Shown here piece after piece: positions 1 to 64,000 of a stretch of 64,000 nucleotides of DNA; the first letter of the stretch is position 1, and every line of letters begins with the position of its first letter. Under the pieces are notes generated by a model. It did no database searches. It saw only the letters and a program-made list of their open reading frames with translations, and had not been told where the DNA came from. This DNA comes from Oscillospiraceae bacterium (GTDB taxonomy: Bacteria; Bacillota; Clostridia; Oscillospirales; Ruminococcaceae). Position numbers and translations under genes: made by a program. The DNA is taken from assembly GCA_017518255.1 (NCBI GenBank), contig JAFWVK010000050.1:1-64000 (forward strand), read 5' to 3'.

Positions 1-2679
1 CAGCCCATTGTTCAGCAGAGCGCGGTAACGGTCAGCGCCGCGGAACAGACCGCTGCTGCAAATCCGGTCATCAGCCGCGGTGTACCGGCATATTCCGGCG
101 GCGGCACGGCATCAAACGGCAATGATGACGCTTACTGGACAGAATGGCAGTCGGATGCGCCGGATTATCTCGCATACGACCTTTCCGGTGTCCCGGCATC
201 ACAGCGGAAGCAGGTCATTGCGGTCTGGTACAACGGCAGCACCTATGACAATATCGGCTCCTATGTTAACAAGAGCGCAGAGCCGGTGGATTATGTCATC
301 GAGATCAACAAGGCGGCAGGCGGAACCTATCCGGAATCCGGCTGGGAAACCGCGGTCACGGTCAGCGGAAACGGCCTGAGTTCCAGGCAGCATCTTGTCG
401 AGCTGAACGGTGCAAACTGGATCCGCATTCGTGTGACAAAAGCAGAGGGCGGCAAGGTCAAATTCAATTTTGATATTCACGATGCATCGCAGGGCGTTTA
501 TGACAGCTGGATCTTCCTCGGCGATTCAATCACGGCAGGCGGCATGGTCAACCAGTGGGGAACGAGCTATGCCGCGCATATCCATCAGCTTGATTCCCGT
601 TTCTATCCGGTCGCGCAGAACGGCGGCATCGGCGGCATTTCCAGTCCGCACGGCAAGGCGGCGATCGACGGCTGGCTGAAAGACAGCCCTGTGAAATATG
701 TCAGCATTGCATACGGTACAAACGATTGCTGGGGCAATCCGAATAATGCCGATAATTACTATAACAATACCAAGTATATGATCGACGCGGTGCTGAAGCT
801 CGGCAAGATTCCGGTTCTGCCGATGATTCCCGCATCGACAAACAAGGATGTTCAGCCGAATGCAAAGCTGTTCAACAAAAAGGTGCAGCAGCTTTACGAT
901 GAATACGGCGATAAGCTCGTTCACGGCCCTGATTTTGAGGCACTCTTCGAGGCGCATCCGGAGCTGCTCAGCGGCGACGGCGTGCATCCGAATGACGAAG
1001 GCTATGAAGCAATGCGAACGCTCTGGGCGGAGACAATGTATGAAACGGTATACAAAAACATGACCGTTTCGGATGTTCCGCCCGAATCCGATGTGTTAAA
1101 AGGCGATGTCGATCTTGACGGCAGCGTGACAAAAAAAGACGCTGTTCAGCTGTCACAATACCTGATCTGTTCCGCTGATTTGACAACTGAACAGGCAGCA
1201 AATGCGGATATCAATTCAGACGGAAAGCTGAATGCGATTGACCTGACATTGCTGAAACGGATTCTGATCAGCGGCAGCAGTCAGCCGGATGAACCGCAGG
1301 CACAGTTCGTAAAGGTGTATGAAGCGGAAAATGCAAAGCTGAACGGCGCAAACACTGCACAGAATGATTCTGATGCATCGGGCAGCAAGGCAGTCGGAAA
1401 TTTCGGTGATGATGCAGATACCGTTGTTTTTACGGTCGAAGTACCTGCGGACGGTTTCTATAAGCTGACGCTGACCGCAAAGGGAATCGGCGGTACGAAG
1501 ACCAACAATGTGTATGCGGACGGCAATTCTGTCGGGACATTTGAGAGCGGAACAAGCTATACAGATACCGCGCTGAAAGGTGTCATGCTGGCAGCCGGAA
1601 AGCATGAGATCAGCGTGAAAAAATCATGGGGATGGATCATGCTGGATAAACTGACTGTTGAAACTGATGAAGGGATTTCCAAATCGGTGTACGAAGTATC
1701 CGATCAGCTCATCAATCCGAATGCTGACGCGGCAGCGAAAAAGCTGTTCCGTTATCTCTGCGATTCCTACGGCAAATATACGCTGGCAGGTCAGGTCTGC
1801 GATAACGGCATGGACGGTCCGGAATTCAAGGCAATCTATGAAGTCACCGGCAAATATCCTGCAATCTGCGGGCTGGATTTCATGGACTATGCGCCGTCCC
1901 GCGCTGCACGCGGCGCAAAGTCAACGGCAGTCGATACCGCGATCAAATTCCACAATCAGGGCGGCATCGTGACATTCTGCTGGCATTGGAACGCACCGGA
2001 CAAATATCTCAAAGACGGAAATGATGCAAACGGCAATCCGCGCTGGTGGCAGGGCTTTTCTACTTCAAATGTTACCTTTGATATTGACGCTGTCATGAAC
2101 GGAAAGGATTCCGAAGGCAAAGCATTGATCGACGCTGACATTGCAGCGATCGCAAAGCTCATCAATCAGATGGGTGATGCCGGTGTGCCGATCCTTTGGC
2201 GTCCGCTGCATGAGGCATCCGGCGGCTGGTTCTGGTGGGGTGCAAAGGGCGAAGAGCCGTATAAGCAATTCTGGAAATACCTTTACGAGCAGCTTACAAA
2301 TGTCTATCACTGCAACAATCTGATATGGGTCTGGAACGGACAGAACAAGGACTGGTATCCGGGCGATGAATATGTTGACGTCATCGGCGAGGACATTTAT
2401 GCAGATGCACATTCATACGGCGCACAGAATGCGAAATTTGCGGAGCTGCTGGAATATCCGCAGACGAACAAGATCACTGCACTGACAGAAAACGGCGTGA
2501 TATTCGACATTGATCATGTAGTTGCATCCGGCGCAAGATGGTCGTGGTTCGGTACATGGTGCGGCGGCTTTGTAGTAAATAACAGCAGCTATTCGGAAGC
2601 ATACACCGAAAAGGCTGTTCTGAAAAAGACCTATCAGAGTGAATATGTGATTACGCTCGACGAACTGCCGAAGTGGTAA
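1..2679 (+). CDS. Cellulosomal SGNH esterase - dockerin - CBM35 - GH26 mannanase (5' partial)
   Basis: The reading frame is open from the first base, so the N-terminus and signal peptide lie outside the window; 892 residues are visible. In order: a beta-rich region (about 35-160); an SGNH/GDSL hydrolase (about 165-350) with the GDSI nucleophile serine near residue 176 and a late GVHPN block carrying the catalytic Asp/His; a type I dockerin (about 368-428) with two calcium-loop repeats; a CBM35-like module starting VYEAENAKL; and a GH26 domain to the C-terminus. GH26 acid/base Glu738 is in RPLHE and nucleophile Glu830 in LTENG. The esterase probably deacetylates hemicellulose while GH26 cleaves beta-mannan, with the dockerin docking the enzyme to a cellulosome. 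A dockerin in the middle of the chain is less common than a terminal one. Module assignment is from motifs; the mannan substrate is inferred from the family. Confidence 0.9.
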   Translation, partial: QPIVQQSAVTVSAAEQTAAANPVISRGVPAYSGGGTASNGNDDAYWTEWQSDAPDYLAYDLSGVPASQRKQVIAVWYNGSTYDNIGSYVNKSAEPVDYVIEINKAAGGTYPESGWETAVTVSGNGLSSRQHLVELNGANWIRIRVTKAEGGKVKFNFDIHDASQGVYDSWIFLGDSITAGGMVNQWGTSYAAHIHQLDSRFYPVAQNGGIGGISSPHGKAAIDGWLKDSPVKYVSIAYGTNDCWGNPNNADNYYNNTKYMIDAVLKLGKIPVLPMIPASTNKDVQPNAKLFNKKVQQLYDEYGDKLVHGPDFEALFEAHPELLSGDGVHPNDEGYEAMRTLWAETMYETVYKNMTVSDVPPESDVLKGDVDLDGSVTKKDAVQLSQYLICSADLTTEQAANADINSDGKLNAIDLTLLKRILISGSSQPDEPQAQFVKVYEAENAKLNGANTAQNDSDASGSKAVGNFGDDADTVVFTVEVPADGFYKLTLTAKGIGGTKTNNVYADGNSVGTFESGTSYTDTALKGVMLAAGKHEISVKKSWGWIMLDKLTVETDEGISKSVYEVSDQLINPNADAAAKKLFRYLCDSYGKYTLAGQVCDNGMDGPEFKAIYEVTGKYPAICGLDFMDYAPSRAARGAKSTAVDTAIKFHNQGGIVTFCWHWNAPDKYLKDGNDANGNPRWWQGFSTSNVTFDIDAVMNGKDSEGKALIDADIAAIAKLINQMGDAGVPILWRPLHEASGGWFWWGAKGEEPYKQFWKYLYEQLTNVYHCNNLIWVWNGQNKDWYPGDEYVDVIGEDIYADAHSYGAQNAKFAELLEYPQTNKITALTENGVIFDIDHVVASGARWSWFGTWCGGFVVNNSSYSEAYTEKAVLKKTYQSEYVITLDELPKW

Positions 2680-2701
2680 ATCAACCGTATAATACAAAAC
2701 C

Positions 2702-2740
2702 AGCCGCTGCGTTTCTATGAAACGCAGCGGCTTTGCTGTT
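2702..2740 (+). terminator. Rho-independent terminator after the GH26 gene
   Basis: A perfect 14-bp inverted repeat (2702-2715 with 2719-2732) with a 3-nt loop, followed by a short T-rich tail, 22 bp after the stop codon. Confidence 0.85.
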
Positions 2741-2825
2741 CAATGAATAATGCAGGCACGATAAGAAAAGCTTTTTTTACTTTGCAGGCGCAAATGGCAG
2801 CGATACATCTCACGGGCATATTCAT

Positions 2826-3009
2826 CCTATGTAACCTCTCCCGGCGAGCTCCTGCATCCCGGAGCAAATGCGAATTCCTGTGTCAATGTTTTTCGTGAGG
2901 GGTTGCTTTCATTTTGTGCCTCCAGTTTTGGTTTCGCTATTTTGGGATAGCTTCGCTTTTTCAAAGCTACCGGTATTGTTTGCCGTCTGCGGAAGATTAT
3001 GCATGATTT
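2826..3009 (+). repeat. Dispersed intergenic repeat, copy 1
   Basis: About 180 bp nearly identical by eye to 51698-51873, including the shared string CCCGGAGCAAATGCGAAT and the 3' part ACCGGTATTGTTTGC. More diverged copies lie at about 28935, 31656, 46093 and 48645. It contains a potential TAGCTT/AAGCTA stem. No open frame is conserved between copies, so it is treated as noncoding. Confidence 0.8.
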
Positions 3010-3564
3010 ATAGATCGGGTGACTTTTCCATCATGACTTTGTTTGCCAACAAGCTTGCAATTCATTGTCTTTTTTCGCAAAGCATACGCTCATTTCTGAT
3101 GCATTGGGCATTGTTCACAATAACAAATTGCACATTCAAACCATGTTAATAGATGCACCCCCATCAAAACAAATCATTCTGATCGGGGGTATCATCGCAA
3201 TGTTTGATATTCACCTAATCATTGTACTCCAGCCGGCTGATGCTCTCAATTCAGATCGTTGTGTTGATTCTTATGCCGGCAAATTCCAGAGCCAGCCCTC
3301 AGAGAAAACACCCAGTTTCAGATCTTTCGGAAGGATGCCTGCTTCATCAGTAGTAAAATCTTGTTTCGATGCCGCGCTTTCATAATAGCCGGACGTACTA
3401 CGAAACGACCACATCCACATCCGTTTCCAGCAGCAGCACGGGCAGCGGGAATAACCTCACAGACGACGGTCTGTACAGGACGCCGCTCGATCCTGTCAGA
3501 TGACGGTACCCTGTTCCGAGTGTCACGATTCAGAAACAAAACTGTTACAAACCGGAAAATGGCC
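3010..3564. other. Gene-free stretch
   Basis: About 550 bp between the repeat and the rtcB leader promoter. Short frames exist on both strands, but none has a convincing ribosome binding site, recognisable motif or gene-like composition. It could hold decayed gene remnants. Confidence 0.5.
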
Positions 3565-3593
3565 TTGACAATTATCAGCAAACCATATATAAT
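3565..3593 (+). promoter_or_regulatory. Sigma-A promoter of the rtcB leader
   Basis: TTGACA (3565-3570), a 17-bp spacer and TATAAT (3588-3593), a perfect consensus. Transcription would start near 3600, before the 26-codon leader frame, the hairpin and rtcB. Confidence 0.85.
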
Positions 3594-3625
3594 GAGCTAA
3601 AATCTATGAAAGGCAGGTGAACCCC

Positions 3626-3706
3626 ATGAAATATCCAAAGGATACCGTCACAATTCAATATTCAAATTATTACTGCACATGGAGTTTGCCCGTATGCACA
3701 GTCTGA
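3626..3706 (+). CDS. Possible 26-residue leader peptide upstream of rtcB
   Basis: An ATG behind a modest purine-rich site (AGGCAGGTG) opens a 26-codon frame rich in Tyr, Thr, Cys and Trp codons (SNYYCTW). It ends 22 bp before a strong terminator-like hairpin. With the consensus promoter upstream and rtcB downstream this is the layout of a transcription-attenuation leader. No relative is recognised and the peptide may have no function of its own; the assignment rests on context only. Confidence 0.35.
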   Translation: MKYPKDTVTIQYSNYYCTWSLPVCTV

Positions 3707-3727
3707 CTGCGCAATTCTGTCAGAAGG

Positions 3728-3762
3728 CAAGCATCTCTGCATTCGCAGGGATGCTTTTTTTA
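3728..3762 (+). terminator. Intrinsic terminator or attenuator in the rtcB leader
   Basis: The stem GCATCTCTGC/GCAGGGATGC with a 4-nt loop and seven T residues ends about 25 bp before the rtcB start. Because the only visible promoter lies upstream of it, rtcB expression would need read-through. A weaker stem, CTGAC/GTCAG (about 3703-3723), precedes it. Confidence 0.7.
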
Positions 3763-3786
3763 CGGGCGCTCCGGAAAGGAACCGTT

Positions 3787-4995
3787 ATGTTTGAAATACA
3801 CGGAAAATACGCATCTGCGAAGATATTTGCAGATATTGCCGAGGAGAGCGCCGTTTCGCAGATCATGACACTGTGCAATCAGCCCATCACTCAGGGTGCG
3901 AAGATCCGCATTATGCCGGACGTACATACCGGTGCCGGCTGCACAATCGGCACAACAATGACCATAACCGATACGGCGATCCCGAATCTGGTCGGCGTCG
4001 ATATCGGCTGCGGCATGGAGACTGTCAAGCTCCGTGAAACCCATATCGAACTGCAAAAGCTCGACAAGCTGATCTACCGCTGCATCCCTTCCGGATTCGA
4101 TGTTCGGGAAACGCCGCACCGTTTCGCGGAACAGTTTGCACGTGAAAACCTCTACTGTGCCGAAAAAATCCATGTCCGGCGCCTGATGCACAGCATCGGC
4201 ACGCTCGGCGGCGGCAATCACTTCATTGAAGCAGATCAGGGAGAGGACGGCAGCATCTATCTCGTGATCCACTCCGGATCGCGGCATCTCGGCGTTGAGG
4301 TCGCACGGTACTATCAGGAGGAGGCTTACCGTCAGCTCAACCGCGCTTCCGCGGGGGAGGTCGAGGCTTTGATTGCGTCGCTGAAAGCACAGGGAAAGGA
4401 AAAGCAGATTCAGAAGGCGCTGAAGCAGCTGCATTCGGAAAAGCATACCGATGTTCCGAAGCACCTTGCTTATACTGCCGGAACGCTGTTTCAGCAGTAT
4501 ATCCACGATATGAAGCTGACGCAGGAATTCGCAGCGCTAAACCGCAAAGCGATGACCGATGTGATTATCCGCGGGATGGGGCTGCATATCGCGGAACAGT
4601 TTACGACGATCCACAATTACATCGACACGGAGCATCTGATCCTGAGAAAGGGCGCCGTTTCGGCGCGGCTCGGCGAAAAGCTGCTGATTCCGATAAATAT
4701 GCGCGACGGGAGTCTGATCTGCACGGGCAAGGGCTGCGATGACTGGAACCAGTCGGCGCCGCACGGTGCGGGCAGACTGATGTCCCGCGCAGATGCAAAG
4801 GCATCGTTTACCGTATCGGAATTCAAAAAGCAGATGACTGGCATCTTTACCACGTCGGTCAGCAGCGGAACTCTCGACGAATGCCCGATGGCATACAAGC
4901 CGATGGAGGCAATCACCGGATGCATCGGCGACACCGCAGAGATACGTGAGATTATCCGCCCGATCTACAATTTCAAGGCAGGTGCAGCGGAATGA
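3787..4995 (+). CDS. rtcB: RtcB-family RNA 3'-phosphate ligase
   Basis: A 402-residue RtcB-type protein. The family joins RNA 3'-phosphate or 2',3'-cyclic phosphate ends to 5'-OH ends using GTP and Mn2+, in RNA repair or tRNA splicing. Visible marks are the metal-binding stretch PDVHTGAGCTIG, VGVDIGCGME (Cys and Asp ligands), the GGGNHF motif, and the His-rich IHSGSRHLG segment. The C-terminal part carries APHGAGRLMSR, where the guanylylated His is expected. The start at 3787 is chosen because GGAAAGGA lies at the right spacing and homology begins with FEIHGKY; an in-frame ATG at 3679 lies upstream of the terminator hairpin. The stop overlaps the next small gene (ATGA). Family assignment is firm; the RNA target is unknown. 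Confidence 0.95.
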   Translation: MFEIHGKYASAKIFADIAEESAVSQIMTLCNQPITQGAKIRIMPDVHTGAGCTIGTTMTITDTAIPNLVGVDIGCGMETVKLRETHIELQKLDKLIYRCIPSGFDVRETPHRFAEQFARENLYCAEKIHVRRLMHSIGTLGGGNHFIEADQGEDGSIYLVIHSGSRHLGVEVARYYQEEAYRQLNRASAGEVEALIASLKAQGKEKQIQKALKQLHSEKHTDVPKHLAYTAGTLFQQYIHDMKLTQEFAALNRKAMTDVIIRGMGLHIAEQFTTIHNYIDTEHLILRKGAVSARLGEKLLIPINMRDGSLICTGKGCDDWNQSAPHGAGRLMSRADAKASFTVSEFKKQMTGIFTTSVSSGTLDECPMAYKPMEAITGCIGDTAEIREIIRPIYNFKAGAAE

Positions 4996-5171
4996 AAGAT
5001 TTTGTGCCGTATGAAAAAATGAACAAAAAACAAAAGCGCGAATTTGACCGGAAGCGTCGGGGAACATGGAATTGTTCTCCTGTCACGCGCATCGCGCAGA
5101 CAGACGCAAAGCACTATTCCCGCAAAATCAAGCACAAAAACAACGGCAGGGATGATTCCCTACCGTTTTAG
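4992..5171 (+). CDS. Small basic protein translationally coupled to rtcB
   Basis: A 59-residue frame whose ATG overlaps the rtcB stop in an ATGA, followed 12 bp later by a terminator, so it is the last gene of the rtcB transcript. The protein is strongly basic (MNKKQKREFDRKRRG, then NPVTR-like and YSRKIKHK segments), with no membrane segment or signal peptide. A charged, probably disordered RNA-binding helper is plausible from composition and from the RtcB context. I recall similar small KKQ/RGTW proteins in Firmicutes but cannot name a family. Confidence 0.75.
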   Translation: MKDFVPYEKMNKKQKREFDRKRRGTWNCSPVTRIAQTDAKHYSRKIKHKNNGRDDSLPF

Positions 5172-5183
5172 CTTGTCCACAAA

Positions 5184-5218
5184 GCCCCACTGACTGAGTC
5201 GTCAGTGGGGCGAATTTT
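5184..5218 (+). terminator. Terminator of the rtcB operon
   Basis: An 11-bp perfect stem (5184-5194 with 5201-5211) of GCCCCACTGAC, a 6-nt loop and a T-containing tail. Confidence 0.9.
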
Positions 5219-5259
5219 AAGCATAATCAGGCAAAACGGAATTTCGGAACAGAAAATGA

Positions 5260-5475
5260 ATAAAAGAGGACGAAGCGTACACTTCTTTTCCTCCGGAATA
5301 TTGCGATGTCGGCACTTACACTGTTTACTATAAGATCACGATGGAGAACTACAATGAGGTGACCGGATTTGAAACGGTCGAGATCACGAAGGCTCCTATT
5401 GAGGATCTCGAAATCTGGTTAGATCGCGACAGCTGGAATGAGGGTGAAGAATCCGCAATACCTTTTTATATATAA
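5260..5475 (+). pseudogene. Remnant of a surface-protein Ig-like repeat
   Basis: An open frame of 71 codons with no start codon (preceded by TGA at 5257) and no ribosome site. It encodes CDVGTYTVYYKITMENYNE followed by a TVEITKAPI segment, the typical end of the MBG/bacterial-Ig repeats of Firmicute adhesins (VGTYTVYYKVT...NY...TVTITKA). A C-terminal fragment of a lost surface protein fits best. It sits next to the sortase locus, which would suit a former sortase substrate, but this is inference. Confidence 0.55.
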
Positions 5476-5593
5476 CTACTCATTCTTTTTAGATTCCACG
5501 GTAAATTGTTTTTTGATGTTTACTCCGGCAGCTGATCCCTGCCCGGCTCCGGTCATTCGGTTTGTACGGTGATTCTCCGGCTTTTTCAGCCGT

Positions 5594-6115
5594 TTATTTT
5601 CGCTTCAAAGCTCCCGAAACGACAAGCCGCTGTGATCCGTCATCGGTACAGGTGATTATCGTGATCCGGTCATCGCCTGCGTCATCCAGCACCCATGTCT
5701 CATTCGGTTCAACGACAAAGCTTTCTGTGACAGAATAGTCATAGCGATTTTTCTCCGCATCATACAGTGAGATCTGCATACCGTTCTCTATGTTTTTCAA
5801 ACGGTTGAAATACTCTTTGTAGATCGTGCTGCTGTGACCGGCAATACAGTAATTGCCGCTGCCGAAATCTCCGGTTCCGGTAAAATGTCCTACGGCTTTC
5901 CGAAGTGTCTGCTGATCGGTGCCCTCTAAAACAGGTGCTTTGATGTCCAAAGCGGCAATCTCCAGAACTGGATTTTCCCGCATCAGCATCTGCTCCTGAT
6001 AAATCCGGTACAGCTTCCTTCCGCCGAAATAAAGCAGAATGCTGCATCCTGCGATGATCGCAATGGATCCCGTGAAAAACAGGATCCATTGTTTTTTTGT
6101 TTTCTTCTGTTTCAT
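5594..6115 (-). CDS. Sortase (class D/E-like transpeptidase)
   Basis: A 173-residue membrane-anchored sortase. A lysine-rich N-terminus is followed by one transmembrane segment (about 10-30) and the sortase beta-barrel. Catalytic His94 lies in CIAGHSS, Cys156 in IITCTDDG and Arg163 in SQRLVVSG, the three conserved residues. Sortases cleave LPXTG between Thr and Gly and attach the protein to the cell wall or pilus. It lies 10 bp after the stop of an LPQTG protein on the same strand, so a dedicated enzyme-substrate pair is likely. The start at 6115 is preferred: the longer frame from 6178 overlaps the substrate gene and adds a non-sortase extension. No strong ribosome site precedes 6115, suggesting coupling to the upstream gene. 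Confidence 0.85.
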   Translation of the reverse strand: MKQKKTKKQWILFFTGSIAIIAGCSILLYFGGRKLYRIYQEQMLMRENPVLEIAALDIKAPVLEGTDQQTLRKAVGHFTGTGDFGSGNYCIAGHSSTIYKEYFNRLKNIENGMQISLYDAEKNRYDYSVTESFVVEPNETWVLDDAGDDRITIITCTDDGSQRLVVSGALKRK

Positions 6116-6125
6116 TTCAAATAAA

Positions 6126-8690
6126 TTACTGTTCTTCTCTGCGCCGGAGTTTGCCGGACTGTCTGACCGTGAAAACACCGAAGACAGTCATCAGCAATGC
6201 GCCGGCCATAATCAGCAGGTTTTTCAGGGAGTTATTGCCGGTCTGCGGCAGATTAACAGGCTCGGAAGCGCTGTTTGTCCCGACACCCGTATCTGCGTTC
6301 ACGGTGTAATAATCGAGATCGGAACCGTTTTCGTCGCTGAGAACAATCACGGCTTCGTCCTCCGGTACGGGAATGCCGTCGAGGACTGTGACGACGCTTG
6401 CGGAATCCGGACGGATGCCGTGCTTTGCCTCGTAATCGTTCAGTGCCATATCCATAAGCTGGTCATCGGAATATGTGTATGCTTGCGGTGCATCCGCGAT
6501 GCGTTCAAAACGGATGTCCATATTGGAAAGCTGAAGCTCATTCCGCGGCAGTTCATCGTCTGCGGAAAGTGTCATCAGAATCTGATTGAATTCGCCCTGC
6601 TCATCTGCGACATACAATGCATAGAGATACGCTCTTTCGCCGCTCAGGGTGTAGAAATACTGGAGCTTTGCAAGACCTTCGGATACGCTTTCCACACTGC
6701 CGTCCGCATAGGTTATGAGAACAAAGCGCGCGTTTGTATCTGCACTGTGCGTGAATCTGAGGATTGTCTCAGTCTCGCAGTCAGTCTGCTGCCATTCGCC
6801 TGCCAGATTCTGCGTGCTGAGACCTGCCGGTGCGACGACTGCGTCATAGAGCTGCAAATTATCGTCGGCATCATACGGTGCATCCTGCCGTGTAAAAATC
6901 AGCGGATCCTCACCGGCTGTTCTGATCTCATCCAGCGGAAGATCACCGTTCACATCGAACATGAGGAAGACCTCTTCGCCCGCATAGAGAACATAGTAGT
7001 AGGTACGGCTGCCGTCCCCGTCAAGCTGATACTGCAGTCTGACAGAGCCGAAGGCCGTCAAATCCTGCATATCATTTTCAGAAACCGTCATCGTAAAGCT
7101 GCCTGCATACGGACAATAGCTGTCGAAGAGGAAAGACACTGCGCAGCCTTCCCAGTTGCCGAACAGTACATACGGATTGATCCATTCGCCGTTCAGTGCT
7201 GTAACGCCGGCGCCGGATTCCGGCACATCTTCCGCATCGTAGAAGCCGTAATCGTTCGGCACAGCCTCCGCGTGCGTCAGAATCTGCTCACCCGTCTGCC
7301 CGACGGTCAGCGTATTCCGGTTGTCTGCGCTTGATTCCTGTGCGCCGATCCAGAATTCCCCGTTGCTGTCATAGAAGCAGTACCAGATCTGTACACTGCA
7401 GTCCGGGAACATCTGATAGGACGCGGTGACTTTACCGGTCTGCACCGAATCAGAATTGCTGCCGCGGCAGGTGTAGACCGCACAGCCCGTTTCTTCATCA
7501 TAGCTGACGGTCACAGTACCGGCTTCCTCATATTCTCCCGTCATACCCCATTCCGGCATGATGATCTGATTTTTGAGAATCCATTCACCGCAGATGTCCG
7601 TGCCTTCTGCCCTGCGCACGGAATCGTCACGAACCAGTCTGCCGCCGTCTTCCAATGCGATCGTGTCTTCCTTATAAAGCGTGCCGGTCAGGAACACTGT
7701 ATCCGTCTCGGTGTTACGGAACAGAAACAAAGGAGCTTCCGTGCTGCCCTGATCGCTTTCATCAATCACACTGACCGTTCCGACCGTGTTGACCATATTT
7801 CCGTTCTCATAGCTGCCGGTGATGCAGATAAAGCTGCCGTTTTCATCTACGGTCAGCGCACCTTCGGTCTGTCCGCCGCTGTTTTTCACGAGCCATTTGC
7901 CGGTCAGCGCAGCAGGCGCTGTCATTTCAGCAACAGGTACTGCCGCATCGGAAACCAGTCTGACTGCACCGTCCTGCCCGCTGATGAATACGCCGACGTC
8001 ATCAGAAGCACAGCAGTTTGCGAAGCAGCCGCCGGATGCCGTGTCGCGGAATGTGTACCAGATATTTGTACTGCCGTCAGGATACACATCATAAGAAACC
8101 GTGATTGTTCCCACTGAACTGACGCTGCCCTTCGCATCGGTATAGGTGTAGGTGCCGTCCTCCGAAACTGTCACAGTGCCGTCTGCTTCGTATTCGCCGC
8201 TCTGCTCGCTGAGCACCTGATAAGAGTAGCTGCCTGCGATATCGGCTGCACATGCCGTCTCATAGTCCGCAGTATCCTTTACAAGCATCGCGGAACCGTC
8301 CTGTCCGATCGGCAGCACATCACTGCCTGTATCCGGCTTCCGGCAGCCGAACCGGAATTCACCGCTGTTATCATAGAAGCTGTAGATCTCCGATGCGGTT
8401 CCGTCCGGATGCTCGTCGTATTCGATCGTGACCGTACCGCCGTATGCGGTGTTTTTCGCATAGCTGTAATAAGAATATGTCCCGTCCTCATACACCATCA
8501 CATAGCCGGTGCTTTCACCGCCTTCCTGAAGGAACCATCTGCCTGTGAGATCGGCAGGCGATGCAGCCTGTACCGTTTCTGCGGCGGCGGCAGGCGCCTT
8601 TTTTTCTGCGGCTTCCGCCTGCACGGCTGCTGCCGGAACCGAAGCAAGGATCATGCTGAGAACTGTAAGACAGGTAATGAGCTTTTTCAT
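6126..8690 (-). CDS. LPQTG cell-wall anchored protein with about six lipocalin-like repeats
   Basis: An 854-residue surface protein with a Sec signal peptide (MKKLITCLTVLS...AVQAEA), a low-complexity Ala-rich linker and about six repeats of 95-110 residues. The repeats share a pattern of GRW/GSY/GEW start, a TVTVSEDGTYTY-like strand, YDxYPDGS, an aromatic FYDxxGEFxxG hairpin and a LVxD end. The C-terminus is a sorting signal: LPQTG at 814-818, a hydrophobic stretch and an RRREE tail. The ribosome site GGAGGT is 7 bp before ATG. The repeat resembles the C-terminal domain of the SH3b lipoprotein at 8953-9999, and both genes share an operator. Its function is unknown; binding of a small ligand or envelope component is a guess from the barrel-like pattern. 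Confidence 0.85.
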   Translation of the reverse strand: MKKLITCLTVLSMILASVPAAAVQAEAAEKKAPAAAAETVQAASPADLTGRWFLQEGGESTGYVMVYEDGTYSYYSYAKNTAYGGTVTIEYDEHPDGTASEIYSFYDNSGEFRFGCRKPDTGSDVLPIGQDGSAMLVKDTADYETACAADIAGSYSYQVLSEQSGEYEADGTVTVSEDGTYTYTDAKGSVSSVGTITVSYDVYPDGSTNIWYTFRDTASGGCFANCCASDDVGVFISGQDGAVRLVSDAAVPVAEMTAPAALTGKWLVKNSGGQTEGALTVDENGSFICITGSYENGNMVNTVGTVSVIDESDQGSTEAPLFLFRNTETDTVFLTGTLYKEDTIALEDGGRLVRDDSVRRAEGTDICGEWILKNQIIMPEWGMTGEYEEAGTVTVSYDEETGCAVYTCRGSNSDSVQTGKVTASYQMFPDCSVQIWYCFYDSNGEFWIGAQESSADNRNTLTVGQTGEQILTHAEAVPNDYGFYDAEDVPESGAGVTALNGEWINPYVLFGNWEGCAVSFLFDSYCPYAGSFTMTVSENDMQDLTAFGSVRLQYQLDGDGSRTYYYVLYAGEEVFLMFDVNGDLPLDEIRTAGEDPLIFTRQDAPYDADDNLQLYDAVVAPAGLSTQNLAGEWQQTDCETETILRFTHSADTNARFVLITYADGSVESVSEGLAKLQYFYTLSGERAYLYALYVADEQGEFNQILMTLSADDELPRNELQLSNMDIRFERIADAPQAYTYSDDQLMDMALNDYEAKHGIRPDSASVVTVLDGIPVPEDEAVIVLSDENGSDLDYYTVNADTGVGTNSASEPVNLPQTGNNSLKNLLIMAGALLMTVFGVFTVRQSGKLRRREEQ

Positions 8691-8744
8691 AATAATGACC
8701 TCCGTTTTATTGATTGTGTTGCGAAGTTCCCTTCGTCTGACTGT

Positions 8745-8794
8745 ATCATATCATAAAGCGGTGAGAAACTGTGCGAAATTACAGAATTGTAATT
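8745..8794 (-). promoter_or_regulatory. Promoter and operator of the LPQTG-sortase operon
   Basis: On the minus strand a palindrome AATTACAATTCTGTAATT (8777-8794, 7-bp arms) lies exactly 26 bp before TATGAT (8745-8750). The same motif at 26-27 bp precedes the -10 of the lipoprotein gene and of the histidine kinase gene. Probable binding site of the response regulator at 10105-10791. Confidence 0.7.
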
Positions 8795-8820
8795 TGAGGA
8801 TGAATTCTGATAAACGCTGC

Positions 8821-8846
8821 GCGCCCTGCCTTTTCCGGCAGGGCGC
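8821..8846 (-). terminator. Strong hairpin between the lipoprotein and LPQTG genes
   Basis: A perfect 10-bp GC-rich stem (GCGCCCTGCC/GGCAGGGCGC) with a 6-nt loop, after the lipoprotein stop. The T-tract is weak on both strands, so terminator function is likely but not certain. On the plus-strand side a short segment (GTAAATAAAGCGGTATCTG) resembles 36514-36532. Confidence 0.6.
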
Positions 8847-8952
8847 GTTGATTTGTAAATAAAGCGGTATCTGTGATACATCCATAATGGGCAGCGCCCC
8901 ATTATAATCATCGCGAAGCGATACCTTATTCGGCAGAACGGCGTGTCCTGTG

Positions 8953-9999
8953 TTATTTGTCCGCATCCGTCACACTGCGTTCAAATGCCGGATCTTCTTC
9001 ATGATCCGGCAGCAGCTCCGCCATACCGTTCTCAACGTTTTTCCGGAATCTGCCCCAAAGCGCCTGTTCCTCGTCATAAAAGCAGTACCGTATTTCGCCG
9101 TCTGCGGTCTCCGCGGTGACCGTGCCGTACATGGAACCGCCGCCGCGGTAATCGAGCTGGAAGCTGCCGTCCTCCGAAACAACCAGAGTTCTCGCGAACA
9201 TTACCCCGGACTCAAACCACATACCGACAATCGGTTCCAGCGCCTTTTTTTCTGCATCGCTGACGGACGGTGTCGTTTCTTCGTTTTTTCTTGCGTATTT
9301 CGCCTCTACATAGCCGTCACGGCCGTTGAAATGCACGAAATACCAGCCGTCATTTCCGCTGTCGCAGAATTCTACATAGGTTCCGTTCGGGATCATGCCG
9401 ATCGTTGTGGAACCGGCTTTCGGTTCCCGGAGCAGTTCAACGCCTGCCTCGCCGCCGTCAGCAAAGCCTGCAAACAAGAGCTTCGGCTTTGTCGTTTCTG
9501 TCTGAACAGTCTGCGCTGTTTGTGCTGTCGTCTGAGCGGGTGTGTCACCGTCCCCGATCTCTCTGATGTATTTTGCGCTGACATATCCGGTTTTTCCGTC
9601 ATAGGAAACCTTGTACCAGCCGTTCACACCGCTTGCATAAATATTCAGCTGCGTACCGGCAGGAATGGCAGCAAGCTGCTCCGAACTGTCGTTCGGCTCG
9701 CTCCGCAGTCTCAGGGAACCGGAGCTGACTGCGACATATCCGGCAAACATCAGTTCCGAAGGCGATGCAGCGGCGGTCTGTGTCTCCGTGCTTTCCGTCC
9801 GCCCGGAGGTAACAGTTTGTGCTGCCGATGTGCCGTTCTGCGTTTCTGTTCCGGTCTCTTCTGCTGCATCAAAAGAATCTGACTGTTCAGCGCCGGGCTT
9901 TGAGCCGGTCATCGGGGAAGAGCCGACAGCATCGGCTCCGCATCCGCTGAGGCAGATCACAGCGCTGAGCAGCGCACATATCATCACTTTTCTTTTCAT
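8953..9999 (-). CDS. Lipoprotein with two SH3b domains and a lipocalin-like C-terminal repeat
   Basis: A 348-residue lipoprotein with a basic N-terminus, hydrophobic segment and lipobox LSGC (Cys at about 20), followed by a Ser/Thr-rich linker. Two bacterial SH3 domains follow (about 105-175 and 180-250), each ending in a YVSAKYIRE/YVEAKYARK strand and containing a GWYKV or GWYFV core. SH3b domains usually bind peptidoglycan peptides. The last 90 residues match the repeat of the LPQTG protein (GMWFESG, VSEDGSFQLDY, YCFYDEEQALWGRF). The ribosome site AAAGGAG is well placed. It shares its operator with the LPQTG operon and the neighbouring kinase, so all are probably one regulon that monitors or remodels the cell wall. 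Confidence 0.85.
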   Translation of the reverse strand: MKRKVMICALLSAVICLSGCGADAVGSSPMTGSKPGAEQSDSFDAAEETGTETQNGTSAAQTVTSGRTESTETQTAAASPSELMFAGYVAVSSGSLRLRSEPNDSSEQLAAIPAGTQLNIYASGVNGWYKVSYDGKTGYVSAKYIREIGDGDTPAQTTAQTAQTVQTETTKPKLLFAGFADGGEAGVELLREPKAGSTTIGMIPNGTYVEFCDSGNDGWYFVHFNGRDGYVEAKYARKNEETTPSVSDAEKKALEPIVGMWFESGVMFARTLVVSEDGSFQLDYRGGGSMYGTVTAETADGEIRYCFYDEEQALWGRFRKNVENGMAELLPDHEEDPAFERSVTDADK

Positions 10000-10049
10000 T
10001 GTGATACTCCTTTCAGTTTTTCAGTCGAATGGTCTGTACTGACATTCAT

Positions 10050-10098
10050 ATTGTATCACACAGCCTCAGAAAGCGGCGCAAAATTTCAGAATTGTAAT
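10050..10098 (-). promoter_or_regulatory. Promoter and operator of the SH3b lipoprotein gene
   Basis: On the minus strand the motif ATTACAATTCTGAAATT (10082-10098) lies 26 bp before the -10 TACAAT (10050-10055). The layout matches the sites at 8745-8794 and 10809-10858. No good -35 is visible, as expected for an activated promoter. Confidence 0.7.
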
Positions 10099-10104
10099 CC
10101 GTCA

Positions 10105-10791
10105 TCAGAACAGCACCCGCCGAAGAACATATTCGCCCTCGGAGGTCGATGCAATCTCGTATGTGCTCATATCATCCATCGAAAGATGCTTTTTCAGGCG
10201 GGAAATATTCACACGGATCGTATTTTTGCTGTCCTCCACATCGCAGCCGTAGATCGTCCGGTAGATCTCATGGTAACTGACGCGGGAGCCGAGCCGGGAT
10301 GCCAGCAGATATAGAATTTGCAGTTCCCGCTGCGGCAGGGGGCATTCATTGCCGTCAAGGACCGCATTGCCCGCAAACAGGTCGATCGTCAGATACGGCA
10401 GCTCAACGCGCGGATGCTGCGTGTCACGGCTGCTGCTGTGCCGGAGCTGCGCATCAATGCGTGCCTTCAGAACATTGAGGTCATAGGGCTTTGTGATATA
10501 GTCGTCCCCGCCGCTTTGAAAGCCCATGACAACGCTGTCGTTTTCATCGCGTGCGGTCAGAAAAATCACCGGCGCCTGCGTCTTCTGACGGAGAATCCTG
10601 CAGAAATCCATTCCGTCTCCGTCCGGCAGCATGACATCAAGCAGCACCAGATCCGGCACACATTCCTCAAGCTGAAACGCCGCCTGCTGCACAGATTCCG
10701 CACAATGGACAGTGTATCCCGCATTCTCCAGAAACGTGCGGTTGATGCGCATGATATCCGAATCGTCCTCGACCAGTAAGATATGTGCCAT
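10105..10791 (-). CDS. OmpR/PhoB-type response regulator
   Basis: A 228-residue protein: receiver domain with acidic pair EDD (8-10), phospho-acceptor Asp52 in LLDVMLPDGDG and Lys in TKPYD, then a C-terminal winged-helix DNA-binding domain (about 130-225). It is divergent from the sensor kinase at 10888, 96 bp away. The likely target is the motif ATTACAAT-T-TGAAATT found before the kinase, lipoprotein and LPQTG promoters. A ribosome site GGAGG precedes the ATG. The wing region is shorter and less typical than in PhoB, but the fold assignment is clear. Confidence 0.92.
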   Translation of the reverse strand: MAHILLVEDDSDIMRINRTFLENAGYTVHCAESVQQAAFQLEECVPDLVLLDVMLPDGDGMDFCRILRQKTQAPVIFLTARDENDSVVMGFQSGGDDYITKPYDLNVLKARIDAQLRHSSSRDTQHPRVELPYLTIDLFAGNAVLDGNECPLPQRELQILYLLASRLGSRVSYHEIYRTIYGCDVEDSKNTIRVNISRLKKHLSMDDMSTYEIASTSEGEYVLRRVLF

Positions 10792-10808
10792 AAAAAACCT
10801 CCGTGCAT

Positions 10809-10858
10809 ATTACAATCTTGAAATTCCGATTGAATCAGGACAGAAAATGTGATATAAT
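10809..10858 (+). promoter_or_regulatory. Kinase promoter with the shared operator
   Basis: The operator ATTACAATCTTGAAATT (10809-10825) lies 27 bp before TATAAT (10853-10858). A weak -35 (TTGAAT) sits 17 bp before the -10. The site lies in the divergent region of the regulator and kinase genes, so autoregulation of both is possible. Confidence 0.7.
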
Positions 10859-10887
10859 GACATTGAGCCTGAAAGGAGGCCCGCAGA

Positions 10888-12444
10888 ATGAAGAAACAAA
10901 AATCAACGCCGTTCAGGCGCAGGCTGTTTTTGCTGATATTCAGTTCCATGCTCGTGCTGCTGCTGTGCATCAGCGGTATCTTCATGTATCTGACGCAGAA
11001 AAACCGACAGCAAAGTACAAGATTGCTGACAGATTATTCCGATGAGATGATCTCCGTTTACAAAGAGAATGAAAAAAGCAGGCGCGTGAACGACACCGGC
11101 GAGACGGCGCGTTCGTTTCTCTTCATCTGTCAGCAGTTCATCTCAGCGCCTGTGACGCATACGCGGTTCAGCGCGGAATGTGATCTCGCGTATTATTATT
11201 ATCTGGATATTCTGAACAGCATGGGAGAAGCGCCGGATGAAACACTTTTTGTGTATTACAAGGATTTTTTCTACTCTCCGAACGGCAAAACGCAGGACGA
11301 GACCGAGCAGAAGCTGAATGCGGTCTATGCGGATGAGCACCGGCAGTGCGAAGTGGAATTTGAAGATCCGGACGGCGTGCAGTGGGTTCTGAACAATCAG
11401 TCCGGCGATTCGTATATCGAAACGGACAACGGTCTGATCACGGTCGCCTTTGCAGGGGCATCCAGCTTCCGAGAGGATCAGCCGATCAAGATCGGCATCA
11501 TCCGCGAATGGGATGACAAATCCGTGATCGTTTCCGAGGCGCAGCGTCTTGTGGCGAAGCAAACCGAAACAGCGGAAAGAAGCCGCCGGGAAACCTTCCG
11601 GAAGGGAATGTTGTTTCTGCTTGCAGCAATGCTTGCAGCCGCGCTTCTGAGCCTGCTGTATACGCGCAGATTAGCCGGAATGATCGCCGATCCGATCGAG
11701 CTGGAGCAGAAACGCGCACAGCAGGAAAAGGAAGCGCTTGAAGAAGCAAACCGCATGAAAACGACCTTTCTCTCAGATGCTTCCCATGAACTGAAAACAC
11801 CGCTTGCTGCGATGTCCGGCTATGCACAGAACGCAGAATACGATATCCTGAACGGCGGCGAGAAAGCCATCATCATCGAAACACTGCGGCGCATCTCCTC
11901 CGAAGCGAACCGTATGGCGCTGATGGTCACACAGATTCTGGATGCTACGCGCATCGAAGAAGGCAGAATGGTGCTGGAAAAAGCCCCCTGCGATCTGGAC
12001 AGTCTGGTGCGCAGGACTGTCGAGACCTATTTCGCCGTGCTCAATAAAAACAACAACCGGTTGGCAATCCGTATTCCGCTGGAGCTTCCTCCCGTCGAGG
12101 CGGACAGCGCGAGACTTCAGCGCGTTCTGGTCAATCTGATCTCCAATGCACTGAAGCATACGCATAACGGCACTATTCTCATCAAAGCGGAAGCGGAGAA
12201 TGACAGCGTCAGAGTTACGGTCAGAGACACCGGCTGCGGTATCTCCGAGGAGGATATGCCGCATATCTGGGAGCGGTATTACAAGGGAAAACAGTCCGAG
12301 ACGGGTACGGGACTCGGTCTGTTCATCTGCAAATTTATCGTGGAATCACACGGCGGCAGTATTTTCGCGGAAAGTGAACGCGGAAAAGGAACCGCGTTCC
12401 ATTTTACGCTGCCGGTCGCCGGACAGCCTGAACCAGCGCCGTGA
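10888..12444 (+). CDS. Membrane sensor histidine kinase
   Basis: A 518-residue kinase with TM1 (about 12-33), an extracytoplasmic sensor of about 190 residues, TM2 (about 235-252), a short coiled segment, then HisKA with phospho-acceptor His300 in DASHELKTPL. The ATPase domain has an N box NLISNALKHT, a G1 box DTGCGI and a G2 box GTGLGL. It probably phosphorylates the divergent regulator. The sensor domain has no family I recognise. The gene is single, with a terminator directly after it. It carries the shared operator in its promoter, so activation would be self-reinforcing. Confidence 0.93.
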   Translation: MKKQKSTPFRRRLFLLIFSSMLVLLLCISGIFMYLTQKNRQQSTRLLTDYSDEMISVYKENEKSRRVNDTGETARSFLFICQQFISAPVTHTRFSAECDLAYYYYLDILNSMGEAPDETLFVYYKDFFYSPNGKTQDETEQKLNAVYADEHRQCEVEFEDPDGVQWVLNNQSGDSYIETDNGLITVAFAGASSFREDQPIKIGIIREWDDKSVIVSEAQRLVAKQTETAERSRRETFRKGMLFLLAAMLAAALLSLLYTRRLAGMIADPIELEQKRAQQEKEALEEANRMKTTFLSDASHELKTPLAAMSGYAQNAEYDILNGGEKAIIIETLRRISSEANRMALMVTQILDATRIEEGRMVLEKAPCDLDSLVRRTVETYFAVLNKNNNRLAIRIPLELPPVEADSARLQRVLVNLISNALKHTHNGTILIKAEAENDSVRVTVRDTGCGISEEDMPHIWERYYKGKQSETGTGLGLFICKFIVESHGGSIFAESERGKGTAFHFTLPVAGQPEPAP

Positions 12445-12467
12445 ACCGAAATACCCGATACAAATGA

Positions 12468-12506
12468 AACCGTCTGCGGAGAAACCAATTTGCAGACGGT
12501 TTTATT
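12468..12506 (+). terminator. Terminator after the histidine kinase
   Basis: A 10-bp perfect stem AACCGTCTGC/GCAGACGGTT with a 14-nt loop and a TTTATT tail. Confidence 0.85.
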
Positions 12507-12655
12507 ATACCACATTTTACAGAGGATTGCAATGAGCACTCCGTTATTTCTATCGGTTATATCTCTGCCGCTGCCTGCTCAGGAATTCCCTGAATCCCGC
12601 TTTGTTTCAGCAGAGATCACAAGCATATTATTGCTGCACTCTATGCACAGGCGCT

Positions 12656-15334
12656 CTATTCAGACAGCGGCGCAGCCATGCAGTCCGCGATTTCCTCTGC
12701 CCGCTTTCTGACTGCTTCCGTAAATGCGGCATGATGCTGTGCAAGATAATCCGTATCACCGGCTTTGGCAGCATTTTCCAGCTCCTGTGCTGCGGCGGGC
12801 AGCTCAGGAATGCCCAGCGTGCGCATTACGCTTTTCAGGGCGTGAACAGAGATCGCATAGTCACCTTTGCTCTCCGATGCAAGCGCACTGTCCAGCTCTC
12901 CGCAGCGTTTCTCCGCGCTGCCGAGGAAATCCTGTATCATTTTCAGATAGAACGCCGCATCGTTTCCGCAGTACCGGATGCCGTCCTCTGTGCAGATGCC
13001 TGCGCGTTCAAGCGCACGCAGCGCCGCTGCCGGATCCTGTGCTGCACCGGTATGATCGGGCATGAATTCGATCACGCCGTCCGGATCGCTGAATTCCTCC
13101 GCATTGCCGTCCTCATCCACAAGCTCAATCAGCCCCTCCGGCGCCTGCGGTCCGCACACCGGCGGCTGCTCCGAAAGCTCCTGCGGCAGATGCTTTTTCA
13201 GGATCTTCTCCAGCTTTTCCAGTTCAATCGGCTTGGAGAGATAATCGTGAAAGCCCATACTGAAATACGATTCTCTCGCGCCTGAGATCGCATTGGCTGT
13301 CAGCGCGACAACTGTGGTATGTTCGGTCAGAGAAGCAGCCTGCAGCTGCCGCAGCGTTTCCGCGCCGTCCATGCCCGGCATCATATGGTCAAGGAACAGG
13401 ATATGATAGTTCTTTTTCCGCATCAGCTCGATGGTTTCTTCGCCGGATGCCGCAAGATCCGGCTTGATGCCAAAGAGCCGGAGCAGATTTTCCGCGACCC
13501 TGAGATTCATGTCATTGTCATCGGTCACGAGCACTCTGGCACCGTGCCATTTCTCAGTGATTTCCGGCATGGTCTGCTGTCTGGCGCGGGTAAACCGCTC
13601 ATTGAAATCGCCGAGCAGCTCATTGCCGGACACCTGCTGCTGCAGAGTGAAGGAGAATGTGGAGCCCTTTCCGTATTCACTTTCGAGATGCAGCTCGCTG
13701 CCCATCATCGAAAGCAGCGCAGTCACGATTGACATGCCGAGCCCGGTGCCTTCAATATGGTGATTGATCTGCTGATCGAGCCGCGAGAAGGATTCAAACA
13801 GCTTTTCTCTGTCCTCATCGCGAATGCCGATTCCGGTGTCCCTGACCTCGACATACAGGCTGACGCTGCTTTCGGTTTTATCCTTCGGCTTCATCGTCAG
13901 CGTGACAGTGCCGTGCTCTGTGTATTTGACCGCGTTTGTGAGCAGGTTGGTGATGATCTGCGTCAACCGGATGTCGTCGCCGATCATGACGGCCGGGAGG
14001 TTCTCATCTATTTCCGTGTTGAACGCAAGCCCTTTGTCCGCAGCACGCTGCGCAATGGTATTAACCAGATTGTCAATCAGTGAGGCAGTGTCATACTGCA
14101 CGGGAATAATCTCCATCTTCCCGTCCTCAATCTTGGAAAAATCGAGGATGCTGTTGATAATGGACAGCAAATTCCTGCCGGCAGTGCGGATATGATCTGA
14201 GTATTCCGCGATATGGGGGTCTGTCGTTTCGCGCAGGATCATCTCGTTCATGCCGAGCACAGCATTGATCGGCGTTCGGATTTCATGGGACATCTGCGCC
14301 AGGAATTCACCCTTTGCCTTATTGGCAGAATCCGCAGCAGTCTTCTCCAGCCGCAGGATCTCCGCTTCATATTCCTTTTGCTGCTCTCTGATCTTCAGCG
14401 TTTCCGCTTCGCGGCTGCTCTTCTGCTCGTTACGGTATGCGATCGAATAGAACAGTGCGATCAGCACAAACACGATTGTGTTGGTGATAATATTGACTGC
14501 AAGCTGGGAATAGACATCACGGAACAGCTCGTCGTTCCCGACGACGATCACGACATACCACTGATCCATGATCGAATCTGCAAACACGGTGCACTGCCTG
14601 TCTGAGAGCGCAGTTTCAAAGCGATTATCCGTGCCGCTCGTCAGCTTGTCCATGAATTCCGCACCGCCGCTGACGGTATGGAAATCAATCCCGTTGAGCG
14701 CCGGATCGGAATGCGCGATGACCGTGCCGTTTTTGTCAACGATAAAGCTGTAGCCCTTTCCGTTGATGTCCGTTGTCTCAATAATATCCTGAATATGCGT
14801 TGTATACACATCCAGTGCGACCACATTCTCCGGATCGGTCAGCCGCTTGCAGACGGAGATCACCATTTCGCCGGTCTGCGCATCAAGATACGGAGGTACG
14901 ATGACCAGCCCGCCTTCCTTTGTTGTGATCCGGTACCAGTCTCTCTGCTTTGGATCGTAGTCTGCCGGCGGCACCCACCCGAGCCCGTCATAGTAAGATT
15001 CTCCGATAAAACCGTACAGACCGGTATAGTTGTCATCGAACTGGCTTTTGTGCTTCTGCGTCTCGACAACGAGGAAATCCTGTATCGTTTCGCCGGAGGC
15101 GCCGTTTCTGACCATGTAATCCACGGAATCCGCTGTGACCCACAGCACGCTTTTCGTCGTGTCGAGATAATTTCCGAGATTTGCCGAGAGACCTGTGATC
15201 TTGTCCTGACCGACCTCATACACATTGGATACCGAGATTCTGTAAAACAGTGCGGAAGTATAGATGACGACCAGAACCATCAGGATAAATGTGATTGCAA
15301 GCGGAAACGTGAGGTTCAGCCTGCTTTTTTTCAT
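12656..15334 (-). CDS. Hybrid sensor kinase: Cache - HisKA - HATPase - receiver - Hpt
   Basis: An 892-residue hybrid kinase. TM1 (about 8-30) and TM2 (about 275-300) flank an extracellular dCache-like sensor (DYDPKQRDWYR, GEMVISVCKR, GYSFIVDKNG). HisKA has His350 (MSHEIRTPI), followed by HATPase (NLLTNAVKYT, DTGIGI, GTGLGMSI). The receiver has Asp649 (FLDHMMPGMDG), and a C-terminal Hpt domain has His831 (VHALKSVMRTLG). It therefore holds a complete His-Asp-His relay. The start at 15334 is chosen because GGGAGG lies 7 bp upstream; an in-frame TTG at 15352 precedes that site. It lies 60 bp downstream of a receiver-GGDEF gene, the probable relay output. The Cache domain suggests a small-molecule signal, unidentified. 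Confidence 0.93.
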   Translation of the reverse strand: MKKSRLNLTFPLAITFILMVLVVIYTSALFYRISVSNVYEVGQDKITGLSANLGNYLDTTKSVLWVTADSVDYMVRNGASGETIQDFLVVETQKHKSQFDDNYTGLYGFIGESYYDGLGWVPPADYDPKQRDWYRITTKEGGLVIVPPYLDAQTGEMVISVCKRLTDPENVVALDVYTTHIQDIIETTDINGKGYSFIVDKNGTVIAHSDPALNGIDFHTVSGGAEFMDKLTSGTDNRFETALSDRQCTVFADSIMDQWYVVIVVGNDELFRDVYSQLAVNIITNTIVFVLIALFYSIAYRNEQKSSREAETLKIREQQKEYEAEILRLEKTAADSANKAKGEFLAQMSHEIRTPINAVLGMNEMILRETTDPHIAEYSDHIRTAGRNLLSIINSILDFSKIEDGKMEIIPVQYDTASLIDNLVNTIAQRAADKGLAFNTEIDENLPAVMIGDDIRLTQIITNLLTNAVKYTEHGTVTLTMKPKDKTESSVSLYVEVRDTGIGIRDEDREKLFESFSRLDQQINHHIEGTGLGMSIVTALLSMMGSELHLESEYGKGSTFSFTLQQQVSGNELLGDFNERFTRARQQTMPEITEKWHGARVLVTDDNDMNLRVAENLLRLFGIKPDLAASGEETIELMRKKNYHILFLDHMMPGMDGAETLRQLQAASLTEHTTVVALTANAISGARESYFSMGFHDYLSKPIELEKLEKILKKHLPQELSEQPPVCGPQAPEGLIELVDEDGNAEEFSDPDGVIEFMPDHTGAAQDPAAALRALERAGICTEDGIRYCGNDAAFYLKMIQDFLGSAEKRCGELDSALASESKGDYAISVHALKSVMRTLGIPELPAAAQELENAAKAGDTDYLAQHHAAFTEAVRKRAEEIADCMAAPLSE

Positions 15335-15394
15335 ACGATTCCCTCCCGCCAAATGAAATATACCCGCAGAGCAGGCGCGTTATCTGCGCTTCTC

Positions 15395-16696
15395 CTACGG
15401 ATTCTGCATAAGCTCCGTCTCATATACAACCGGATGATCGGGGCAGCGCCTGTTCCATACGGACGCAACACGCTCTGCCGCCGCGGCAGGGTTCCCCGCC
15501 CCGACAACAGGCAGCAGCACAAAATACTGCAGCTTTCCGGCACGCATCATCAGATCGCTTTTACGCAGGGTATTCTTCAGGAATTCGCCGAATTCCTCCG
15601 CGGTCTCATCTGCGCGGGCGTCCTCTGCGGAGACCGTGAACAGGAGCTTGCATCCGGTGATGCGGTATCGACTGAGAAAGCGCATCACAAAGCGGTAAAC
15701 ATACATAAAGTTCTCTCGTTCAAGATACAGGGCGCAGTCAGGAATATTGCGCTCATCCAGCAGTCTGGAGAAAGCCGCGATCCCCATGCGCTGATCCGGC
15801 GCATCGGTGTAATTTCCGAACACTGAATAGCCGTGCTTTCCGTTCTGCTTGACATGATAAAGCGCCTTGTCCGCCATCTTGAACAGGGATGCGTATTCCG
15901 TGCCGTGCTCCGGCGTCATCACGATCCCGACCGAGGCGCCGAGCGGGATCTCCATATCCTCGCCCATCAGCTCTTTTGCCCGTCTGAGCAGACTGCGGTT
16001 CAGCGCCGCAGTGAAATCGGCGGCATCGCTCTCGCGCGTCATTCCCTGCGCAAAGGAAAGAAATTCATCGCCGCCGATCCTGCCGTGGACGCCGTTCGGC
16101 AGTCCTTCGCGGATGCAGTCGGCAAAGGCAGCCAGCACCCTGTCGCCCATCTCGTGCCCGTAGAGATCATTGACCAGCTTGAAGGAATCCAGATCAATCA
16201 TCATCATCGCGCCGCGCTTTTCATTGCAGAGCACGGCGAACCGCTCTTCGGCAGCAGCCTTGTTCAGAAAACCGGTCAGCTTGTCGCGTGTGGCATCTGC
16301 TTCAAATTTGTTGATCTGTGCCTGCTGCGCAACGGTATTTCCGATTCGCTTCAGCAAAATCTCAGGCACGAACGGCTTCCGGATAAAATCGGAAACGCCC
16401 ATTTCAAAGCCGCGGCTTTCCGTTGCGGTATCCTGATCGGCAGTCAGAAAGATCACGGGCGTCTTGCTGCGCCCGATTGTTTCCTCCTGCACGCGGAGCC
16501 GCCGCAGCGTCTCGAAGCCGTCCATGACCGGCATGGCGATGTCCAGCAGGATCAGATCCGGGCTGTTTGTCTGCATGAATTTCAGAAGTGCAGTGCCGGA
16601 TTTCATGATGCTGACGCGCATCTGATTTTTGCTTAGTATCTGTCCGGCAATGTTCAGATTGGTCATATCATCGTCTACGATCGCGATCCATTTCAT
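15395..16696 (-). CDS. Receiver-GGDEF diguanylate cyclase with a degenerate second GGDEF-like domain
   Basis: A 433-residue protein: a receiver (1-120; Asp52 in LLDIAMPVMDG, Lys in RKPF) and a GGDEF domain (about 140-295) with intact GGDEF at 208-212, DKLTG and the metal-binding MMIDLDSFK. A C-terminal 130-residue region has FMYVYRFVMRF, then RAGKLQYFVLLP where an active cyclase would have RxGGDEFxxLLP. It looks like a second, inactive GGDEF fold. The product would be c-di-GMP, switched on by phosphorylation, probably from the hybrid kinase just downstream. The start is supported by GGGAGG 6 bp upstream. Confidence 0.88.
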   Translation of the reverse strand: MKWIAIVDDDMTNLNIAGQILSKNQMRVSIMKSGTALLKFMQTNSPDLILLDIAMPVMDGFETLRRLRVQEETIGRSKTPVIFLTADQDTATESRGFEMGVSDFIRKPFVPEILLKRIGNTVAQQAQINKFEADATRDKLTGFLNKAAAEERFAVLCNEKRGAMMMIDLDSFKLVNDLYGHEMGDRVLAAFADCIREGLPNGVHGRIGGDEFLSFAQGMTRESDAADFTAALNRSLLRRAKELMGEDMEIPLGASVGIVMTPEHGTEYASLFKMADKALYHVKQNGKHGYSVFGNYTDAPDQRMGIAAFSRLLDERNIPDCALYLERENFMYVYRFVMRFLSRYRITGCKLLFTVSAEDARADETAEEFGEFLKNTLRKSDLMMRAGKLQYFVLLPVVGAGNPAAAAERVASVWNRRCPDHPVVYETELMQNP

Positions 16697-17022
16697 ATTC
16701 TGCCTCCCATGCGGCTGACGGGCTTATCCGGTTTTACATTCAGGTATTTGTTTTTATTATACCTTTCCTGCATAGAAAAGTCAACCCCTGCCGCAGAATC
16801 TGCCGCCGTGCAGGCGCCTGCTCAAGCTTCTGCAAGACACACATCGGCACGCGCTTCCCGCAGTCGAGATGCCATTTCGATGGTTATTGAAAAGCTGCTC
16901 GATGAATCAGGTTCTGATTAATTATATTTAAGAACGAAACAGTCTGCTGCAATACACTTCTATTTGAAACTATCGCTCTTGCTTCATTTATAAAACGCAC
17001 GAAAAAAATTTTTCAAAATCCC
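16697..17022. other. Gene-free stretch
   Basis: Divergent intergenic region between the GGDEF gene (minus) and the GntR operon (plus). It holds no gene-like frame or strong repeat; the last 100 bp are A+T-rich and lead into the GntR promoter. Confidence 0.5.
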
Positions 17023-17075
17023 TTGACAAACTGTAACACGTTTGCTATAATTGTATACATAGAGGTTATACAATT
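17023..17075 (+). promoter_or_regulatory. Promoter with GntR/YtrA-type operator
   Basis: TTGACA (17023-17028), 17 bp, TATAAT (17046-17051). A perfect 9-bp inverted repeat AATTGTATA/TATACAATT (17049-17057 and 17067-17075, 9-bp spacer) starts inside the -10. Its position over the start site fits autorepression by the GntR protein encoded next. Confidence 0.85.
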
Positions 17076-17138
17076 TAGACTTTTACGGTAGTTGCAAATG
17101 CTGTGAATGCCTTGACCTCGAAGGAGTGTACACGAATT

Positions 17139-17513
17139 ATGAATATCAACATCAGCAACGCATCCGGTGAGCCGATCTATTTGCAGATCGCAAACCAGAT
17201 TAAGACGATGATACTGGAGGGAAAACTGAAAGAGGGCGAAGCGCTGCCCTCTATGCGTATTCTGGCGACAGAACTCCGTATCAGCTTCATGACAACGAAG
17301 CGCGCCTATGAGGAGCTTGAACGTGACGGCTTTATTGAAAGTTACACAGGAAAAGGCTCATTCGTCAAGGCGCAGAATTTGGAGCTTTACCGTGAGGAGC
17401 AGATCAAGCGCATCGAAGCCTTGCTCACAGAGGCAGGCGACACGGCGCGTAAGGCCGGCATCACGATGGAGGAACTTCACGAGCTGCTTGATCTTGTGAT
17501 TGGAGGAGAATGA
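17139..17513 (+). CDS. GntR-family (YtrA subfamily) repressor
   Basis: A 124-residue regulator with an N-terminal winged helix (about 8-75: PIYLQIANQIKTMI, LPSMRILATELRIS, TTKRAYEELERDGFIE) and a short helical tail, the size of YtrA-type proteins that lack a ligand domain. YtrA-like regulators repress ABC exporter operons that answer cell-wall antibiotics. It overlaps the ATPase gene by four bases at an ATGA. The start at 17139 is chosen over an upstream ATG (17103) because AAGGAG lies between them, although its 12-bp spacing is long. Confidence 0.9.
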   Translation: MNINISNASGEPIYLQIANQIKTMILEGKLKEGEALPSMRILATELRISFMTTKRAYEELERDGFIESYTGKGSFVKAQNLELYREEQIKRIEALLTEAGDTARKAGITMEELHELLDLVIGGE

Positions 17514-17515
17514 CA

Positions 17516-18394
17516 ATGACCGAATACGAAAATGCCATTGAAATAAAGGGCGTGACCAAGTACTATGACGGCTTTACGCTCGACAACATCAGCTTTGATG
17601 TGCCGAAGGGCTGTATCATGGGCTTTATCGGGCAGAACGGTGCAGGCAAGACCACAACAATCCGCAGTCTGCTGCGTATCACGGATATCAACAGCGGCGA
17701 AATCCGGCTGCTCGGTCTTGACCATATCAAAGACGAGACAGCGATCAAAAAACGCATCGCCGTGGTATTTGACGAGCTGCCGTTCCATGATGTGTTCAAT
17801 GCAAGGGATATGGCACGCATCTTCGAGGGGATGTACCCCGAATGGGACAATGCCGCATATATGCAGTATATCGAGCGTTTTCAGCTTCCTGTGAAAAAGA
17901 AGATCGGGCAGTTTTCCAAGGGCATGAAAATGAAATTGCAGATTGCCTGTGCGCTGTCGCACAATGCGGAGCTGCTCGTCATGGACGAAGCAACAACAGG
18001 TCTTGACCCCGTTGTGCGTGACGAGATCCTGCACATTTTCATGGAGTATCTGCAAAACGGCGAGCGCTCGATCCTGATGTCCTCGCATATCACCTCTGAC
18101 CTTGAAAAGATTGCCGATATGGTGACATTTATCGACAAGGGAAAGATTCTGCTGACGGGCTATAAGGACGAAATCATCGAGCAGCACGGGATTATCAAAT
18201 GCAACAAAGAAAAGCTGCAAGAGATCGACAGCGGGGATATTGTCAGCATCCGAACCAACAATTTCGGGGCGGAGGTCATGGTAAATGACCGTGAGAATGC
18301 TTCCTACAAGTACCGTGACTGCGTGATCGACCCTGCAAGCCTTGATGATATCATGCTCTACTATGTTCACAGAGATATGAAGGAGTGGTCATGA
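17516..18394 (+). CDS. ABC transporter ATP-binding protein
   Basis: An ATPase of about 292 residues with Walker A GQNGAGKTT, a signature close to FSKGMKMKL, Walker B LLVMDEATTGLD and an H-loop (SSHIT). This is the pattern of the YtrB/EcsA/CcmA group of ABC-2 exporters. A GGAGGAG site serves either ATG 17510 or 17516; 17516 has the better spacing. It is the second gene of the operon and would energise the membrane proteins encoded after it. Substrate unknown; the GntR/YtrA context suggests peptide-antibiotic or envelope stress. Confidence 0.9.
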   Translation: MTEYENAIEIKGVTKYYDGFTLDNISFDVPKGCIMGFIGQNGAGKTTTIRSLLRITDINSGEIRLLGLDHIKDETAIKKRIAVVFDELPFHDVFNARDMARIFEGMYPEWDNAAYMQYIERFQLPVKKKIGQFSKGMKMKLQIACALSHNAELLVMDEATTGLDPVVRDEILHIFMEYLQNGERSILMSSHITSDLEKIADMVTFIDKGKILLTGYKDEIIEQHGIIKCNKEKLQEIDSGDIVSIRTNNFGAEVMVNDRENASYKYRDCVIDPASLDDIMLYYVHRDMKEWS

Positions 18395-19131
18395 TGGATG
18401 CGCTGAACCGTTCGCTGCGTTTTCGGGATTTTTCGTTGATCAAGCGGAATCTGAAACTGCGGACGATTTTGCTGGGGTGCTTTCTGCTGATGATGTGCCT
18501 GATTGCGCCGCTGATGAGCGCAGGCGGTTTCCTCTCCGATGATGATTTAAGCGGTATGTTCTTTGGAATCGTGATTGCAGCCTTTCTGGCAGCATTTCTC
18601 ACAAATGTCGAATATGATGCAGACAAGGCAGATGAAGATGCCGGCTGGAAACGCTGCCGGCTGGCGTTTCCCTATTCCGGTACAGATCATGCAGCCGCAC
18701 GCTATCAGATCAAAACTGTCATCATGTTCATTTACGGCGGATTGCTCTTTCTGTGCAGCGTCGTCATATCTGCACTATGCCGTTTTTCATTTACCGGTAC
18801 GGCAATAAATTGCTATCTGCTTTTTCTTTGTTTGCTGGAGCTTTCATGCATTGTGCGGCGATCTGCCGGAATGCTGCTGCATGAACATCGGCAGCTAAAG
18901 CGGATACTGATTGTACCTGCTTCTTTGCTGCTTTTGCTTTGGGTTCCGTCCCTGCTGAGAGGATTGCTGCAAAATGAACCTGCGCTGCCGGACAATACGG
19001 ACCCGATCACGTATCTTGCAGAGCATATCGGCGCACTTTATATAACACTGCTGACATTTGTTATTCTTTGCGGTCTGCTGTATGTTGGCAGAAAAGTCAC
19101 TGCGCTGGAATTTGACAGGAGGGATTCATAA
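18391..19131 (+). CDS. ABC-2 type membrane protein 1
   Basis: A 246-residue protein with about six hydrophobic segments and a basic N-terminus, starting in an ATGA overlap with the ATPase and preceded by AAGGAG. It contains DAGWKRCRLAFPYSG, parallel to STGWKRYSFVLPPT in the next protein, so the two membrane proteins are divergent paralogues. Probable pore subunit of the exporter. Confidence 0.8.
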   Translation: MMDALNRSLRFRDFSLIKRNLKLRTILLGCFLLMMCLIAPLMSAGGFLSDDDLSGMFFGIVIAAFLAAFLTNVEYDADKADEDAGWKRCRLAFPYSGTDHAAARYQIKTVIMFIYGGLLFLCSVVISALCRFSFTGTAINCYLLFLCLLELSCIVRRSAGMLLHEHRQLKRILIVPASLLLLLWVPSLLRGLLQNEPALPDNTDPITYLAEHIGALYITLLTFVILCGLLYVGRKVTALEFDRRDS

Positions 19132-19898
19132 TGAAGCTATACACGTCGCTGATATATCGTGAATTAAAGCTTACGCGCAAGCGCTTTTTTCTGATGCTGC
19201 TGATGTTTCTTCTGTTATCGCTGATGATGATGACTCCACTTATTCTCGTCTTTATCTCCAAACCTGCCGAAGGTGAGGAATCGCCTTTAGAAATGATACC
19301 TCTTTTTGTGGGAATAGTAGCCCTGACAGGCGGTTTTCTGGCTGGCACAAACAACGGCTTGCAGAAAGCGGATATCAGCACAGGCTGGAAGCGGTATTCC
19401 TTTGTCCTGCCGCCGACAGCAAAACAGCAGGCACTGTCCGATCTGCTGATCAAGCTATGCTATATTCTGTTCTTCGGACTGTTATCAGCTGCTTTTGAAT
19501 TGGTATACACCGCCGCCGCAGATTATAACAAATTCGGTAATAAGCTGTATATTTATATGCTGAATATTTATCTCGGCGCTGTCTGTGCTGTGATGCTGGT
19601 CGATATCGCTTACAGCTATATCCTGATGTTTGCAAAGGATAAAAACCAATTAAAGGTAATAGGTGTAATTGCATTTCTCGGTGCAGGTGTCATACTGAAA
19701 GTTTTCGGCTTGTTTGCAGACGTAAAAAATGAGATGCCTGCTGACAGCGATTCTTTGATTTCGGAGACGGCATTCAATAGGTTAGAAGCAGTGTTATTAT
19801 CGGGTAAAACAACGCTTTGCATTTTCGCTGCATTTGCTTTGATATGCGCATTATTCTTCCTTGCTATGTGGCGGTCGCACGAAAGGAGAGAGCCGTAA
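19131..19898 (+). CDS. ABC-2 type membrane protein 2
   Basis: A 255-residue protein with about six transmembrane segments. Its ATG overlaps the stop of the preceding gene by one base. It shares the GWKRY..LP element with its upstream neighbour. Probable second pore subunit; no substrate motif is visible. Confidence 0.8.
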   Translation: MKLYTSLIYRELKLTRKRFFLMLLMFLLLSLMMMTPLILVFISKPAEGEESPLEMIPLFVGIVALTGGFLAGTNNGLQKADISTGWKRYSFVLPPTAKQQALSDLLIKLCYILFFGLLSAAFELVYTAAADYNKFGNKLYIYMLNIYLGAVCAVMLVDIAYSYILMFAKDKNQLKVIGVIAFLGAGVILKVFGLFADVKNEMPADSDSLISETAFNRLEAVLLSGKTTLCIFAAFALICALFFLAMWRSHERREP

Positions 19899-20599
19899 TG
19901 ACGGGATTTGTTTTCAAGGAATGGAAGCAGAACCGCTGGTTCATTCTTTCCATGATCCTATGCGGCGCTTTGCCGGCAGTATTCTTTTTGGAAAAAGATA
20001 TTTTCAACGATATCAATGTGCTGCGTATTTTCGGAATGATAAGCGCATTTCTGGTTGCAGGCGGACTGCAAACAATGGTGCTGATGGGCGATGACCGCAG
20101 GCTGTGGGGCTACTGGGTCACTTCAACCTCTGAAGGATACAAAGGCTTTCTCCGTGTAAAATATGAGATGGTTTTCGGTATGGTGCTGCTGTTTCTGTTC
20201 AGCCTGCAAACAGTTGACAGCCTGATCTGTGCTGCCGCTGCCGATATCGGTATCACAGAGATCCGGGATATCAGCATCATCATGATTCCGCTTGCTTTTT
20301 TGCAGATTCTTCTGCGTGCCGTAGATATCCCGTTCACGCTGCGTTACGGCAACAAAAAAGGCAGCCTGATTAAGCTGATCTATTCCCTTGTATTTGCAAT
20401 CATTCTATCTGTAATAATACTGACGAATATCTGCAATTCCAGCGTAATCTTATTTGACGCATTCAAAAAGCTGTTTACCGGCGATCATCTTTCTCTGCTG
20501 TTCGGTGTTTTTGCCGTTTCGGTGCTTGTGATCTATTACCTGTCATACCGCATTTCGTGCAGAATCTATCTGAAAGGGGTGGAGCAGTATGACCGCTAA
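19898..20599 (+). CDS. Integral membrane protein of the exporter operon
   Basis: A 233-residue protein with about six hydrophobic helices. The start at 19898 (TAATG junction) is supported by GAAAGGAG; an upstream in-frame ATG at 19817 lies inside the preceding gene. It begins MTGFVFKEWKQNRWFIL, like many ABC-2 permeases that start with a cytoplasmic helix. A third membrane component or accessory subunit. Confidence 0.75.
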   Translation: MTGFVFKEWKQNRWFILSMILCGALPAVFFLEKDIFNDINVLRIFGMISAFLVAGGLQTMVLMGDDRRLWGYWVTSTSEGYKGFLRVKYEMVFGMVLLFLFSLQTVDSLICAAAADIGITEIRDISIIMIPLAFLQILLRAVDIPFTLRYGNKKGSLIKLIYSLVFAIILSVIILTNICNSSVILFDAFKKLFTGDHLSLLFGVFAVSVLVIYYLSYRISCRIYLKGVEQYDR

Positions 20600-21443
20600 A
20601 AAAGAAAACGCGAAGCGGCTCGGCATTTATCTTCTGACCGTTTCCCTGTTCGTATTGCTTTTCTTCGTTTTCAGAAAGCCGATGAACAAATCGAGCACGG
20701 TATTTTTCATCCTGTATTACTGTTTATTCTCATTCTCACCTGCAATCGCCAGCCTCATCACAAGGGCTGTTACCAAAGAGGGCTTCCGTGATATGAAGCT
20801 GCACCTGAATCTCGATGGAAATTTCAAATGGTATCTGCTGGCATTCGGGCTTCCGCTGACAGTCTTTTCGGCACGGATTCTGCTACCGGTTCTCATCAGC
20901 GGACACAGCGACTGGCTCGGCGGATTCACGTTTCAGAACGTGCTGGCAAGTGTGTTCATACTTGCGGCATTATCGGCAGTGCAGTCGATCGGGCTGCTCG
21001 GCGAGGAGCTTGGCTGGCGCGGATATATGAACCGCAAAATGGAGCCGTTGTTCGGCACAGTCGGAACCTGCCTGATCGGCGGTATCATGTGGAGTTTATG
21101 GCATCTTCCGATGGATTTGGGCGGCTGGCTTGACGGTGAAGGCACATTTTCCGATGTCTTGCAGATATGCGGCGAAAGAATGCTTCTGCTGACGTGCTTC
21201 GGAACATTCCTGATGTGGCTGACGAAAAAGACAGACAGCGTATTTCCTGCGGCGGCGGCGCATTTCATGTTTAATCAGAGTCAAGAAGCTTTGGGCGGAC
21301 TTCTCTCGCAGGGCAATATCCCCGAAAACGCTGATCTCGGAGCGATTGCAACTGTATTCGAGTATGTTCCGGTGGTTTTGCTGGCAGCCGTTTTTATGGG
21401 CTTGCTGCTGCGTGAAAAGAAGAAATCTCCTAAAACAGCATAA
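20589..21443 (+). CDS. CPBP-family intramembrane protease
   Basis: A 284-residue protein with about eight transmembrane segments and the CPBP (CAAX protease/bacteriocin-processing) motifs: EELGWRGY, WSLWHLP and a final AAHFMFN. The Glu-Glu pair and the two His are the presumed metal or catalytic residues. It overlaps the previous gene by 11 bp with its own GGGGTGGAG site. CPBP proteins near ABC exporters often give bacteriocin self-immunity or process peptides, so the operon may handle a toxic peptide; no precursor gene is seen nearby. Confidence 0.88.
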   Translation: MTAKKENAKRLGIYLLTVSLFVLLFFVFRKPMNKSSTVFFILYYCLFSFSPAIASLITRAVTKEGFRDMKLHLNLDGNFKWYLLAFGLPLTVFSARILLPVLISGHSDWLGGFTFQNVLASVFILAALSAVQSIGLLGEELGWRGYMNRKMEPLFGTVGTCLIGGIMWSLWHLPMDLGGWLDGEGTFSDVLQICGERMLLLTCFGTFLMWLTKKTDSVFPAAAAHFMFNQSQEALGGLLSQGNIPENADLGAIATVFEYVPVVLLAAVFMGLLLREKKKSPKTA

Positions 21444-21453
21444 AACAAAAACT

Positions 21454-21477
21454 GAACCCGCCTGATCAGGCGGGTTC
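21454..21477. terminator. Bidirectional terminator between convergent operons
   Basis: A 24-bp perfect palindrome built on GAACCCGCCTGA and its complement, with T-rich sequence on both outer sides. It serves the exporter operon (plus) and the RCC1 gene (minus). Confidence 0.85.
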
Positions 21478-21520
21478 TTCATTCGTGATACGTCAATCGC
21501 ACAGGCGATGCACGGCGGTT

Positions 21521-22564
21521 TCATTGAACCTGTGTTTTTTCAGCACTCACTTTGATGCCTTTCCATCCAGCAACGCTGCTTCCGGTGGAAACGATGATTC
21601 CGTCAGCATTTACTGCGGCCATTTCGCGAGCTTCGATCTCTACAATGTTTTCCCATTCGGACAGTTCCGCTTTCAGAGATTCATCATAACCTGTCGTAAC
21701 AACAGTACCGTCTGCTTTCAATCCGACCGTATACTCCCTACCGGCTGATACAGCAACCATATCTTTCCATTCGGAAACTTCGCACTCTTTAAAGCCGTTT
21801 GATCCGACGGCAACAACCGTACCGTCAGCTTTCAGTCCGACCGTATAATTCCAGCCGGCTGATACTGCTACAATATCCCGCCATTCTGCTGTTGCGCACT
21901 GACCGTCATTCGTGTCTCCGACAGCCAGAACGGTACCGTCTGCTTTGATCGCGACGAAATGAGAACCACCTGCACAGATCGTATCAGACGGGAGTCCGGA
22001 GCGCAGAATTTCCAGAGATTCCAAATACTTTTGTTCGGGATCCTTATAGCTTCCCAAATCGGAAAAACAACTGATTGCATCAGCATACTGCGCCTCATCC
22101 ATGAGATGAACCGCCTTTTGGTAGCTGCATTCCCGAAGCAATTCCGCACTGTCATTATAATCATCCAGTTCGGCAAACTTGTCCAGTGCTTTGTCATACT
22201 CTCCTTGATCCATGCAGGAAACCGCCAGCAGATATTTACATTCCAGATAAAGGTCACGGCTCTCAAGGTAGTCTCCGAGCTGCTCCGCCTCCTGTTTCGG
22301 AATGATTACCGGAGCAGTTTCCGCCGTTCCACGTTTCGGAGAGTTGTTCCTGAGCGTGGGAGCGGTATTCTGCCGGACTGTTTCCGGTTTTATCTCAGGC
22401 TTCGGTTTTGGGGCTGTCCCTCGAACCGGAACATTCTGCGGACTCAGCCAAAGAATGGGCATGACATATCCGCAGGATTTGCAGCGGACAGTTCTGGCTG
22501 TGCTGTCTGATTCAATCGTAATCATTGCGCCGCAGGATTTGCATTTTCCTTGTATTGTACTCAT
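21521..22564 (-). CDS. Zinc-ribbon protein with TPR-like helices and RCC1-type repeats
   Basis: A 347-residue protein. The N-terminal zinc ribbon has two CxxC pairs (CKSCG at about 8-12 and 28-32). A Pro/Thr linker follows, then helical repeats of the form ESRDLYLECKYLLAVSCMDQ that resemble degenerate TPRs. About four RCC1-like blades make up the rest (VAIKADGTVLAVGDTNDGQC, TVGLKADGTVVAVGSNG). The short blade set would not close a full seven-bladed propeller alone. No signal peptide, so cytoplasmic. The combination is common in Ruminococcaceae genomes but its function is unknown. It starts 11 bp after the stop of the upstream SH3b gene, with GAGGT. Confidence 0.8.
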   Translation of the reverse strand: MSTIQGKCKSCGAMITIESDSTARTVRCKSCGYVMPILWLSPQNVPVRGTAPKPKPEIKPETVRQNTAPTLRNNSPKRGTAETAPVIIPKQEAEQLGDYLESRDLYLECKYLLAVSCMDQGEYDKALDKFAELDDYNDSAELLRECSYQKAVHLMDEAQYADAISCFSDLGSYKDPEQKYLESLEILRSGLPSDTICAGGSHFVAIKADGTVLAVGDTNDGQCATAEWRDIVAVSAGWNYTVGLKADGTVVAVGSNGFKECEVSEWKDMVAVSAGREYTVGLKADGTVVTTGYDESLKAELSEWENIVEIEAREMAAVNADGIIVSTGSSVAGWKGIKVSAEKTQVQ

Positions 22565-22575
22565 GTTTTACCTCA

Positions 22576-23709
22576 TTACCAGTCGCTGTGGCCGGCAACA
22601 CCGATGTAGTCTGCGCTGACATAACCATACTTGCCTTTATAATATGTGATATACCAGCCGTAGCAGGTCGATTCATATATATCCAGTTCCGTATCTTTTG
22701 GAATCTTTGCAAGCGCTGCTGATTCCGTAAACGGATAACTGCGCAAAACCAGATCGGATTTCTTTGTTGCAACGTATCCGGTGAATATAAACGGGTTATA
22801 TTCGTCATATAGAATCAGTTCGATATCCTTTTTGTTCCATTTGACGGAAACCGGTTTGCCGGGCGTTCCGTTCTCATCATACGGCGTTACGGTAGCGCTC
22901 AGCTCATCAATTACGCTGCCGCCGGTAATATATGAACCATCACCTAAATCATAACTGTATTCTGTATGAGAATAAATATCTCCCAGATCATCTTTTTCTT
23001 TAACCTCTGCAGTCCAGTAATCAAAGTTTCCGCTCACGTCAAATCGGAACATATATCCATCCCCGATATCATTGTATTCGCCGACAATTTTCGCCTTGGT
23101 AACGGATGCAGCGGACTGATTCGTTTGCGTTTGGGTTTCGGCAGAACTATTCTCCGTTTTCGATGCTTCCGTTCCAGAGGGCTGTGCTGCATTTCCGACA
23201 TAGGTATCACCGACATATGCCCAGCCATCAGGCGATTTCGGGAAATTGTACTGTCTGCCGATTAAAGTCAGATTTCCGTTTCCCTCGAATTGGGATTTAT
23301 ATGAATTAAATTCTGCTTCATCCGTGCCCCATCCGGCTGTTCCCATTCCGATACCGTATCCGCCCTGCGTATCATACATCAGATCGGCAAGCCAGTGAAG
23401 GTATCCGTCGCTTTGGTATTCATAATAGGAGTCCCGGTAACCGTTCGCATATTCGCCGCCGTAGGAGGTATCATGACTTTTCAGAATGCCGGAGCCTGAA
23501 CGGGCATACAAAACGCCGTTAAATCCGATCATATAAGCGTATTCTTCCCGTCCTGTTGGCGCTTCATCATTTACAACAGATGCAGTCAGTTCTCTGACTC
23601 TTCCGTCAGCATAAGTATAGACCTTTACCATATCTTCTGTTTCCGTGCTTTTATCACTCACGGAAAGAAACAGCTCCGGAATACCGTCCTGCGTGATATA
23701 GCACTCCAT
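22576..23709 (-). CDS. SH3b-domain protein, apparently truncated at the N-terminus
   Basis: A 377-residue frame that starts abruptly with ITQDGIPELFLSVSD, the middle of a D-x-DGxPEL motif normally preceded by a signal peptide and another strand. No signal peptide, lipobox or ribosome site precedes the ATG, and an in-frame TGA lies 30 bp upstream. A Ser/Thr/Gln linker leads to a lipocalin-like stretch (IVGEYNDIGDGYMFRFDVSG) and a C-terminal SH3b domain (about 310-372, ending YVSADYIGV). It is related to the lipoprotein at 8953-9999. Either the 5' end has been lost (a pseudogene) or it is expressed as a cytoplasmic fragment; loss is more likely. Confidence 0.65.
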   Translation of the reverse strand: MECYITQDGIPELFLSVSDKSTETEDMVKVYTYADGRVRELTASVVNDEAPTGREEYAYMIGFNGVLYARSGSGILKSHDTSYGGEYANGYRDSYYEYQSDGYLHWLADLMYDTQGGYGIGMGTAGWGTDEAEFNSYKSQFEGNGNLTLIGRQYNFPKSPDGWAYVGDTYVGNAAQPSGTEASKTENSSAETQTQTNQSAASVTKAKIVGEYNDIGDGYMFRFDVSGNFDYWTAEVKEKDDLGDIYSHTEYSYDLGDGSYITGGSVIDELSATVTPYDENGTPGKPVSVKWNKKDIELILYDEYNPFIFTGYVATKKSDLVLRSYPFTESAALAKIPKDTELDIYESTCYGWYITYYKGKYGYVSADYIGVAGHSDW

Positions 23710-24035
23710 TCGGAATATGTCAATAGAAACTATTGTGATTCAATTAGATTTTTAGAGAAAAGTTATAAATAAGATCACAGCGGAATGTTATTCACAAAAA
23801 AAGACAAGAACGATAAAAGAAATTTTTATTCGCGCATGTTATTTCGATGACGTGTTGCAGCAGCAGGGATCGTTCACTATACCTTATGAACATTAAAGCA
23901 GTATACAATACATAAACCCTTTTCGTCATTCAGACATTGAACGTGGAACTCCCGCCGGCATAATGATCAGACTCCCCTATTAGCTGAAAACAAAACAGCA
24001 TGACAGACGCCTGTGCCCGCCATACTGTTTTCCGA
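23710..24035. other. Gene-free stretch
   Basis: About 325 bp, A+T-rich near 23720-23850, upstream of the truncated SH3b gene. It may contain its lost 5' end or promoter, but no start with signal peptide could be found in any frame. Confidence 0.45.
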
Positions 24036-26249
24036 TTATTTCATTTTCCGGTAGGCAGTCGGCGTGATGCCGGTTTTATCCTTGAACTGCCGCATAAAAT
24101 GTGTCTCATTGTTGTAACCGCATGCCTCTGCAATCTCGCCGATGCGGAGATCAGTTGCAGTCAGAAGTTCCTTTGCCATACGGATGCGCGCACCGATCAG
24201 ATCTTCCAGATAACTGATGCCGAAATGCTCCTGATAGAGCTTTTGCAGATAGCTTTTGCTGATGTTCAGGCGTTTTGCAAGCTCGCTGAGATTCCAGTTT
24301 AATTCTGGTGCTCTGTGTATTTCACGCCTCAGCTTTTTCAGTTCATGGATTCCGATGAAACCGCTCTCCTTCGGACGGCTGCTGCTGAGTGTCTCCCACA
24401 AGCCGGAGAGGCATGTTTCCGCAGGCGCTTCGCAGATTCCGCAGACATAATAAGGCTCCGGAAGGAACGCAGCCGCCGTGCCCTCCTGCATTTTGCGGAT
24501 CAGCACCTCAAGTTGTATCATCATTTCCTCGGCACGCTGTTCCGGCGTATCCGTCTCCGCGAGCGGAAATGCGACTGCAAATGTTTTCTTATCGAGCCGT
24601 GCCGTCTGGAGTCCCTGTCCGGAGAGCAGCCGGATTGCACTGGCAAGCAGCAGCTCTGTCTGTATCACCTTGTCCGAAAGCTGCGCATGGCTGTGCGCGT
24701 TTGCGTTTCCGATCAGCTTTTCGATCGTGACAAGCATGATTCCTGTTCTCGCTGATAGCTGCATTTGCTTCTCCAGCCAGAGCAGAAAGCCCTTTTTGCT
24801 GAGCATATCGGTCATTTTGTCATAGAGAGATGCCTCCTCCAGCTTCTGCTGCAAATATTCCGCATATTGCTTATGGCGCAGCATCCGCAGACCGTTTGCA
24901 ATGGCACACATCATATTGAACAGCATGACCGTTACGGTATAATCGGCAGCATTCGCATAGGCAAGTCCGCAATAGCCGAACATCTGCGCAGAGGCGTGAA
25001 GCGAAAGCACAAACAGCAGCACAGGTTCATGCGGCTGTGAGAGCATCGGTACAATCTCAGAGGTCGGAAACAGACAGCCTTTTCTGCCGTCCTGCCAGGC
25101 ATCCTTAGCAAGCACACAAAGCATCTGCTTCGGGAATGTTTTTTTTCGGATGATATCCGGCTGCTCCGGCGAAGCGTCCCAGTCCGGATACAGGCACCAG
25201 AACATCGACTGATAGCCTTTCAGAGTATGTGCGCTCCGGTCAATCAGTTCTGTCAGTTCTTCGAGCGTTTCTACATCGGATGCCTTGGCAATCAGCTCTG
25301 AGTGAATACGCATATCGAGCATTTCGGTGCTTTCGGCTTCGTGGCGGAAATGCTCCTGCACCAGCAGAGCAGCTTCTTCATAGACTTTCAGCCGTTCGAC
25401 ACACCCGCAGGTTGAGCCGTAGAGAATATGCATACCTGTATCCGTGCTGTAAGCGGGTGTGCAACCGATCCGTGTGAGCAGTTTTTCTGCTGCGCATTTG
25501 CCAAGCGCCTGCATGGCTCCGCTTACGGTCGTAACGGAAGGAAAGTGCGATAATGCGAAGAGATGCCCGTCAAAGCCTGTCACGATCACATCGTCCGGGA
25601 CGGAGATACCGCCGCGCTGAAGCGTATTGCAGAGCGAAACTGCCATAATATCATTGGCACAGATGACCGCATCGGGCAGCGCCCTTTTGCGCTGAACCAG
25701 CTCTTCGCCCAGCTCTGCCGCCTTTGCCTTCCAAAAATCGCCGCAGACGATTTCGTATGCGCAGTCATGTGCCCTTGCTGCGCGCAGAAAACCCTGCATC
25801 CGCTGCTCGGAATCGGAATTTCCCGCAAATCCTGCAAGGAACATCAGATTCCTGCATCCGTGCTGCACGATGACATGATTTGTCAGTTCACAGACGATAT
25901 CGTCCTGCGGAATCGTGACAGTTTCAAAGCCGAGTGCTGTGCCGCCCGTGTCAATGCAGGGGATGCCGGCTTTCCGGATAATCTCCGAGAGCTTCTGACG
26001 CACCGGCTCCTTGATGAAATACTGTGAAACAAGCAGAATGCCGTCAAGCCTTGCCCGTTCCAGCAGTGCAAAGATGCTCTCCTCACACTCCATGATTTCA
26101 CTCTGCACATGGTATTCCAAGCCTGTTGTTGCAGTAGTCAGAACGATCACATCGCACCCTGCGGCAGAAGCTGTCCTGTAAATGCTTTCGAGCAGCTCAT
26201 TTTGCAGATTATCCGTAACTGCCGGTATAATGACGCCGATGCGCTTCAT
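24036..26249 (-). CDS. LacI-type sensor - degenerate GGDEF - AraC transcription regulator
   Basis: A 737-residue one-component regulator. Residues 1-275 form a periplasmic-binding/LacI-like ligand domain (IGVIIPAVTDNL, DGILLVSQ, PDAVICANDIMAVSL, VIVTGFDGHLFA). Residues about 480-620 resemble a GGDEF fold (YDKMTDMLSKKGFLLWLEK) whose active site reads RLDKKTFAVAFPL, so it is inactive. The last 100 residues are an AraC double HTH (LNWNLSELAKRLNISKSYLQ, IGEIAEACGYNNETHFMRQF). It is divergent from a dockerin-protease gene 181 bp away and may control it in response to a sugar or peptide. The ribosome site GGGGGG is 5 bp upstream. Confidence 0.88.
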   Translation of the reverse strand: MKRIGVIIPAVTDNLQNELLESIYRTASAAGCDVIVLTTATTGLEYHVQSEIMECEESIFALLERARLDGILLVSQYFIKEPVRQKLSEIIRKAGIPCIDTGGTALGFETVTIPQDDIVCELTNHVIVQHGCRNLMFLAGFAGNSDSEQRMQGFLRAARAHDCAYEIVCGDFWKAKAAELGEELVQRKRALPDAVICANDIMAVSLCNTLQRGGISVPDDVIVTGFDGHLFALSHFPSVTTVSGAMQALGKCAAEKLLTRIGCTPAYSTDTGMHILYGSTCGCVERLKVYEEAALLVQEHFRHEAESTEMLDMRIHSELIAKASDVETLEELTELIDRSAHTLKGYQSMFWCLYPDWDASPEQPDIIRKKTFPKQMLCVLAKDAWQDGRKGCLFPTSEIVPMLSQPHEPVLLFVLSLHASAQMFGYCGLAYANAADYTVTVMLFNMMCAIANGLRMLRHKQYAEYLQQKLEEASLYDKMTDMLSKKGFLLWLEKQMQLSARTGIMLVTIEKLIGNANAHSHAQLSDKVIQTELLLASAIRLLSGQGLQTARLDKKTFAVAFPLAETDTPEQRAEEMMIQLEVLIRKMQEGTAAAFLPEPYYVCGICEAPAETCLSGLWETLSSSRPKESGFIGIHELKKLRREIHRAPELNWNLSELAKRLNISKSYLQKLYQEHFGISYLEDLIGARIRMAKELLTATDLRIGEIAEACGYNNETHFMRQFKDKTGITPTAYRKMK

Positions 26250-26343
26250 GAAATCCCCCCTTTTTTATAATCAGTATACAGTATTTCCGGACAGCTGTCA
26301 AGCAAAAGTCTGTATTTCATCAGTTTTATGATGCAAAATGTAA

Positions 26344-26372
26344 TTGCATTCAAAAAGGGGCTATGCTATATT
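26344..26372 (+). promoter_or_regulatory. Promoter of the dockerin metalloprotease gene
   Basis: TTGCAT, a 17-bp spacer and TATATT; the ATG lies about 50 bp beyond the start site. The divergent AraC-type regulator gene is adjacent. Confidence 0.65.
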
Positions 26373-26430
26373 GATAGCAAAAGCAGCGTATTCTGATATA
26401 CGCTCTGCATAGATACGGGGGGAATATGAA

Positions 26431-28842
26431 ATGAAAAAAACCAAACTGTCAGCCGCATTGCTTGCGTCTGCGGTGTGCCTGGTGACGGTACCGCAGAAAC
26501 CCATGCCGGAGAAAATGATCACGGCATCTGCTGCTTCGATCTCCGATCTGCCGGCGGACTTTCAGTATGCAGCTGACTGGATCTGGCAGAACCGCATTGA
26601 GCGCGAGCAGTCTACCGCCCGCCGCAATACGATATTCGATCAGATCGTCGCGGGCAAGGGCACGATCAACTACGTAGTGAAATGGCAGTCCTACCGCACA
26701 GTCACATATGAACAGCGGCAGCAGTTTGAAATTATGCTTTCGGACTGCATCAACGCATGGAACGACTGGCTCGCCGGTTATGAAAACTGGCCCTATGAGC
26801 ATATTGATGTGAAAATCACAGGCTGGGCAGTGATTGACAGGAACAGCCTGCTTGATCTGCATGATGACGAGGTCGTTTACACGGACACAAAATACTATGA
26901 TGCGCAGTACGACACTTCAAACGGCAGGGATACGATTCCGGACAAAGAGCCCTATGCACCGGCGGAGCTTTCCCGTTTTGAGCATTTTACGGATGCAAAC
27001 TATCAATATCCGGGCGGGCTGGATAAGCGATTCGATATGTATATGTGGGCGACGCAGGGATTTCCGGACATCGGCGGCTGCGGCGGCGACTGGGGACAGC
27101 GTCTCTCCGATACCGCATATCTGAGCATGATCAACAGCTCCGGCATTCATGTTCTGGAGCATGAGATCGGACACGGCTTCGGCATGACCGATTTCTACGG
27201 CGGCGAGGGCGAATCGGACGGCTTTCCGCCCGGCGGCTTTCCCGGCGGTGAGAATTCCATTATGATGGCAGGTTCATCTGCAAAGATCACACAGTTTGAC
27301 GGCTGGATGCTCCGCTATATGTGGACGAAGATCAAGGACGAAGCCGGCAGATTCGATCTTGCAAATGCACTGCCTGAACAGCCGGAGCAGCCGGAAAACA
27401 ATTCCCTGCGCGGCGATATCGACCGCAGCGGCACCGTGGATAAAACCGATGTGAATCTGCTGCAAAAATGGCTGCTTGCCGAACCGAATACTTACCTTGC
27501 CGACTGGAACGCAGGCGATCTCAATACGGACAACACGCTGAATGCGGTTGATCTGACAATTCTGAAGCGGCTGCTTCACACAGAAGAAGAGATCTATGTG
27601 CCGCCTGTCGTCACGGAGGAGCAGACCGCCTTTATCACGGCGAATATGGCAAAGCACGGCGCATCGCTCCCGACGCAGGGCAAGGCGAAGCTGGTCGTAT
27701 TCTATGTCGATTTCCCGGACTGCAAATATGACTATGCGCCGAGCGAGGCAGAACTGAACCAGATCTCCTTCGGCGCGGCAAATGCATCCAATCCCTGCTA
27801 TCCGTTCGAGAGCTTCTCCGCATTCTACGGCAGAGCCTCCAAGGGCGCAATGCAGCTTGACGGTCAGGTTTTCCGCTATACGACAAAACAGAATCAGTCG
27901 GCTTACGACGATAACAAGGTGTTGATCGCGGAAGAATGCTATGACGCATTCAAAGATCAGGTCGATTTCTCGCAGTTTGACGGCAACGGCGACGGCAGGA
28001 TCGACGCCACGCTCTTTACAACGCCGAACAAGGCAGGCGACGCCCACTGGTGGCCGTGCGCGGGTGCATTCGGCGATCCGAATTACCGCGTAGACGGCGT
28101 TGCGGTCGGACATATCATCACCGGAAATGCGCAGATCGGTTCGACAACTGATTACATCAATTTCATCAGCTCCTACTGCCACGAAATGGGACACTGCACC
28201 GGTCTCCCGGACTATTACCTGTTCACGAATCCGAACGACAGCGAGGGAATGCACGGCACAGCCGGCATCGAGCTGATGGATACGGATGCAGGATCGGACT
28301 TCGGCGCATTCTCAAAGCTCATGGAGGGCTGGTACCGTCAGGATCAGGTTCAGGTTTACGATGCGTCAAAGGGCACGCAGAGCTTCACGCTCAGCAATGC
28401 ACAGACAGATGCCGGAAACTGCATCATCATCCCGAACGGACAGCTTGCAGACGATTATTTCTCGGAATATTTCATCATTGAGTATGCGACAAAGGCCGGC
28501 AACAACAGCGGTGTCGGAAGCAAAACGGCATGGTGGGTCAGCTCCGGCGAGGGCGTCCGCATTTATCACATTGACGCGACAACGGAATACGGCTGGAATA
28601 CCTATTTCCGTTATGCAAGCGGCAGCGAATTCACGAACAAGGATCAGGGCAGACGGCTTATCCGCATCATTGATGACACCAATACGGATAATTTCTATCA
28701 CACCGGCGATACCGTAAACGGCAGCATCTCCGGCTTCCACTGGTACGATGCAAACGGCGGACAGACGGTCGATACCGGTCTGACTGTCAGCATCGGCAGT
28801 CTTTCCGACGGGAAATATACCGTGACTGTCAGCAGACAGTAA
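26431..28842 (+). CDS. Secreted protein with two metallopeptidase domains around a dockerin
   Basis: An 803-residue exported protein with a signal peptide of about 36 residues. The N-terminal catalytic-like domain (about 40-310) holds HEIGHGFGMTD at 244-254, an HExxHxxGxxD zinc site. A type I dockerin follows at 328-385 (GDIDRSGTVDKTDV, GDLNTDNTLNAVDL). The C-terminal half is an M6/immune-inhibitor-A-like domain with HEMGHCTGLPDYY at 584-596 and a calcium-loop-like DGNGDGRIDAT. Two metzincin-type domains bracketing a dockerin in one chain is unusual. It may trim cellulosomal proteins or degrade plant cell-wall protein. The second dockerin segment has DLNTDNTLN rather than a canonical calcium loop. 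Confidence 0.88.
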   Translation: MKKTKLSAALLASAVCLVTVPQKPMPEKMITASAASISDLPADFQYAADWIWQNRIEREQSTARRNTIFDQIVAGKGTINYVVKWQSYRTVTYEQRQQFEIMLSDCINAWNDWLAGYENWPYEHIDVKITGWAVIDRNSLLDLHDDEVVYTDTKYYDAQYDTSNGRDTIPDKEPYAPAELSRFEHFTDANYQYPGGLDKRFDMYMWATQGFPDIGGCGGDWGQRLSDTAYLSMINSSGIHVLEHEIGHGFGMTDFYGGEGESDGFPPGGFPGGENSIMMAGSSAKITQFDGWMLRYMWTKIKDEAGRFDLANALPEQPEQPENNSLRGDIDRSGTVDKTDVNLLQKWLLAEPNTYLADWNAGDLNTDNTLNAVDLTILKRLLHTEEEIYVPPVVTEEQTAFITANMAKHGASLPTQGKAKLVVFYVDFPDCKYDYAPSEAELNQISFGAANASNPCYPFESFSAFYGRASKGAMQLDGQVFRYTTKQNQSAYDDNKVLIAEECYDAFKDQVDFSQFDGNGDGRIDATLFTTPNKAGDAHWWPCAGAFGDPNYRVDGVAVGHIITGNAQIGSTTDYINFISSYCHEMGHCTGLPDYYLFTNPNDSEGMHGTAGIELMDTDAGSDFGAFSKLMEGWYRQDQVQVYDASKGTQSFTLSNAQTDAGNCIIIPNGQLADDYFSEYFIIEYATKAGNNSGVGSKTAWWVSSGEGVRIYHIDATTEYGWNTYFRYASGSEFTNKDQGRRLIRIIDDTNTDNFYHTGDTVNGSISGFHWYDANGGQTVDTGLTVSIGSLSDGKYTVTVSRQ

Positions 28843-28895
28843 CCGGTACAGCTGCTCTGATGAGCGAAACCAGAACCGGCAATTCTGATATTCAA

Positions 28896-28934
28896 ACTGC
28901 CGCCTGAGTACATCACTCAGACGGCGGTTTCTCT
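28896..28934 (+). terminator. Terminator of the dockerin metalloprotease gene
   Basis: An imperfect 14-bp stem (ACTGCCGCCTGAGT with ACTCAGACGGCGGT) and a TTTCT tail. The dispersed repeat follows directly. Confidence 0.8.
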
Positions 28935-29060
28935 ATATCCCCTACTCGGTGTACCCTCGCCCCGCAAGTTTCTGCTTACCGGAACAGAATGTTATTTTTG
29001 TAACCAACGAACGCATTGCAATTGATTCCGGCAAAACGTCATCCTAAACAGGGGTGTCAA
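28935..29060 (+). repeat. Dispersed intergenic repeat, diverged copy
   Basis: It starts TCTATATCCCCTACTCGGTG right after the hairpin and ends near an AACAGGGGTGTCAATGCAA segment. It shares the TCTAT...CTAC-CG-TGTACC block with the copy at 51674 and the GATTCCGGCAAAA block with the copy at 31656. Confidence 0.6.
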
Positions 29061-29112
29061 TGCAAACGGCACAAAAAGCAGCAAGCAGTCATAAAAAGAG
29101 CAGAATTGTGCA

Positions 29113-29141
29113 TTGTACGCGGCCTGTTTTCATGATATAAT
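29113..29141 (+). promoter_or_regulatory. Promoter of the PL1-dockerin gene
   Basis: TTGTAC, 17 bp, TATAAT, with the ATG about 60 bp downstream and a GGGAGG ribosome site. Confidence 0.75.
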
Positions 29142-29207
29142 GGATACAGGCGCTGCCGGATAACTGCGCCGTCAGACAGAAACAGAATCACACAGGGAGG
29201 AATCCAT

Positions 29208-31607
29208 ATGAAAAAAGGGATACACTGCCGCATCAGGGCATCACTGACAGCCCTGCTGATGGCAGCCGCTGCCATTCCGTTCGCGCCTGCTGTCAGCACG
29301 GCATCTGCGGCGGGAAAGCTTCTTGCCTTTCCGGGCGCATCCGGAGCCGGAAGATATGCAACCGGCGGACGCGGCGGCGAGGTCTATCATGTCACGAATC
29401 TGAATGATTCCGGCGCTGGCTCGCTCCGCGATGCCGTCAGCAAGCCGAACCGCATTGTCGTATTTGATGTCAGCGGTACGATTGAACTGGCGGGAAATAT
29501 CATCTGCTCGGACAACATTACCGTCGCCGGACAGACCGCGCCCGGCGGCAGCGGCATTACGCTGAAAAACTATAAATTCGGCATGGGCGGCGACAATATC
29601 ATCGTGCGCTATCTGAGCTCCCGGCCGGGACCCGACAAATGTACCAGCTCCGGCAACGACGGCTGGGGCGGCGCAAAGGGCTCCTATTCGATCATAGATC
29701 ACTGCTCACTCGGCTGGACAACGGACGAACAGTGGGGACTGTATTCCAACAACGAGTATTATACCGTGCAGTATTCCGTCATCGGCCCCGCAAATTCATG
29801 GGGCGGTCATGTGAAAGGCGTTCACGGCTTCGGCATCATGATGGGCAAAGGGTATCTCAGCTTTGACCATAACCTCATCATTCATAATGTGTCCCGCAAT
29901 TTCCGCGGCAAGACGCAGGGCACGGAAACGGCGGACTTCACGAACAATATCATCTATGACTGGGGGTATCAGACCGCATACGGTACGATCGGGCATCTCA
30001 ATTATGTCAACAATACGCTGAAAGCCGGCAATTCCACGACAGGCGGCTATCACTGGATGTATGTGGACAGCTCGACCAGTCCGCAGAATTTCAAGGTCTA
30101 CTGCGCAGGCAACCGGATGATCAACAAGGACGGCTCCTTTCATTCCATTACCAATGACAACTGGGCCGGTGTGACCGTCAAGGAAAGCATCGGCATCTCA
30201 AAAAATGATCTTTACAGCGCATCGCCTTTTTCGACCATGCTGGACGGTGAAAATGTCTCGACCGCAGCCTCCTGCGAAAGCGCTGCCGCCGCATACGATC
30301 ATGTCATCAGCTTTGCGGGCAACGGCATCAGTCCGGAAAAGCGCACCGCCATCGACCGGCAGTGTGCCGAGGAAACCCAAAACGGTACAGGTCAGTGCAG
30401 CGGCACCGAGAACTATGACGGCTCTGTTGCGGAGCTTGGCAAATACAACATCAAGTGCGGCGTCACCTATCAGTATCCTGCTGCCGTGACGCAGAAGGAA
30501 ATTACCGACGCGGACAACGACGGCATGGACGATGCATGGGAGCTTGCACGCGGTCTCAACCCCGATGATCCCTCTGACTATCAGGATGACTACTGCGGAC
30601 AGGGCTACATGAACATTGAGTATTACATCAATGACCTGACCGTGGATTCATTCCCGGAGGGTGTTGTGCAGCCTTCGCCGGAGGACGGCAGTTCATCCGG
30701 TATCAGGCACGGCGCGGTTATGGACACAGATGCGAAATATGAAATTGTCAACGCAGCAACCGGCTCACTGCTTGAAAATGCGGAGCGGTATACGCTGAAA
30801 AGCGGCGATTCCGGTTATTATCAGATCATCCATGCAGAAACCGGTGAGGCGCTCTCAGACGGCGAACAGTTTAAATTCAGCCGCTCCGGCAGCGGATATG
30901 TGATTTATACGAAATCCTCCGGAGATACGGAATGTCTCGGCGGAGCGGGAACCGTCTGGCTGGTGACGCCGAAGCTCGATGCAATCAAAGGAACGCTGGT
31001 TTCCGTTGATGTGCTGGATGCGGATTATTACGGCAGCTGGAAAATTGACGGCGCAGCCGAAGCCGGCGATGCGCTCTTCGGAGACAGAACGACGGAACAG
31101 TGCGCCGCGGTTTCCCTGCCGGAATCCGTGAAGGGTGCAGAGCTGATTCTGACACCGTGCAACTCGAAAAACTCGTCAGCGGAGCAGGCTGCACTCACTG
31201 CGCTCCGGAATCTCACGCTGTATGTCGGGCTGGATTCCCGCGTGGAGAATATTCCGGCATGGCTCACGGACTTTTCCAAAACAGGTGACGCGGTCACGAC
31301 AAGCAACGATGTGACGTTCAATCTCTATGCCAAAACAATGCGCACCGGTGAAACCGTCACGCTCGGCGCAAACGGGCAGGCATCCTACTGCATGAATTAT
31401 ATTGTGCTGGCAGCGGCAGCGGACGAAACGCTGCGCGGCGATGTCAATGCCGACGGCAAATGCGACATTGCGGATGCGGTACTGCTGCAAAAATATCTGC
31501 TGACAATTGAAACTGCGCTGCCGGACTGGAATGCCGGCGATCCGGACGGAAACGGGAAGCTCAATGCAGCCGACCTCACACTGCTGAAACGTATGCTGAT
31601 GCAATAA
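29208..31607 (+). CDS. Secreted pectate lyase (PL1-type) with dockerin
   Basis: A 799-residue protein with a signal peptide (about 1-35). A pectate-lyase beta-helix domain begins at FPGASGAGRYATGGRGG, with VTNLNDSGAGSLRDAV and FDVSGTIEL, the classic start of PL1-type lyases. It continues through SIIDHCSLGW, FDHNLIIHNVSRNFRG and TNNIIYDWG, which hold the Asp and Arg positions used for calcium binding and proton abstraction. A short calcium-repeat-like DADNDGMDDAWE follows at about 440, then an uncharacterised beta-rich region, and a C-terminal type I dockerin (744-799). It would cleave de-esterified homogalacturonan by beta-elimination. The dockerin is nearly identical to that of the GH43 protein at 43467. 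Confidence 0.9.
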   Translation: MKKGIHCRIRASLTALLMAAAAIPFAPAVSTASAAGKLLAFPGASGAGRYATGGRGGEVYHVTNLNDSGAGSLRDAVSKPNRIVVFDVSGTIELAGNIICSDNITVAGQTAPGGSGITLKNYKFGMGGDNIIVRYLSSRPGPDKCTSSGNDGWGGAKGSYSIIDHCSLGWTTDEQWGLYSNNEYYTVQYSVIGPANSWGGHVKGVHGFGIMMGKGYLSFDHNLIIHNVSRNFRGKTQGTETADFTNNIIYDWGYQTAYGTIGHLNYVNNTLKAGNSTTGGYHWMYVDSSTSPQNFKVYCAGNRMINKDGSFHSITNDNWAGVTVKESIGISKNDLYSASPFSTMLDGENVSTAASCESAAAAYDHVISFAGNGISPEKRTAIDRQCAEETQNGTGQCSGTENYDGSVAELGKYNIKCGVTYQYPAAVTQKEITDADNDGMDDAWELARGLNPDDPSDYQDDYCGQGYMNIEYYINDLTVDSFPEGVVQPSPEDGSSSGIRHGAVMDTDAKYEIVNAATGSLLENAERYTLKSGDSGYYQIIHAETGEALSDGEQFKFSRSGSGYVIYTKSSGDTECLGGAGTVWLVTPKLDAIKGTLVSVDVLDADYYGSWKIDGAAEAGDALFGDRTTEQCAAVSLPESVKGAELILTPCNSKNSSAEQAALTALRNLTLYVGLDSRVENIPAWLTDFSKTGDAVTTSNDVTFNLYAKTMRTGETVTLGANGQASYCMNYIVLAAAADETLRGDVNADGKCDIADAVLLQKYLLTIETALPDWNAGDPDGNGKLNAADLTLLKRMLMQ

Positions 31608-31615
31608 TCATACAG

Positions 31616-31655
31616 AAACCGCCGCCTGATTAGAATTTCAGACGGCGGTTTTTCT
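31616..31655 (+). terminator. Terminator of the PL1-dockerin gene
   Basis: A 14-bp stem (AAACCGCCGCCTGA) with one mismatch, an 8-nt loop and a T5CTTT tail. Confidence 0.85.
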
Positions 31656-31765
31656 TTATCCTCTGCCCGATGCAGCTTTTCTCCGCGAGCTCCTGTATTC
31701 CGGAACAAAATGCGATTGATTCCGGCAAAAATTCCATTCTCAACAGGGTGTGTCAATGCAACCGA
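31656..31765 (+). repeat. Dispersed intergenic repeat, diverged copy
   Basis: It follows the hairpin directly and shares GCGAGCTCCTG-ATTCCGGA and GATTCCGGCAAAA blocks with the other copies; the 3' part of the element is missing. Confidence 0.6.
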
Positions 31766-31836
31766 AAAAAATGCAGCAGGCAGTATTTTTCAATGAAGCG
31801 GGCGGCGAAAAGGATGTATTTCTGCGCAGCGTTTTC

Positions 31837-32571
31837 CTAGAACTGTTTTTTTCTGTTTAACGTAAATCCCGCCGCGAGGAACACAGCTCCGTATACAACG
31901 GACAGTATGACGGCAACAATCAGCTTTCCGGATGCCGCAGAGGTGTCCGAGGCGATCTGCATAAATTTGTCAATCCAGTAATTGCTGAATTTGAATCCTT
32001 TCAGTTTCAGCAGCGTATCGCCGAGCGCCAGCACAAGACTTATCATCATAGGTCCTACTATGCTGACAGCAATCGCGCTGCCTGTTTTTCCGAGAATGAT
32101 CGAAACGGCATAGAAAAACGCATGATAGCCCATCAGAACCAATAGCTGTGTGAATATGATCCTGATATATCCGTCTGCTTCTCCGCTGCCCCATAATGCC
32201 GTGCCGACCGCAAATGCAGTTATAATATCGGCAGCGTACATTATGACAGCCGAGATGAACGATGTAATGTATTTCCCTATATATATGCTCTCTCTTCCGT
32301 AGCCTTTGGAGATAATGTTTTTCATGGTATTCTGATCGAAGTCTTCACAGATAAAAAGTGCCGTAAATATAGATATCATAAGCTGAAACTGACCGTTGCC
32401 GGGTGCGTTTGCCGCAAATTTCCAGCCTGCCGTGTCAAAGCCTTCTGTTCCGGAGAGCGTGTTGGTGCTCAGTGCCGAAATGAATATCAGCGCCGCTGTA
32501 ATGACAGTGCATACATAAAAGCTCTTCTGGCGAAAAAGCTTGTAAAGCTCAAATTTCAGAATCCTGTTCAT
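31837..32571 (-). CDS. ABC-2 type permease
   Basis: A 244-residue membrane protein with about six helices. It starts with a short cytoplasmic helix (ILKFELYKLFRQKSFY) and has the conserved ICEDFDQNTMKNIISKGYGR segment typical of lantibiotic-immunity/ABC-2 permeases. The ATG overlaps the stop of the ATPase gene upstream by one base. Substrate unknown. Confidence 0.85.
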   Translation of the reverse strand: MNRILKFELYKLFRQKSFYVCTVITAALIFISALSTNTLSGTEGFDTAGWKFAANAPGNGQFQLMISIFTALFICEDFDQNTMKNIISKGYGRESIYIGKYITSFISAVIMYAADIITAFAVGTALWGSGEADGYIRIIFTQLLVLMGYHAFFYAVSIILGKTGSAIAVSIVGPMMISLVLALGDTLLKLKGFKFSNYWIDKFMQIASDTSAASGKLIVAVILSVVYGAVFLAAGFTLNRKKQF

Positions 32572-33464
32572 TATCTGCCTATCCTTTCTATAAAGTAATC
32601 CTCCATATCGGCATTGGTGATATGAAGATCATATACGCCTGTGCCTGCATCTACAAGCGCTTTGTTTATTTCTTCGGCGCGGTCGAGTCCGCTGAATAGT
32701 TCCAATACGCCGTCGGTCTCATCAAAGCGGTCAATGCCGAGGCTTTCTTTGAGAACTGCACCCGCCCTGCGGCTGTCCCGGCATTTTATCACAAGGCTCT
32801 GCTGACATTTCGTATTGAGCTCCTCGGCAGTTACCTCCTCAATGAGCACGCCGCTGTTGATAATCCCGTATTTGGTCGATATTTTTGCAAGCTCACCGAG
32901 CAGGTGGCTTGATATGAGCACTGTCACGCCTCTTTCGCGGTTGATGTTGATGATCGCGTCACGCACACGCTTGATCGCGGCAGGGTCAAGTCCGTTGACA
33001 GGCTCATCGAGCACGAGAAGGTCGGGATTTCCGAGCAGCGCTATGCCGATACCGAGACGCTGACGCATACCGAGAGAAAATTCCCCCGCTTTCTTTTTGC
33101 CCGTGTCGGCAAGATTCACGATTTCCAGAATCTCGGAAATATTCTTCTCGCCGCCGCCGTAAAGCAAAGAGAAACGGTGCAGATTCTCATAGGCAGTCAG
33201 GTTTTTGTAAAGCCCCGGCGCTTCAATCAGCGAGCCGATCCTGCGTCTGCCTGCGTTGTCGATCGGTTTCCCGAACAGTTCAATCTCACCGTCGTTCCGG
33301 AATATCATACCGAGGATCATTTTCATGGTAGTCGTTTTGCCTGCACCGTTTTTTCCGATAAAGCCGTAAATATCGCCCTTGCGGATATTCATGCTTATCT
33401 TGTCCGCCACGGTTTTCTGACCGTAAATTTTGGTCAGATCTTTTGTCCTTAATACATATTCCAA
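32571..33464 (-). CDS. ABC transporter ATP-binding protein (TTG start)
   Basis: A 297-residue ATPase with Walker A GKNGAGKTT, signature FSLGMRQRL, Walker B LLVLDEPVNGLD and an H-loop SSHLL. This is the BcrA/LanF-like group that drives two-gene ABC-2 exporters of peptides or antibiotics. The first codon is TTG: GGGAGG lies 8 bp before it and no in-frame ATG fits. It is divergent from a TetR-family gene with overlapping promoters. It resembles the ATPases at 56341 and 63582. Confidence 0.9.
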   Translation of the reverse strand: MEYVLRTKDLTKIYGQKTVADKISMNIRKGDIYGFIGKNGAGKTTTMKMILGMIFRNDGEIELFGKPIDNAGRRRIGSLIEAPGLYKNLTAYENLHRFSLLYGGGEKNISEILEIVNLADTGKKKAGEFSLGMRQRLGIGIALLGNPDLLVLDEPVNGLDPAAIKRVRDAIININRERGVTVLISSHLLGELAKISTKYGIINSGVLIEEVTAEELNTKCQQSLVIKCRDSRRAGAVLKESLGIDRFDETDGVLELFSGLDRAEEINKALVDAGTGVYDLHITNADMEDYFIERIGR

Positions 33465-33484
33465 ATTTCATTCCTCCCTGCGTG

Positions 33485-33566
33485 TTGACTTTCTTGGATT
33501 ATTATGCTATGATAAATATGGTTCACTTGTATCATCAGTATAGCATAATAAATGCCGGAAAGTCAA
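33485..33566. promoter_or_regulatory. Divergent promoters sharing a TetR-type inverted repeat
   Basis: Plus strand: TTGACT (33485-33490), 17 bp, TATGAT (33508-33513) for the TetR gene. Minus strand: TTGACT (33561-33566), 18 bp, TATACT (33537-33542) for the ABC pair. A perfect 10-bp inverted repeat ATTATGCTAT/ATAGCATAAT (33501-33510, 33540-33549) overlaps both -10 elements. One repressor could shut both promoters. Confidence 0.8.
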
Positions 33567-33611
33567 TAACACCGTGCAATTTGATACACTTAGGGAGGTT
33601 TTGTATCATTT

Positions 33612-34160
33612 ATGAAACGTATAAAAAACAAACGCCCGGTGACGGTCAAAGACCGCATTGCAGGAGCGTTCATCAGGCTTCTGAAAAAACGTGATTATCA
33701 TGAAATAACCGTTGTAGACATCATCACCGAAGCACAGTCGGGACGGGTATCATTCTACCGCAATTTCACAGACAAGGACGATGTCCTGCGATACTATATC
33801 ACAAGCGTCACGGATGACTGGCTCTCGCAGAGCGAAGATAATTACCTCACGCTGACGAAAGAAAGCCTCAGTCCGTATATCGTATGGCTGTTTGAGCATA
33901 TGTATGAGCATCGGGATTTTACCGGTATTCTTATGAAAACGGACAAGCTGTATCTGCTCGAAGAAGAATTTGACAAGCGGCTGTTCGCACGTCTGTCCGA
34001 TACCGCTTCCCCGTGGGAGATCGTCTATAAGATCGGCGGTGTGTATAAGCTGTTTGTATATTGGGCAAAGAACGGATATCGGGAAACGCCGCAGGAAATT
34101 ACTTTGACCCTCAGCAAGCTGCCGACCATGTCCGCAGCCTCAACAGGCAAGCGGCAGTAG
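33612..34160 (+). CDS. TetR/AcrR-family regulator
   Basis: A 182-residue regulator. The N-terminal HTH (VKDRIAGAFIRLLKKRDYHEITVVDI...GRVSFYRNFTDKDDVL) is typical, and the helical C-terminal domain is of the TetR_C_7-like type (YIVWLFEHMYEHRDFTGIL). It is divergent from the ABC pair and very likely represses it through the inverted repeat between them. The ribosome site GGGAGG is about 13 bp before the ATG, a long spacing. Confidence 0.9.
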   Translation: MKRIKNKRPVTVKDRIAGAFIRLLKKRDYHEITVVDIITEAQSGRVSFYRNFTDKDDVLRYYITSVTDDWLSQSEDNYLTLTKESLSPYIVWLFEHMYEHRDFTGILMKTDKLYLLEEEFDKRLFARLSDTASPWEIVYKIGGVYKLFVYWAKNGYRETPQEITLTLSKLPTMSAASTGKRQ

Positions 34161-34220
34161 ATTCAGACATCCGGGGCGGCTGCACATTCCTTTTGTTTGA
34201 TTAAGTCCGGCATTATTTTT

Positions 34221-34245
34221 GGAAAAAAGTGTTATATTCTTCGTT
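34221..34245 (+). promoter_or_regulatory. Candidate ECF-sigma promoter of the sigma/anti-sigma operon
   Basis: GGAAA (34221-34225), a 16-bp spacer and CGTT (34242-34245) match the general ECF pattern GGAAC-N16-CGTC. The position, about 40 bp before the sigma gene, fits autoregulation. Confidence 0.5.
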
Positions 34246-34285
34246 TGAATTCCGTCAGTACTTACAGAGAGGGAGGTGAAGCAGT

Positions 34286-34843
34286 GTGGACGATGCAGAA
34301 ATCATCAAACTGTATCAGCAGCGTGACGAACGGGCATTACAGAACACAAAAGCCCGTTACGAAGCGCTTTGCATGACAGTCGCATACAACATGCTCGGCA
34401 GCCGCGAGGACGCGGAGGAATGCATGAACGATGCAATGATGTGTCTGTGGCAGGCGATTCCGCCTGCTGAACCGGAATCCCTCGGTGCATATCTCATCAC
34501 CGCAGTCCGGAATGCGGCAAGGGACAAACTGGCATATCGGAACGCGCAGCGGCGCGGCGGCGGACAACTCTCTGTCGCAATCGACGAACTGACAGAATGC
34601 CTGCCCTCGGCAGAACAGCCGGAACAGGTACTGAACAGCATTGCACTGCGGGATGCATTCCGCAGATTTCTGCCCACACTGAAACCCGCTGCCCGCATGA
34701 TCTTCCTGCGGCGTTACTGGCTCTGCCTGACAGCGCAGGAGGTTGCGGAAGAGACAGGATGCTCTGTCAGCCGCGTGAACATGTCTCTGATGCGCACACG
34801 CAAAAAACTGAAAACATTTCTGGAAAAGGAGGAATTGCTGTGA
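34286..34843 (+). CDS. ECF-type RNA polymerase sigma factor (GTG start)
   Basis: A 185-residue sigma-70-family factor: region 2 (about 10-85: NMLGSREDAEECMNDAMMCLW, GAYLITAVRNAARDKL) and region 4 (about 125-180: FRRFLPTLKPAARMIFLRRYW, LTAQEVAEETGCSVSRVNM). The start is GTG with GGGAGGTG upstream. The stop overlaps the next gene at GTGA. The partner encoded next is a membrane protein with an N-terminal cytosolic segment, so this is a membrane-signal-controlled sigma factor. Confidence 0.9.
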   Translation: MDDAEIIKLYQQRDERALQNTKARYEALCMTVAYNMLGSREDAEECMNDAMMCLWQAIPPAEPESLGAYLITAVRNAARDKLAYRNAQRRGGGQLSVAIDELTECLPSAEQPEQVLNSIALRDAFRRFLPTLKPAARMIFLRRYWLCLTAQEVAEETGCSVSRVNMSLMRTRKKLKTFLEKEELL

Positions 34844-36426
34844 AACCGGAGGATTATTTCAAAATCATGGACTGCGCTTCTGAGAAAGACATCACGGAAA
34901 TGATGCAGCACCGCCGCTTCCGGCAGATTCCGTCCGGTGAGGTGAATGCAATGAAACAGTCCGGCCATAAGGAGAAGAAAGAGATCCGCATGACCCGCCG
35001 CGGAATTGCGACGGGTACGGCAGTCGCAGCGGCTCTGCTGGTGCTGAATATCGGGTTCGGCGGATTTATGCTGCACAAGGCTGCAGATGATCCCGTCAGC
35101 AGCGCAGATATCGAGGTCGTTGAGGTGTCAGAAGCTGCAACGGAAACAACAGCCGCGATAACAGGGACAGAGGAAAACGTTACGACAGCAGAACAGATAA
35201 CTGCTTTCACACAGACTGTTTCAGATGAAACAGCACCGAATCAGACTGTCGCAGAAACCACGGCATTGCCGGCAAAGCAGACACCTGCAGCGGCTGATAA
35301 AACCGAAGCGCCCAAGAGCGGCAAACTGACATATTCGCTGGTTCCGGCAGACAGAGCCTATGAATCCGCAGGAACGAACAAAAAAGCACCGGTTGTCTTC
35401 CATGCAAAGGCGGGCGAACAGATCAAAATGCAGCTCAAAGTTCAGAATGATCCGGGCGTGGCATTTTTCGGTGCTCTGTATGATATGACAAATTTCAATC
35501 TTCTGTCGCAGACGAATTTGCATTATTACGAGGGCATTGTCAACTGCATATATTACGGCGGTGAGCAGAACAGTGAGAGATGTGTTCTTTCGATCGGCGG
35601 AAACGGGAACGGCAGCACAAAGGCGCCGGACGGTGCGGCGCTGGCGGAATGCACACTGATTGCACCGACTCAGCCCGGACGCTATGTCGTTCAGGAATAT
35701 GTGCCCACAGTAAATTCATTTGTGGTGAATCCGGACGGTACGGAGACCAAGATCACCGATTATTACTATAATGCTTATGCAGATGCCGGGCAGACAATCC
35801 ATATTGACTGCGAGATTCTCGGTGCTGAGATCATCGTGGATGAGGCAGAGGGTACACAGAAATCCGGAATTGATCCGGAAACAGCGGAAGGACCGACTGT
35901 TTATATCGGGGCGGTGACCGCACATGCCGGTCAGAAGAATGTTCCGGTCAATGTGTATGTCAGAGGCTGTGATCCGTTTGTATCCGGTACTCTGAGATTC
36001 GGGTATGATTCCGCGCTGAAATCGCTGCTGTATGACTGCTATGCAGAATACGATTCAGATGTGACAGAAGACAGCCGGCTTGGTATCAGTGTTGACGGCA
36101 CTCTGCTGGAAAATGTAATGACGCTGAGGAGCTCTTCGATTCACGGAAATACGATTATGGTATCTTTCAACAATTACCGCGCATTCGGATATGACAGCAA
36201 AGGTATCCCGACTGTCTTCCGCAACGGCGAAACGCAGGCGGATGCTGCAATCACAGAGGACGGTGTCCTGTTTACAATGTATTTCGATATGCCGGAAGAA
36301 TGCGGACAGTACCGGATTTTTGCGAGCGAGGGAACCCTCGGCGGCGGCGCACAGGATGAACCGGGCTGCCTTCCCAATCAGACAGTTCAGAACTTCATTC
36401 CGTGTGATATCACGGTTATTCCCTGA
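34840..36426 (+). CDS. Membrane anti-sigma factor with cohesin-like ectodomains
   Basis: 528 residues, GTG start with AAGGAGG, overlapping the sigma gene by four bases. A cytosolic part of about 60 residues (VKPEDYFKIMDCASEKDITE, no HxxxCxxC zinc motif) is followed by one transmembrane helix (about 64-82) and a Thr/Ala-rich linker. Two beta-rich extracellular domains follow. The first (about 165-330) has VVFHAKAGEQIKMQLKVQND then PGVAFFGALYD. The second (about 350-528) has VYIGAVTAHAGQKNVPVNVY and FVSGTLRFGYDSAL. Both follow the cohesin strand pattern (gain-of-benefit sequence V-x-A-x-x-G-x-x-V-x-V, then a YD turn). This would let the anti-sigma sense dockerin proteins or assembly state; inference, medium to low certainty. 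A generic carbohydrate-binding sandwich is the alternative. Confidence 0.7.
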   Translation: MKPEDYFKIMDCASEKDITEMMQHRRFRQIPSGEVNAMKQSGHKEKKEIRMTRRGIATGTAVAAALLVLNIGFGGFMLHKAADDPVSSADIEVVEVSEAATETTAAITGTEENVTTAEQITAFTQTVSDETAPNQTVAETTALPAKQTPAAADKTEAPKSGKLTYSLVPADRAYESAGTNKKAPVVFHAKAGEQIKMQLKVQNDPGVAFFGALYDMTNFNLLSQTNLHYYEGIVNCIYYGGEQNSERCVLSIGGNGNGSTKAPDGAALAECTLIAPTQPGRYVVQEYVPTVNSFVVNPDGTETKITDYYYNAYADAGQTIHIDCEILGAEIIVDEAEGTQKSGIDPETAEGPTVYIGAVTAHAGQKNVPVNVYVRGCDPFVSGTLRFGYDSALKSLLYDCYAEYDSDVTEDSRLGISVDGTLLENVMTLRSSSIHGNTIMVSFNNYRAFGYDSKGIPTVFRNGETQADAAITEDGVLFTMYFDMPEECGQYRIFASEGTLGGGAQDEPGCLPNQTVQNFIPCDITVIP

Positions 36427-36900
36427 ACACATACCCGAACAGAGTTCAGAAATTGAACCATATCCATTTTGATAGAATACAATGAATGCCCGGCGTCAGC
36501 CGGGCATTCAGCTTGTAGATAAAGTGGTATCTGCGTTGCACATATAACCTGCGGGCTTATCCGTATACATTTTGCTCACGCGAGCTTTACGGTACCTCCG
36601 GCAAAAGGATATCTCCGTTATCATGAACCGTGATATCATCGTTCCGGTCAGGGATGTCTGACCTGCCGCAATGCGGGCGGCATTTTTGTACCGGCTTTTG
36701 AAATCTCGGTGCAATTCAGCCTGAAGAATGTATAATTATTCAGCGAAAACTATTGCATCTCAGAGGAAAATATGCTATACTGTTAGACAGATATATTTTA
36801 TGGGGAAACACATCGGCGGATAGCCAGAAGCTGTCCGCCGATATTCGTAAAATCAGGGTGCATCCTCCGGACAGAAAAAATTAAAAAATTCAGGATGATT
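36427..36900. other. Intergenic region with hairpins
   Basis: It contains a 12-bp stem TGAATGCCCGGC/GCCGGGCATTCA (36483-36494, 36499-36510), probably the operon terminator although its T-tract is poor. After it comes a segment similar to 8856-8874, then a small TGCCGC/GCGGCA stem with T5 near 36664-36687. No gene-like frame is visible. The last 30 bp are A-tract DNA leading into the sigma-I promoter. Confidence 0.55.
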
Positions 36901-36928
36901 ACCCCGTTTTCTGCACATCGCGTGCGTA
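36901..36928 (+). promoter_or_regulatory. Sigma-I-type promoter of sigI-rsgI
   Basis: ACCCC (36901-36905), a 19-bp spacer and CGTA (36925-36928), preceded by A-tracts. Sigma-I promoters are known for ACCCC-like -35 and CGAA/CGTA -10 elements. The same TACCCCGTTTTC start and 19-bp spacing recur at 38760-38787. Autoregulation is implied. Confidence 0.75.
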
Positions 36929-36957
36929 AACTAAAATAAATAGGGGAGGGTGGGCAT

Positions 36958-37683
36958 ATGAATCCCGATGCAAAGCAGCTCATTTCCCGTGTGATGACAG
37001 CAAAGAAAGACAATGATGCCGCGGATGCACTGATTGCCGATTATATGCCGTTCATCCGCTCCGAGGCCGCGAAATACCTGAAACGGCAGCCGGAGCAGGA
37101 GGATGATGAGCTGAGCATTGCAATGTTTGCCTTCTATGAAGCGATCGGCAGCTATTCCAGACTTCGCGGCGCATTTCTCAAATATGCAGCACTCCAGATC
37201 CGCAGCAGACTGATTGATTATTACAGACGGGAAAAAAAGCACAGCGGACAGATTTCTCTCAATTCCGCCGCTGACGACGACCAGACAGAACTGATCGGAA
37301 CACTCGCCGATCCGCATGACGACTATGAGGAACACGATATCCGGGAAGCAACAAAGGAAGAAATCCGGGAGCTTTCCGAACAGATGAAAGAATTCGGTGT
37401 GTCCATGACCGATATTGCTGAGAATGCACCGAAACAGAACAGAACGCTTGAAATCTGCAAAAAAGCGATCTGCTATGCACGGCACAATCCGGATGTGCTG
37501 GAGGACTTCCTGCGCACCAAGCGCGTGCCGCTCGCCAGACTTGCCGAGGGCGCCGATGTCGAACGAAAACCGCTGGAACGCCACAGGAAGTATCTGGTTG
37601 CCGTGCTGCTGATCTGCACAAACGGCTACGAAATTCTTCGCAGCCATATCATGCAGGTCCTGAAAAGGGGGGAAGAATCATGA
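36958..37683 (+). CDS. sigI: RNA polymerase sigma-I factor
   Basis: A 241-residue SigI-family factor. Region 2 carries YMPFIRSEAAKYL, DDELSIAMFAFYEAIGSY and LRGAFLKYAALQIRSRLIDYYRREK, the SigI signature. The C-terminal domain carries IRELSEQMKEFGVSMTDIAE and PLARLAEGADVERKPLERHRKYLVAVLLI, matching the SigI_C HTH. In cellulolytic clostridia SigI factors switch on cellulosome genes when the partner RsgI senses polysaccharide outside the cell. The ribosome site GGGGAGGG is strong. The stop overlaps the rsgI start at ATGA. Confidence 0.93.
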   Translation: MNPDAKQLISRVMTAKKDNDAADALIADYMPFIRSEAAKYLKRQPEQEDDELSIAMFAFYEAIGSYSRLRGAFLKYAALQIRSRLIDYYRREKKHSGQISLNSAADDDQTELIGTLADPHDDYEEHDIREATKEEIRELSEQMKEFGVSMTDIAENAPKQNRTLEICKKAICYARHNPDVLEDFLRTKRVPLARLAEGADVERKPLERHRKYLVAVLLICTNGYEILRSHIMQVLKRGEES

Positions 37684-38639
37684 AGTATCTGGTAACGGAA
37701 TGTCATCCCGGCTATGCCATGCTGATGGATGAGGAATCACGCTTCGTGCGCGCAGCCAATCTGCACTATGAAGTCGGACAGACCGTAACGGAACCCGTGC
37801 TGATGAACGATCTGAAGCCGAAGCACCGGATTTCGTTGCGGACGGTGACGGGAATCGCCGCAGCAGCAGCCTGCCTTCTGGTTCTCAGCGCCGTCGGGCT
37901 GAAACAGCATATGCGCAGGAAAAAGCCGGAAACGGAATCCGTTGTCATCATGGTCGAGGAAAAGCGCTATGAGGTGGCACTGAACCGCAGCGGTGAGGTA
38001 ATCGAGGCAATCCAGATTCAGCCGGAAAATGCCGATCAGAGCTCCGTGATTGATATGTCAGAAAATCAGCACATGTCTCTCTCTGCGTTTCTCGGCTCTA
38101 TGCTAAAGGACTCGCTCGATCAGGGTGATATTGACAATGAAAATCCGGTTCAGATCTATCTCTATACCGAAAATGAGAATTCCTATCAGGAATATAAGGC
38201 AGAGATTGAGGAAGAGACCGCAAAGCTCAGCCTGAAAGCAGAGGTTCAAGAGCTAGAAAAACAGAAGGGTGCGCATGAGCCGCCCGAACCTCCGAAGCCT
38301 GCCGATCCGCCGAAGCCGGATGCCGATCCGCCCAAGCCCGGCAACGAACCGCCGGTGCCGGATCCAGCAAAAGACGAGAAACCGCCGCTTCCGTCTGAGC
38401 AGATTGCGCCGCCTGCCGCGCCGGATCCTGCAAAGGATGAAAAACCGCAGCCGGAACTGCCGACACCGCCGGAAACACCGGAGCACCCGGATGCACCTGT
38501 TCCGCCTTCTGCACCCGCTGCACCGGATCAGCATGATCCGGTACGCGCTCCCCTGCCCGATCCGGCAGCCGAGTTGCCACCGGCAGACAAAGCGGCACCT
38601 TCGCCCGGTGTGCCGGATCGAGCCGGTCTGATTCTCTGA
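37680..38639 (+). CDS. rsgI: RsgI-type membrane anti-sigma-I factor with proline-rich ectodomain
   Basis: A 319-residue protein. An N-terminal RsgI domain (1-45: YLVTECHPGYAMLMDEES, FVRAANLHYEVGQTV) binds sigma-I, followed by one transmembrane helix (about 55-73). The juxtamembrane part (VIMVEEKRYEVALNRSGEVIEA) corresponds to the conserved RsgI segment VxIDxNPSIExxxNxxGxVI but has lost the NPSxE core. From about 200 the ectodomain is Pro/Lys/Glu/Asp-rich (repeats such as DPAKDEKP) with no carbohydrate-binding module. The family usually senses cellulose, xylan or pectin through a CBM; here the signal must be something else or reach it through a partner, perhaps the proline-rich protein encoded next. 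Confidence 0.88.
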   Translation: MKYLVTECHPGYAMLMDEESRFVRAANLHYEVGQTVTEPVLMNDLKPKHRISLRTVTGIAAAAACLLVLSAVGLKQHMRRKKPETESVVIMVEEKRYEVALNRSGEVIEAIQIQPENADQSSVIDMSENQHMSLSAFLGSMLKDSLDQGDIDNENPVQIYLYTENENSYQEYKAEIEEETAKLSLKAEVQELEKQKGAHEPPEPPKPADPPKPDADPPKPGNEPPVPDPAKDEKPPLPSEQIAPPAAPDPAKDEKPQPELPTPPETPEHPDAPVPPSAPAAPDQHDPVRAPLPDPAAELPPADKAAPSPGVPDRAGLIL

Positions 38640-38663
38640 ACGTTTTGATTCACACACAATGCA

Positions 38664-38699
38664 GCCGTGCAGGATGAAGGTTCATCCTGCACGGCTTTT
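38664..38699 (+). terminator. Terminator of sigI-rsgI
   Basis: A 15-bp perfect stem (38664-38678 with 38681-38695; GCCGTGCAGGATGAA) and a TTTTC tail. Confidence 0.9.
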
Positions 38700-38723
38700 C
38701 ACTGATATCCGTGCGAAAAAAAC

Positions 38724-38787
38724 TCCGCAAAAAATTTTTTCAAAAAAATTTTTCCGGATACCCCGTTTTCCGATCCGCTTTTCCGTA
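38724..38787 (+). promoter_or_regulatory. A-tract and second sigma-I-type promoter
   Basis: Runs of A6-A7/T5-T6 (38724-38753) precede ACCCC (38760-38764), a 19-bp spacer and CGTA (38784-38787). Compared with the sigI promoter, TACCCCGTTTTC, the spacing, CGTA and the CTAA just after it are kept. It implies the downstream secreted protein belongs to the sigma-I regulon. Confidence 0.75.
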
Positions 38788-38871
38788 TCCTAAGAATAGA
38801 AGCCAGACAAACGGGCTTCGGCTCCAATGCACGGGGCAAAAAAAATTTTTTGAAAAAAGGAGTTCAGTATC

Positions 38872-39645
38872 ATGAAAAACAAGAAGATCGTATCCTTTGT
38901 TGCATCGCTGACTATGCTGGCGACTGCATCCGGACTGACCGCATTCGCGAGCAGCCTTCTCAGTGAGAAGGCAGAAACACCGGAGATCGTGACCGAAGAA
39001 GAGACCGCAGAAGACGTTGCAGAGGAAACCGAGGAAGAAACCGAAGCAGCAGAAGAGGCTGCCGAAGAAGAAGCTGTGAACGAAGAAGCAGCTGAGGTTC
39101 TTGAGGAAATCGCAGACGAAGTTCCGGACGTAATCGCCGAGACTCTGGAAGAGCTCCAGCCGGTCAAACCGATCAGCAAGGGCGAGATTCTTGCTAAAAT
39201 CGACGAAGTTTTTGATTTTGACGCACAGGATTTCAAGGATGACGATGCAAAGGCAGCATGGTTTGCTTTCTGTGAAGAGCTGAAGGCTTCCGAGCCGAAG
39301 AAAGCAGAGCCGCCGGTCGCTCCGGTTGAGGGTGAAGAGCCGATCGCACCGCCTGCTCCGGTTGAGGGCGAAGCACCGATCGCACCGCCTGCTCCGGTTG
39401 AGGGTGAAGCACCGATCGCACCGCCTGCTCCGGTTGAGGGCGAAGCACCGATCGCACCGCCTGCTCCGATCGAGGGTGAAGCACCGATCGCACCGCCTGC
39501 TCCGATCGAGGGTGAAGCACCGATCGCACCGCCTGCTCCGATCCATGATGACAAAAAGCCGGAACCGCCCGCCGGTCCGGCAGCACCCCACGCAGCAGTT
39601 GAAGCGGAGACTGTAACGGAATCCGCTGAGGCAGAAGCCGAATAA
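38872..39645 (+). CDS. Secreted proline-rich 12-residue-repeat protein of the sigma-I locus
   Basis: A 257-residue exported protein with a signal peptide (about 1-27, ending AFAS). A very acidic region (30-95) is rich in EE and AEE, followed by a small predicted helical domain (PISKGEILAKIDEVFDFDAQ, KAAWFAFCEELKA). Six tandem 12-residue repeats APVEGEAPIAPP (last ones APIEGE) precede an acidic tail. There is no sorting signal, dockerin or SLH domain. The acidic and Pro-rich composition complements the Lys/Pro-rich RsgI ectodomain, and both promoters are of the sigma-I type, so it may be a wall-spanning partner or feedback ligand; this is inference. The ribosome site AAAAAAGGAG is strong. Confidence 0.8.
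   Translation: MKNKKIVSFVASLTMLATASGLTAFASSLLSEKAETPEIVTEEETAEDVAEETEEETEAAEEAAEEEAVNEEAAEVLEEIADEVPDVIAETLEELQPVKPISKGEILAKIDEVFDFDAQDFKDDDAKAAWFAFCEELKASEPKKAEPPVAPVEGEEPIAPPAPVEGEAPIAPPAPVEGEAPIAPPAPVEGEAPIAPPAPIEGEAPIAPPAPIEGEAPIAPPAPIHDDKKPEPPAGPAAPHAAVEAETVTESAEAEAE
39319..39534 (+). repeat. Six tandem 36-bp coding repeats
   Basis: Exactly six in-frame 36-bp units encoding APVEGEEPIAPP, three APVEGEAPIAPP and two APIEGEAPIAPP; a seventh partial unit follows. High DNA identity between units makes copy-number change by slippage or recombination likely. Confidence 0.9.
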
Positions 39646-39728
39646 TCATGTTTAACTTCCCCCCAATTCCCTACATTTCCTATTTTCCCGAATCTGCATT
39701 TATACCGTGCAGATAACCACTTTATTCA

Positions 39729-39761
39729 ACCCCGCTGAATCGGACAGCGGGGTCTTTTTTT
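39729..39761 (+). terminator. Terminator of the repeat-protein gene
   Basis: The stem ACCCCGCT/AGCGGGGT with a 9-nt loop and a T7 tract. Confidence 0.9.
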
Positions 39762-39857
39762 GCTATGAACTATATCGTTCTCTGACCCGTCCGATTATCC
39801 GATTCGTAAAAAAGTGAAGACTGTTTTTGTAGAATCCGCAGAAAAGCCGAAAAACAC

Positions 39858-39886
39858 TTGTACTCCTGCCGGAACCCTGATATACT
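39858..39886 (+). promoter_or_regulatory. Promoter of a small exported gene
   Basis: TTGTAC, 17 bp, TATACT; an AGAAGGAGG ribosome site and ATG follow within 40 bp. Confidence 0.65.
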
Positions 39887-39921
39887 GTAATCAAAGACAC
39901 CGCAGAAGGAGGAACAATATC

Positions 39922-40228
39922 ATGAAAACACGAACAAGTGCTGCGCTCATCCTGAGCATTCTGCTTTCTGCTGCCGTTTTGCCGGTACAGCAGGTTTCAG
40001 CCGGAAATGCAGAGGAAACCCCGGATTATCAGCTGCAAACCATTCTGATCGACAACGACGGCAAAAATCTCTGGACGACCGAAAACTGGGGCGGCATTGA
40101 TTACCGCGAACGGAAGTAAATGCATCCTTGATTTTTTCGAGGCGCTCTTTGCGAATGACTGCTATCTGGTGGCTTCGCGCAGTGCGGGCAAGGCAGCACA
40201 AATCAAGGAAGTGTATGACGCACATTAG
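39922..40228 (+). pseudogene. Small exported protein gene, apparently frameshifted
   Basis: ATG at 39922 behind GAAGGAGG opens a 65-codon frame: a clean signal peptide (about 1-27, ending VSAG) and TILIDNDGKNLWTTENWGG. It stops at 40117-40119. The next frame carries on without a break from about 40083 to a TAG at 40226 and reads NGSKCILDFFEALFANDCYL followed by an Ala/Lys-rich helix. The second part looks protein-like and ends just before a terminator, so one base seems to have been lost or gained. No family recognised. If the frameshift is a sequencing error, the gene would encode about 100 residues. Confidence 0.5.
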
Positions 40229-40231
40229 CGA

Positions 40232-40300
40232 ATGCCCGCCGATCGGCGGGCATCTATTTATTTGGCAAGAAAACCGCTCCCCGAACGGAGAGCGGTTTTA
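40232..40300 (+). terminator. Two successive hairpins between convergent genes
   Basis: Stem 1 is ATGCCCGCC/GGCGGGCAT (40232-40253) with a T-rich tail. Stem 2 is AAAACCGCTC/AGAGCGGTTTT (40270-40300). The second, read on the minus strand, also ends in Ts and may serve the convergent peptidase gene. Confidence 0.75.
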
Positions 40301-40335
40301 CGATGATATATATGACTAAATAAAGACATCCCAGA

Positions 40336-42999
40336 TCATGCATACATCATCAATTGCTTCATCAATGTCAGATCGGCGGCATTGATTCTGCCGTTTCCGT
40401 CCATATCGCCTGCTCCCCAGTCGGTCAGTGTACCGGCGGTCAGCAAAAACTGCTGCATCATGATGATATCCGCACGCTCAAATTTTCCGTTTGCATCGAC
40501 ATCGCCGCGAATCTTCTGCGGATCGCTGTCATCGGCATCCTCTTTGCCGCTGTATGTGAGGTTGGGCTCGGCGGTCTGCCGGAAGTAGAAATTGACGTAA
40601 TCGACTGCGCCCTTAAAGCTTCCGCCGATGCTGCACAGATCGCTTTTCGCGGCACACATCACATCAAGCGGCGTGAGCGAAACCGCCTTGCTGTCTGCAT
40701 GCTGCCCGTTGATGAGCAAAGTTCCCTTTCCGCCGATAAGCTGCACGGTGATCTTGCTCCATTCGCCCTTTGCGAGCGGTACAGAGGCGGTCAGCGTTTC
40801 CGTAGTTTTGCCGTCGGTGACGGTCAGCTCGGCAACACCGTTTGCATTGCTCGGCGTGAATGAGAGATATGCTGTATCATCGCCGAAATGAAACAGCTCC
40901 TGCTGTGCCTTGCCGCCCTTCCAGAGTGCTGCAAGGCTGATTTGCAGATCATGCGTCTGCATAAACGAATCATCAAGCAGCAGCTCTGTTCCGTTTCCGT
41001 CAAAGCTGAGAACGCCCTTTGCGGAGGTGCGTTCCGCCTGCCATTGTGCGCCGTCGATCCGGGCATCGGTTGCCGTATGCTTATCTGCTGTCCATACGTT
41101 GCTTTCATTCGCAAAATCATAGCCGAGCAGCATGCCGTCGGTATAGCTGCGGGATACCGTATCGTCAAGCCAGCCGAAGGAGATGCCGCTGCTGCGGGTC
41201 TCGGAGTTTGCATAATCTCCGTCGAGAATCGCCTGACCGGAATAATTGCTTGTGCCGTAGCAGTAGCTCAAGCCCTTGACGGTCGCTTCGTCTGTTACGG
41301 TAATATTCTCGGTCAGATACGCTTTTTGGAGGACTCTAGCGTTGACGGAGATGCTGCACAGTCCGCTGACAACAGCGCTGTCACCGATAACCGCATTGCC
41401 GCTGACCGTCACGCTGCCGAACTTCCAGCCGTTATCATACACCATGCCGCCGCCGTCTACGATCGCGTGCCCGGAAATCACGGCATTGTCCTTCACGGTC
41501 GCGCTGCCAGCGACGATCGCATAATCCTCAATGCGGACATTGCCCGAAACATTTGCCGAGCCGAGCACCATCGCATTCGGCGCGACATACACAGAATCAG
41601 CAACGGCTGCACTATTTGCGACCCAGCCGCCGCCGTTCGGGTGTGCGTGTCCGGTACCTTTTGCGTAGGTCTCCGCCTGCTGGATGACCGATGCGCCGGA
41701 AAGCTGCACCGCATACGGATATCTGCGGCGCTCCGCTCCGGATTTATAGGAGGATACATTATCCTTGTGGAAGGCGTTGACGGCATTGAATTTCTTGGGT
41801 GTGCCGGCAACGGTCAGATATGCAGTCTTTGCAGCCGACGCCGGAACCGTCATGCTTTCACCGTCCCCGAACAGATCGGAGTAGGTCTCATTGCCTGATG
41901 CATCGACAGTGACGATACACGCCTTCCAGCCGGCATTGGAGTCGTCAGAAAGTCCCTTGAACTGCACGGAAATGCTGTCTCCGGTGACGTTCAGCGGTAT
42001 GATGTTGATACCGGTCTGCATCGGTGCCTCTGCCTGCGGGACTGTGAGCCAGCCGTCTCCGTGATTCTCCGGAACCGTATAAAACAGATTCCAGTAATAT
42101 TTGGATTCCGAAAGCTTGCGATTGAATTCGGAGAGATAGGCTTCCTGTGCACCGAAATCAAACGTCGCCATCCGCTTTGCGTAATGCCCGAAAACGGTCT
42201 GCGCGTCTGTACCGAACAGGCGCGTGATCGTGTCCATCGGATATTCATTCGGCTTTGCCTCAGAGATGATGCGCTTAACCGAATTGATCCCCAGTCCCGG
42301 CAGATTATCCGGATTGTAGGACAGATACACGAGGAACGGCCAGACCTCATAATAGTTGCGCCCGTGCGGAAGCGTCAGGCTCATATTGCGGATATACGGC
42401 TCAAACCAGCAGGTTTTGGTGCTTCCGGTATAATAGTCGCTGTATAGATACATCTCGCGGAACCAGTTTGCAAGGGGCTCCCACCATGCACCTGTGATAT
42501 CCTGATCGACCCACGCCTTCTGCTGCATCGTAACGACATGACCGAATTCATGCGCGATCGTCAGATCGTCGAGCATCGCCTCCGGACTGATGATCTCGAT
42601 GCCGTAGCCGTCCTCAGCGCTCATGAACGCCCAGCCGTCAGGATACTGATCGAGTCCTGTATAGGTCAGATAGATGCAGGTTTTGTATTTCTGCGTGCTT
42701 TTGCCGTAGATATCGACATTCATATTCTCCATGCCGAGATATTCGCCGTAGCATTTCCAGAGCTTTTCGTAATCCTCCAGATTCCGCTTCAGGAATGCAT
42801 CATTGACTTTACCGGTCGTGTCGTTATTGCCGTAAAAGATTACAAAATGTTCTGATTCGGCATAATGCGCAGTCGTACAGTAACCCCATTTGTCGCGGAT
42901 GAGGTATTCATCCGCTGCGGCTGTTTTGAGCGGCGGCATCTGCAGCACGGATGCCGCGGATGCGCCCACTGTCAGCAGCGTCAAAAGCCTCTTTTTCAT
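40336..42999 (-). CDS. Secreted metallopeptidase-like protein with beta-helix, LamG-like and dockerin modules
   Basis: An 887-residue protein. Signal peptide about 1-29. A gluzincin-like domain has HEFGH at 150-154 and a downstream WWEPLANWFREMY segment supplying a likely third ligand. A hexapeptide left-handed beta-helix region follows (about 455-590; ADSVYVAPNAMVLGSANVSG, SVTVSGNAVIGDSAVVSG), then a LamG/concanavalin-like domain (about 620-815) and a C-terminal dockerin (829-887). The start at 42999 is chosen for the signal peptide and an upstream GGGGG site; the longer frame to 43227 includes unlikely coding sequence. A hexapeptide beta-helix, usually in acyltransferases, is unusual in a cellulosomal peptidase. 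It may act on wall proteins or bind polysaccharide. Confidence 0.85.
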   Translation of the reverse strand: MKKRLLTLLTVGASAASVLQMPPLKTAAADEYLIRDKWGYCTTAHYAESEHFVIFYGNNDTTGKVNDAFLKRNLEDYEKLWKCYGEYLGMENMNVDIYGKSTQKYKTCIYLTYTGLDQYPDGWAFMSAEDGYGIEIISPEAMLDDLTIAHEFGHVVTMQQKAWVDQDITGAWWEPLANWFREMYLYSDYYTGSTKTCWFEPYIRNMSLTLPHGRNYYEVWPFLVYLSYNPDNLPGLGINSVKRIISEAKPNEYPMDTITRLFGTDAQTVFGHYAKRMATFDFGAQEAYLSEFNRKLSESKYYWNLFYTVPENHGDGWLTVPQAEAPMQTGINIIPLNVTGDSISVQFKGLSDDSNAGWKACIVTVDASGNETYSDLFGDGESMTVPASAAKTAYLTVAGTPKKFNAVNAFHKDNVSSYKSGAERRRYPYAVQLSGASVIQQAETYAKGTGHAHPNGGGWVANSAAVADSVYVAPNAMVLGSANVSGNVRIEDYAIVAGSATVKDNAVISGHAIVDGGGMVYDNGWKFGSVTVSGNAVIGDSAVVSGLCSISVNARVLQKAYLTENITVTDEATVKGLSYCYGTSNYSGQAILDGDYANSETRSSGISFGWLDDTVSRSYTDGMLLGYDFANESNVWTADKHTATDARIDGAQWQAERTSAKGVLSFDGNGTELLLDDSFMQTHDLQISLAALWKGGKAQQELFHFGDDTAYLSFTPSNANGVAELTVTDGKTTETLTASVPLAKGEWSKITVQLIGGKGTLLINGQHADSKAVSLTPLDVMCAAKSDLCSIGGSFKGAVDYVNFYFRQTAEPNLTYSGKEDADDSDPQKIRGDVDANGKFERADIIMMQQFLLTAGTLTDWGAGDMDGNGRINAADLTLMKQLMMYA

Positions 43000-43215
43000 T
43001 TCTGTGTTTCCCCCGAAGTAACCATTTGTATTTTCATCAGGCATATGCTTTCGGCTGTCCGGCGCGGCACCCGGAAGGGGTCGAATGCCATACGCACGGC
43101 AGCGAAAAGCATATGCTGAATGAATGCATAATATTATATTTCTTGTATAAGCAGCCGTTTTCTTCGCATCGCAATCACCTGTAATTATCTTTCGGCTTAT
43201 AACTGATTCTGTTTT

Positions 43216-43244
43216 ATGATACCACATCGGATGATGAAATACAA
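43216..43244 (-). promoter_or_regulatory. Promoter of the peptidase-dockerin gene
   Basis: On the minus strand TTGTAT (43239-43244), 17 bp, TATCAT (43216-43221), giving an untranslated leader of about 200 nt. No gene lies in that leader. Confidence 0.6.
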
Positions 43245-43385
43245 TGATATTTTGCTTTCAATTACTAACCGAATGCGGAGTGTATCCGGATATGAGAGCA
43301 ATGGTAACCCGGTATCAACTTTTCCGCGGTGATACCGGAAAGGATGAAAAAACACGTTCTGCAATAGAAAGGATGCAATCAGGCA

Positions 43386-43443
43386 TTGACATCCAGAGTG
43401 AATTCCCGTATAATGAAAAAAAGCCGGTCAAAGGAATACCGGC
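43386..43443 (+). promoter_or_regulatory. Promoter and leader hairpin of the GH43-like gene
   Basis: TTGACA (43386-43391), 17 bp, TATAAT (43409-43414). A stem GCCGGT/ACCGGC (43423-43428, 43438-43443) begins at the expected transcript start, before the GGGGGA ribosome site. Confidence 0.75.
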
Positions 43444-43466
43444 AATGCAAATACGGGGGACTTACT

Positions 43467-46049
43467 ATGAAAAAAGGAAATATTTTGAAGCGAACTGCCT
43501 CCCTGCTGCTGAGTGCCTCTTTTCTCACAGGTACTCCGGTAAACGTGACTGCTGCGGGAGAGGCGCATCCTGCTGCGGAGAATATCTCAGATCAGATCGG
43601 ACTTGCGGCAAATCTCTATACAATTGCAGACAGCGGGTATGCCGACCATGCCGCGCTGCAATGGGCAACGACGCTTGATGCTGCGAATTATACGCTCTAC
43701 CGCTCGGAAAATACGGACACTGACTTTGTTCCGGTCTATTCCGGCACGGGCAATTCATGGTCGGACAGTGACATGGAGACCGGAACGGTGTATTACTATC
43801 AGCTTGCTGTGACCGGAAAGAACGGCACACAGTATTCATCCGTGAAATCGCTGACACCCTGCGCACTGCCGTCCGGTCTGGATTCCTACGACAACCAGAA
43901 GGGCAGCAGCCTGCGCTATGAAACAAGCGGATATAAAGTCGGCAATACCTATTACAGCTATGCGCTGCGCTCCCACAGCGGCACGCAGGACATCTATCTC
44001 GAAGAAACCGTATCCTCTGACGGCGTGCATTTCGGAAATGCGCGCAATGCTGCGGATTCGTCGCAGAACAGCGCACTCGCAAGCTGCAAGATAGAATCGG
44101 TGCATATTGAGTATCTCCCGCACGCAAACAAGGTTGTTGTCTGGGCGCACTGGGAACAGCCATCCGGCTATGCAGACGGAAAGGCGCTTGTCATCACCGG
44201 AACACCCGGCGGACAGTTCACGGTGCATCATGTGTATAATCCGCTGAATATCCAGGTACGCGATATGGCAATTTTCTTTGATGACGATGCTGCTCATACC
44301 GGTTATCTGATCGCAGCGGCAAACAAGGAAGGACAGGGCGCAAATGCAACGCTCTACATCTTCAGAATGAACAGCGATTACAGCGACGTGACGGAGATTG
44401 TTCAGACACTTTTTGAAGACCAGTACCGCGAATTTCCAAATCTCGTCAAACGCGGCGGCTATTATTTCCTTTTCACCTCGCAGGCGGCAGGCTGGTATCC
44501 GAGCAGCGGCGCATACGCAGTCACGGATAACATTGCAGGATCATGGAGCGGTCTGCGCAGCATCGGCAACAGCTCGACCTTTTCCTCACAGTCCGGCTGG
44601 ATTGTCAATTTACAGGACAAAAACTACCTGATGCATGCCTACCGCTGGCTTCGAGCAGACTCAACCAGCGGCACGACGCTCTGCCCGCTGTATTTCGACA
44701 ACAGCTTCGCATTCTACGATTATTATCCGTCTTTCCGGTACAGCACAAAAACCGGAGATCTCTATCCGGTGCAGGCGGGAGAGCTGCTCTCACAGGACAG
44801 ACCGGCGTCCGCTTCGCTTGGCGCAAAGGCGGAAAATGCGCCGGAAAAGGCGGTTGACGGCTCGTATCAGTCATCCTTCACTGCAATCAGCGACTACAAA
44901 AAATGGCCGTTCTATCTGCAAATTGATCTCGAACAGGTCTGTTCACTTGCCAATATTCAGACCTCATGGTATATCTGCAAGGGCTCAGAGGGCTATTATA
45001 CCTACAAGGTAGAGGGCAGCACGGACGGCGTGAACTGGAAAACGCTGCTCGATCACACCGACAAAAACAGTGATGTTGTCAGTAAAACCTATGGCTTCAA
45101 CAGTGATATGCTCTCCGGAGAAGCACGGTATGTGCGGCTCAATGTGCAAAACGCGACCTTGCAGAACAATCCGAACAACAACTGGTATACCCCGACCGTC
45201 TATGAGGTCAAGGTATTCGGAACGCCGCTCCGCGATGCGGAAATGCCGACACCTGCTGTTATGTATGACTTTGATGAACAAATTGACGGTCCGACTGTTC
45301 CGGATATCAGCGGGAACGGCGGCGGTCTGACACTTTCGTCAAGCACATCCTTTGCTGCGGATGCAAACGGCGGATTCCTGCGGCTTTCCGGCAATCCGGC
45401 GGACTACGCAGAGCTTCCGGCAGGTCTGCTCGACGGCATCCGCGAATATACTGTGGTTATGGATGCGAGATCGGATTCAGAGGGCGATTTCTTCACCTTT
45501 GCGACCGGTCAGAACCGCGACAAATACGCATTTTTCAAAATCGCAAAGGATCATTTCCGCTTCCAGACGACGACTGACACATGGCGCGGCGAGAGCGGCC
45601 TGCGATTTGATGATCTCGACGGCACGCAGTGGCACAGATATGTATTTGCAGTCAGCGGCGGCAGCGCAAGGTTGTATATCGACGGTGTTCTTGCTGCGGA
45701 AACGACCGACCTGACAACCGGACCTGCGGATATGGGCAGCGGACAAAAGTGCTGGCTCGGACGCTCTTTTTATGAGGAGGATGCAGGCTTTCAGGGAGAG
45801 ATCGACAATGTCGCTGTTTACAGACAGGCATTGAACAAATCGGAGATCATGCAGCTTTTCGGCGGACAAACCATTCCGGGAGATGTCAATGCAGACGGCA
45901 AATGCGACATTGCAGATGCAGTGCTTCTGCAAAAATGTCTGCTGACAATTGAGACAATGCTGCCGAACTGGAATGCGGGCGATATGGACGGAAACGGAAA
46001 GCTCAATGCAAAAGACCTCACACTGCTGAAACATCTGCTCATGAAATAA
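43467..46049 (+). CDS. Secreted GH43-like beta-galactanase with CBM32, LamG and dockerin
   Basis: An 860-residue protein. Signal peptide about 1-31. An Fn3-like domain (about 45-130: AALQWATTLDAANYTLYR) is followed by a five-bladed-propeller domain (about 150-440) like the exo-beta-1,3-galactanase group of GH43. It has VHIEYLPHANKVVVWAHWE, VRDMAIFFDDDAAHTGYLI and EFPNLVKRGGYYFLFTSQAA-GW. The galactanase consensus has SRDM.LF.DDDG and EAP.xFK; here the Glu in REFPNLVKR may be catalytic. Then an F5/8-type C/CBM32 (about 450-590), a LamG/CBM66-like domain (about 600-795) and a C-terminal dockerin (805-860). It would act on type II arabinogalactan side chains. The start at 43467 is supported by GGGGGA. 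Subfamily is inference. Confidence 0.8.
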   Translation: MKKGNILKRTASLLLSASFLTGTPVNVTAAGEAHPAAENISDQIGLAANLYTIADSGYADHAALQWATTLDAANYTLYRSENTDTDFVPVYSGTGNSWSDSDMETGTVYYYQLAVTGKNGTQYSSVKSLTPCALPSGLDSYDNQKGSSLRYETSGYKVGNTYYSYALRSHSGTQDIYLEETVSSDGVHFGNARNAADSSQNSALASCKIESVHIEYLPHANKVVVWAHWEQPSGYADGKALVITGTPGGQFTVHHVYNPLNIQVRDMAIFFDDDAAHTGYLIAAANKEGQGANATLYIFRMNSDYSDVTEIVQTLFEDQYREFPNLVKRGGYYFLFTSQAAGWYPSSGAYAVTDNIAGSWSGLRSIGNSSTFSSQSGWIVNLQDKNYLMHAYRWLRADSTSGTTLCPLYFDNSFAFYDYYPSFRYSTKTGDLYPVQAGELLSQDRPASASLGAKAENAPEKAVDGSYQSSFTAISDYKKWPFYLQIDLEQVCSLANIQTSWYICKGSEGYYTYKVEGSTDGVNWKTLLDHTDKNSDVVSKTYGFNSDMLSGEARYVRLNVQNATLQNNPNNNWYTPTVYEVKVFGTPLRDAEMPTPAVMYDFDEQIDGPTVPDISGNGGGLTLSSSTSFAADANGGFLRLSGNPADYAELPAGLLDGIREYTVVMDARSDSEGDFFTFATGQNRDKYAFFKIAKDHFRFQTTTDTWRGESGLRFDDLDGTQWHRYVFAVSGGSARLYIDGVLAAETTDLTTGPADMGSGQKCWLGRSFYEEDAGFQGEIDNVAVYRQALNKSEIMQLFGGQTIPGDVNADGKCDIADAVLLQKCLLTIETMLPNWNAGDMDGNGKLNAKDLTLLKHLLMK

Positions 46050-46053
46050 TACA

Positions 46054-46092
46054 GAACCCGCCGCCTGACTTCCAATCAGGCGGCGGTTCCTC
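46054..46092 (+). terminator. Terminator of the GH43-like gene
   Basis: A 14-bp GC-rich stem with one bulge (GAACCCGCCGCCTGA with TCAGGCGGCGGTTC). The dispersed repeat follows at once. Confidence 0.85.
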
Positions 46093-46240
46093 TATATCCT
46101 ATACCAAATGCACCCTCCCACGTCATGTTCCTGCATCCCGGAGCAGAACGCAAATTCCTGTGTCAATGATTTCACTTTCGCTATTTTTTGATCGCTCACC
46201 GGTATTGTTTGCTGCGTGTGGGCATTTATGCACAAATATG
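46093..46240 (+). repeat. Dispersed intergenic repeat, internally deleted copy
   Basis: It shares TCTATATCCTATAC, CCTGCATCCCGGAGCA, AAATTCCTGTGTCAATG and CACCGGTATTGTTTGC with the full copies; the middle (TTTCATTTTGTGCC...) is deleted. 46241-46477 holds nothing I can identify. Confidence 0.7.
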
Positions 46241-46477
46241 CTGGGCTTTTTTTCTGTTCAATGCGCCGCAAACACTTTTCGCAAGGAATGCAGTTCATCA
46301 TCGGACAAAGAAGCAGGAAAGCACAAATGCTCCAAAGCAAAATGATCTTTGCCGGTATATACCCATATGTTTTCTTGTGAAACGATGCTTCGGCAGTCAG
46401 AAAGATTTTACAGGGAGTGCTGAAAACATCGGAAATATGCGAGTGAATGTTAAATGATAAAAAAATATCCAATCCGC

Positions 46478-46523
46478 TTGACAAGTTATTTCTTTCGTGT
46501 TATTATCATAATAGGAATAACAC
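46478..46523 (+). promoter_or_regulatory. Promoter with operator-like inverted repeat for the radical SAM-Nudix gene
   Basis: TTGACA (46478-46483), 17 bp, TATTAT (46501-46506). A perfect 8-bp inverted repeat GTGTTATT/AATAACAC (46497-46504, 46516-46523) overlaps the -10 and start site, suggesting a repressor; no regulator gene is adjacent. Confidence 0.7.
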
Positions 46524-46536
46524 AAAAGGCGGTCAC

Positions 46537-46596
46537 ATGGAAAGCGAAAAGGATTTTCAGGAAAGCAACGCACTGAAAGAAAGGGGTATCTTATGA
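46537..46596 (+). CDS. 19-codon upstream frame overlapping the radical SAM-Nudix start
   Basis: ATG at 46537 behind AAAGGCGG encodes MESEKDFQESNALKERGIL and stops with a TGA that overlaps the next ATG (ATGA). The ribosome site of the main gene (GAAAGGGG) lies within this frame. It could couple translation. The peptide is unlikely to matter itself, and chance is possible at this size. Confidence 0.35.
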   Translation: MESEKDFQESNALKERGIL

Positions 46597-48503
46597 ACTG
46601 CAAAGAAATCTATGAAACAGGTCTGCTTTATCACCACTACGCCAACACGGCGTATCCGCTGACACCGCATTCCTTCATGGCATACCGCATTGGCGATCCC
46701 GGCGAGATTCCGAGCTTCCTGTGTGCAGAATGGCAGAAGGCTGACAGTCTTTCGCTTTATGTCCATGTGCCGTTCTGCAAGGCACGGTGCAAATTCTGCG
46801 AATATGTTGTGCTCGAAAATCCCTCCGACGAGGCCGAAAATGAATATGTCGATTTGCTGCTGCAGGAAATGCGGATGTATGCGGAAGTCCTCAAAGGCAA
46901 AAAGATCGTCGGTTATGACCTCGGCGGCGGCACGCCGACCAAGCTTTCGGTCGAAAACCTGACCCGCATCACCGAAGCGGTGCGGACACTGTTCGATCTT
47001 GCGGAAGGTGTGGTGTTCAGCGTCGAAACCACGCCGGTCATCGCCGCAAACGAGCCCGAAAAGATCAGAGCACTCTATGAACTGGGCTACCGCAGAATCA
47101 GCATGGGCGTACAGACCGTCTCGGAGCGGCTGCTCAGCGAGCTTGGTCGCGAGGGCTCGGCATCGGTCTATGAAAGAGCTGTTGCCAATATCCGCGCAGC
47201 AGGCTTTCAAAGCTTCAATATCGACCTGATGTTCGGCTTTCTCTATCAAACTGACGCCGATTTCCGCAGCACACTCCGCTATGCGATCGGGCTTGCGCCG
47301 GAGCATATCACGCTCTACCGCAACCGCTACAAAGGCACGAAACTCGAACACGAGGCAGGCGGTGTGTCGATCTACAAGGCGGTATATCAGTACCGGCTGG
47401 CATACGATCTGCTGACTGAATGCGGCTATCAGGCAAACATCGGAAAAAACACCTTCAGCCGCGTGCCCGGCGACTACGGCACCAGCGACTACCTGACAAA
47501 GCGTGTGATCAACGGCACGCCGTATGTCGGCATGGGGCTCGGCGCGCAGTCCCTCGGCATGGATTATCTTGCCTACAATCTCGGCGCGGCAGAAAAGCGC
47601 ATGGAGCGCTACCGCAAGGCGATTACCGAGGGTAGATTCCCGATTCAGGATATCTACCGGCTGCCGAAGGAGGAAAGCATCGCAAAAATGGTCTCGGTCG
47701 CGTTCTATTTCGCGTTCGTCGATCTGGCAGCGTTCAAAGCACGCTTCGGGCTTGATTTCCGCGAATACTTCCGAGATGAGGTTGCATTCGTGCTCGAAAA
47801 CAAGCTCATGGAGCTGCGCGACGGCAGACTCTGGCTCACCCTGCGCGGCGCAGATCACATCAACGGCGTCATTCCGCTGTTCTATTCGCAGCGCTCGAAG
47901 GAGGAGCTGAAAACCGCCTTCGCCGCCAAATCACTCGGCGAGGAGAACGACGAGCAGCTGTTCCTCGGCGCTTACAATATCGACAGTTATTTCCGTCCGT
48001 CGGTCGCCGTGGATATGGCAGTTTTCGGCAGGCGCGCAGGCGAAATCCGTGATCTGCTGCTGATCCGTCGCGGCGAGCATCCGTACATGAATCACTGGGC
48101 GCTGGCGGGCGGCTTCCTGAAAAACGACGAAACGCTTGAACAGGCAGCGGTGCGCGAGCTGAAGGAGGAGACCGGCGTGACTGCGGAGACTCTTATTCCG
48201 GTCGGCAATTACAGCGCTGTTGCCCGCGATCCGCGCGGCAGAGTCATCAGCTGCGCCTACACCGCGGCGGTCGATGAAGAGATCTGCACAGTGCTGAGCG
48301 GCGACGATGCACTCGATGCACAGTGGTTTGCACTCGATGTGCAGCAGAGCGGTGATGTTTTTACGCTGACGCTGAAAAGCAGCGACATTATACTGACGGC
48401 AGTGCTCCGCAAAACCGCACAGGGCTTTGATATCATTGCCAACAGCGGAATCGCCTTCGATCACGCGAAAATTATTCTCGACGCCTATCTGAAAATACAG
48501 TGA
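46593..48503 (+). CDS. Radical SAM (HemW-like) - Nudix fusion
   Basis: A 636-residue fusion. The radical SAM domain has the CX3CX2C cluster (Cys62, Cys66, Cys69 in PFCKARCKFCE), the GGGTPT motif near 107 and VETTPVIAANE, close to HemW/coproporphyrinogen-type enzymes. A HemW-C-like winged region spans about 330-440. A Nudix hydrolase domain occupies about 465-620, with the complete Nudix box GGFLKNDETLEQAAVRELKE-ETGV (506-529). The NUDIX part resembles ADP-ribose/NAD-related pyrophosphatases. HemW-like proteins are heme chaperones or SAM-dependent methyltransferase-like enzymes; joining to Nudix is uncommon. The promoter carries an inverted repeat, so expression is probably controlled. Substrate unknown. 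Confidence 0.88.
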   Translation: MNCKEIYETGLLYHHYANTAYPLTPHSFMAYRIGDPGEIPSFLCAEWQKADSLSLYVHVPFCKARCKFCEYVVLENPSDEAENEYVDLLLQEMRMYAEVLKGKKIVGYDLGGGTPTKLSVENLTRITEAVRTLFDLAEGVVFSVETTPVIAANEPEKIRALYELGYRRISMGVQTVSERLLSELGREGSASVYERAVANIRAAGFQSFNIDLMFGFLYQTDADFRSTLRYAIGLAPEHITLYRNRYKGTKLEHEAGGVSIYKAVYQYRLAYDLLTECGYQANIGKNTFSRVPGDYGTSDYLTKRVINGTPYVGMGLGAQSLGMDYLAYNLGAAEKRMERYRKAITEGRFPIQDIYRLPKEESIAKMVSVAFYFAFVDLAAFKARFGLDFREYFRDEVAFVLENKLMELRDGRLWLTLRGADHINGVIPLFYSQRSKEELKTAFAAKSLGEENDEQLFLGAYNIDSYFRPSVAVDMAVFGRRAGEIRDLLLIRRGEHPYMNHWALAGGFLKNDETLEQAAVRELKEETGVTAETLIPVGNYSAVARDPRGRVISCAYTAAVDEEICTVLSGDDALDAQWFALDVQQSGDVFTLTLKSSDIILTAVLRKTAQGFDIIANSGIAFDHAKIILDAYLKIQ

Positions 48504-48867
48504 GGAGAAAACACAATGAAGCACTTTCGGATCGGCGTGATCTGAACGTGAAACAGAAGAATCAAGACATGATGATACCGAAAAAAGGCAGTCATAATGT
48601 TTACGTTCCGATGTACGGTTCCTTCTCTGCCTCTATCCCTAAACAGAACACCCAATCCGGTGTCGATGTTTTCAGCGAGCGGTTGCTTTCATTTTCTGCC
48701 GCCTGTTTTGGGTTCGCTATTTGGGGATAGCTCCGCTTTTTCAAAGCTACCGGTATTGTTTGCAATGCGAGGGAATATATCCATTGGCATGTTTTCAAAA
48801 CATCGCTTAAAGCGAAAAGCAAAGCGCCCGGCATTGCCGGGTGCTTTCAATGTATTGATTGTTCCGA
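48504..48867. other. Intergenic region between convergent genes
   Basis: Besides the repeat (48645-48780) it holds a GCGCCCGGCA-T-TGCCGGGTGC hairpin near 48820-48843 that can terminate transcription from either side. No gene-like frame is visible. Confidence 0.55.
48645..48780 (+). repeat. Dispersed intergenic repeat, diverged copy
   Basis: It shares GGTTGCTTTCATTTT, GGGATAGCT-CGCTTTTTC and AAAGCTACCGGTATTGTTTG with the copies at 2826 and 51698; by eye about 80% alike over the shared core. Confidence 0.75.
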
Positions 48868-51486
48868 TCAAACCCACTCATGATTGAACTTCATATAGAT
48901 ACGCTTCAGAATCTGCGCAAGGACAGTATAAACAATCATCAGCCCGGCAAGCCATGCCAGATAAGACGGCACCATGACAGGCAGATCAAACAGCGCGGCA
49001 ATACCGGTAAATCCAATCAAAAGTGTTGCAATCACAACAAGCAGCGTGGAAATGCTGAGCTGCACCGACGCCCGGTCTTTGATAAACGGAATCTTCGGTG
49101 TGCGGATTGTGTGAATGACAACCGTCTGCGAGATCACGCCGAACATAAACCAGCCGTTCTGGAAGAAGCCTGCCAGCGATTCGCTGTTATATTTGTAAAC
49201 GAACCAGAGCACAAGGAAGCAAAGCACATCAAGCACGGTACTGAGCAGGCCGAAAATCACCATGAACTTTTTGATGCCGGGGATGTTCCACTTCTTCGGC
49301 AGGCGGATGCTCTCGTCCTCCACATGGTCAAACGGCATACCGAGCTGCGCAAAATCATTCAGAATATTCTGCACAAGAATGTGAATCGGGAGCAGCGGAA
49401 GGAACGGCAGGAAAATGCTGGCGATCAGCACCGAGAACATATTGCCGAAGTTGCCGCTGACCGACATTTTCAGGTATTTGGACATATTCGCAAATGTTCG
49501 TCTGCCCTCAATGACGCCTTCATCCAGCACATTGAGGTCTTTTTCCAGCAGAATAATATCCGCGACTTCCTTTGCAATATCGACCGCGGTATCAACGGAA
49601 ATGCCGACATCCGCCTGTTTCAGCGGCAGGCTGTCATTGATGCCGTCGCCCATATAGCCGACTGTGTGTCCGTTCGTCTGGAATGCCTTGACGACACGCT
49701 GCTTCTGATACGGTGACAGCTTGGAATAGATGTGACATTTTTCGCAGGCGGCAAGCAGTTCTTCATCGGACATAGCCTCAACCTGTGATCCGGTCAGCGT
49801 ATATTCCGTCGGGATGCCGAGCCGTCCGCAGATGTTGATTGCAACGCCCTCCGTGTCGCCGGTCAGGACGACTGTACGCACGCCGTTCTTCTGAAGCGCT
49901 TTGACTGCGGATTCCGCAGAGGGCTTCGGCGGATCAAGAAATCCGACAAAGCCGATCAGAACCATATCGCTTTCATCATCCACGCCGAAATGTTCAATGT
50001 CGTGGATGTTGTTTTTTTGTGCAACGGCAATGACGCGGATGCCCTCAAGATTGTTTTCGGTTGCAATCTTCTGTGCATTTTCGATCAGCTCCGGCGTAAT
50101 GGCTTTGACTTCACCGTCAATCTCGATATGCCCGCAGATCGAAAGAATTTCCTCAACTGCGCCCTTTGTCACAAGCTGACGCTTGCCGTTTTTATCGCGC
50201 AGCACCACGCTCATGCGGCGGCGGCTGAAATCAAACGGTATCTCATCTTCACGCACATAGGTTTCTTTCAGATAGGAAAGCTCCTCTTTTTCAGCACGGT
50301 TGATGATTGCCACGTCCATGAGGTTTTTGAGTCCGGTCTGGAAATAGCTGTTCAGGAATGCGTGGCGCAGCACACGCTTGTCCTCTCTGCCCAGCACATC
50401 CATGTACTTTTCCAGAACGATCTCGTCCTGCGTCAGCGTACCGGTTTTATCTGTGCAGAGAATGTCCATTTCGCCGAAAGTCTGAATCGAGCCGAGACGC
50501 TTCACAATCGTCTGCTTCTTCGACATGTTGACAGCGCCCTTTGCCAAAGATGAGGTCATAATGACCGGCAGCATTTCCGGCATCAGACCGACGGCGATCG
50601 TGATGCCGAACATCAGCGAATCGAGCCAGCTCCCCTTTGTGATAAAGTTTGCAATGAAAATGACCGGAACCATAACAACCATGAACTTGATGAGCAGGCT
50701 GCTGATGGAATTGATATTGCGTTCAAAGCTGCTCTTGTTCTGATAGGTGTTCAGACTTTTTGCCATGCTGCCGAGATAGGTACGGTTTCCGGTTGTCAGG
50801 ATAACAGCCTTTGCACTTCCGGAGATGATATTGCTGCCCATGAACCCGATGTTGTCAAGCTCTGTAATATCATCGCCCACAGGATCGGGACCGGCAAATT
50901 TCTCAATCGGATTGCTCTCGCCGGTGAGCTGAGACTGGTCAATGAACAGATCTTTTGTCTCAATGAAACGAACGTCGCCGGGAAGCATGTCGCCGGATGC
51001 CAGTTTGACCACATCGCCCGGAACGGCATCTTCTATGTCAATTTCCATGCTGCTGCCGTTGCGGATGACGTCAATCCTGTTGGAGATCATGTTTTGCAGT
51101 TTTTGTGCAGCACTGTTGGATTTCTCTGCCTGCACGAAAGATATAATACCCGAAACTGCAACCACAAAGATCAACATAAGGAAAGTTGCCCAGCTCGGTT
51201 TCTCTGCAATGATAACATCAGTCACCAGCGTTACGGCTGCGACAATCAGCAGCACAACATTGAAGGGGTTGATGAGTGCCTCACGCACGCGCTTGGCAAG
51301 GCTGTTTTCGTTGCCGGTGTCGATGATGTTTTTGCCGTATTCTTCGAGGCGGTCGCTTGCCTCGACCTGATTCAGACCCTCTTCATCGGTATCCAGTCGT
51401 TTGAACAGTTCTTCGTCCGAGATTTTGGCAATCTCTGCAAGCTGCTGTTCTGCCGCACGCTGTTTTTCGGTGTTCTTCTCTGCCAT
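48868..51486 (-). CDS. mgtA: Magnesium-translocating P-type ATPase
   Basis: An 872-residue P3B-type ATPase: N-terminal cytosolic segment, two pairs of transmembrane helices around the actuator domain (DQSQLTGES), phosphorylation site Asp346 in CTDKTGTLT, KGA in the nucleotide domain (TKGAVEE), hinge GDGINDSLPL and six C-terminal helices. The MgtA/MgtB family imports Mg2+ down its gradient using ATP. The start at 51486 fits AGGAG six bp before it; the longer frame upstream runs through the promoter. The mRNA leader is only about 60 nt, too short for an M-box riboswitch, so control must be by another route. Confidence 0.93.
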   Translation of the reverse strand: MAEKNTEKQRAAEQQLAEIAKISDEELFKRLDTDEEGLNQVEASDRLEEYGKNIIDTGNENSLAKRVREALINPFNVVLLIVAAVTLVTDVIIAEKPSWATFLMLIFVVAVSGIISFVQAEKSNSAAQKLQNMISNRIDVIRNGSSMEIDIEDAVPGDVVKLASGDMLPGDVRFIETKDLFIDQSQLTGESNPIEKFAGPDPVGDDITELDNIGFMGSNIISGSAKAVILTTGNRTYLGSMAKSLNTYQNKSSFERNINSISSLLIKFMVVMVPVIFIANFITKGSWLDSLMFGITIAVGLMPEMLPVIMTSSLAKGAVNMSKKQTIVKRLGSIQTFGEMDILCTDKTGTLTQDEIVLEKYMDVLGREDKRVLRHAFLNSYFQTGLKNLMDVAIINRAEKEELSYLKETYVREDEIPFDFSRRRMSVVLRDKNGKRQLVTKGAVEEILSICGHIEIDGEVKAITPELIENAQKIATENNLEGIRVIAVAQKNNIHDIEHFGVDDESDMVLIGFVGFLDPPKPSAESAVKALQKNGVRTVVLTGDTEGVAINICGRLGIPTEYTLTGSQVEAMSDEELLAACEKCHIYSKLSPYQKQRVVKAFQTNGHTVGYMGDGINDSLPLKQADVGISVDTAVDIAKEVADIILLEKDLNVLDEGVIEGRRTFANMSKYLKMSVSGNFGNMFSVLIASIFLPFLPLLPIHILVQNILNDFAQLGMPFDHVEDESIRLPKKWNIPGIKKFMVIFGLLSTVLDVLCFLVLWFVYKYNSESLAGFFQNGWFMFGVISQTVVIHTIRTPKIPFIKDRASVQLSISTLLVVIATLLIGFTGIAALFDLPVMVPSYLAWLAGLMIVYTVLAQILKRIYMKFNHEWV

Positions 51487-51552
51487 TTGTTTCTCCTGTC
51501 CGTAAATGATAGATTGGCTCTCAAAAAACATACCGTTTTGATATGCGTTATT

Positions 51553-51581
51553 ATTATAACAATCTTCTTTGCGACTGTCAA
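51553..51581 (-). promoter_or_regulatory. Promoter of mgtA
   Basis: On the minus strand TTGACA (51576-51581), 17 bp, TATAAT (51553-51558): full consensus. Confidence 0.85.
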
Positions 51582-51635
51582 GTATTTCACTGCATTCAAA
51601 AAAGTAAAGTGTCGGAAACAACAACAGAATATGCG

Positions 51636-51873
51636 AAAACCGCCATCTGACTCCACAATCAGATGACGGTTTTTCTATATTCTCTACTCGATGTACCTTC
51701 TCCCGGCGAGATCCTGCATCCCGGAGCAAATGCGAATCCCTGTGTCAGTGTTTTTCGTGCGGGGTTGCTTTCATTTTGTGCCTCCGGTTTTGGTTTCGCT
51801 ATTTTGGGATAGCTTCGCTTTTTCAAAGCTACCGGTATTGTTTGCAGATTGCGGAAGATTATGCATTGATATT
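51636..51873 (+). repeat. Dispersed intergenic repeat, complete copy with hairpin
   Basis: It begins with a 15-bp stem AAAACCGCCATCTGA/TCAGATGACGGTTTT (51636-51673) and continues with the full element, nearly identical to 2826-3009 from about 51698. No plus-strand gene precedes it, so the hairpin here is not a gene terminator and seems to travel with the element. Confidence 0.8.
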
Positions 51874-51920
51874 GTTTTCTAGTCAAAGATTTTTACGAAG
51901 TAGACTGCCCATGCACTCCG

Positions 51921-52055
51921 TCAGATCGACACTTTCCGAAAGGAAACAGACCACCCTGCATTTTTCGGATGACCGTCATCTTCGATGATCTGCGCGATCA
52001 GCTCCTTGCAGCCGTTATCATTCACCATGCCGCCGCCGTATACCGCTCTTCTTAG
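51921..52055 (-). pseudogene. Protein-coding remnant of unknown family
   Basis: A 44-codon minus-strand stretch reads AVYGGGMVNDNGCKELIAQI then IEDDGHPKNAGWSVSF before a TGA. It has a gene-like composition and no start region, directly beyond the repeat. It is probably the C-terminal end of a gene cut by rearrangement. Family not recognised. Chance coding is possible. Confidence 0.35.
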
Positions 52056-52089
52056 GGATAATCAGTCAGTTTTTCAATATAATAAATCA

Positions 52090-52118
52090 TTGAAAAACCG
52101 GCACGGATCATGTATGAT
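52090..52118 (+). promoter_or_regulatory. Promoter of the second PL1-dockerin gene
   Basis: TTGAAA, 17 bp, TATGAT, leaving a leader of about 130 nt with an AAGGAGG ribosome site before ATG 52253. Confidence 0.7.
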
Positions 52119-52252
52119 ATAAACGGGATCGAATTTGCGGACTGTGCGGCGCTCTCTTTTCCCGTTAAGATTCACGCCGGCAATCCGAGGCTTTTTTGAT
52201 TCCGCAGAAAAAAACATAAAGAATACATTGTTTCATTTAAGGAGGAAAAATC

Positions 52253-54571
52253 ATGATTACGAAGGCAGTGAGGCGAAGAATCAGCCTGCTGACGGCTGCG
52301 GCAGTCATGGCATCGGGATGTGCCGTCATGCAGCGGCAGGTGCCGGCAGCAGCAGCCACGCAGACAGCAGCCGCAGCGGCGGCTTCGGCGGCAATCAGCA
52401 GTTCGGTCAGCCACAATTTTACAACGCAGGGAACGGACAGTTCTTATTTTGACATTACAGGCAACCTTTCCACCGGAAAGGGAACCATGACATACAACGG
52501 GCAGACGCTGACACAATGCCTGAAAATGGAGAGCACAACCGACATCTCCTTTTCCACCTCCGCAGCGATGACCCTGACTCTTGTCATCAAGGACGGCACA
52601 ACATTTTACCTCGACAGCACCCAGTATGATATCCCGACAAACGGTGTGTTCAGCATTGCGCTGAATGCGGGCTCACATTCAATCAAAAAGGGAAGCGGCA
52701 GCTCCAATCTGTTCTATATTGACCTGACGGGCAGCGGCAGCAGCGGCACGACCGCTCCGGAACAGGGCAGCAGCGGCACAACCTTACCCGCCACAGGCGA
52801 AAGCGGTTCCGGTCAGATGACACAGGGAGAGTTCACACTCATCAGCGCAGGCGGATGGAATGAAATGCTCTATGCAACGGTCTCCGGCATCAGCGACTCG
52901 CAGGTCACCGGCGTTTCTTATTCCGGTGCTGCATCCGGCAAACTCTCCGGCGACGATTTCACCTATCTTGTCCGCGATGTCAGCGGCGGTGTCCGCGTGG
53001 ACATCCCCGGTGTCCCGGCAGGCACATACAGCCTCACGCTCGAAACCGCAAAGGGCAGCGCGACAGTCTCCGGCATTCAGGTCTCTGCACAGGACCGCTC
53101 CGGCTTTGCGCATTTTAATTACACCGACGGAGTCGGCGCATATCAGGATTCCGGTGCAGTCAAAAGCAACGCGAAAATTCTTTATGTGACCGACAGCAAT
53201 AAGAACAGCGTCAGTGTTACCGCAAAGGACGGCACGAAGGTCATCGGCATCGGCAATATTCTCAATTCCGCCGGCGCCTCCTCAACAAGCGGCAGCAAGA
53301 CCAACGGCAATAACGGCATCATCAAAAAGCTCGCCGGTGATGACACACCGCTTGTTGTCCGCTTCATCGGAACCGTGAAAGCTCCGGAAGGTCTGACCGC
53401 ATACAACAGCACCGATTACGGCGGATCAGTCGGTGATAACGGCTATATGGCAAGAATGAAATCCGGCAAGAATGTGACCCTCGAAGGAATCGGCACGGAT
53501 GCCGTGATTGACGGCTGGGGTTTCCACTTCATGGCGGAAAGCGGGGCAGCCTCCTTCGGAAAAAGCTTTGAGGTGCGTAATCTGAAATTCAAAAATGTGC
53601 CGGAAGACTGCATCGGCATGGAGGGCGTTCAGAGCGGTGATACCCTCACTGCCTCCGTCGAGCGCTGCTGGATTCACAACAATGAATTCTATAAGCCGAC
53701 TATTTCCAACCCTGCCGAATCCGATAAGGACGGCGGCGACGGCGCCTGCGATTTCAAACGCGGCATGTACTTTACCAACAGCTACAACTACTACGAGGGT
53801 TATCACAAAACCAATCTGGTCGGCGCCTCCGACAGCAATCTGCAATTCCATATCACCTTCCACCACAATTACTGGTATCAGTGTGAATCGAGAGGTCCGC
53901 TCGCGCGGCAGGCTGATATTCACATGTATAACAATATTTTTGAGGGACAGACCAGCTACTGTCAAAATCCAAGAGCAGATGCCTATATCTTCTCGGAATA
54001 CAACCTCTTTGACAGCTGCAAGAATCCGCAGCAGATCAAGCAGGGCGCAATCAAGAGCTACAATGATACCCTGATAAACTGCAGGGGCGACATGCAGGCT
54101 ACGGTTGTTTCCAGCAAGTCGCAGAAGGTCTCCAGCAACAACCGCTACGGTGACTTTGATACGAATTCCTCACTGTCCTATATCCCGTCGAACAGCTATC
54201 AACTTCTGACCGATACCGGCAGCCTCAAGAGCTATTTCGGCACATGGGGCGGTACACTGGACGATCAGAACAAATCAGGCAGCTTTTCCGGCACCATTGC
54301 AACTCCCACCGAAACAACTACAACAACTACAACCACCGCAACGGAAACCGATCCAGCCGGGGAAGAACTGCTTTTAGGTGATACCGATTGCAGCGGTTCC
54401 GTGGATATTCTGGATGCCGTTCTTCTGGCGCGTGTCGCCGCAGAGGATACAAACTGCGGCATCACCGATCAGGGCAAGATGAATGCAGATGTGACCCGTG
54501 ACGGCGCTGTCAAAACGGATGACCTCACAAAGCTGCTCAAATTTCTTGCAAGTCTGATTTCTGAACTGTAA
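52253..54571 (+). CDS. Secreted PL1 pectate lyase with atypical dockerin
   Basis: A 772-residue protein. The N-terminal signal has a lipobox-like MASGC at about 20-24 (a lipoprotein is possible), followed by an Ala-rich region. A first beta-domain (about 50-160) may bind carbohydrate. Gly/Ser/Thr linkers join it to a second beta-domain (about 185-285) and a PL1 beta-helix (about 290-680). PL1 marks are VRFIGTVKAPEGL, NVTLEGIGTDAVIDGWGFH, WIHNNEFY, GDGACDFKRG, FHHNYWYQCESRGPLAR (catalytic Arg area) and DAYIFSEYN. A Thr-rich linker (TETTTTTTTT) leads to a C-terminal dockerin (709-768). That dockerin (DTDCSGSVDILDAVLLARVA, DVTRDGAVKTDDLTKLLKFL) differs from the others in this window and may dock to a different cohesin. 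Confidence 0.88.
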   Translation: MITKAVRRRISLLTAAAVMASGCAVMQRQVPAAAATQTAAAAAASAAISSSVSHNFTTQGTDSSYFDITGNLSTGKGTMTYNGQTLTQCLKMESTTDISFSTSAAMTLTLVIKDGTTFYLDSTQYDIPTNGVFSIALNAGSHSIKKGSGSSNLFYIDLTGSGSSGTTAPEQGSSGTTLPATGESGSGQMTQGEFTLISAGGWNEMLYATVSGISDSQVTGVSYSGAASGKLSGDDFTYLVRDVSGGVRVDIPGVPAGTYSLTLETAKGSATVSGIQVSAQDRSGFAHFNYTDGVGAYQDSGAVKSNAKILYVTDSNKNSVSVTAKDGTKVIGIGNILNSAGASSTSGSKTNGNNGIIKKLAGDDTPLVVRFIGTVKAPEGLTAYNSTDYGGSVGDNGYMARMKSGKNVTLEGIGTDAVIDGWGFHFMAESGAASFGKSFEVRNLKFKNVPEDCIGMEGVQSGDTLTASVERCWIHNNEFYKPTISNPAESDKDGGDGACDFKRGMYFTNSYNYYEGYHKTNLVGASDSNLQFHITFHHNYWYQCESRGPLARQADIHMYNNIFEGQTSYCQNPRADAYIFSEYNLFDSCKNPQQIKQGAIKSYNDTLINCRGDMQATVVSSKSQKVSSNNRYGDFDTNSSLSYIPSNSYQLLTDTGSLKSYFGTWGGTLDDQNKSGSFSGTIATPTETTTTTTTTATETDPAGEELLLGDTDCSGSVDILDAVLLARVAAEDTNCGITDQGKMNADVTRDGAVKTDDLTKLLKFLASLISEL

Positions 54572-54632
54572 GTTTTTTCCCGCACGTTTTTTCCGCTATC
54601 AGCACGGCGGTTCAGACATCAATACCGAAGCA

Positions 54633-54670
54633 AAAGCCTTCACTGTTATCACGACAGTGAAGGCTTTCTG
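54633..54670. terminator. Bidirectional terminator between PL1 and kinase genes
   Basis: A 14-bp perfect stem AAAGCCTTCACTGT/ACAGTGAAGGCTTT with a 6-nt loop; the convergent histidine kinase gene ends directly after it. Confidence 0.88.
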
Positions 54671-54671
54671 T

Positions 54672-55562
54672 TTATGCAGGATGAAAAAACTGAACCGTAA
54701 TGATAAAATTCCGGTTCTCCTCGGCAGCGGAAATGCTCCCGCCCAGCATCTGCGTAAACTGCTTTGCAATGGCAAGTCCCAGACCGGTATTGCCCTTGGT
54801 GCGGGAGATATCGGTCGTATAGAATTCATCGAATATCTGTTCAATATCGGGGCTGGAGCCGGTCATCTGATTCGTGAATGTCAGCGTAACGGTTTCACCC
54901 GCACTGACGGTTACGGTCAGGTCACCGGTGCCGTGCTTGAACGCATTATTGATGAGATTATCAAAGATGCGGAGCAGCATTTCCTGGTTGGAACGGATCA
55001 TGTATTTATGGCTGTCACTCTGAAAGATGATCTGCCGCTTTCGGGATGAAAACTCATCATAATAATGGACGATGGAATCCTCCAGAACGGAGATCAGATT
55101 CAGCTCGGTCAGGACGGGCGGTTCGCCGCGGGAGACGATTTTCGAGAGTTCAAAGAAAGAGTTGATGAGTTCTTCGAGCCGGAGCAGCCGCTTTTCGATA
55201 AGCTCAAGCTCCCGCTTTTTTTCCGCATCCGGAAGATAAGAATGCCGGATAATATTGAGATAGCCCATTGCCGAGGTCAGCGGCGTGCGGAGATCGTGAG
55301 AGATATTCGTAATCATCTGTTCCAAAGCATGATTCTTCTGATGATATTGAATTCTCATCCTGCGCATCTGCTTCAGCACAGAGTTTATTTCGTTAATCAG
55401 TTCATCGGCAGAGCTGCTTTTTGCCTCAATGAGCATATTCGTATCCAGCTTCCGCAGTTCGCGAAGCTGTCCGGAAATGCTTTTGACTTCCCGTTTCTGA
55501 ATGATAAGCAGTACCGATACGGCAGCAAGCGCCGCCGCAAGAATGATGAGGACTGCTGTCAT
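54672..55562 (-). CDS. Sensor histidine kinase of the ABC operon
   Basis: A 296-residue kinase with only one clear N-terminal transmembrane helix (about 2-20) and almost no extracellular part. HisKA has ISHDLRTPLTSAMGYL (His about 90), the N box NLINNAFKHG, then GNTGLGLAIAKQF. Small kinases without a sensor domain, encoded with ABC-2 exporters, often sense through the transporter itself, as in antibiotic-peptide detoxification modules. It is last in the operon regulator - ATPase - permease - kinase. The ribosome site GGAGGT is good. Confidence 0.9.
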   Translation of the reverse strand: MTAVLIILAAALAAVSVLLIIQKREVKSISGQLRELRKLDTNMLIEAKSSSADELINEINSVLKQMRRMRIQYHQKNHALEQMITNISHDLRTPLTSAMGYLNIIRHSYLPDAEKKRELELIEKRLLRLEELINSFFELSKIVSRGEPPVLTELNLISVLEDSIVHYYDEFSSRKRQIIFQSDSHKYMIRSNQEMLLRIFDNLINNAFKHGTGDLTVTVSAGETVTLTFTNQMTGSSPDIEQIFDEFYTTDISRTKGNTGLGLAIAKQFTQMLGGSISAAEENRNFIITVQFFHPA

Positions 55563-55582
55563 ATCGGTACACCTCCGTACGG

Positions 55583-56344
55583 TTATTCAAGCTCGTGTTT
55601 TTCAAAAATCAGATAGCCGCCGACAAGCGAGACGATTGTGACTGCTGCACAGATGATGTAGCACTTTGCGCGGTAGCTGTCAGAGCAGTCCAATGCAAGC
55701 TTGCCGATCATGGTGCTGATTTCATATCTCATGATCTTCTCTGCAACTTTCCGGGTTTGTTCAATTTCAATCAGCATCATCATCAATAAAGAGAATGCAA
55801 GCGGGGTTATCATCGTAATCGCATTCAGAGCGGCGCCCTTTTTCAGCGTAAACGCGATGAAAATAAACAGAGAAACAATTGCGGTAAACAGCGGGAGCTG
55901 TCCCAGCATCGCCTTGGAGAAAGCGCCGAATGCGGAGCTGTACTTGCTGCCGTTTACAGCGCGGTTGACGAAATAGAACAGATAGTTCACGGTGATGAAT
56001 GCCGTCAGAGAATATAACATCGTAAAGAGTGATTTCATAATATAGTACTTCTTTTTGCTGATTGCCGAGGTGATTGTGTTCTTTACGGTGTGTTCGCTGA
56101 ATTCGCCGCAGATGATGCAGAAGGTCGGGATAATGAGCAGCAGGTAATAGTTTGTATTCAGGGCGACCTGCTGAATATCCATTTTAAGGCTGTCGCTGAA
56201 TTCCAGAAATGCGCTGAAACTGATTCCGCCGGGTGCATGGTAAACGACAGTCAGCGTGTAGATAAACGCTGCAAGAAACCAGAACAGATAGAAACCTTTT
56301 GTTTTGGTGAGCCTGTAAAGCTCCGCTTTGAACATGTTAATCAT
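55583..56344 (-). CDS. ABC-2 type permease
   Basis: A 253-residue membrane protein of about six helices. It starts MFKAELYRLTKTKGFYLFW and carries CGEFSEHTVKNTITSAISKKKYY, the same element as ICEDFDQNTMKNIIS in the permease at 31837. The first four bases overlap the ATPase stop (ATGA). Probably part of a peptide-antibiotic exporter of the LanFEG/BcrB kind. Confidence 0.88.
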   Translation of the reverse strand: MINMFKAELYRLTKTKGFYLFWFLAAFIYTLTVVYHAPGGISFSAFLEFSDSLKMDIQQVALNTNYYLLLIIPTFCIICGEFSEHTVKNTITSAISKKKYYIMKSLFTMLYSLTAFITVNYLFYFVNRAVNGSKYSSAFGAFSKAMLGQLPLFTAIVSLFIFIAFTLKKGAALNAITMITPLAFSLLMMMLIEIEQTRKVAEKIMRYEISTMIGKLALDCSDSYRAKCYIICAAVTIVSLVGGYLIFEKHELE

Positions 56345-57258
56345 GAGTGTACCTCCCCGACCAGCTGTTTGAAATAATCCTCCAGCGAAACGCCTGATTC
56401 ATGGATTCCGAAAAGCCGCAGATCATTCAGAACGATCTCTTTTGCGATGAGATCAGGCTTTGCGCTTTCGTCATAGACACGGATTTCGCAGCTGTCAATC
56501 ACTTTGTAATCCCGGATGTCCAGCTTATCCTCCAGAATCGTTGCAGCTTTTTTGTTGTCATCTGTTTTCAGAACCAGACAGCGGCTGCATTCGAGGTCAA
56601 GCTGCTGTTTGGTGACCTCTTTCAGCACCTTTCCGCTCTCTATAAACAGAAAGCGGTTTGCCACTGCATAGAGTTCTGAGAGGATGTGGCTGGAAATAAT
56701 CAGCGTGATGCCTTTTTCCTGCGAAAGTTTGCGGAAGGTATCGCGCAGCTCGCTGATGCCGATCGGATCCAGTCCGTTGATCGGTTCGTCCAGGATCACA
56801 AGATCCGGGTTATCCAGCAGCGCAAAGGCAATGCCGAGACGCTGCTTCATGCCGAGGGAGAAGGTCTTGAATTTTTTGTTCCTTGCGTCTGTAAGGCTGA
56901 CGCTTTTCAGCGCCTCGTCGATTTGCTTTACGTCGGTAATCCCCTTCTGAAAGCAGTAATAACGCAGATTCTGATACGCTGTCAGATTGCCGAAAAAGGC
57001 GGGGCTTTCGATCAGACAGCCGATGCGTTTCTTTTCCTTTTCAGCCGCTGAGCCGCTTTTCCCAAAGATCGAAAATGATCCTTCCGTCACGTTGGTCAGT
57101 CCGGTGACGAGCTTCATCATTGTCGTTTTGCCGGCTCCGTTCCGTCCGACCAGACCGTAAATATCGCCGCGGTAGACGGTCATATCCGCGCGATCCAGCG
57201 CCGTAAAATTCTTATAGCGCTTTGTCAGCTGATTTGTTTGCAGTGCAATTTCCCGCAT
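56341..57258 (-). CDS. ABC transporter ATP-binding protein
   Basis: A 305-residue ATPase: Walker A GRNGAGKTT, signature FSLGMKQRL, Walker B LVILDEPINGLD and an H-loop SSHIL, BcrA/LanF-like. It is paralogous to the ATPases at 32571 and 63582. The promoter 60 bp upstream has tandem 11-bp repeats likely bound by the regulator encoded just before it. Confidence 0.92.
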   Translation of the reverse strand: MREIALQTNQLTKRYKNFTALDRADMTVYRGDIYGLVGRNGAGKTTMMKLVTGLTNVTEGSFSIFGKSGSAAEKEKKRIGCLIESPAFFGNLTAYQNLRYYCFQKGITDVKQIDEALKSVSLTDARNKKFKTFSLGMKQRLGIAFALLDNPDLVILDEPINGLDPIGISELRDTFRKLSQEKGITLIISSHILSELYAVANRFLFIESGKVLKEVTKQQLDLECSRCLVLKTDDNKKAATILEDKLDIRDYKVIDSCEIRVYDESAKPDLIAKEIVLNDLRLFGIHESGVSLEDYFKQLVGEVHS

Positions 57259-57320
57259 ATCATGCGCCTCCCTGTTCTTAATTGAGGGTTCCGCTGCCGC
57301 GGCATCCCTTCGATGATTTG

Positions 57321-57384
57321 ATTATAACAGGGAAATGTGAAAAAACACTTAATCAAGTTCTTAAAAAAGTCTGAAAAAAGTCTG
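57321..57384 (-). promoter_or_regulatory. ABC promoter with tandem 11-bp regulator boxes
   Basis: On the minus strand two perfect tandem CAGACTTTTTT units (57363-57373 and 57374-57384) lie 36 bp before TATAAT (57321-57326). The 11-bp period is that of OmpR/PhoB-type regulators binding one face of the helix. Confidence 0.7.
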
Positions 57385-57436
57385 AGCGGTTGTTCAGCCA
57401 TCTGCCGCAGGCGGTACACATATCCTGCGGACGAGA

Positions 57437-58114
57437 TTATTTTTTCAGCCGGTAACCGATTCCCCAAACCGTTTCAATATAGTCTGCACCGGGATTGCAG
57501 TCCTTGAGCTTTTTTCGGATTTTGCTGATATGGACATTCAGCGTGTTGTCATCTCCGGAGCTTTCGTAATCCCATACCTTATCATAGATCATGCTTTTGG
57601 TACAGGTACGGTTCGGATTCTCCATGAGCATTTGCATCAGTGCGAATTCATGCCGCGAAAGATCAGCATTCCGCCCGGCACAGGTCACCGTAAAATCTTC
57701 CTTGTTCAGCGTCAGGTCGCGGTATGTCAGAATACTGCTGCCCTGACCGGCGGTATCGCCGCTGCTGCGGATTCTGACCGCAATCCGGGCGAGCAGCTCA
57801 TCGTTATGAAACGGTTTGGTCACATAGTCATCTGCCCCGCGCGAGAAGAGATCAACCTTCTTGCTGACATCGTGAATCGCACTGGTGACAATAACCGGAA
57901 CGCCGTGCTTGGCTTTCAGCTCTGCGATAATCTCTTCGCCGCTTTTGCCCGGCAGCATCAGATCAAGCAGAATCAGGTCAATCTCCGGACCGTAAACAAG
58001 CAGTCCCTCCGTCCCGGAAAATGCACTGACAGTCTGATATCCGTTCTGCCGCAGAAGAATCCGCAGCATATCGTTGATTTCCGGATCGTCCTCTATAATC
58101 AGAATCGTTTTCAT
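57437..58114 (-). CDS. OmpR/PhoB-type response regulator of the ABC operon
   Basis: A 225-residue protein: a receiver with EDD, phospho-Asp in LILLDLMLPGKSGEE and TKPF, then a winged helix (LTLNKEDFTVTCAGRNADLS, VWDYESSGDDNTLNVHISKIRKKL). The start at 58114 is chosen for AAAGGAG 7 bp upstream; the frame extends upstream without a start signal. It is encoded ahead of the exporter with its own promoter, and its likely target is the tandem CAGACTTTTTT site. It is paralogous to the regulator at 62831. Confidence 0.93.
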   Translation of the reverse strand: MKTILIIEDDPEINDMLRILLRQNGYQTVSAFSGTEGLLVYGPEIDLILLDLMLPGKSGEEIIAELKAKHGVPVIVTSAIHDVSKKVDLFSRGADDYVTKPFHNDELLARIAVRIRSSGDTAGQGSSILTYRDLTLNKEDFTVTCAGRNADLSRHEFALMQMLMENPNRTCTKSMIYDKVWDYESSGDDNTLNVHISKIRKKLKDCNPGADYIETVWGIGYRLKK

Positions 58115-58148
58115 CGTGAAGCTCCTTTTCTGTGTCTGAACAGCTTTT

Positions 58149-58177
58149 ATGATACAGCAGAGGTCTGGATTCCGCAA
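58149..58177 (-). promoter_or_regulatory. Promoter of the response regulator
   Basis: On the minus strand TTGCGG (58172-58177), 17 bp, TATCAT (58149-58154). Confidence 0.65.
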
Positions 58178-58352
58178 GCGGTTTATTCAGTACATCCGCC
58201 GCCAAGATTCCCGTAAAAGCAGCAAAATCCTGTAAATAGTATACCATATTTCGGGAAAAAGCGCAATGGGAGCAGGGAAAAAGATTCACCGGGAACTGCA
58301 TGAAAACAGCCCCCGTTATGAATCTGTCGGAGACACTTTATCTGCAAACGGA

Positions 58353-58376
58353 GAACCCGCCCAAACGGACGGGTTC
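58353..58376 (-). terminator. Terminator of the CotH-dockerin gene
   Basis: A short stem GAACCCG/CGGGTTC with a 10-nt loop and a modest T content on the minus-strand side, 30 bp after the stop codon. Confidence 0.6.
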
Positions 58377-58407
58377 CGGTATAATCGAAAAAACGGATTC
58401 GGCTGTG

Positions 58408-60945
58408 TCAGGGTATCGCGGCGCGGATCACTTCATTCCGTTTAATCATAAAGTCTACTATGGAAACATTTTCGCCGCCGTAGGAGAACAGTCCGCCCTG
58501 TCCGCCCCACATGCCGCCCCAGGGGTTTTGCCCCTGGCCGGAGATTTGCAGACCGTTCGGACTTTTCGCGATATTGCTTTCAAACTGGTCGGCTGTAAAA
58601 AGGCTGCGCGGGTCTGCCTTGACATGGCTGCGAATCAGGGAAGCAAAGCCGTTTACGACCGCTTCGGGATCATTATAGAACTGTACAATCTCCTTTACAT
58701 AACCGTCATAGAGCTTCTTGTATTCGGAAACAGCGAGAAGTTTCGTCAGCATCGGACGGCGGTTCTGATCGGCGTTATACATGCCGGTGTTGATGTCGGA
58801 ATTCACGGATGCACCGTAGTCCATAAAATTACCGAGTGAGAGATTATAATCCCAGCCGATATAATACATCTTTCCTTTGTTGTATTCCACATAGTAATTA
58901 TGTGCCATCTGTCCGTTATAGCTGTCATAGTTGCAGAGTGCGGCATTCACGGCAAAGCCCTTCAGAAAGCTCGGCACATCAATGATTTCTTCAATGAATT
59001 TATAGTTTTGCGGCGTGACCTGATTGATTGCAGTGACAACATCCGCAATATGCTTCAGCTGCTCGTCCTCACCGAATTTGACTTCAAAATTCTCCAGCTT
59101 CATATCTGAGGCAAAGGTGCAGTCATAGTTGTTTCCGACATCCGCAGCTTTGTAGAGTACCGCATCGTCATCGGTTGCAAGCCGTTCGCCGAGTGTTGTT
59201 CCGGGCTGTTCGGCGAGGAAATAGAAGCTGTAAAGCTGTCCGTTCAGATACATATCCGTATAGGAGCAGATCGGCGCATAGGCATCCAGTTCCTGCATGG
59301 CGTTGTAACAGAGAATATCCCGCATACAGGAGGGGTCTGAGTACATGTTGTTCATGCAGAATTCGGTCAGCCCGTGATAATTCTGATACTTGTCATATTT
59401 GTCCATTTTGATGCGGAAGCTGTATTTGTCTTTGCCCGCCTGATAAATGAACATATTGGAACTGTGTCCTTTGGTGCGGATACCGACATTTTTGAATGCC
59501 TCGCCGTCGATCACGATATCACAGGGATAGTATTCCTCGTCCTGTGAATGTGCCAGAAAATCCTTCCACTGTGCATCCGGCATCGTGACCTCCACGCGAT
59601 GCACGCGCTGCTGGCTGAAGAAATCGCTGTAAAGCAGTGCGGCGTGATCGGTGTTGTTGACATCGGTATAGTTTGCGTTTGCAGAAGGCGCAAACTTCTG
59701 ATTGCCGTTCCGTTCGACCTGAATGCCGCCTGCCCAGAGTGCATAGTCTGTTCCGGATTGCAGTTCCGGCGAGGAGATGACGGCATAGCGGTACTTTTTC
59801 AGTGTGTTCAGATCAAAAACCGTGTTGCCGGAGGCATCTGTCAGCGTGATCGGATTATTCTTTGACCATTGCTTCACAAATGCCGCCTGCATCGAGGGCT
59901 GAGCGGTCGAACCGAGATTTTTGCAGGGATTGTCGGTAGCGGTCGCGAGCAGCGTACAGCCGTCCAGCGTATAAGTCTCCTCGGATTTCAGCCCGCGGTC
60001 GCCGCATGCCTGAACCGTGCCGCCGGTCAGGTTCATTTCTGTTTCCGCCTGCAAGGCATCTTTGCCGGATTTGATCTGAACCGTTCCGCCGGTGATGCTC
60101 AGTTTTCCTTTTGTTGATTTGATGCCGTCCCCGTCACTGTCAATCAGCAGCGTTCCTTCCTTGACGGTTACGGAGGTCTTTCCGCGGACAGCATCGCCGT
60201 TTCCGGTCGTGACTGTCACGGTTCCGCCGTTGAATTTCAGGTCGTTGTTGCAGTGAATACCGTATGCGACACCCGCCTGGATTGTCAGGCTTCCCTCGCC
60301 CTTAACCGTCATATCGTCCTTGGCATGCAGCACGGCAAACGCCGGTTCGACCTCCGAAGCGGGTGCATCCGTTCCGTCGGAAAGCGTATTTTCTTTGCCT
60401 TCGACCAGATTGACGGATGTGTTCTCGGCATTTTCAATCAGAATGCAGGGCGCATCGGTATTCGTCATGCTGACACCGTTCAGGAAGAGCTTGACGGTTT
60501 TGGAATCGGCAGTTTCATCCGGAACCTGAACGAGAATCTGTCCGCCGGACAGTTCCCCGTCAATATAATAGGTTCCGGAGGCATCAATGGCTGCGGTTTT
60601 CCCGCTGACACTGATGTGATCTCCTTCATAGGTTATGCCGCTGTTTTTCAGGTGGATGTAACGCGGTTCCTCCGGCATATTCAGAATCTGCCGTTTCAGA
60701 AGTGACAGATCGACGGCGCTGATTACGCCGTCCGCATTGAGATCGGCGGCATCTTTGCCGGAAAACTGAGCGGAACCGCCCGTCAGGAATGACTGCATCA
60801 TCAGAACATCTGTCTTGTTGAGGGCTCCGTCTCCGTTCAGGTCGCCTGCTGCAGCTGCATGTGCAGAGAGTGCTGCAGCTCCGGCTGCTGCCGTTAAGAG
60901 ACATGCGGCGGTCAGTCGGTGCATGAAATCATGTTTGCGTTGCAT
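58408..60945 (-). CDS. Secreted dockerin - carbohydrate-binding - CotH kinase protein
   Basis: An 845-residue protein. Signal peptide about 1-32. An N-terminal type I dockerin spans 34-90 (GDLNGDGALNKTDVLMMQSF, DLNADGVISAVDLSLLKRQI). A beta-helix-like DUF4353 region follows (about 100-365: GITYEGDHISVSGKTAAIDA, repeated GGTVTVTTGNGDAVRGK motifs). The CotH-type kinase domain (about 440-810) has VEVTMPDAQWKDFL, GIRTKGHSSN and MYYIGWDYNLSLGNFMDYG, where the Asp of GWDYN is the expected metal ligand. CotH enzymes phosphorylate secreted proteins, so this would be a kinase working within or on the cellulosome. The start at 60945 has GGAGGT 6 bp upstream. It sits behind a structured leader of about 330 nt. 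Confidence 0.9.
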   Translation of the reverse strand: MQRKHDFMHRLTAACLLTAAAGAAALSAHAAAAGDLNGDGALNKTDVLMMQSFLTGGSAQFSGKDAADLNADGVISAVDLSLLKRQILNMPEEPRYIHLKNSGITYEGDHISVSGKTAAIDASGTYYIDGELSGGQILVQVPDETADSKTVKLFLNGVSMTNTDAPCILIENAENTSVNLVEGKENTLSDGTDAPASEVEPAFAVLHAKDDMTVKGEGSLTIQAGVAYGIHCNNDLKFNGGTVTVTTGNGDAVRGKTSVTVKEGTLLIDSDGDGIKSTKGKLSITGGTVQIKSGKDALQAETEMNLTGGTVQACGDRGLKSEETYTLDGCTLLATATDNPCKNLGSTAQPSMQAAFVKQWSKNNPITLTDASGNTVFDLNTLKKYRYAVISSPELQSGTDYALWAGGIQVERNGNQKFAPSANANYTDVNNTDHAALLYSDFFSQQRVHRVEVTMPDAQWKDFLAHSQDEEYYPCDIVIDGEAFKNVGIRTKGHSSNMFIYQAGKDKYSFRIKMDKYDKYQNYHGLTEFCMNNMYSDPSCMRDILCYNAMQELDAYAPICSYTDMYLNGQLYSFYFLAEQPGTTLGERLATDDDAVLYKAADVGNNYDCTFASDMKLENFEVKFGEDEQLKHIADVVTAINQVTPQNYKFIEEIIDVPSFLKGFAVNAALCNYDSYNGQMAHNYYVEYNKGKMYYIGWDYNLSLGNFMDYGASVNSDINTGMYNADQNRRPMLTKLLAVSEYKKLYDGYVKEIVQFYNDPEAVVNGFASLIRSHVKADPRSLFTADQFESNIAKSPNGLQISGQGQNPWGGMWGGQGGLFSYGGENVSIVDFMIKRNEVIRAAIP

Positions 60946-61278
60946 AAATAAACCTCCTGTTCGGCAGGCAGAGCCGCTGCACCGGATCCGGAAAGCTGCG
61001 CCGGAAGCCGTATTTGTGCCGTGCTTTCTGCCCTTTTGTTCAATAAAACCTGAAAAGGCTTTTCCTTCTGAGGTGTATCTTTTTCTGTCCGGGAAACAAG
61101 AACAGCCGCACATATTGTCTGTGCGGCTGCTTCAGAATCTATGACAGGTCAGACTGATCCCGCAGATTACAGAAACACCGCTGCGAAGAGAATGCAGAGC
61201 GCGTTTCCCCTAAAATCATACCGAAAGCATTCAGTCATCCTGTTTCTATTTTTTATACTGTCAGGATAATTTATCTAT
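60946..61278 (-). ncRNA. Structured 5' leader with terminator (candidate riboswitch or attenuator)
   Basis: From the promoter at 61285-61313 to the CotH ATG there are about 330 nt without a gene. On the RNA strand ACAGG-A-UGACUGA (61231-61243) can pair with UCAGUC-UG-ACCUGU (61144-61157), enclosing about 73 nt with internal hairpins. About 15 nt later comes a terminator-like stem (61103-61129). This is the layout of an aptamer plus expression platform. I cannot match it to a known class. Confidence 0.45.
61103..61129 (-). terminator. Intrinsic terminator inside the CotH leader
   Basis: A perfect 9-bp GC-rich stem CAGCCGCAC/GTGCGGCTG with a 9-nt loop and TTCTTGTTT on the minus-strand side. 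It lies between the promoter and the coding region, so it may act as an attenuator. Confidence 0.7.
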
Positions 61279-61284
61279 AATTTT

Positions 61285-61313
61285 ATTATAGCATATCCTG
61301 CTCGGTTTGTCAA
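61285..61313 (-). promoter_or_regulatory. Promoter of the CotH-dockerin gene
   Basis: On the minus strand TTGACA (61308-61313), 17 bp, TATAAT (61285-61290). Confidence 0.85.
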
Positions 61314-61418
61314 GAGAAAATCTGAATTCGTAATCGGTTCACTCATATCACTGACAGCGATTGCTTCAGATGAAGGAACCAGTGAGCAGTATGCTGCCTG
61401 CGCAGCTCGCCGAAGATT

Positions 61419-62030
61419 TTATTCGGCCGTTTCCTTTTTCGTGATAACCGCAATGGCGCAGGGCATTCTGCCGTCAACGACATGGTACTCTACATTCGCA
61501 TAGCCCATATCCGCAAAGAATTGTTTGTACGATTCCAGATCAAACTGCCGCTTGAAATCTGCACCCAGCAGCGTGATGAATTTGACTGCGGCGGTTCCCG
61601 TTCCCTTCGACATATTGATGTATGTCGGAATGATGATCTTGCCGCCCGGTTTCACAACGCGCTCCAGTTCATGCAATGCCTGTTCCGGATTCGGAAGCAG
61701 ATGAATCACATTGCCGGCAACGACCTTGTCAAAGCGTCCGTCCTTACATTTGAGATGTGTAATGTCAGCCTTCCGGAACACGATATTCTCAAATTTCCGG
61801 CATTTCTTAGCAGCCTGCCGCAGCATTCCCGCAGCGAAATCGGTTGCAATCAGCCGTCTGCACTTCGGCGCAATGCAAATGCTGATTGCGCCGGTTCCGC
61901 AGGCGCATTCCAGCACCGTATCGGTCGGCTCGATGAATTCAGCGACCTTTTCTCCGGTACCGCTGTAAACTTTCCCGTTATACACCTTTTCAAACAAATC
62001 GTACAGCGGTGAGATTTTATCCCAGAACAT
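61419..62030 (-). CDS. Class I SAM-dependent methyltransferase
   Basis: A 203-residue methyltransferase with the SAM-binding motif LECACGTGAIS (post-I Asp in ATDFAAGM), DITHLKCKDGRFD and NVIHLLPNPEQALHELERVVKPGGKIIIPTY, of the UbiE/Methyltransf_11 kind. The target is not evident; small-molecule or lipid methylation is usual in this group. No partner genes. The ribosome site AAAGGAG is good. Its transcript seems to end before the downstream CotH promoter; no clear terminator is seen in the 100-bp gap. Confidence 0.88.
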   Translation of the reverse strand: MFWDKISPLYDLFEKVYNGKVYSGTGEKVAEFIEPTDTVLECACGTGAISICIAPKCRRLIATDFAAGMLRQAAKKCRKFENIVFRKADITHLKCKDGRFDKVVAGNVIHLLPNPEQALHELERVVKPGGKIIIPTYINMSKGTGTAAVKFITLLGADFKRQFDLESYKQFFADMGYANVEYHVVDGRMPCAIAVITKKETAE

Positions 62031-62111
62031 CGTATCACTCCTTTGGCAATGGTGCAGTCCGCAGGGAATGCGGCTTTGATAGTAGTTTTTTACGGCATGG
62101 ATATGCCGGCT

Positions 62112-62408
62112 TTACAGACTGAGTTTTTCAATTTCTTCTAATGCAGTATAACCGTTTTTGATTGCTTTTTGAAGATTCCCGTTGTGCTTTGCTTTTTCCG
62201 CATACTCGCGAAATTCGGATTTGTCAATACAATAGATATGTCTTTGAAGCCCCATATCTGTAATGCCCATACTTGCTATTTCCTCGGTAATGTATAATTA
62301 TTCCGCATTGCCGGATACAGCAATAAAAAAGTTCAGATGCATTTCCGGATATGCTTTCACATCAAATAATTTTCTGAATGAAATCTTGCTGTTTGAAATC
62401 TCTTTCAT
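62112..62408 (-). pseudogene. Small gene of 98 codons interrupted by an in-frame TAA
   Basis: ATG at 62408 has a GGAGG ribosome site and a TTGACT-N18-TATAAT promoter (62438-62467) just upstream. The frame reads KEISNSKISFRKLFDVKAYP to codon 36, meets TAA (62298-62300), then goes on in the same frame as LYITEEIASMGITDMGLQRH and EYAEKAKHNGNLQKAIKNGY to a TAA at 62112. Intact expression signals with one stop codon point to a recent nonsense mutation, or to two short proteins with reinitiation at ATG 62270. The charged helical content recalls small antitoxin-like proteins, but no family is recognised. Confidence 0.55.
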
Positions 62409-62520
62409 AAAGCAATCCTCCTGTTTCATTACCCCCAATTATACCACACGCATTCAGAAAAAGTCAAGCGGAATGCAGATGCAGCGCACAGAATGTCATC
62501 GAATTGCCTGCCAATACAAT
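62409..62520. other. Spacer with small-gene promoter and degenerate repeat start
   Basis: It contains the minus-strand promoter of the interrupted small gene (62438-62467) and a TGCCAATACAATAACC segment that looks like the worn end of a further 94-bp unit. Confidence 0.45.
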
Positions 62521-62802
62521 AACCGGGCAGTGCCCGGCTCCATGACAAGATCAGGAGGCTTTTCCGACAGAACGGTTGCCCTGAAACCATTGCGCTTTTC
62601 CCACAATATGATATAACCGGGCAGTGCCCGGCTCCGTGACAGTCCCCATATGATTCCCGATAAAAACATTTCACTGCGCCCATTGGAATTTCCTGTTTAA
62701 TATGGTATAACCGGACAGTACGCGGCGCCGTGACAAGATCAGGAGGCTTTTCCGACAGAACGGTTGCCCTGAAACCATTGCGCTTTTTCCCATATTATGA
62801 TA
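62521..62802 (+). repeat. Three tandem 94-bp repeats upstream of a response regulator
   Basis: Units start at 62521, 62615 and 62709, each with AACCGG(G/A)CAGT at the head and a GCCG/GCTCC-TGACA block after it. Units 1 and 3 are almost identical, sharing GACAAGATCAGGAGGC and CGGTTGCCCTGAAACC; unit 2 keeps only head and tail. The heads of units 1 and 2 are palindromic (CCGGGCAGTGCCCGG). Each unit ends with a promoter-like TTGCGC...TATAA element, and the last one drives the regulator. Confidence 0.85.
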
Positions 62803-62806
62803 TAAT
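62778..62806 (+). promoter_or_regulatory. Promoter of the response regulator
   Basis: TTGCGC (62778-62783), 17 bp, TATAAT (62801-62806). A near copy in unit 1 (TTGCGC at 62590, TATAAC at 62612) has a 16-bp spacer. Confidence 0.75.
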
Positions 62807-62830
62807 AATACATGAAACGGGGGGAATACA

Positions 62831-63499
62831 ATGGCACATATCATGATAATTGACGATGACATCTACATCAGCGACATGCTGAACGAAGCCCTGCAAAACG
62901 AGGGATACACCGTATCGAGAGCCTATTCCGGCACAGAGGCGTTGCTGATACTCGGTCAGCAGACACCGGATCTGATTCTGCTGGATCTGATGCTTCCGGG
63001 ACTTTCCGGCGAAGAGCTGCTCCCGAAGCTAAAAAATATCCCCGTGATCGTTGTCAGCGCGAAAGGAAATATCGCAGACAAGGTCGGGCTGCTGCTCGGC
63101 GGTGCCTCCGATTATCTCACCAAACCCTTTGACATTTCGGAGCTGCTTGCAAGAATTGCGGTTCAGCTCCGCAAAAGCGCACAGGCAGGCGGCAGCGCCC
63201 CCCTGACCTACAAGGGGCTGACGCTCAACCCGGATACAAGAATCGTACATACGGAAGAACATGAGATACATCTGACACGCACGGAATACGCGATCCTGAA
63301 GCTGCTGATGCTCAATCCGGAACAGGTCGTCGCAAAGCTGACAATCCTCGAACAGATCAGCGCGGATACGCCCGACTGCACCGAGGATTCGCTGAAGATT
63401 CACATTCACAATCTGCGGAAAAAGCTCCGCGCAGCTCTCGGAACAGAGTACATCTCGGCGGTCTGGGGGATCGGTTTTATCCTGCGTGCGGAATCTTAA
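62831..63499 (+). CDS. OmpR/PhoB-type response regulator
   Basis: A 222-residue regulator: a receiver with DDD, phospho-Asp in LILLDLMLPGLSGEE and TKPF, then a winged helix with LTLNPDTRIVHTEEHEIHLT, SLKIHIHNLRKKLRAAL and AVWGIGFIL. GGGGGGAA precedes the ATG. The four CTTAACCG boxes directly after it and ahead of an ABC ATPase gene make it the regulator of that transporter. It is paralogous to the regulator at 57437; a kinase is expected beyond the window. Confidence 0.93.
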   Translation: MAHIMIIDDDIYISDMLNEALQNEGYTVSRAYSGTEALLILGQQTPDLILLDLMLPGLSGEELLPKLKNIPVIVVSAKGNIADKVGLLLGGASDYLTKPFDISELLARIAVQLRKSAQAGGSAPLTYKGLTLNPDTRIVHTEEHEIHLTRTEYAILKLLMLNPEQVVAKLTILEQISADTPDCTEDSLKIHIHNLRKKLRAALGTEYISAVWGIGFILRAES

Positions 63500-63551
63500 C
63501 TGATTCTTAACCGATCTCTTAACCGGTTTCTTAACCGTTATCTGTTATACT
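63495..63551 (+). promoter_or_regulatory. Four direct CTTAAC boxes and ABC promoter
   Basis: CTTAAC occurs at 63495, 63506, 63518 and 63530 (spacing 11, 12, 12), three of them extended to CTTAACCG. A -10 TATACT lies at 63546-63551. The -35 position falls in the last boxes and is not consensus, as expected for an activated promoter. Confidence 0.8.
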
Positions 63552-63581
63552 GGTATCAGAAACCAAAAAGGAGGTCACACA

Positions 63582-64000
63582 ATGGAATACATTGTAACTG
63601 CCGAAAATCTGTGTAAGCATTATCCGCGGTTCAAGGCGCTCAACAATTTTTCGATGCATGTTCCGAAAGGCGCAATTTACGGCTTTGTCGGACGGAACGG
63701 CGCGGGAAAGACCACACTGATCCGGCTGCTGACCGGCTTGCAGCTCCCCACGAGCGGCGAATTTTCGCTGTACGGAACAAAGCATACCGACAGCGCGATC
63801 CTTTCGATCCGCAGACGCATGGGCGCGGTCGTCGAAACGCCTTCGCTCTATCTCGATAAAACTGCCGAGGAGAACCTCAGACTGCAATACCGGACGCTCG
63901 GTCTGCCCTCATTCGACGGCATCAAAGAACTGCTGGAACTGGTCGGGCTGCATGACACCGGAAACAAAAAAGCAAAGAAATTCTCGCTCGGTATGCGGCA
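63582..64000 (+). CDS. ABC transporter ATP-binding protein (3' partial)
   Basis: 139 codons are visible up to the window end. It begins MEYIVTAENLCKHYPRFKAL with Walker A GRNGAGKTT and reaches the signature FSLGMR at the edge. It belongs to the BcrA/LanF-like group, as do the ATPases at 32571 and 56341. AAGGAGG lies 7 bp upstream. The permease and sensor kinase probably follow outside the window, giving the same regulator-ABC layout as at 54672-58114. Confidence 0.9.
   Translation, partial: MEYIVTAENLCKHYPRFKALNNFSMHVPKGAIYGFVGRNGAGKTTLIRLLTGLQLPTSGEFSLYGTKHTDSAILSIRRRMGAVVETPSLYLDKTAEENLRLQYRTLGLPSFDGIKELLELVGLHDTGNKKAKKFSLGMR

Follow-up and report, generated by a model that had tools for sequence, protein, structure and literature searches.

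The window, i.e., the whole 64,000-nucleotide stretch of Oscillospiraceae DNA analyzed here, carries at positions 34286-36426 two overlapping genes that we read as the operon of an ECF sigma factor and its putative membrane anti-sigma factor. The first gene (34286..34843, + strand) encodes a 185-aa protein, which was assigned to the ECF sigma factors (subtype A) because Sigma70_r2, Sigma70_r4_2 and TIGR02937 scored over cut-off within this length and because the gene of a membrane protein overlaps it downstream. The second gene (34840..36426, +) begins with a GTG codon and encodes 528 aa; its identification as an anti-sigma gene was based on its sequence, its translation and 11 homologues located behind ECF genes. 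An overlap of both genes had been claimed in an earlier note on this DNA and was found in the sequence at 34840, where the stop codon of the sigma gene and the GTG start share 4 bp (GTGA). The host genome (2.99 Mb, 98% complete) belongs to a cellulosome-producing rumen genus, and the relatives found by name are MAGs that carry the label Ruminococcus sp., Clostridiales or Oscillospiraceae; goat or sheep omasum was the source of several.

With regard to the topology of the anti-sigma protein, its cytoplasmic N-terminus (residues 1-59; 34840..35016, +) is presumed to be the sigma-binding part, given its position before the transmembrane (TM) helix and its conservation with anti-sigma paralogues found behind type-A sigma genes. 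A Pfam search of this N-terminus returned no anti-sigma domain, and the operon structure, together with the topology, suggests that it retains the sigma factor on the cytoplasmic face of the membrane. Coupling to an ECF gene and the same topology were found in 11/11 homologues, sigma binding being putative in this class assignment. A single TM helix follows (residues 60-78; 35017..35073, +), as the earlier note had proposed: this is the only strongly hydrophobic segment of the protein, with a mean hydropathy of 1.97 compared to 0.76 for the next best, and the AlphaFold2 model places a helix at residues 57-78. It leads into a Thr/Ala-rich extracellular linker (residues 79-161; 35074..35322, +), recognizable in the sequence and modelled with a pLDDT under 50. 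The remainder is made up of two beta domains, previously placed at residues 165-330 and 350-528 and delimited by the AlphaFold2 model at about residues 162-334 (D1; 35323..35841, +) and 348-528 (D2; 35881..36423, +).

The identity of these two domains was not evident from single-sequence searches. No cohesin was detected in the window protein by Pfam or NCBIfam, with PF00963 giving no score, and phmmer found no direct match for the protein alone among PDB sequences. Matches to GltJ and flagellin, which were weak, far below cut-off and mostly located on the TM helix and the Thr-rich linker, were set aside. These negative searches are what would be expected if D1 and D2 were generic Ig-like beta sandwiches rather than cohesins, and Foldseek, when run on the whole two-domain model, likewise ranked integrins among the cohesins. 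It has been reported, however, that standard profiles miss many Ruminococcus cohesins, which are recovered by AlphaFold2 (PMC11557425), so that the failure of the single-sequence searches is not surprising; the mixed Foldseek ranking, in turn, arose from the simultaneous matching of two domains, and it was remedied by folding D1 alone.

Profile comparisons linked both domains to cohesins. D1 matched repeats in large secreted proteins of sister species; two of these proteins contain 6-7 Pfam cohesin stretches each (E to 1e-37), and some single scaffoldin repeats of the D1-matching type were also missed by Pfam. A profile of the sister-species repeats reached the Ruminococcus flavefaciens ScaB5 cohesin 5n5p (1.3e-9), and in hhalign, the D1 orthologues and the scaffoldin cohesins of this genus aligned end to end at 99.8% and E 3.6e-30. 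Against PDB sequences, the D1 profile alone gave one match, again 5n5p (E 0.0015), and the D2 profile gave nine sequences at E<1, all of them cohesins and headed by ScaB3 (5aoz/5m2o, about 5e-5).

The predicted structures agreed with the profiles. Values of pLDDT were roughly 70-95 across D1 and D2 in the full-length AlphaFold2 model, and D1 modelled alone reached a mean of 90.4. In structural comparisons, the best Z was 15.8 for D2 and 12.9 for D1, both well above the quoted chance background of 7-8, and the top 41 entries were cohesins in each case; for D2, the best non-cohesin reached 9.6, as against 10.8 on the cohesin side of the gap. This ranking of both domains, the near restriction of the PDB targets of the sequence profiles to solved cohesins, and the end-to-end homology of D1 with scaffoldin cohesins led us to reject the generic Ig-like fold, to which we now attach hardly any probability. 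Thus, the identification of both ectodomains as cohesins, first proposed from their strand pattern, is well supported by profile homology and predicted fold; cohesins led in the profile and structure-prediction checks of both domains, and a non-cohesin fold was not obtained.

The same plan of a short N-terminus, TM helix, T-rich linker, D1 and D2 was present in 11 proteins from 6 genomes (six species) of the rumen genus. An ECF gene precedes each of them, mostly with an overlap of 4 bp, and the tandem cohesin pair was retained in all 11; this recurrence, always behind an ECF gene, places the architecture beyond chance. Outside the genus, it was found neither in 397 sampled genomes from 126 genera of the family, at the search sensitivity used, nor in a scan of GTDB contigs, at the sensitivity of that scan. 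The sigma partners of the 11 proteins fall into three well-separated subtypes (A, B and C), and the sigma tree conflicts with the ectodomain tree, in which two strongly supported clades each mix subtypes; the fewest subtype changes required were 2 on the sigma tree and 4 on the ectodomain tree. This conflict indicates that the cohesin pair has probably been swapped between sigma/anti-sigma pairs of different ECF subtypes, as a sensor module would be. In other species of the genus, paralogues behind type-A ECF genes have a related N-terminus and TM helix and differ from the window protein in the ectodomain, which is weakly DUF4179-like (below cut-off) instead of a pair of cohesins.

An arrangement of two cohesins, a long linker and a TM helix would also fit an anchoring scaffoldin, i.e., a protein serving mainly as a membrane tether for dockerin proteins or scaffoldins and connected to the sigma factor only secondarily. 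The genus also has lipoproteins that contain just one D2-like domain, which is in keeping with such a role. However, the translational coupling to an ECF gene in every case, the unrelated ectodomains carried by the same N-terminus behind ECF genes, and the anchoring of R. flavefaciens-type cellulosomes by sortase-linked ScaE (PMC11557425) all speak against it, and we regard a mainly tethering function as quite improbable. The lipoproteins themselves are small, apparently lipidated products of sister species (L062:1362-2132(-) and L063:1156-1977(-)), in which the Pfam cohesin model scored at best E 0.073; they may be single cohesins that are anchored in the membrane and escape standard profiles.

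The genome contains 125 dockerin hits; in the window, the Pfam cut-off for dockerins is exceeded by seven ORFs, in agreement with the dockerin-rich region described before. Furthermore, the genome encodes several cohesin proteins and a scaffoldin with multiple cohesins, whose C-terminal region is X-dockerin-like and which was named by resemblance to R. flavefaciens ScaB; this scaffoldin is located at a contig edge (C51), away from the pair in the window. Cohesins were present in 30/30 genomes of the genus searched. In four species, one anti-sigma copy lies 5-11 kb from a scaffoldin cluster: three genomes (G002, G015 and G006) have a type-B pair 10.5-11 kb from scaC-, scaA- and scaB-like genes, and a fourth (G009) has one about 5 kb from scaA/scaB-like genes. 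A candidate M50 site-2 protease is also encoded in the genome of the window (E 1.7e-58), as it is in 14/14 control genomes. Elsewhere in the window, GDSL esterase, CBM35 and GH26 domains occur together with an internal dockerin in one protein (286-2679, +), and another of 854 aa (6126-8690, -) matches an LPXTG-type cell-wall anchor as its sole Pfam domain at E 0.001.

We also compared the regions upstream of the sigma genes. Type-A genes share an ECF-promoter-like element, GTKAKRTTY-N12-YCGTCA, represented in the window by GTTATATTC-N12-CCGTCA (34231..34257, +), which is a candidate ECF promoter for the sigma operon, and type-B genes are preceded by TGCAACA-N15-CGTATAC, which is likewise ECF-promoter-like. 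Across 30 genomes, 12 of the 21 exact matches to the type-A pattern preceded type-A sigma genes, including three genes outside the set that had defined the pattern; the reversed pattern, used as a control, gave 2. In the genome of the window, the promoter of the operon was the only exact match, and hence the sequence pattern makes autoregulation of the sigma operon likely. No target beyond the operon was found in this type-A search, which yielded 18 one-mismatch sites with no obvious cellulosomal target among them. For the type-B pattern, one further conserved pair of sites was observed outside the sigma operons: two close species (L134 and L136; site at 1501) each have one upstream of a gene for a secreted protein of 465 aa, a gene that may be under the control of the type-B sigma factor.

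Among known systems, the nearest in general design is SigI/RsgI of Clostridium thermocellum and Acetivibrio, where a cellulosome producer likewise uses an alternative sigma factor and a one-TM anti-sigma factor with an extracellular module. SigI lacks region 4, whereas the sigma factor in the window is an ECF protein in which this region is present; moreover, RsgI domains were not matched in its anti-sigma partner, which has two cohesins where RsgI sensors carry CBM, PA14, GH or Fn3-like modules. As the defining features of SigI/RsgI are absent, we classified the pair as ECF/anti-sigma with a new type of sensor, and the contrast with CBM-bearing RsgI sensors drawn in the earlier note holds. 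An ECF-type anti-sigma factor bearing a GH5 module occurs in C. thermocellum. No report of a cohesin-bearing anti-sigma factor was found in the part of the open-access literature covered. A further parallel, by analogy only, is SigV/RsiV of Bacillus subtilis, which also couples an ECF sigma factor to a protein-receptor anti-sigma factor: RsiV, which differs in its ectodomain, has been proposed to be a direct lysozyme receptor that subsequently undergoes regulated proteolysis (PMC4183432). By profile, D1 and D2 are most closely related, among solved structures, to the R. flavefaciens ScaA/ScaB cohesins (5n5p, 5m2o and 5aoz), which sit in scaffoldins and bind dockerins, whereas the cohesins of the window are located on an anti-sigma factor and their binding is putative.

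The fold, the homology and the genomic context together suggest dockerins as the likely ligand class of D1 and D2. In CohScaB5, the platform contacting the dockerin comprises Ala-775/777, Phe-812/852 and Tyr-809/810 (PMC5934362), and in CohScaB3, Ala-38 and Leu-79 are critical, with A38Q abolishing binding (PMC5429695). When platform residues were assigned by hand from weak profile alignments, D1 of the window presented Ala, Phe, Val, Leu and Ile at CohScaB5 positions 775, 777, 809, 810 and 812, and D2 presented Ser at Ala-38 of CohScaB3 and a hydrophobic residue in the Leu-79 strand. Within the limits of these alignments, the presumed 8-3-6-5 face has thus kept its hydrophobic character and changed the scaffoldin-specific residues of CohScaB5 and CohScaB3, a combination that fits a changed specificity as well as a loss of dockerin binding.

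If dockerin binding has been lost, the pair would switch by regulated proteolysis through repurposed cohesins that were recruited from scaffoldins and now respond to another signal (a polysaccharide, a cell-surface protein, or envelope or shear stress) or serve mainly for dimerization. In a tree of D1 domains and scaffoldin cohesins, at least two label changes were required, compatible with one or two recruitments from scaffoldins; the D1 branches are long and identity to the scaffoldin cohesins is about 25%, which, like the altered binding face, would suit such a change of function. Non-cellulosomal modules of cohesin fold do exist, one of them (2xdh, a solved structure) being among the structural matches of D2, and the other anti-sigma sensors of cellulosome producers read polysaccharides. 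Against this, the mapped platform positions are still hydrophobic, the tandem arrangement has been kept in every homologue, and the entire genus is cellulosomal, with the architecture confined to it among the genomes sampled. Overall, we consider a repurposed cohesin possible, if unlikely.

A receptor-type anti-sigma factor is, in our analysis, the most economical reading, and we give an even chance to the specific proposal that the protein is a receptor for dockerin-bearing proteins and releases its sigma factor by regulated proteolysis. In its favor, we counted the kinship of D1 to the scaffoldin cohesins of the genus, the exchange between subtypes, the linkage to sca genes and the M50 protease; counted against it were a binding face unlike that of scaffoldins (as judged by weak alignment), 2xdh, the restriction of exact promoter matches to the operon itself and the lack of a Pfam anti-sigma domain. 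In this receptor model, the N-terminus would keep the sigma factor sequestered at the membrane's inner face, and the two extracellular cohesins would act as the receptor, most likely for the dockerin of one or more of the ~125 dockerin proteins or of a scaffoldin. The signal read in this way may be an excess of enzymes, free scaffold or attachment to fibre, and ligand binding may either activate or repress. Binding of the ligand, or its loss, would expose the ectodomain or stalk to a site-1 protease, and a site-2 protease of the M50/RseP type would cut next and free the sigma factor, a two-step release suggested by the RsiV and RsgI precedents. Using the conserved ECF-like promoter, the freed sigma factor would then transcribe its own operon, and a small set of cellulosomal genes would probably come under its control as well; transcription would in this way be coupled either to dockerin protein supply or to the assembly of the cellulosome.

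A more specific version of the receptor model, which we put forward tentatively and think rather unlikely as it stands, assumes that dockerin proteins for which no scaffoldin cohesin is free bind to the cohesins of the anti-sigma factor and trigger proteolysis and sigma release, with scaffoldin and/or dockerin genes being upregulated in response. Docking sites and enzymes would in this way be kept in balance, most clearly so in the case of the type-B copies beside the sca cluster. The known role of cohesins is that of structural sockets in cellulosomes, and the cellulosome sensors so far described in the literature compared detect polysaccharides and no cellulosome proteins. A cohesin pair on an anti-sigma factor, if confirmed, would directly and physically connect cellulosome assembly to gene control, and the cell may thereby sense its own enzymes or scaffolds and then adjust gene expression. 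The regulation of ruminococcal cellulosome genes has been stated to be open (Dassa et al. 2014, PMC4081043). For designer-cellulosome work, the pair may offer a ready dockerin-responsive switch.

Directly after the ECF pair, a SigI-type sigma gene and the gene of an RsgI-like anti-sigma factor with a Pro-rich ectodomain were observed (36958-38639, +), so that two different sigma/anti-sigma pairs adjoin each other; SigI models matched with E to 6.6e-57, below their own cut-offs, and RsgI_M with E 0.0014, also below cut-off. Further downstream (38872-39645, +) lies the gene of a secreted acidic protein that has no Pfam or NCBIfam family over cut-off and contains tandem repeats of the EGEAPIAPPAPV type.
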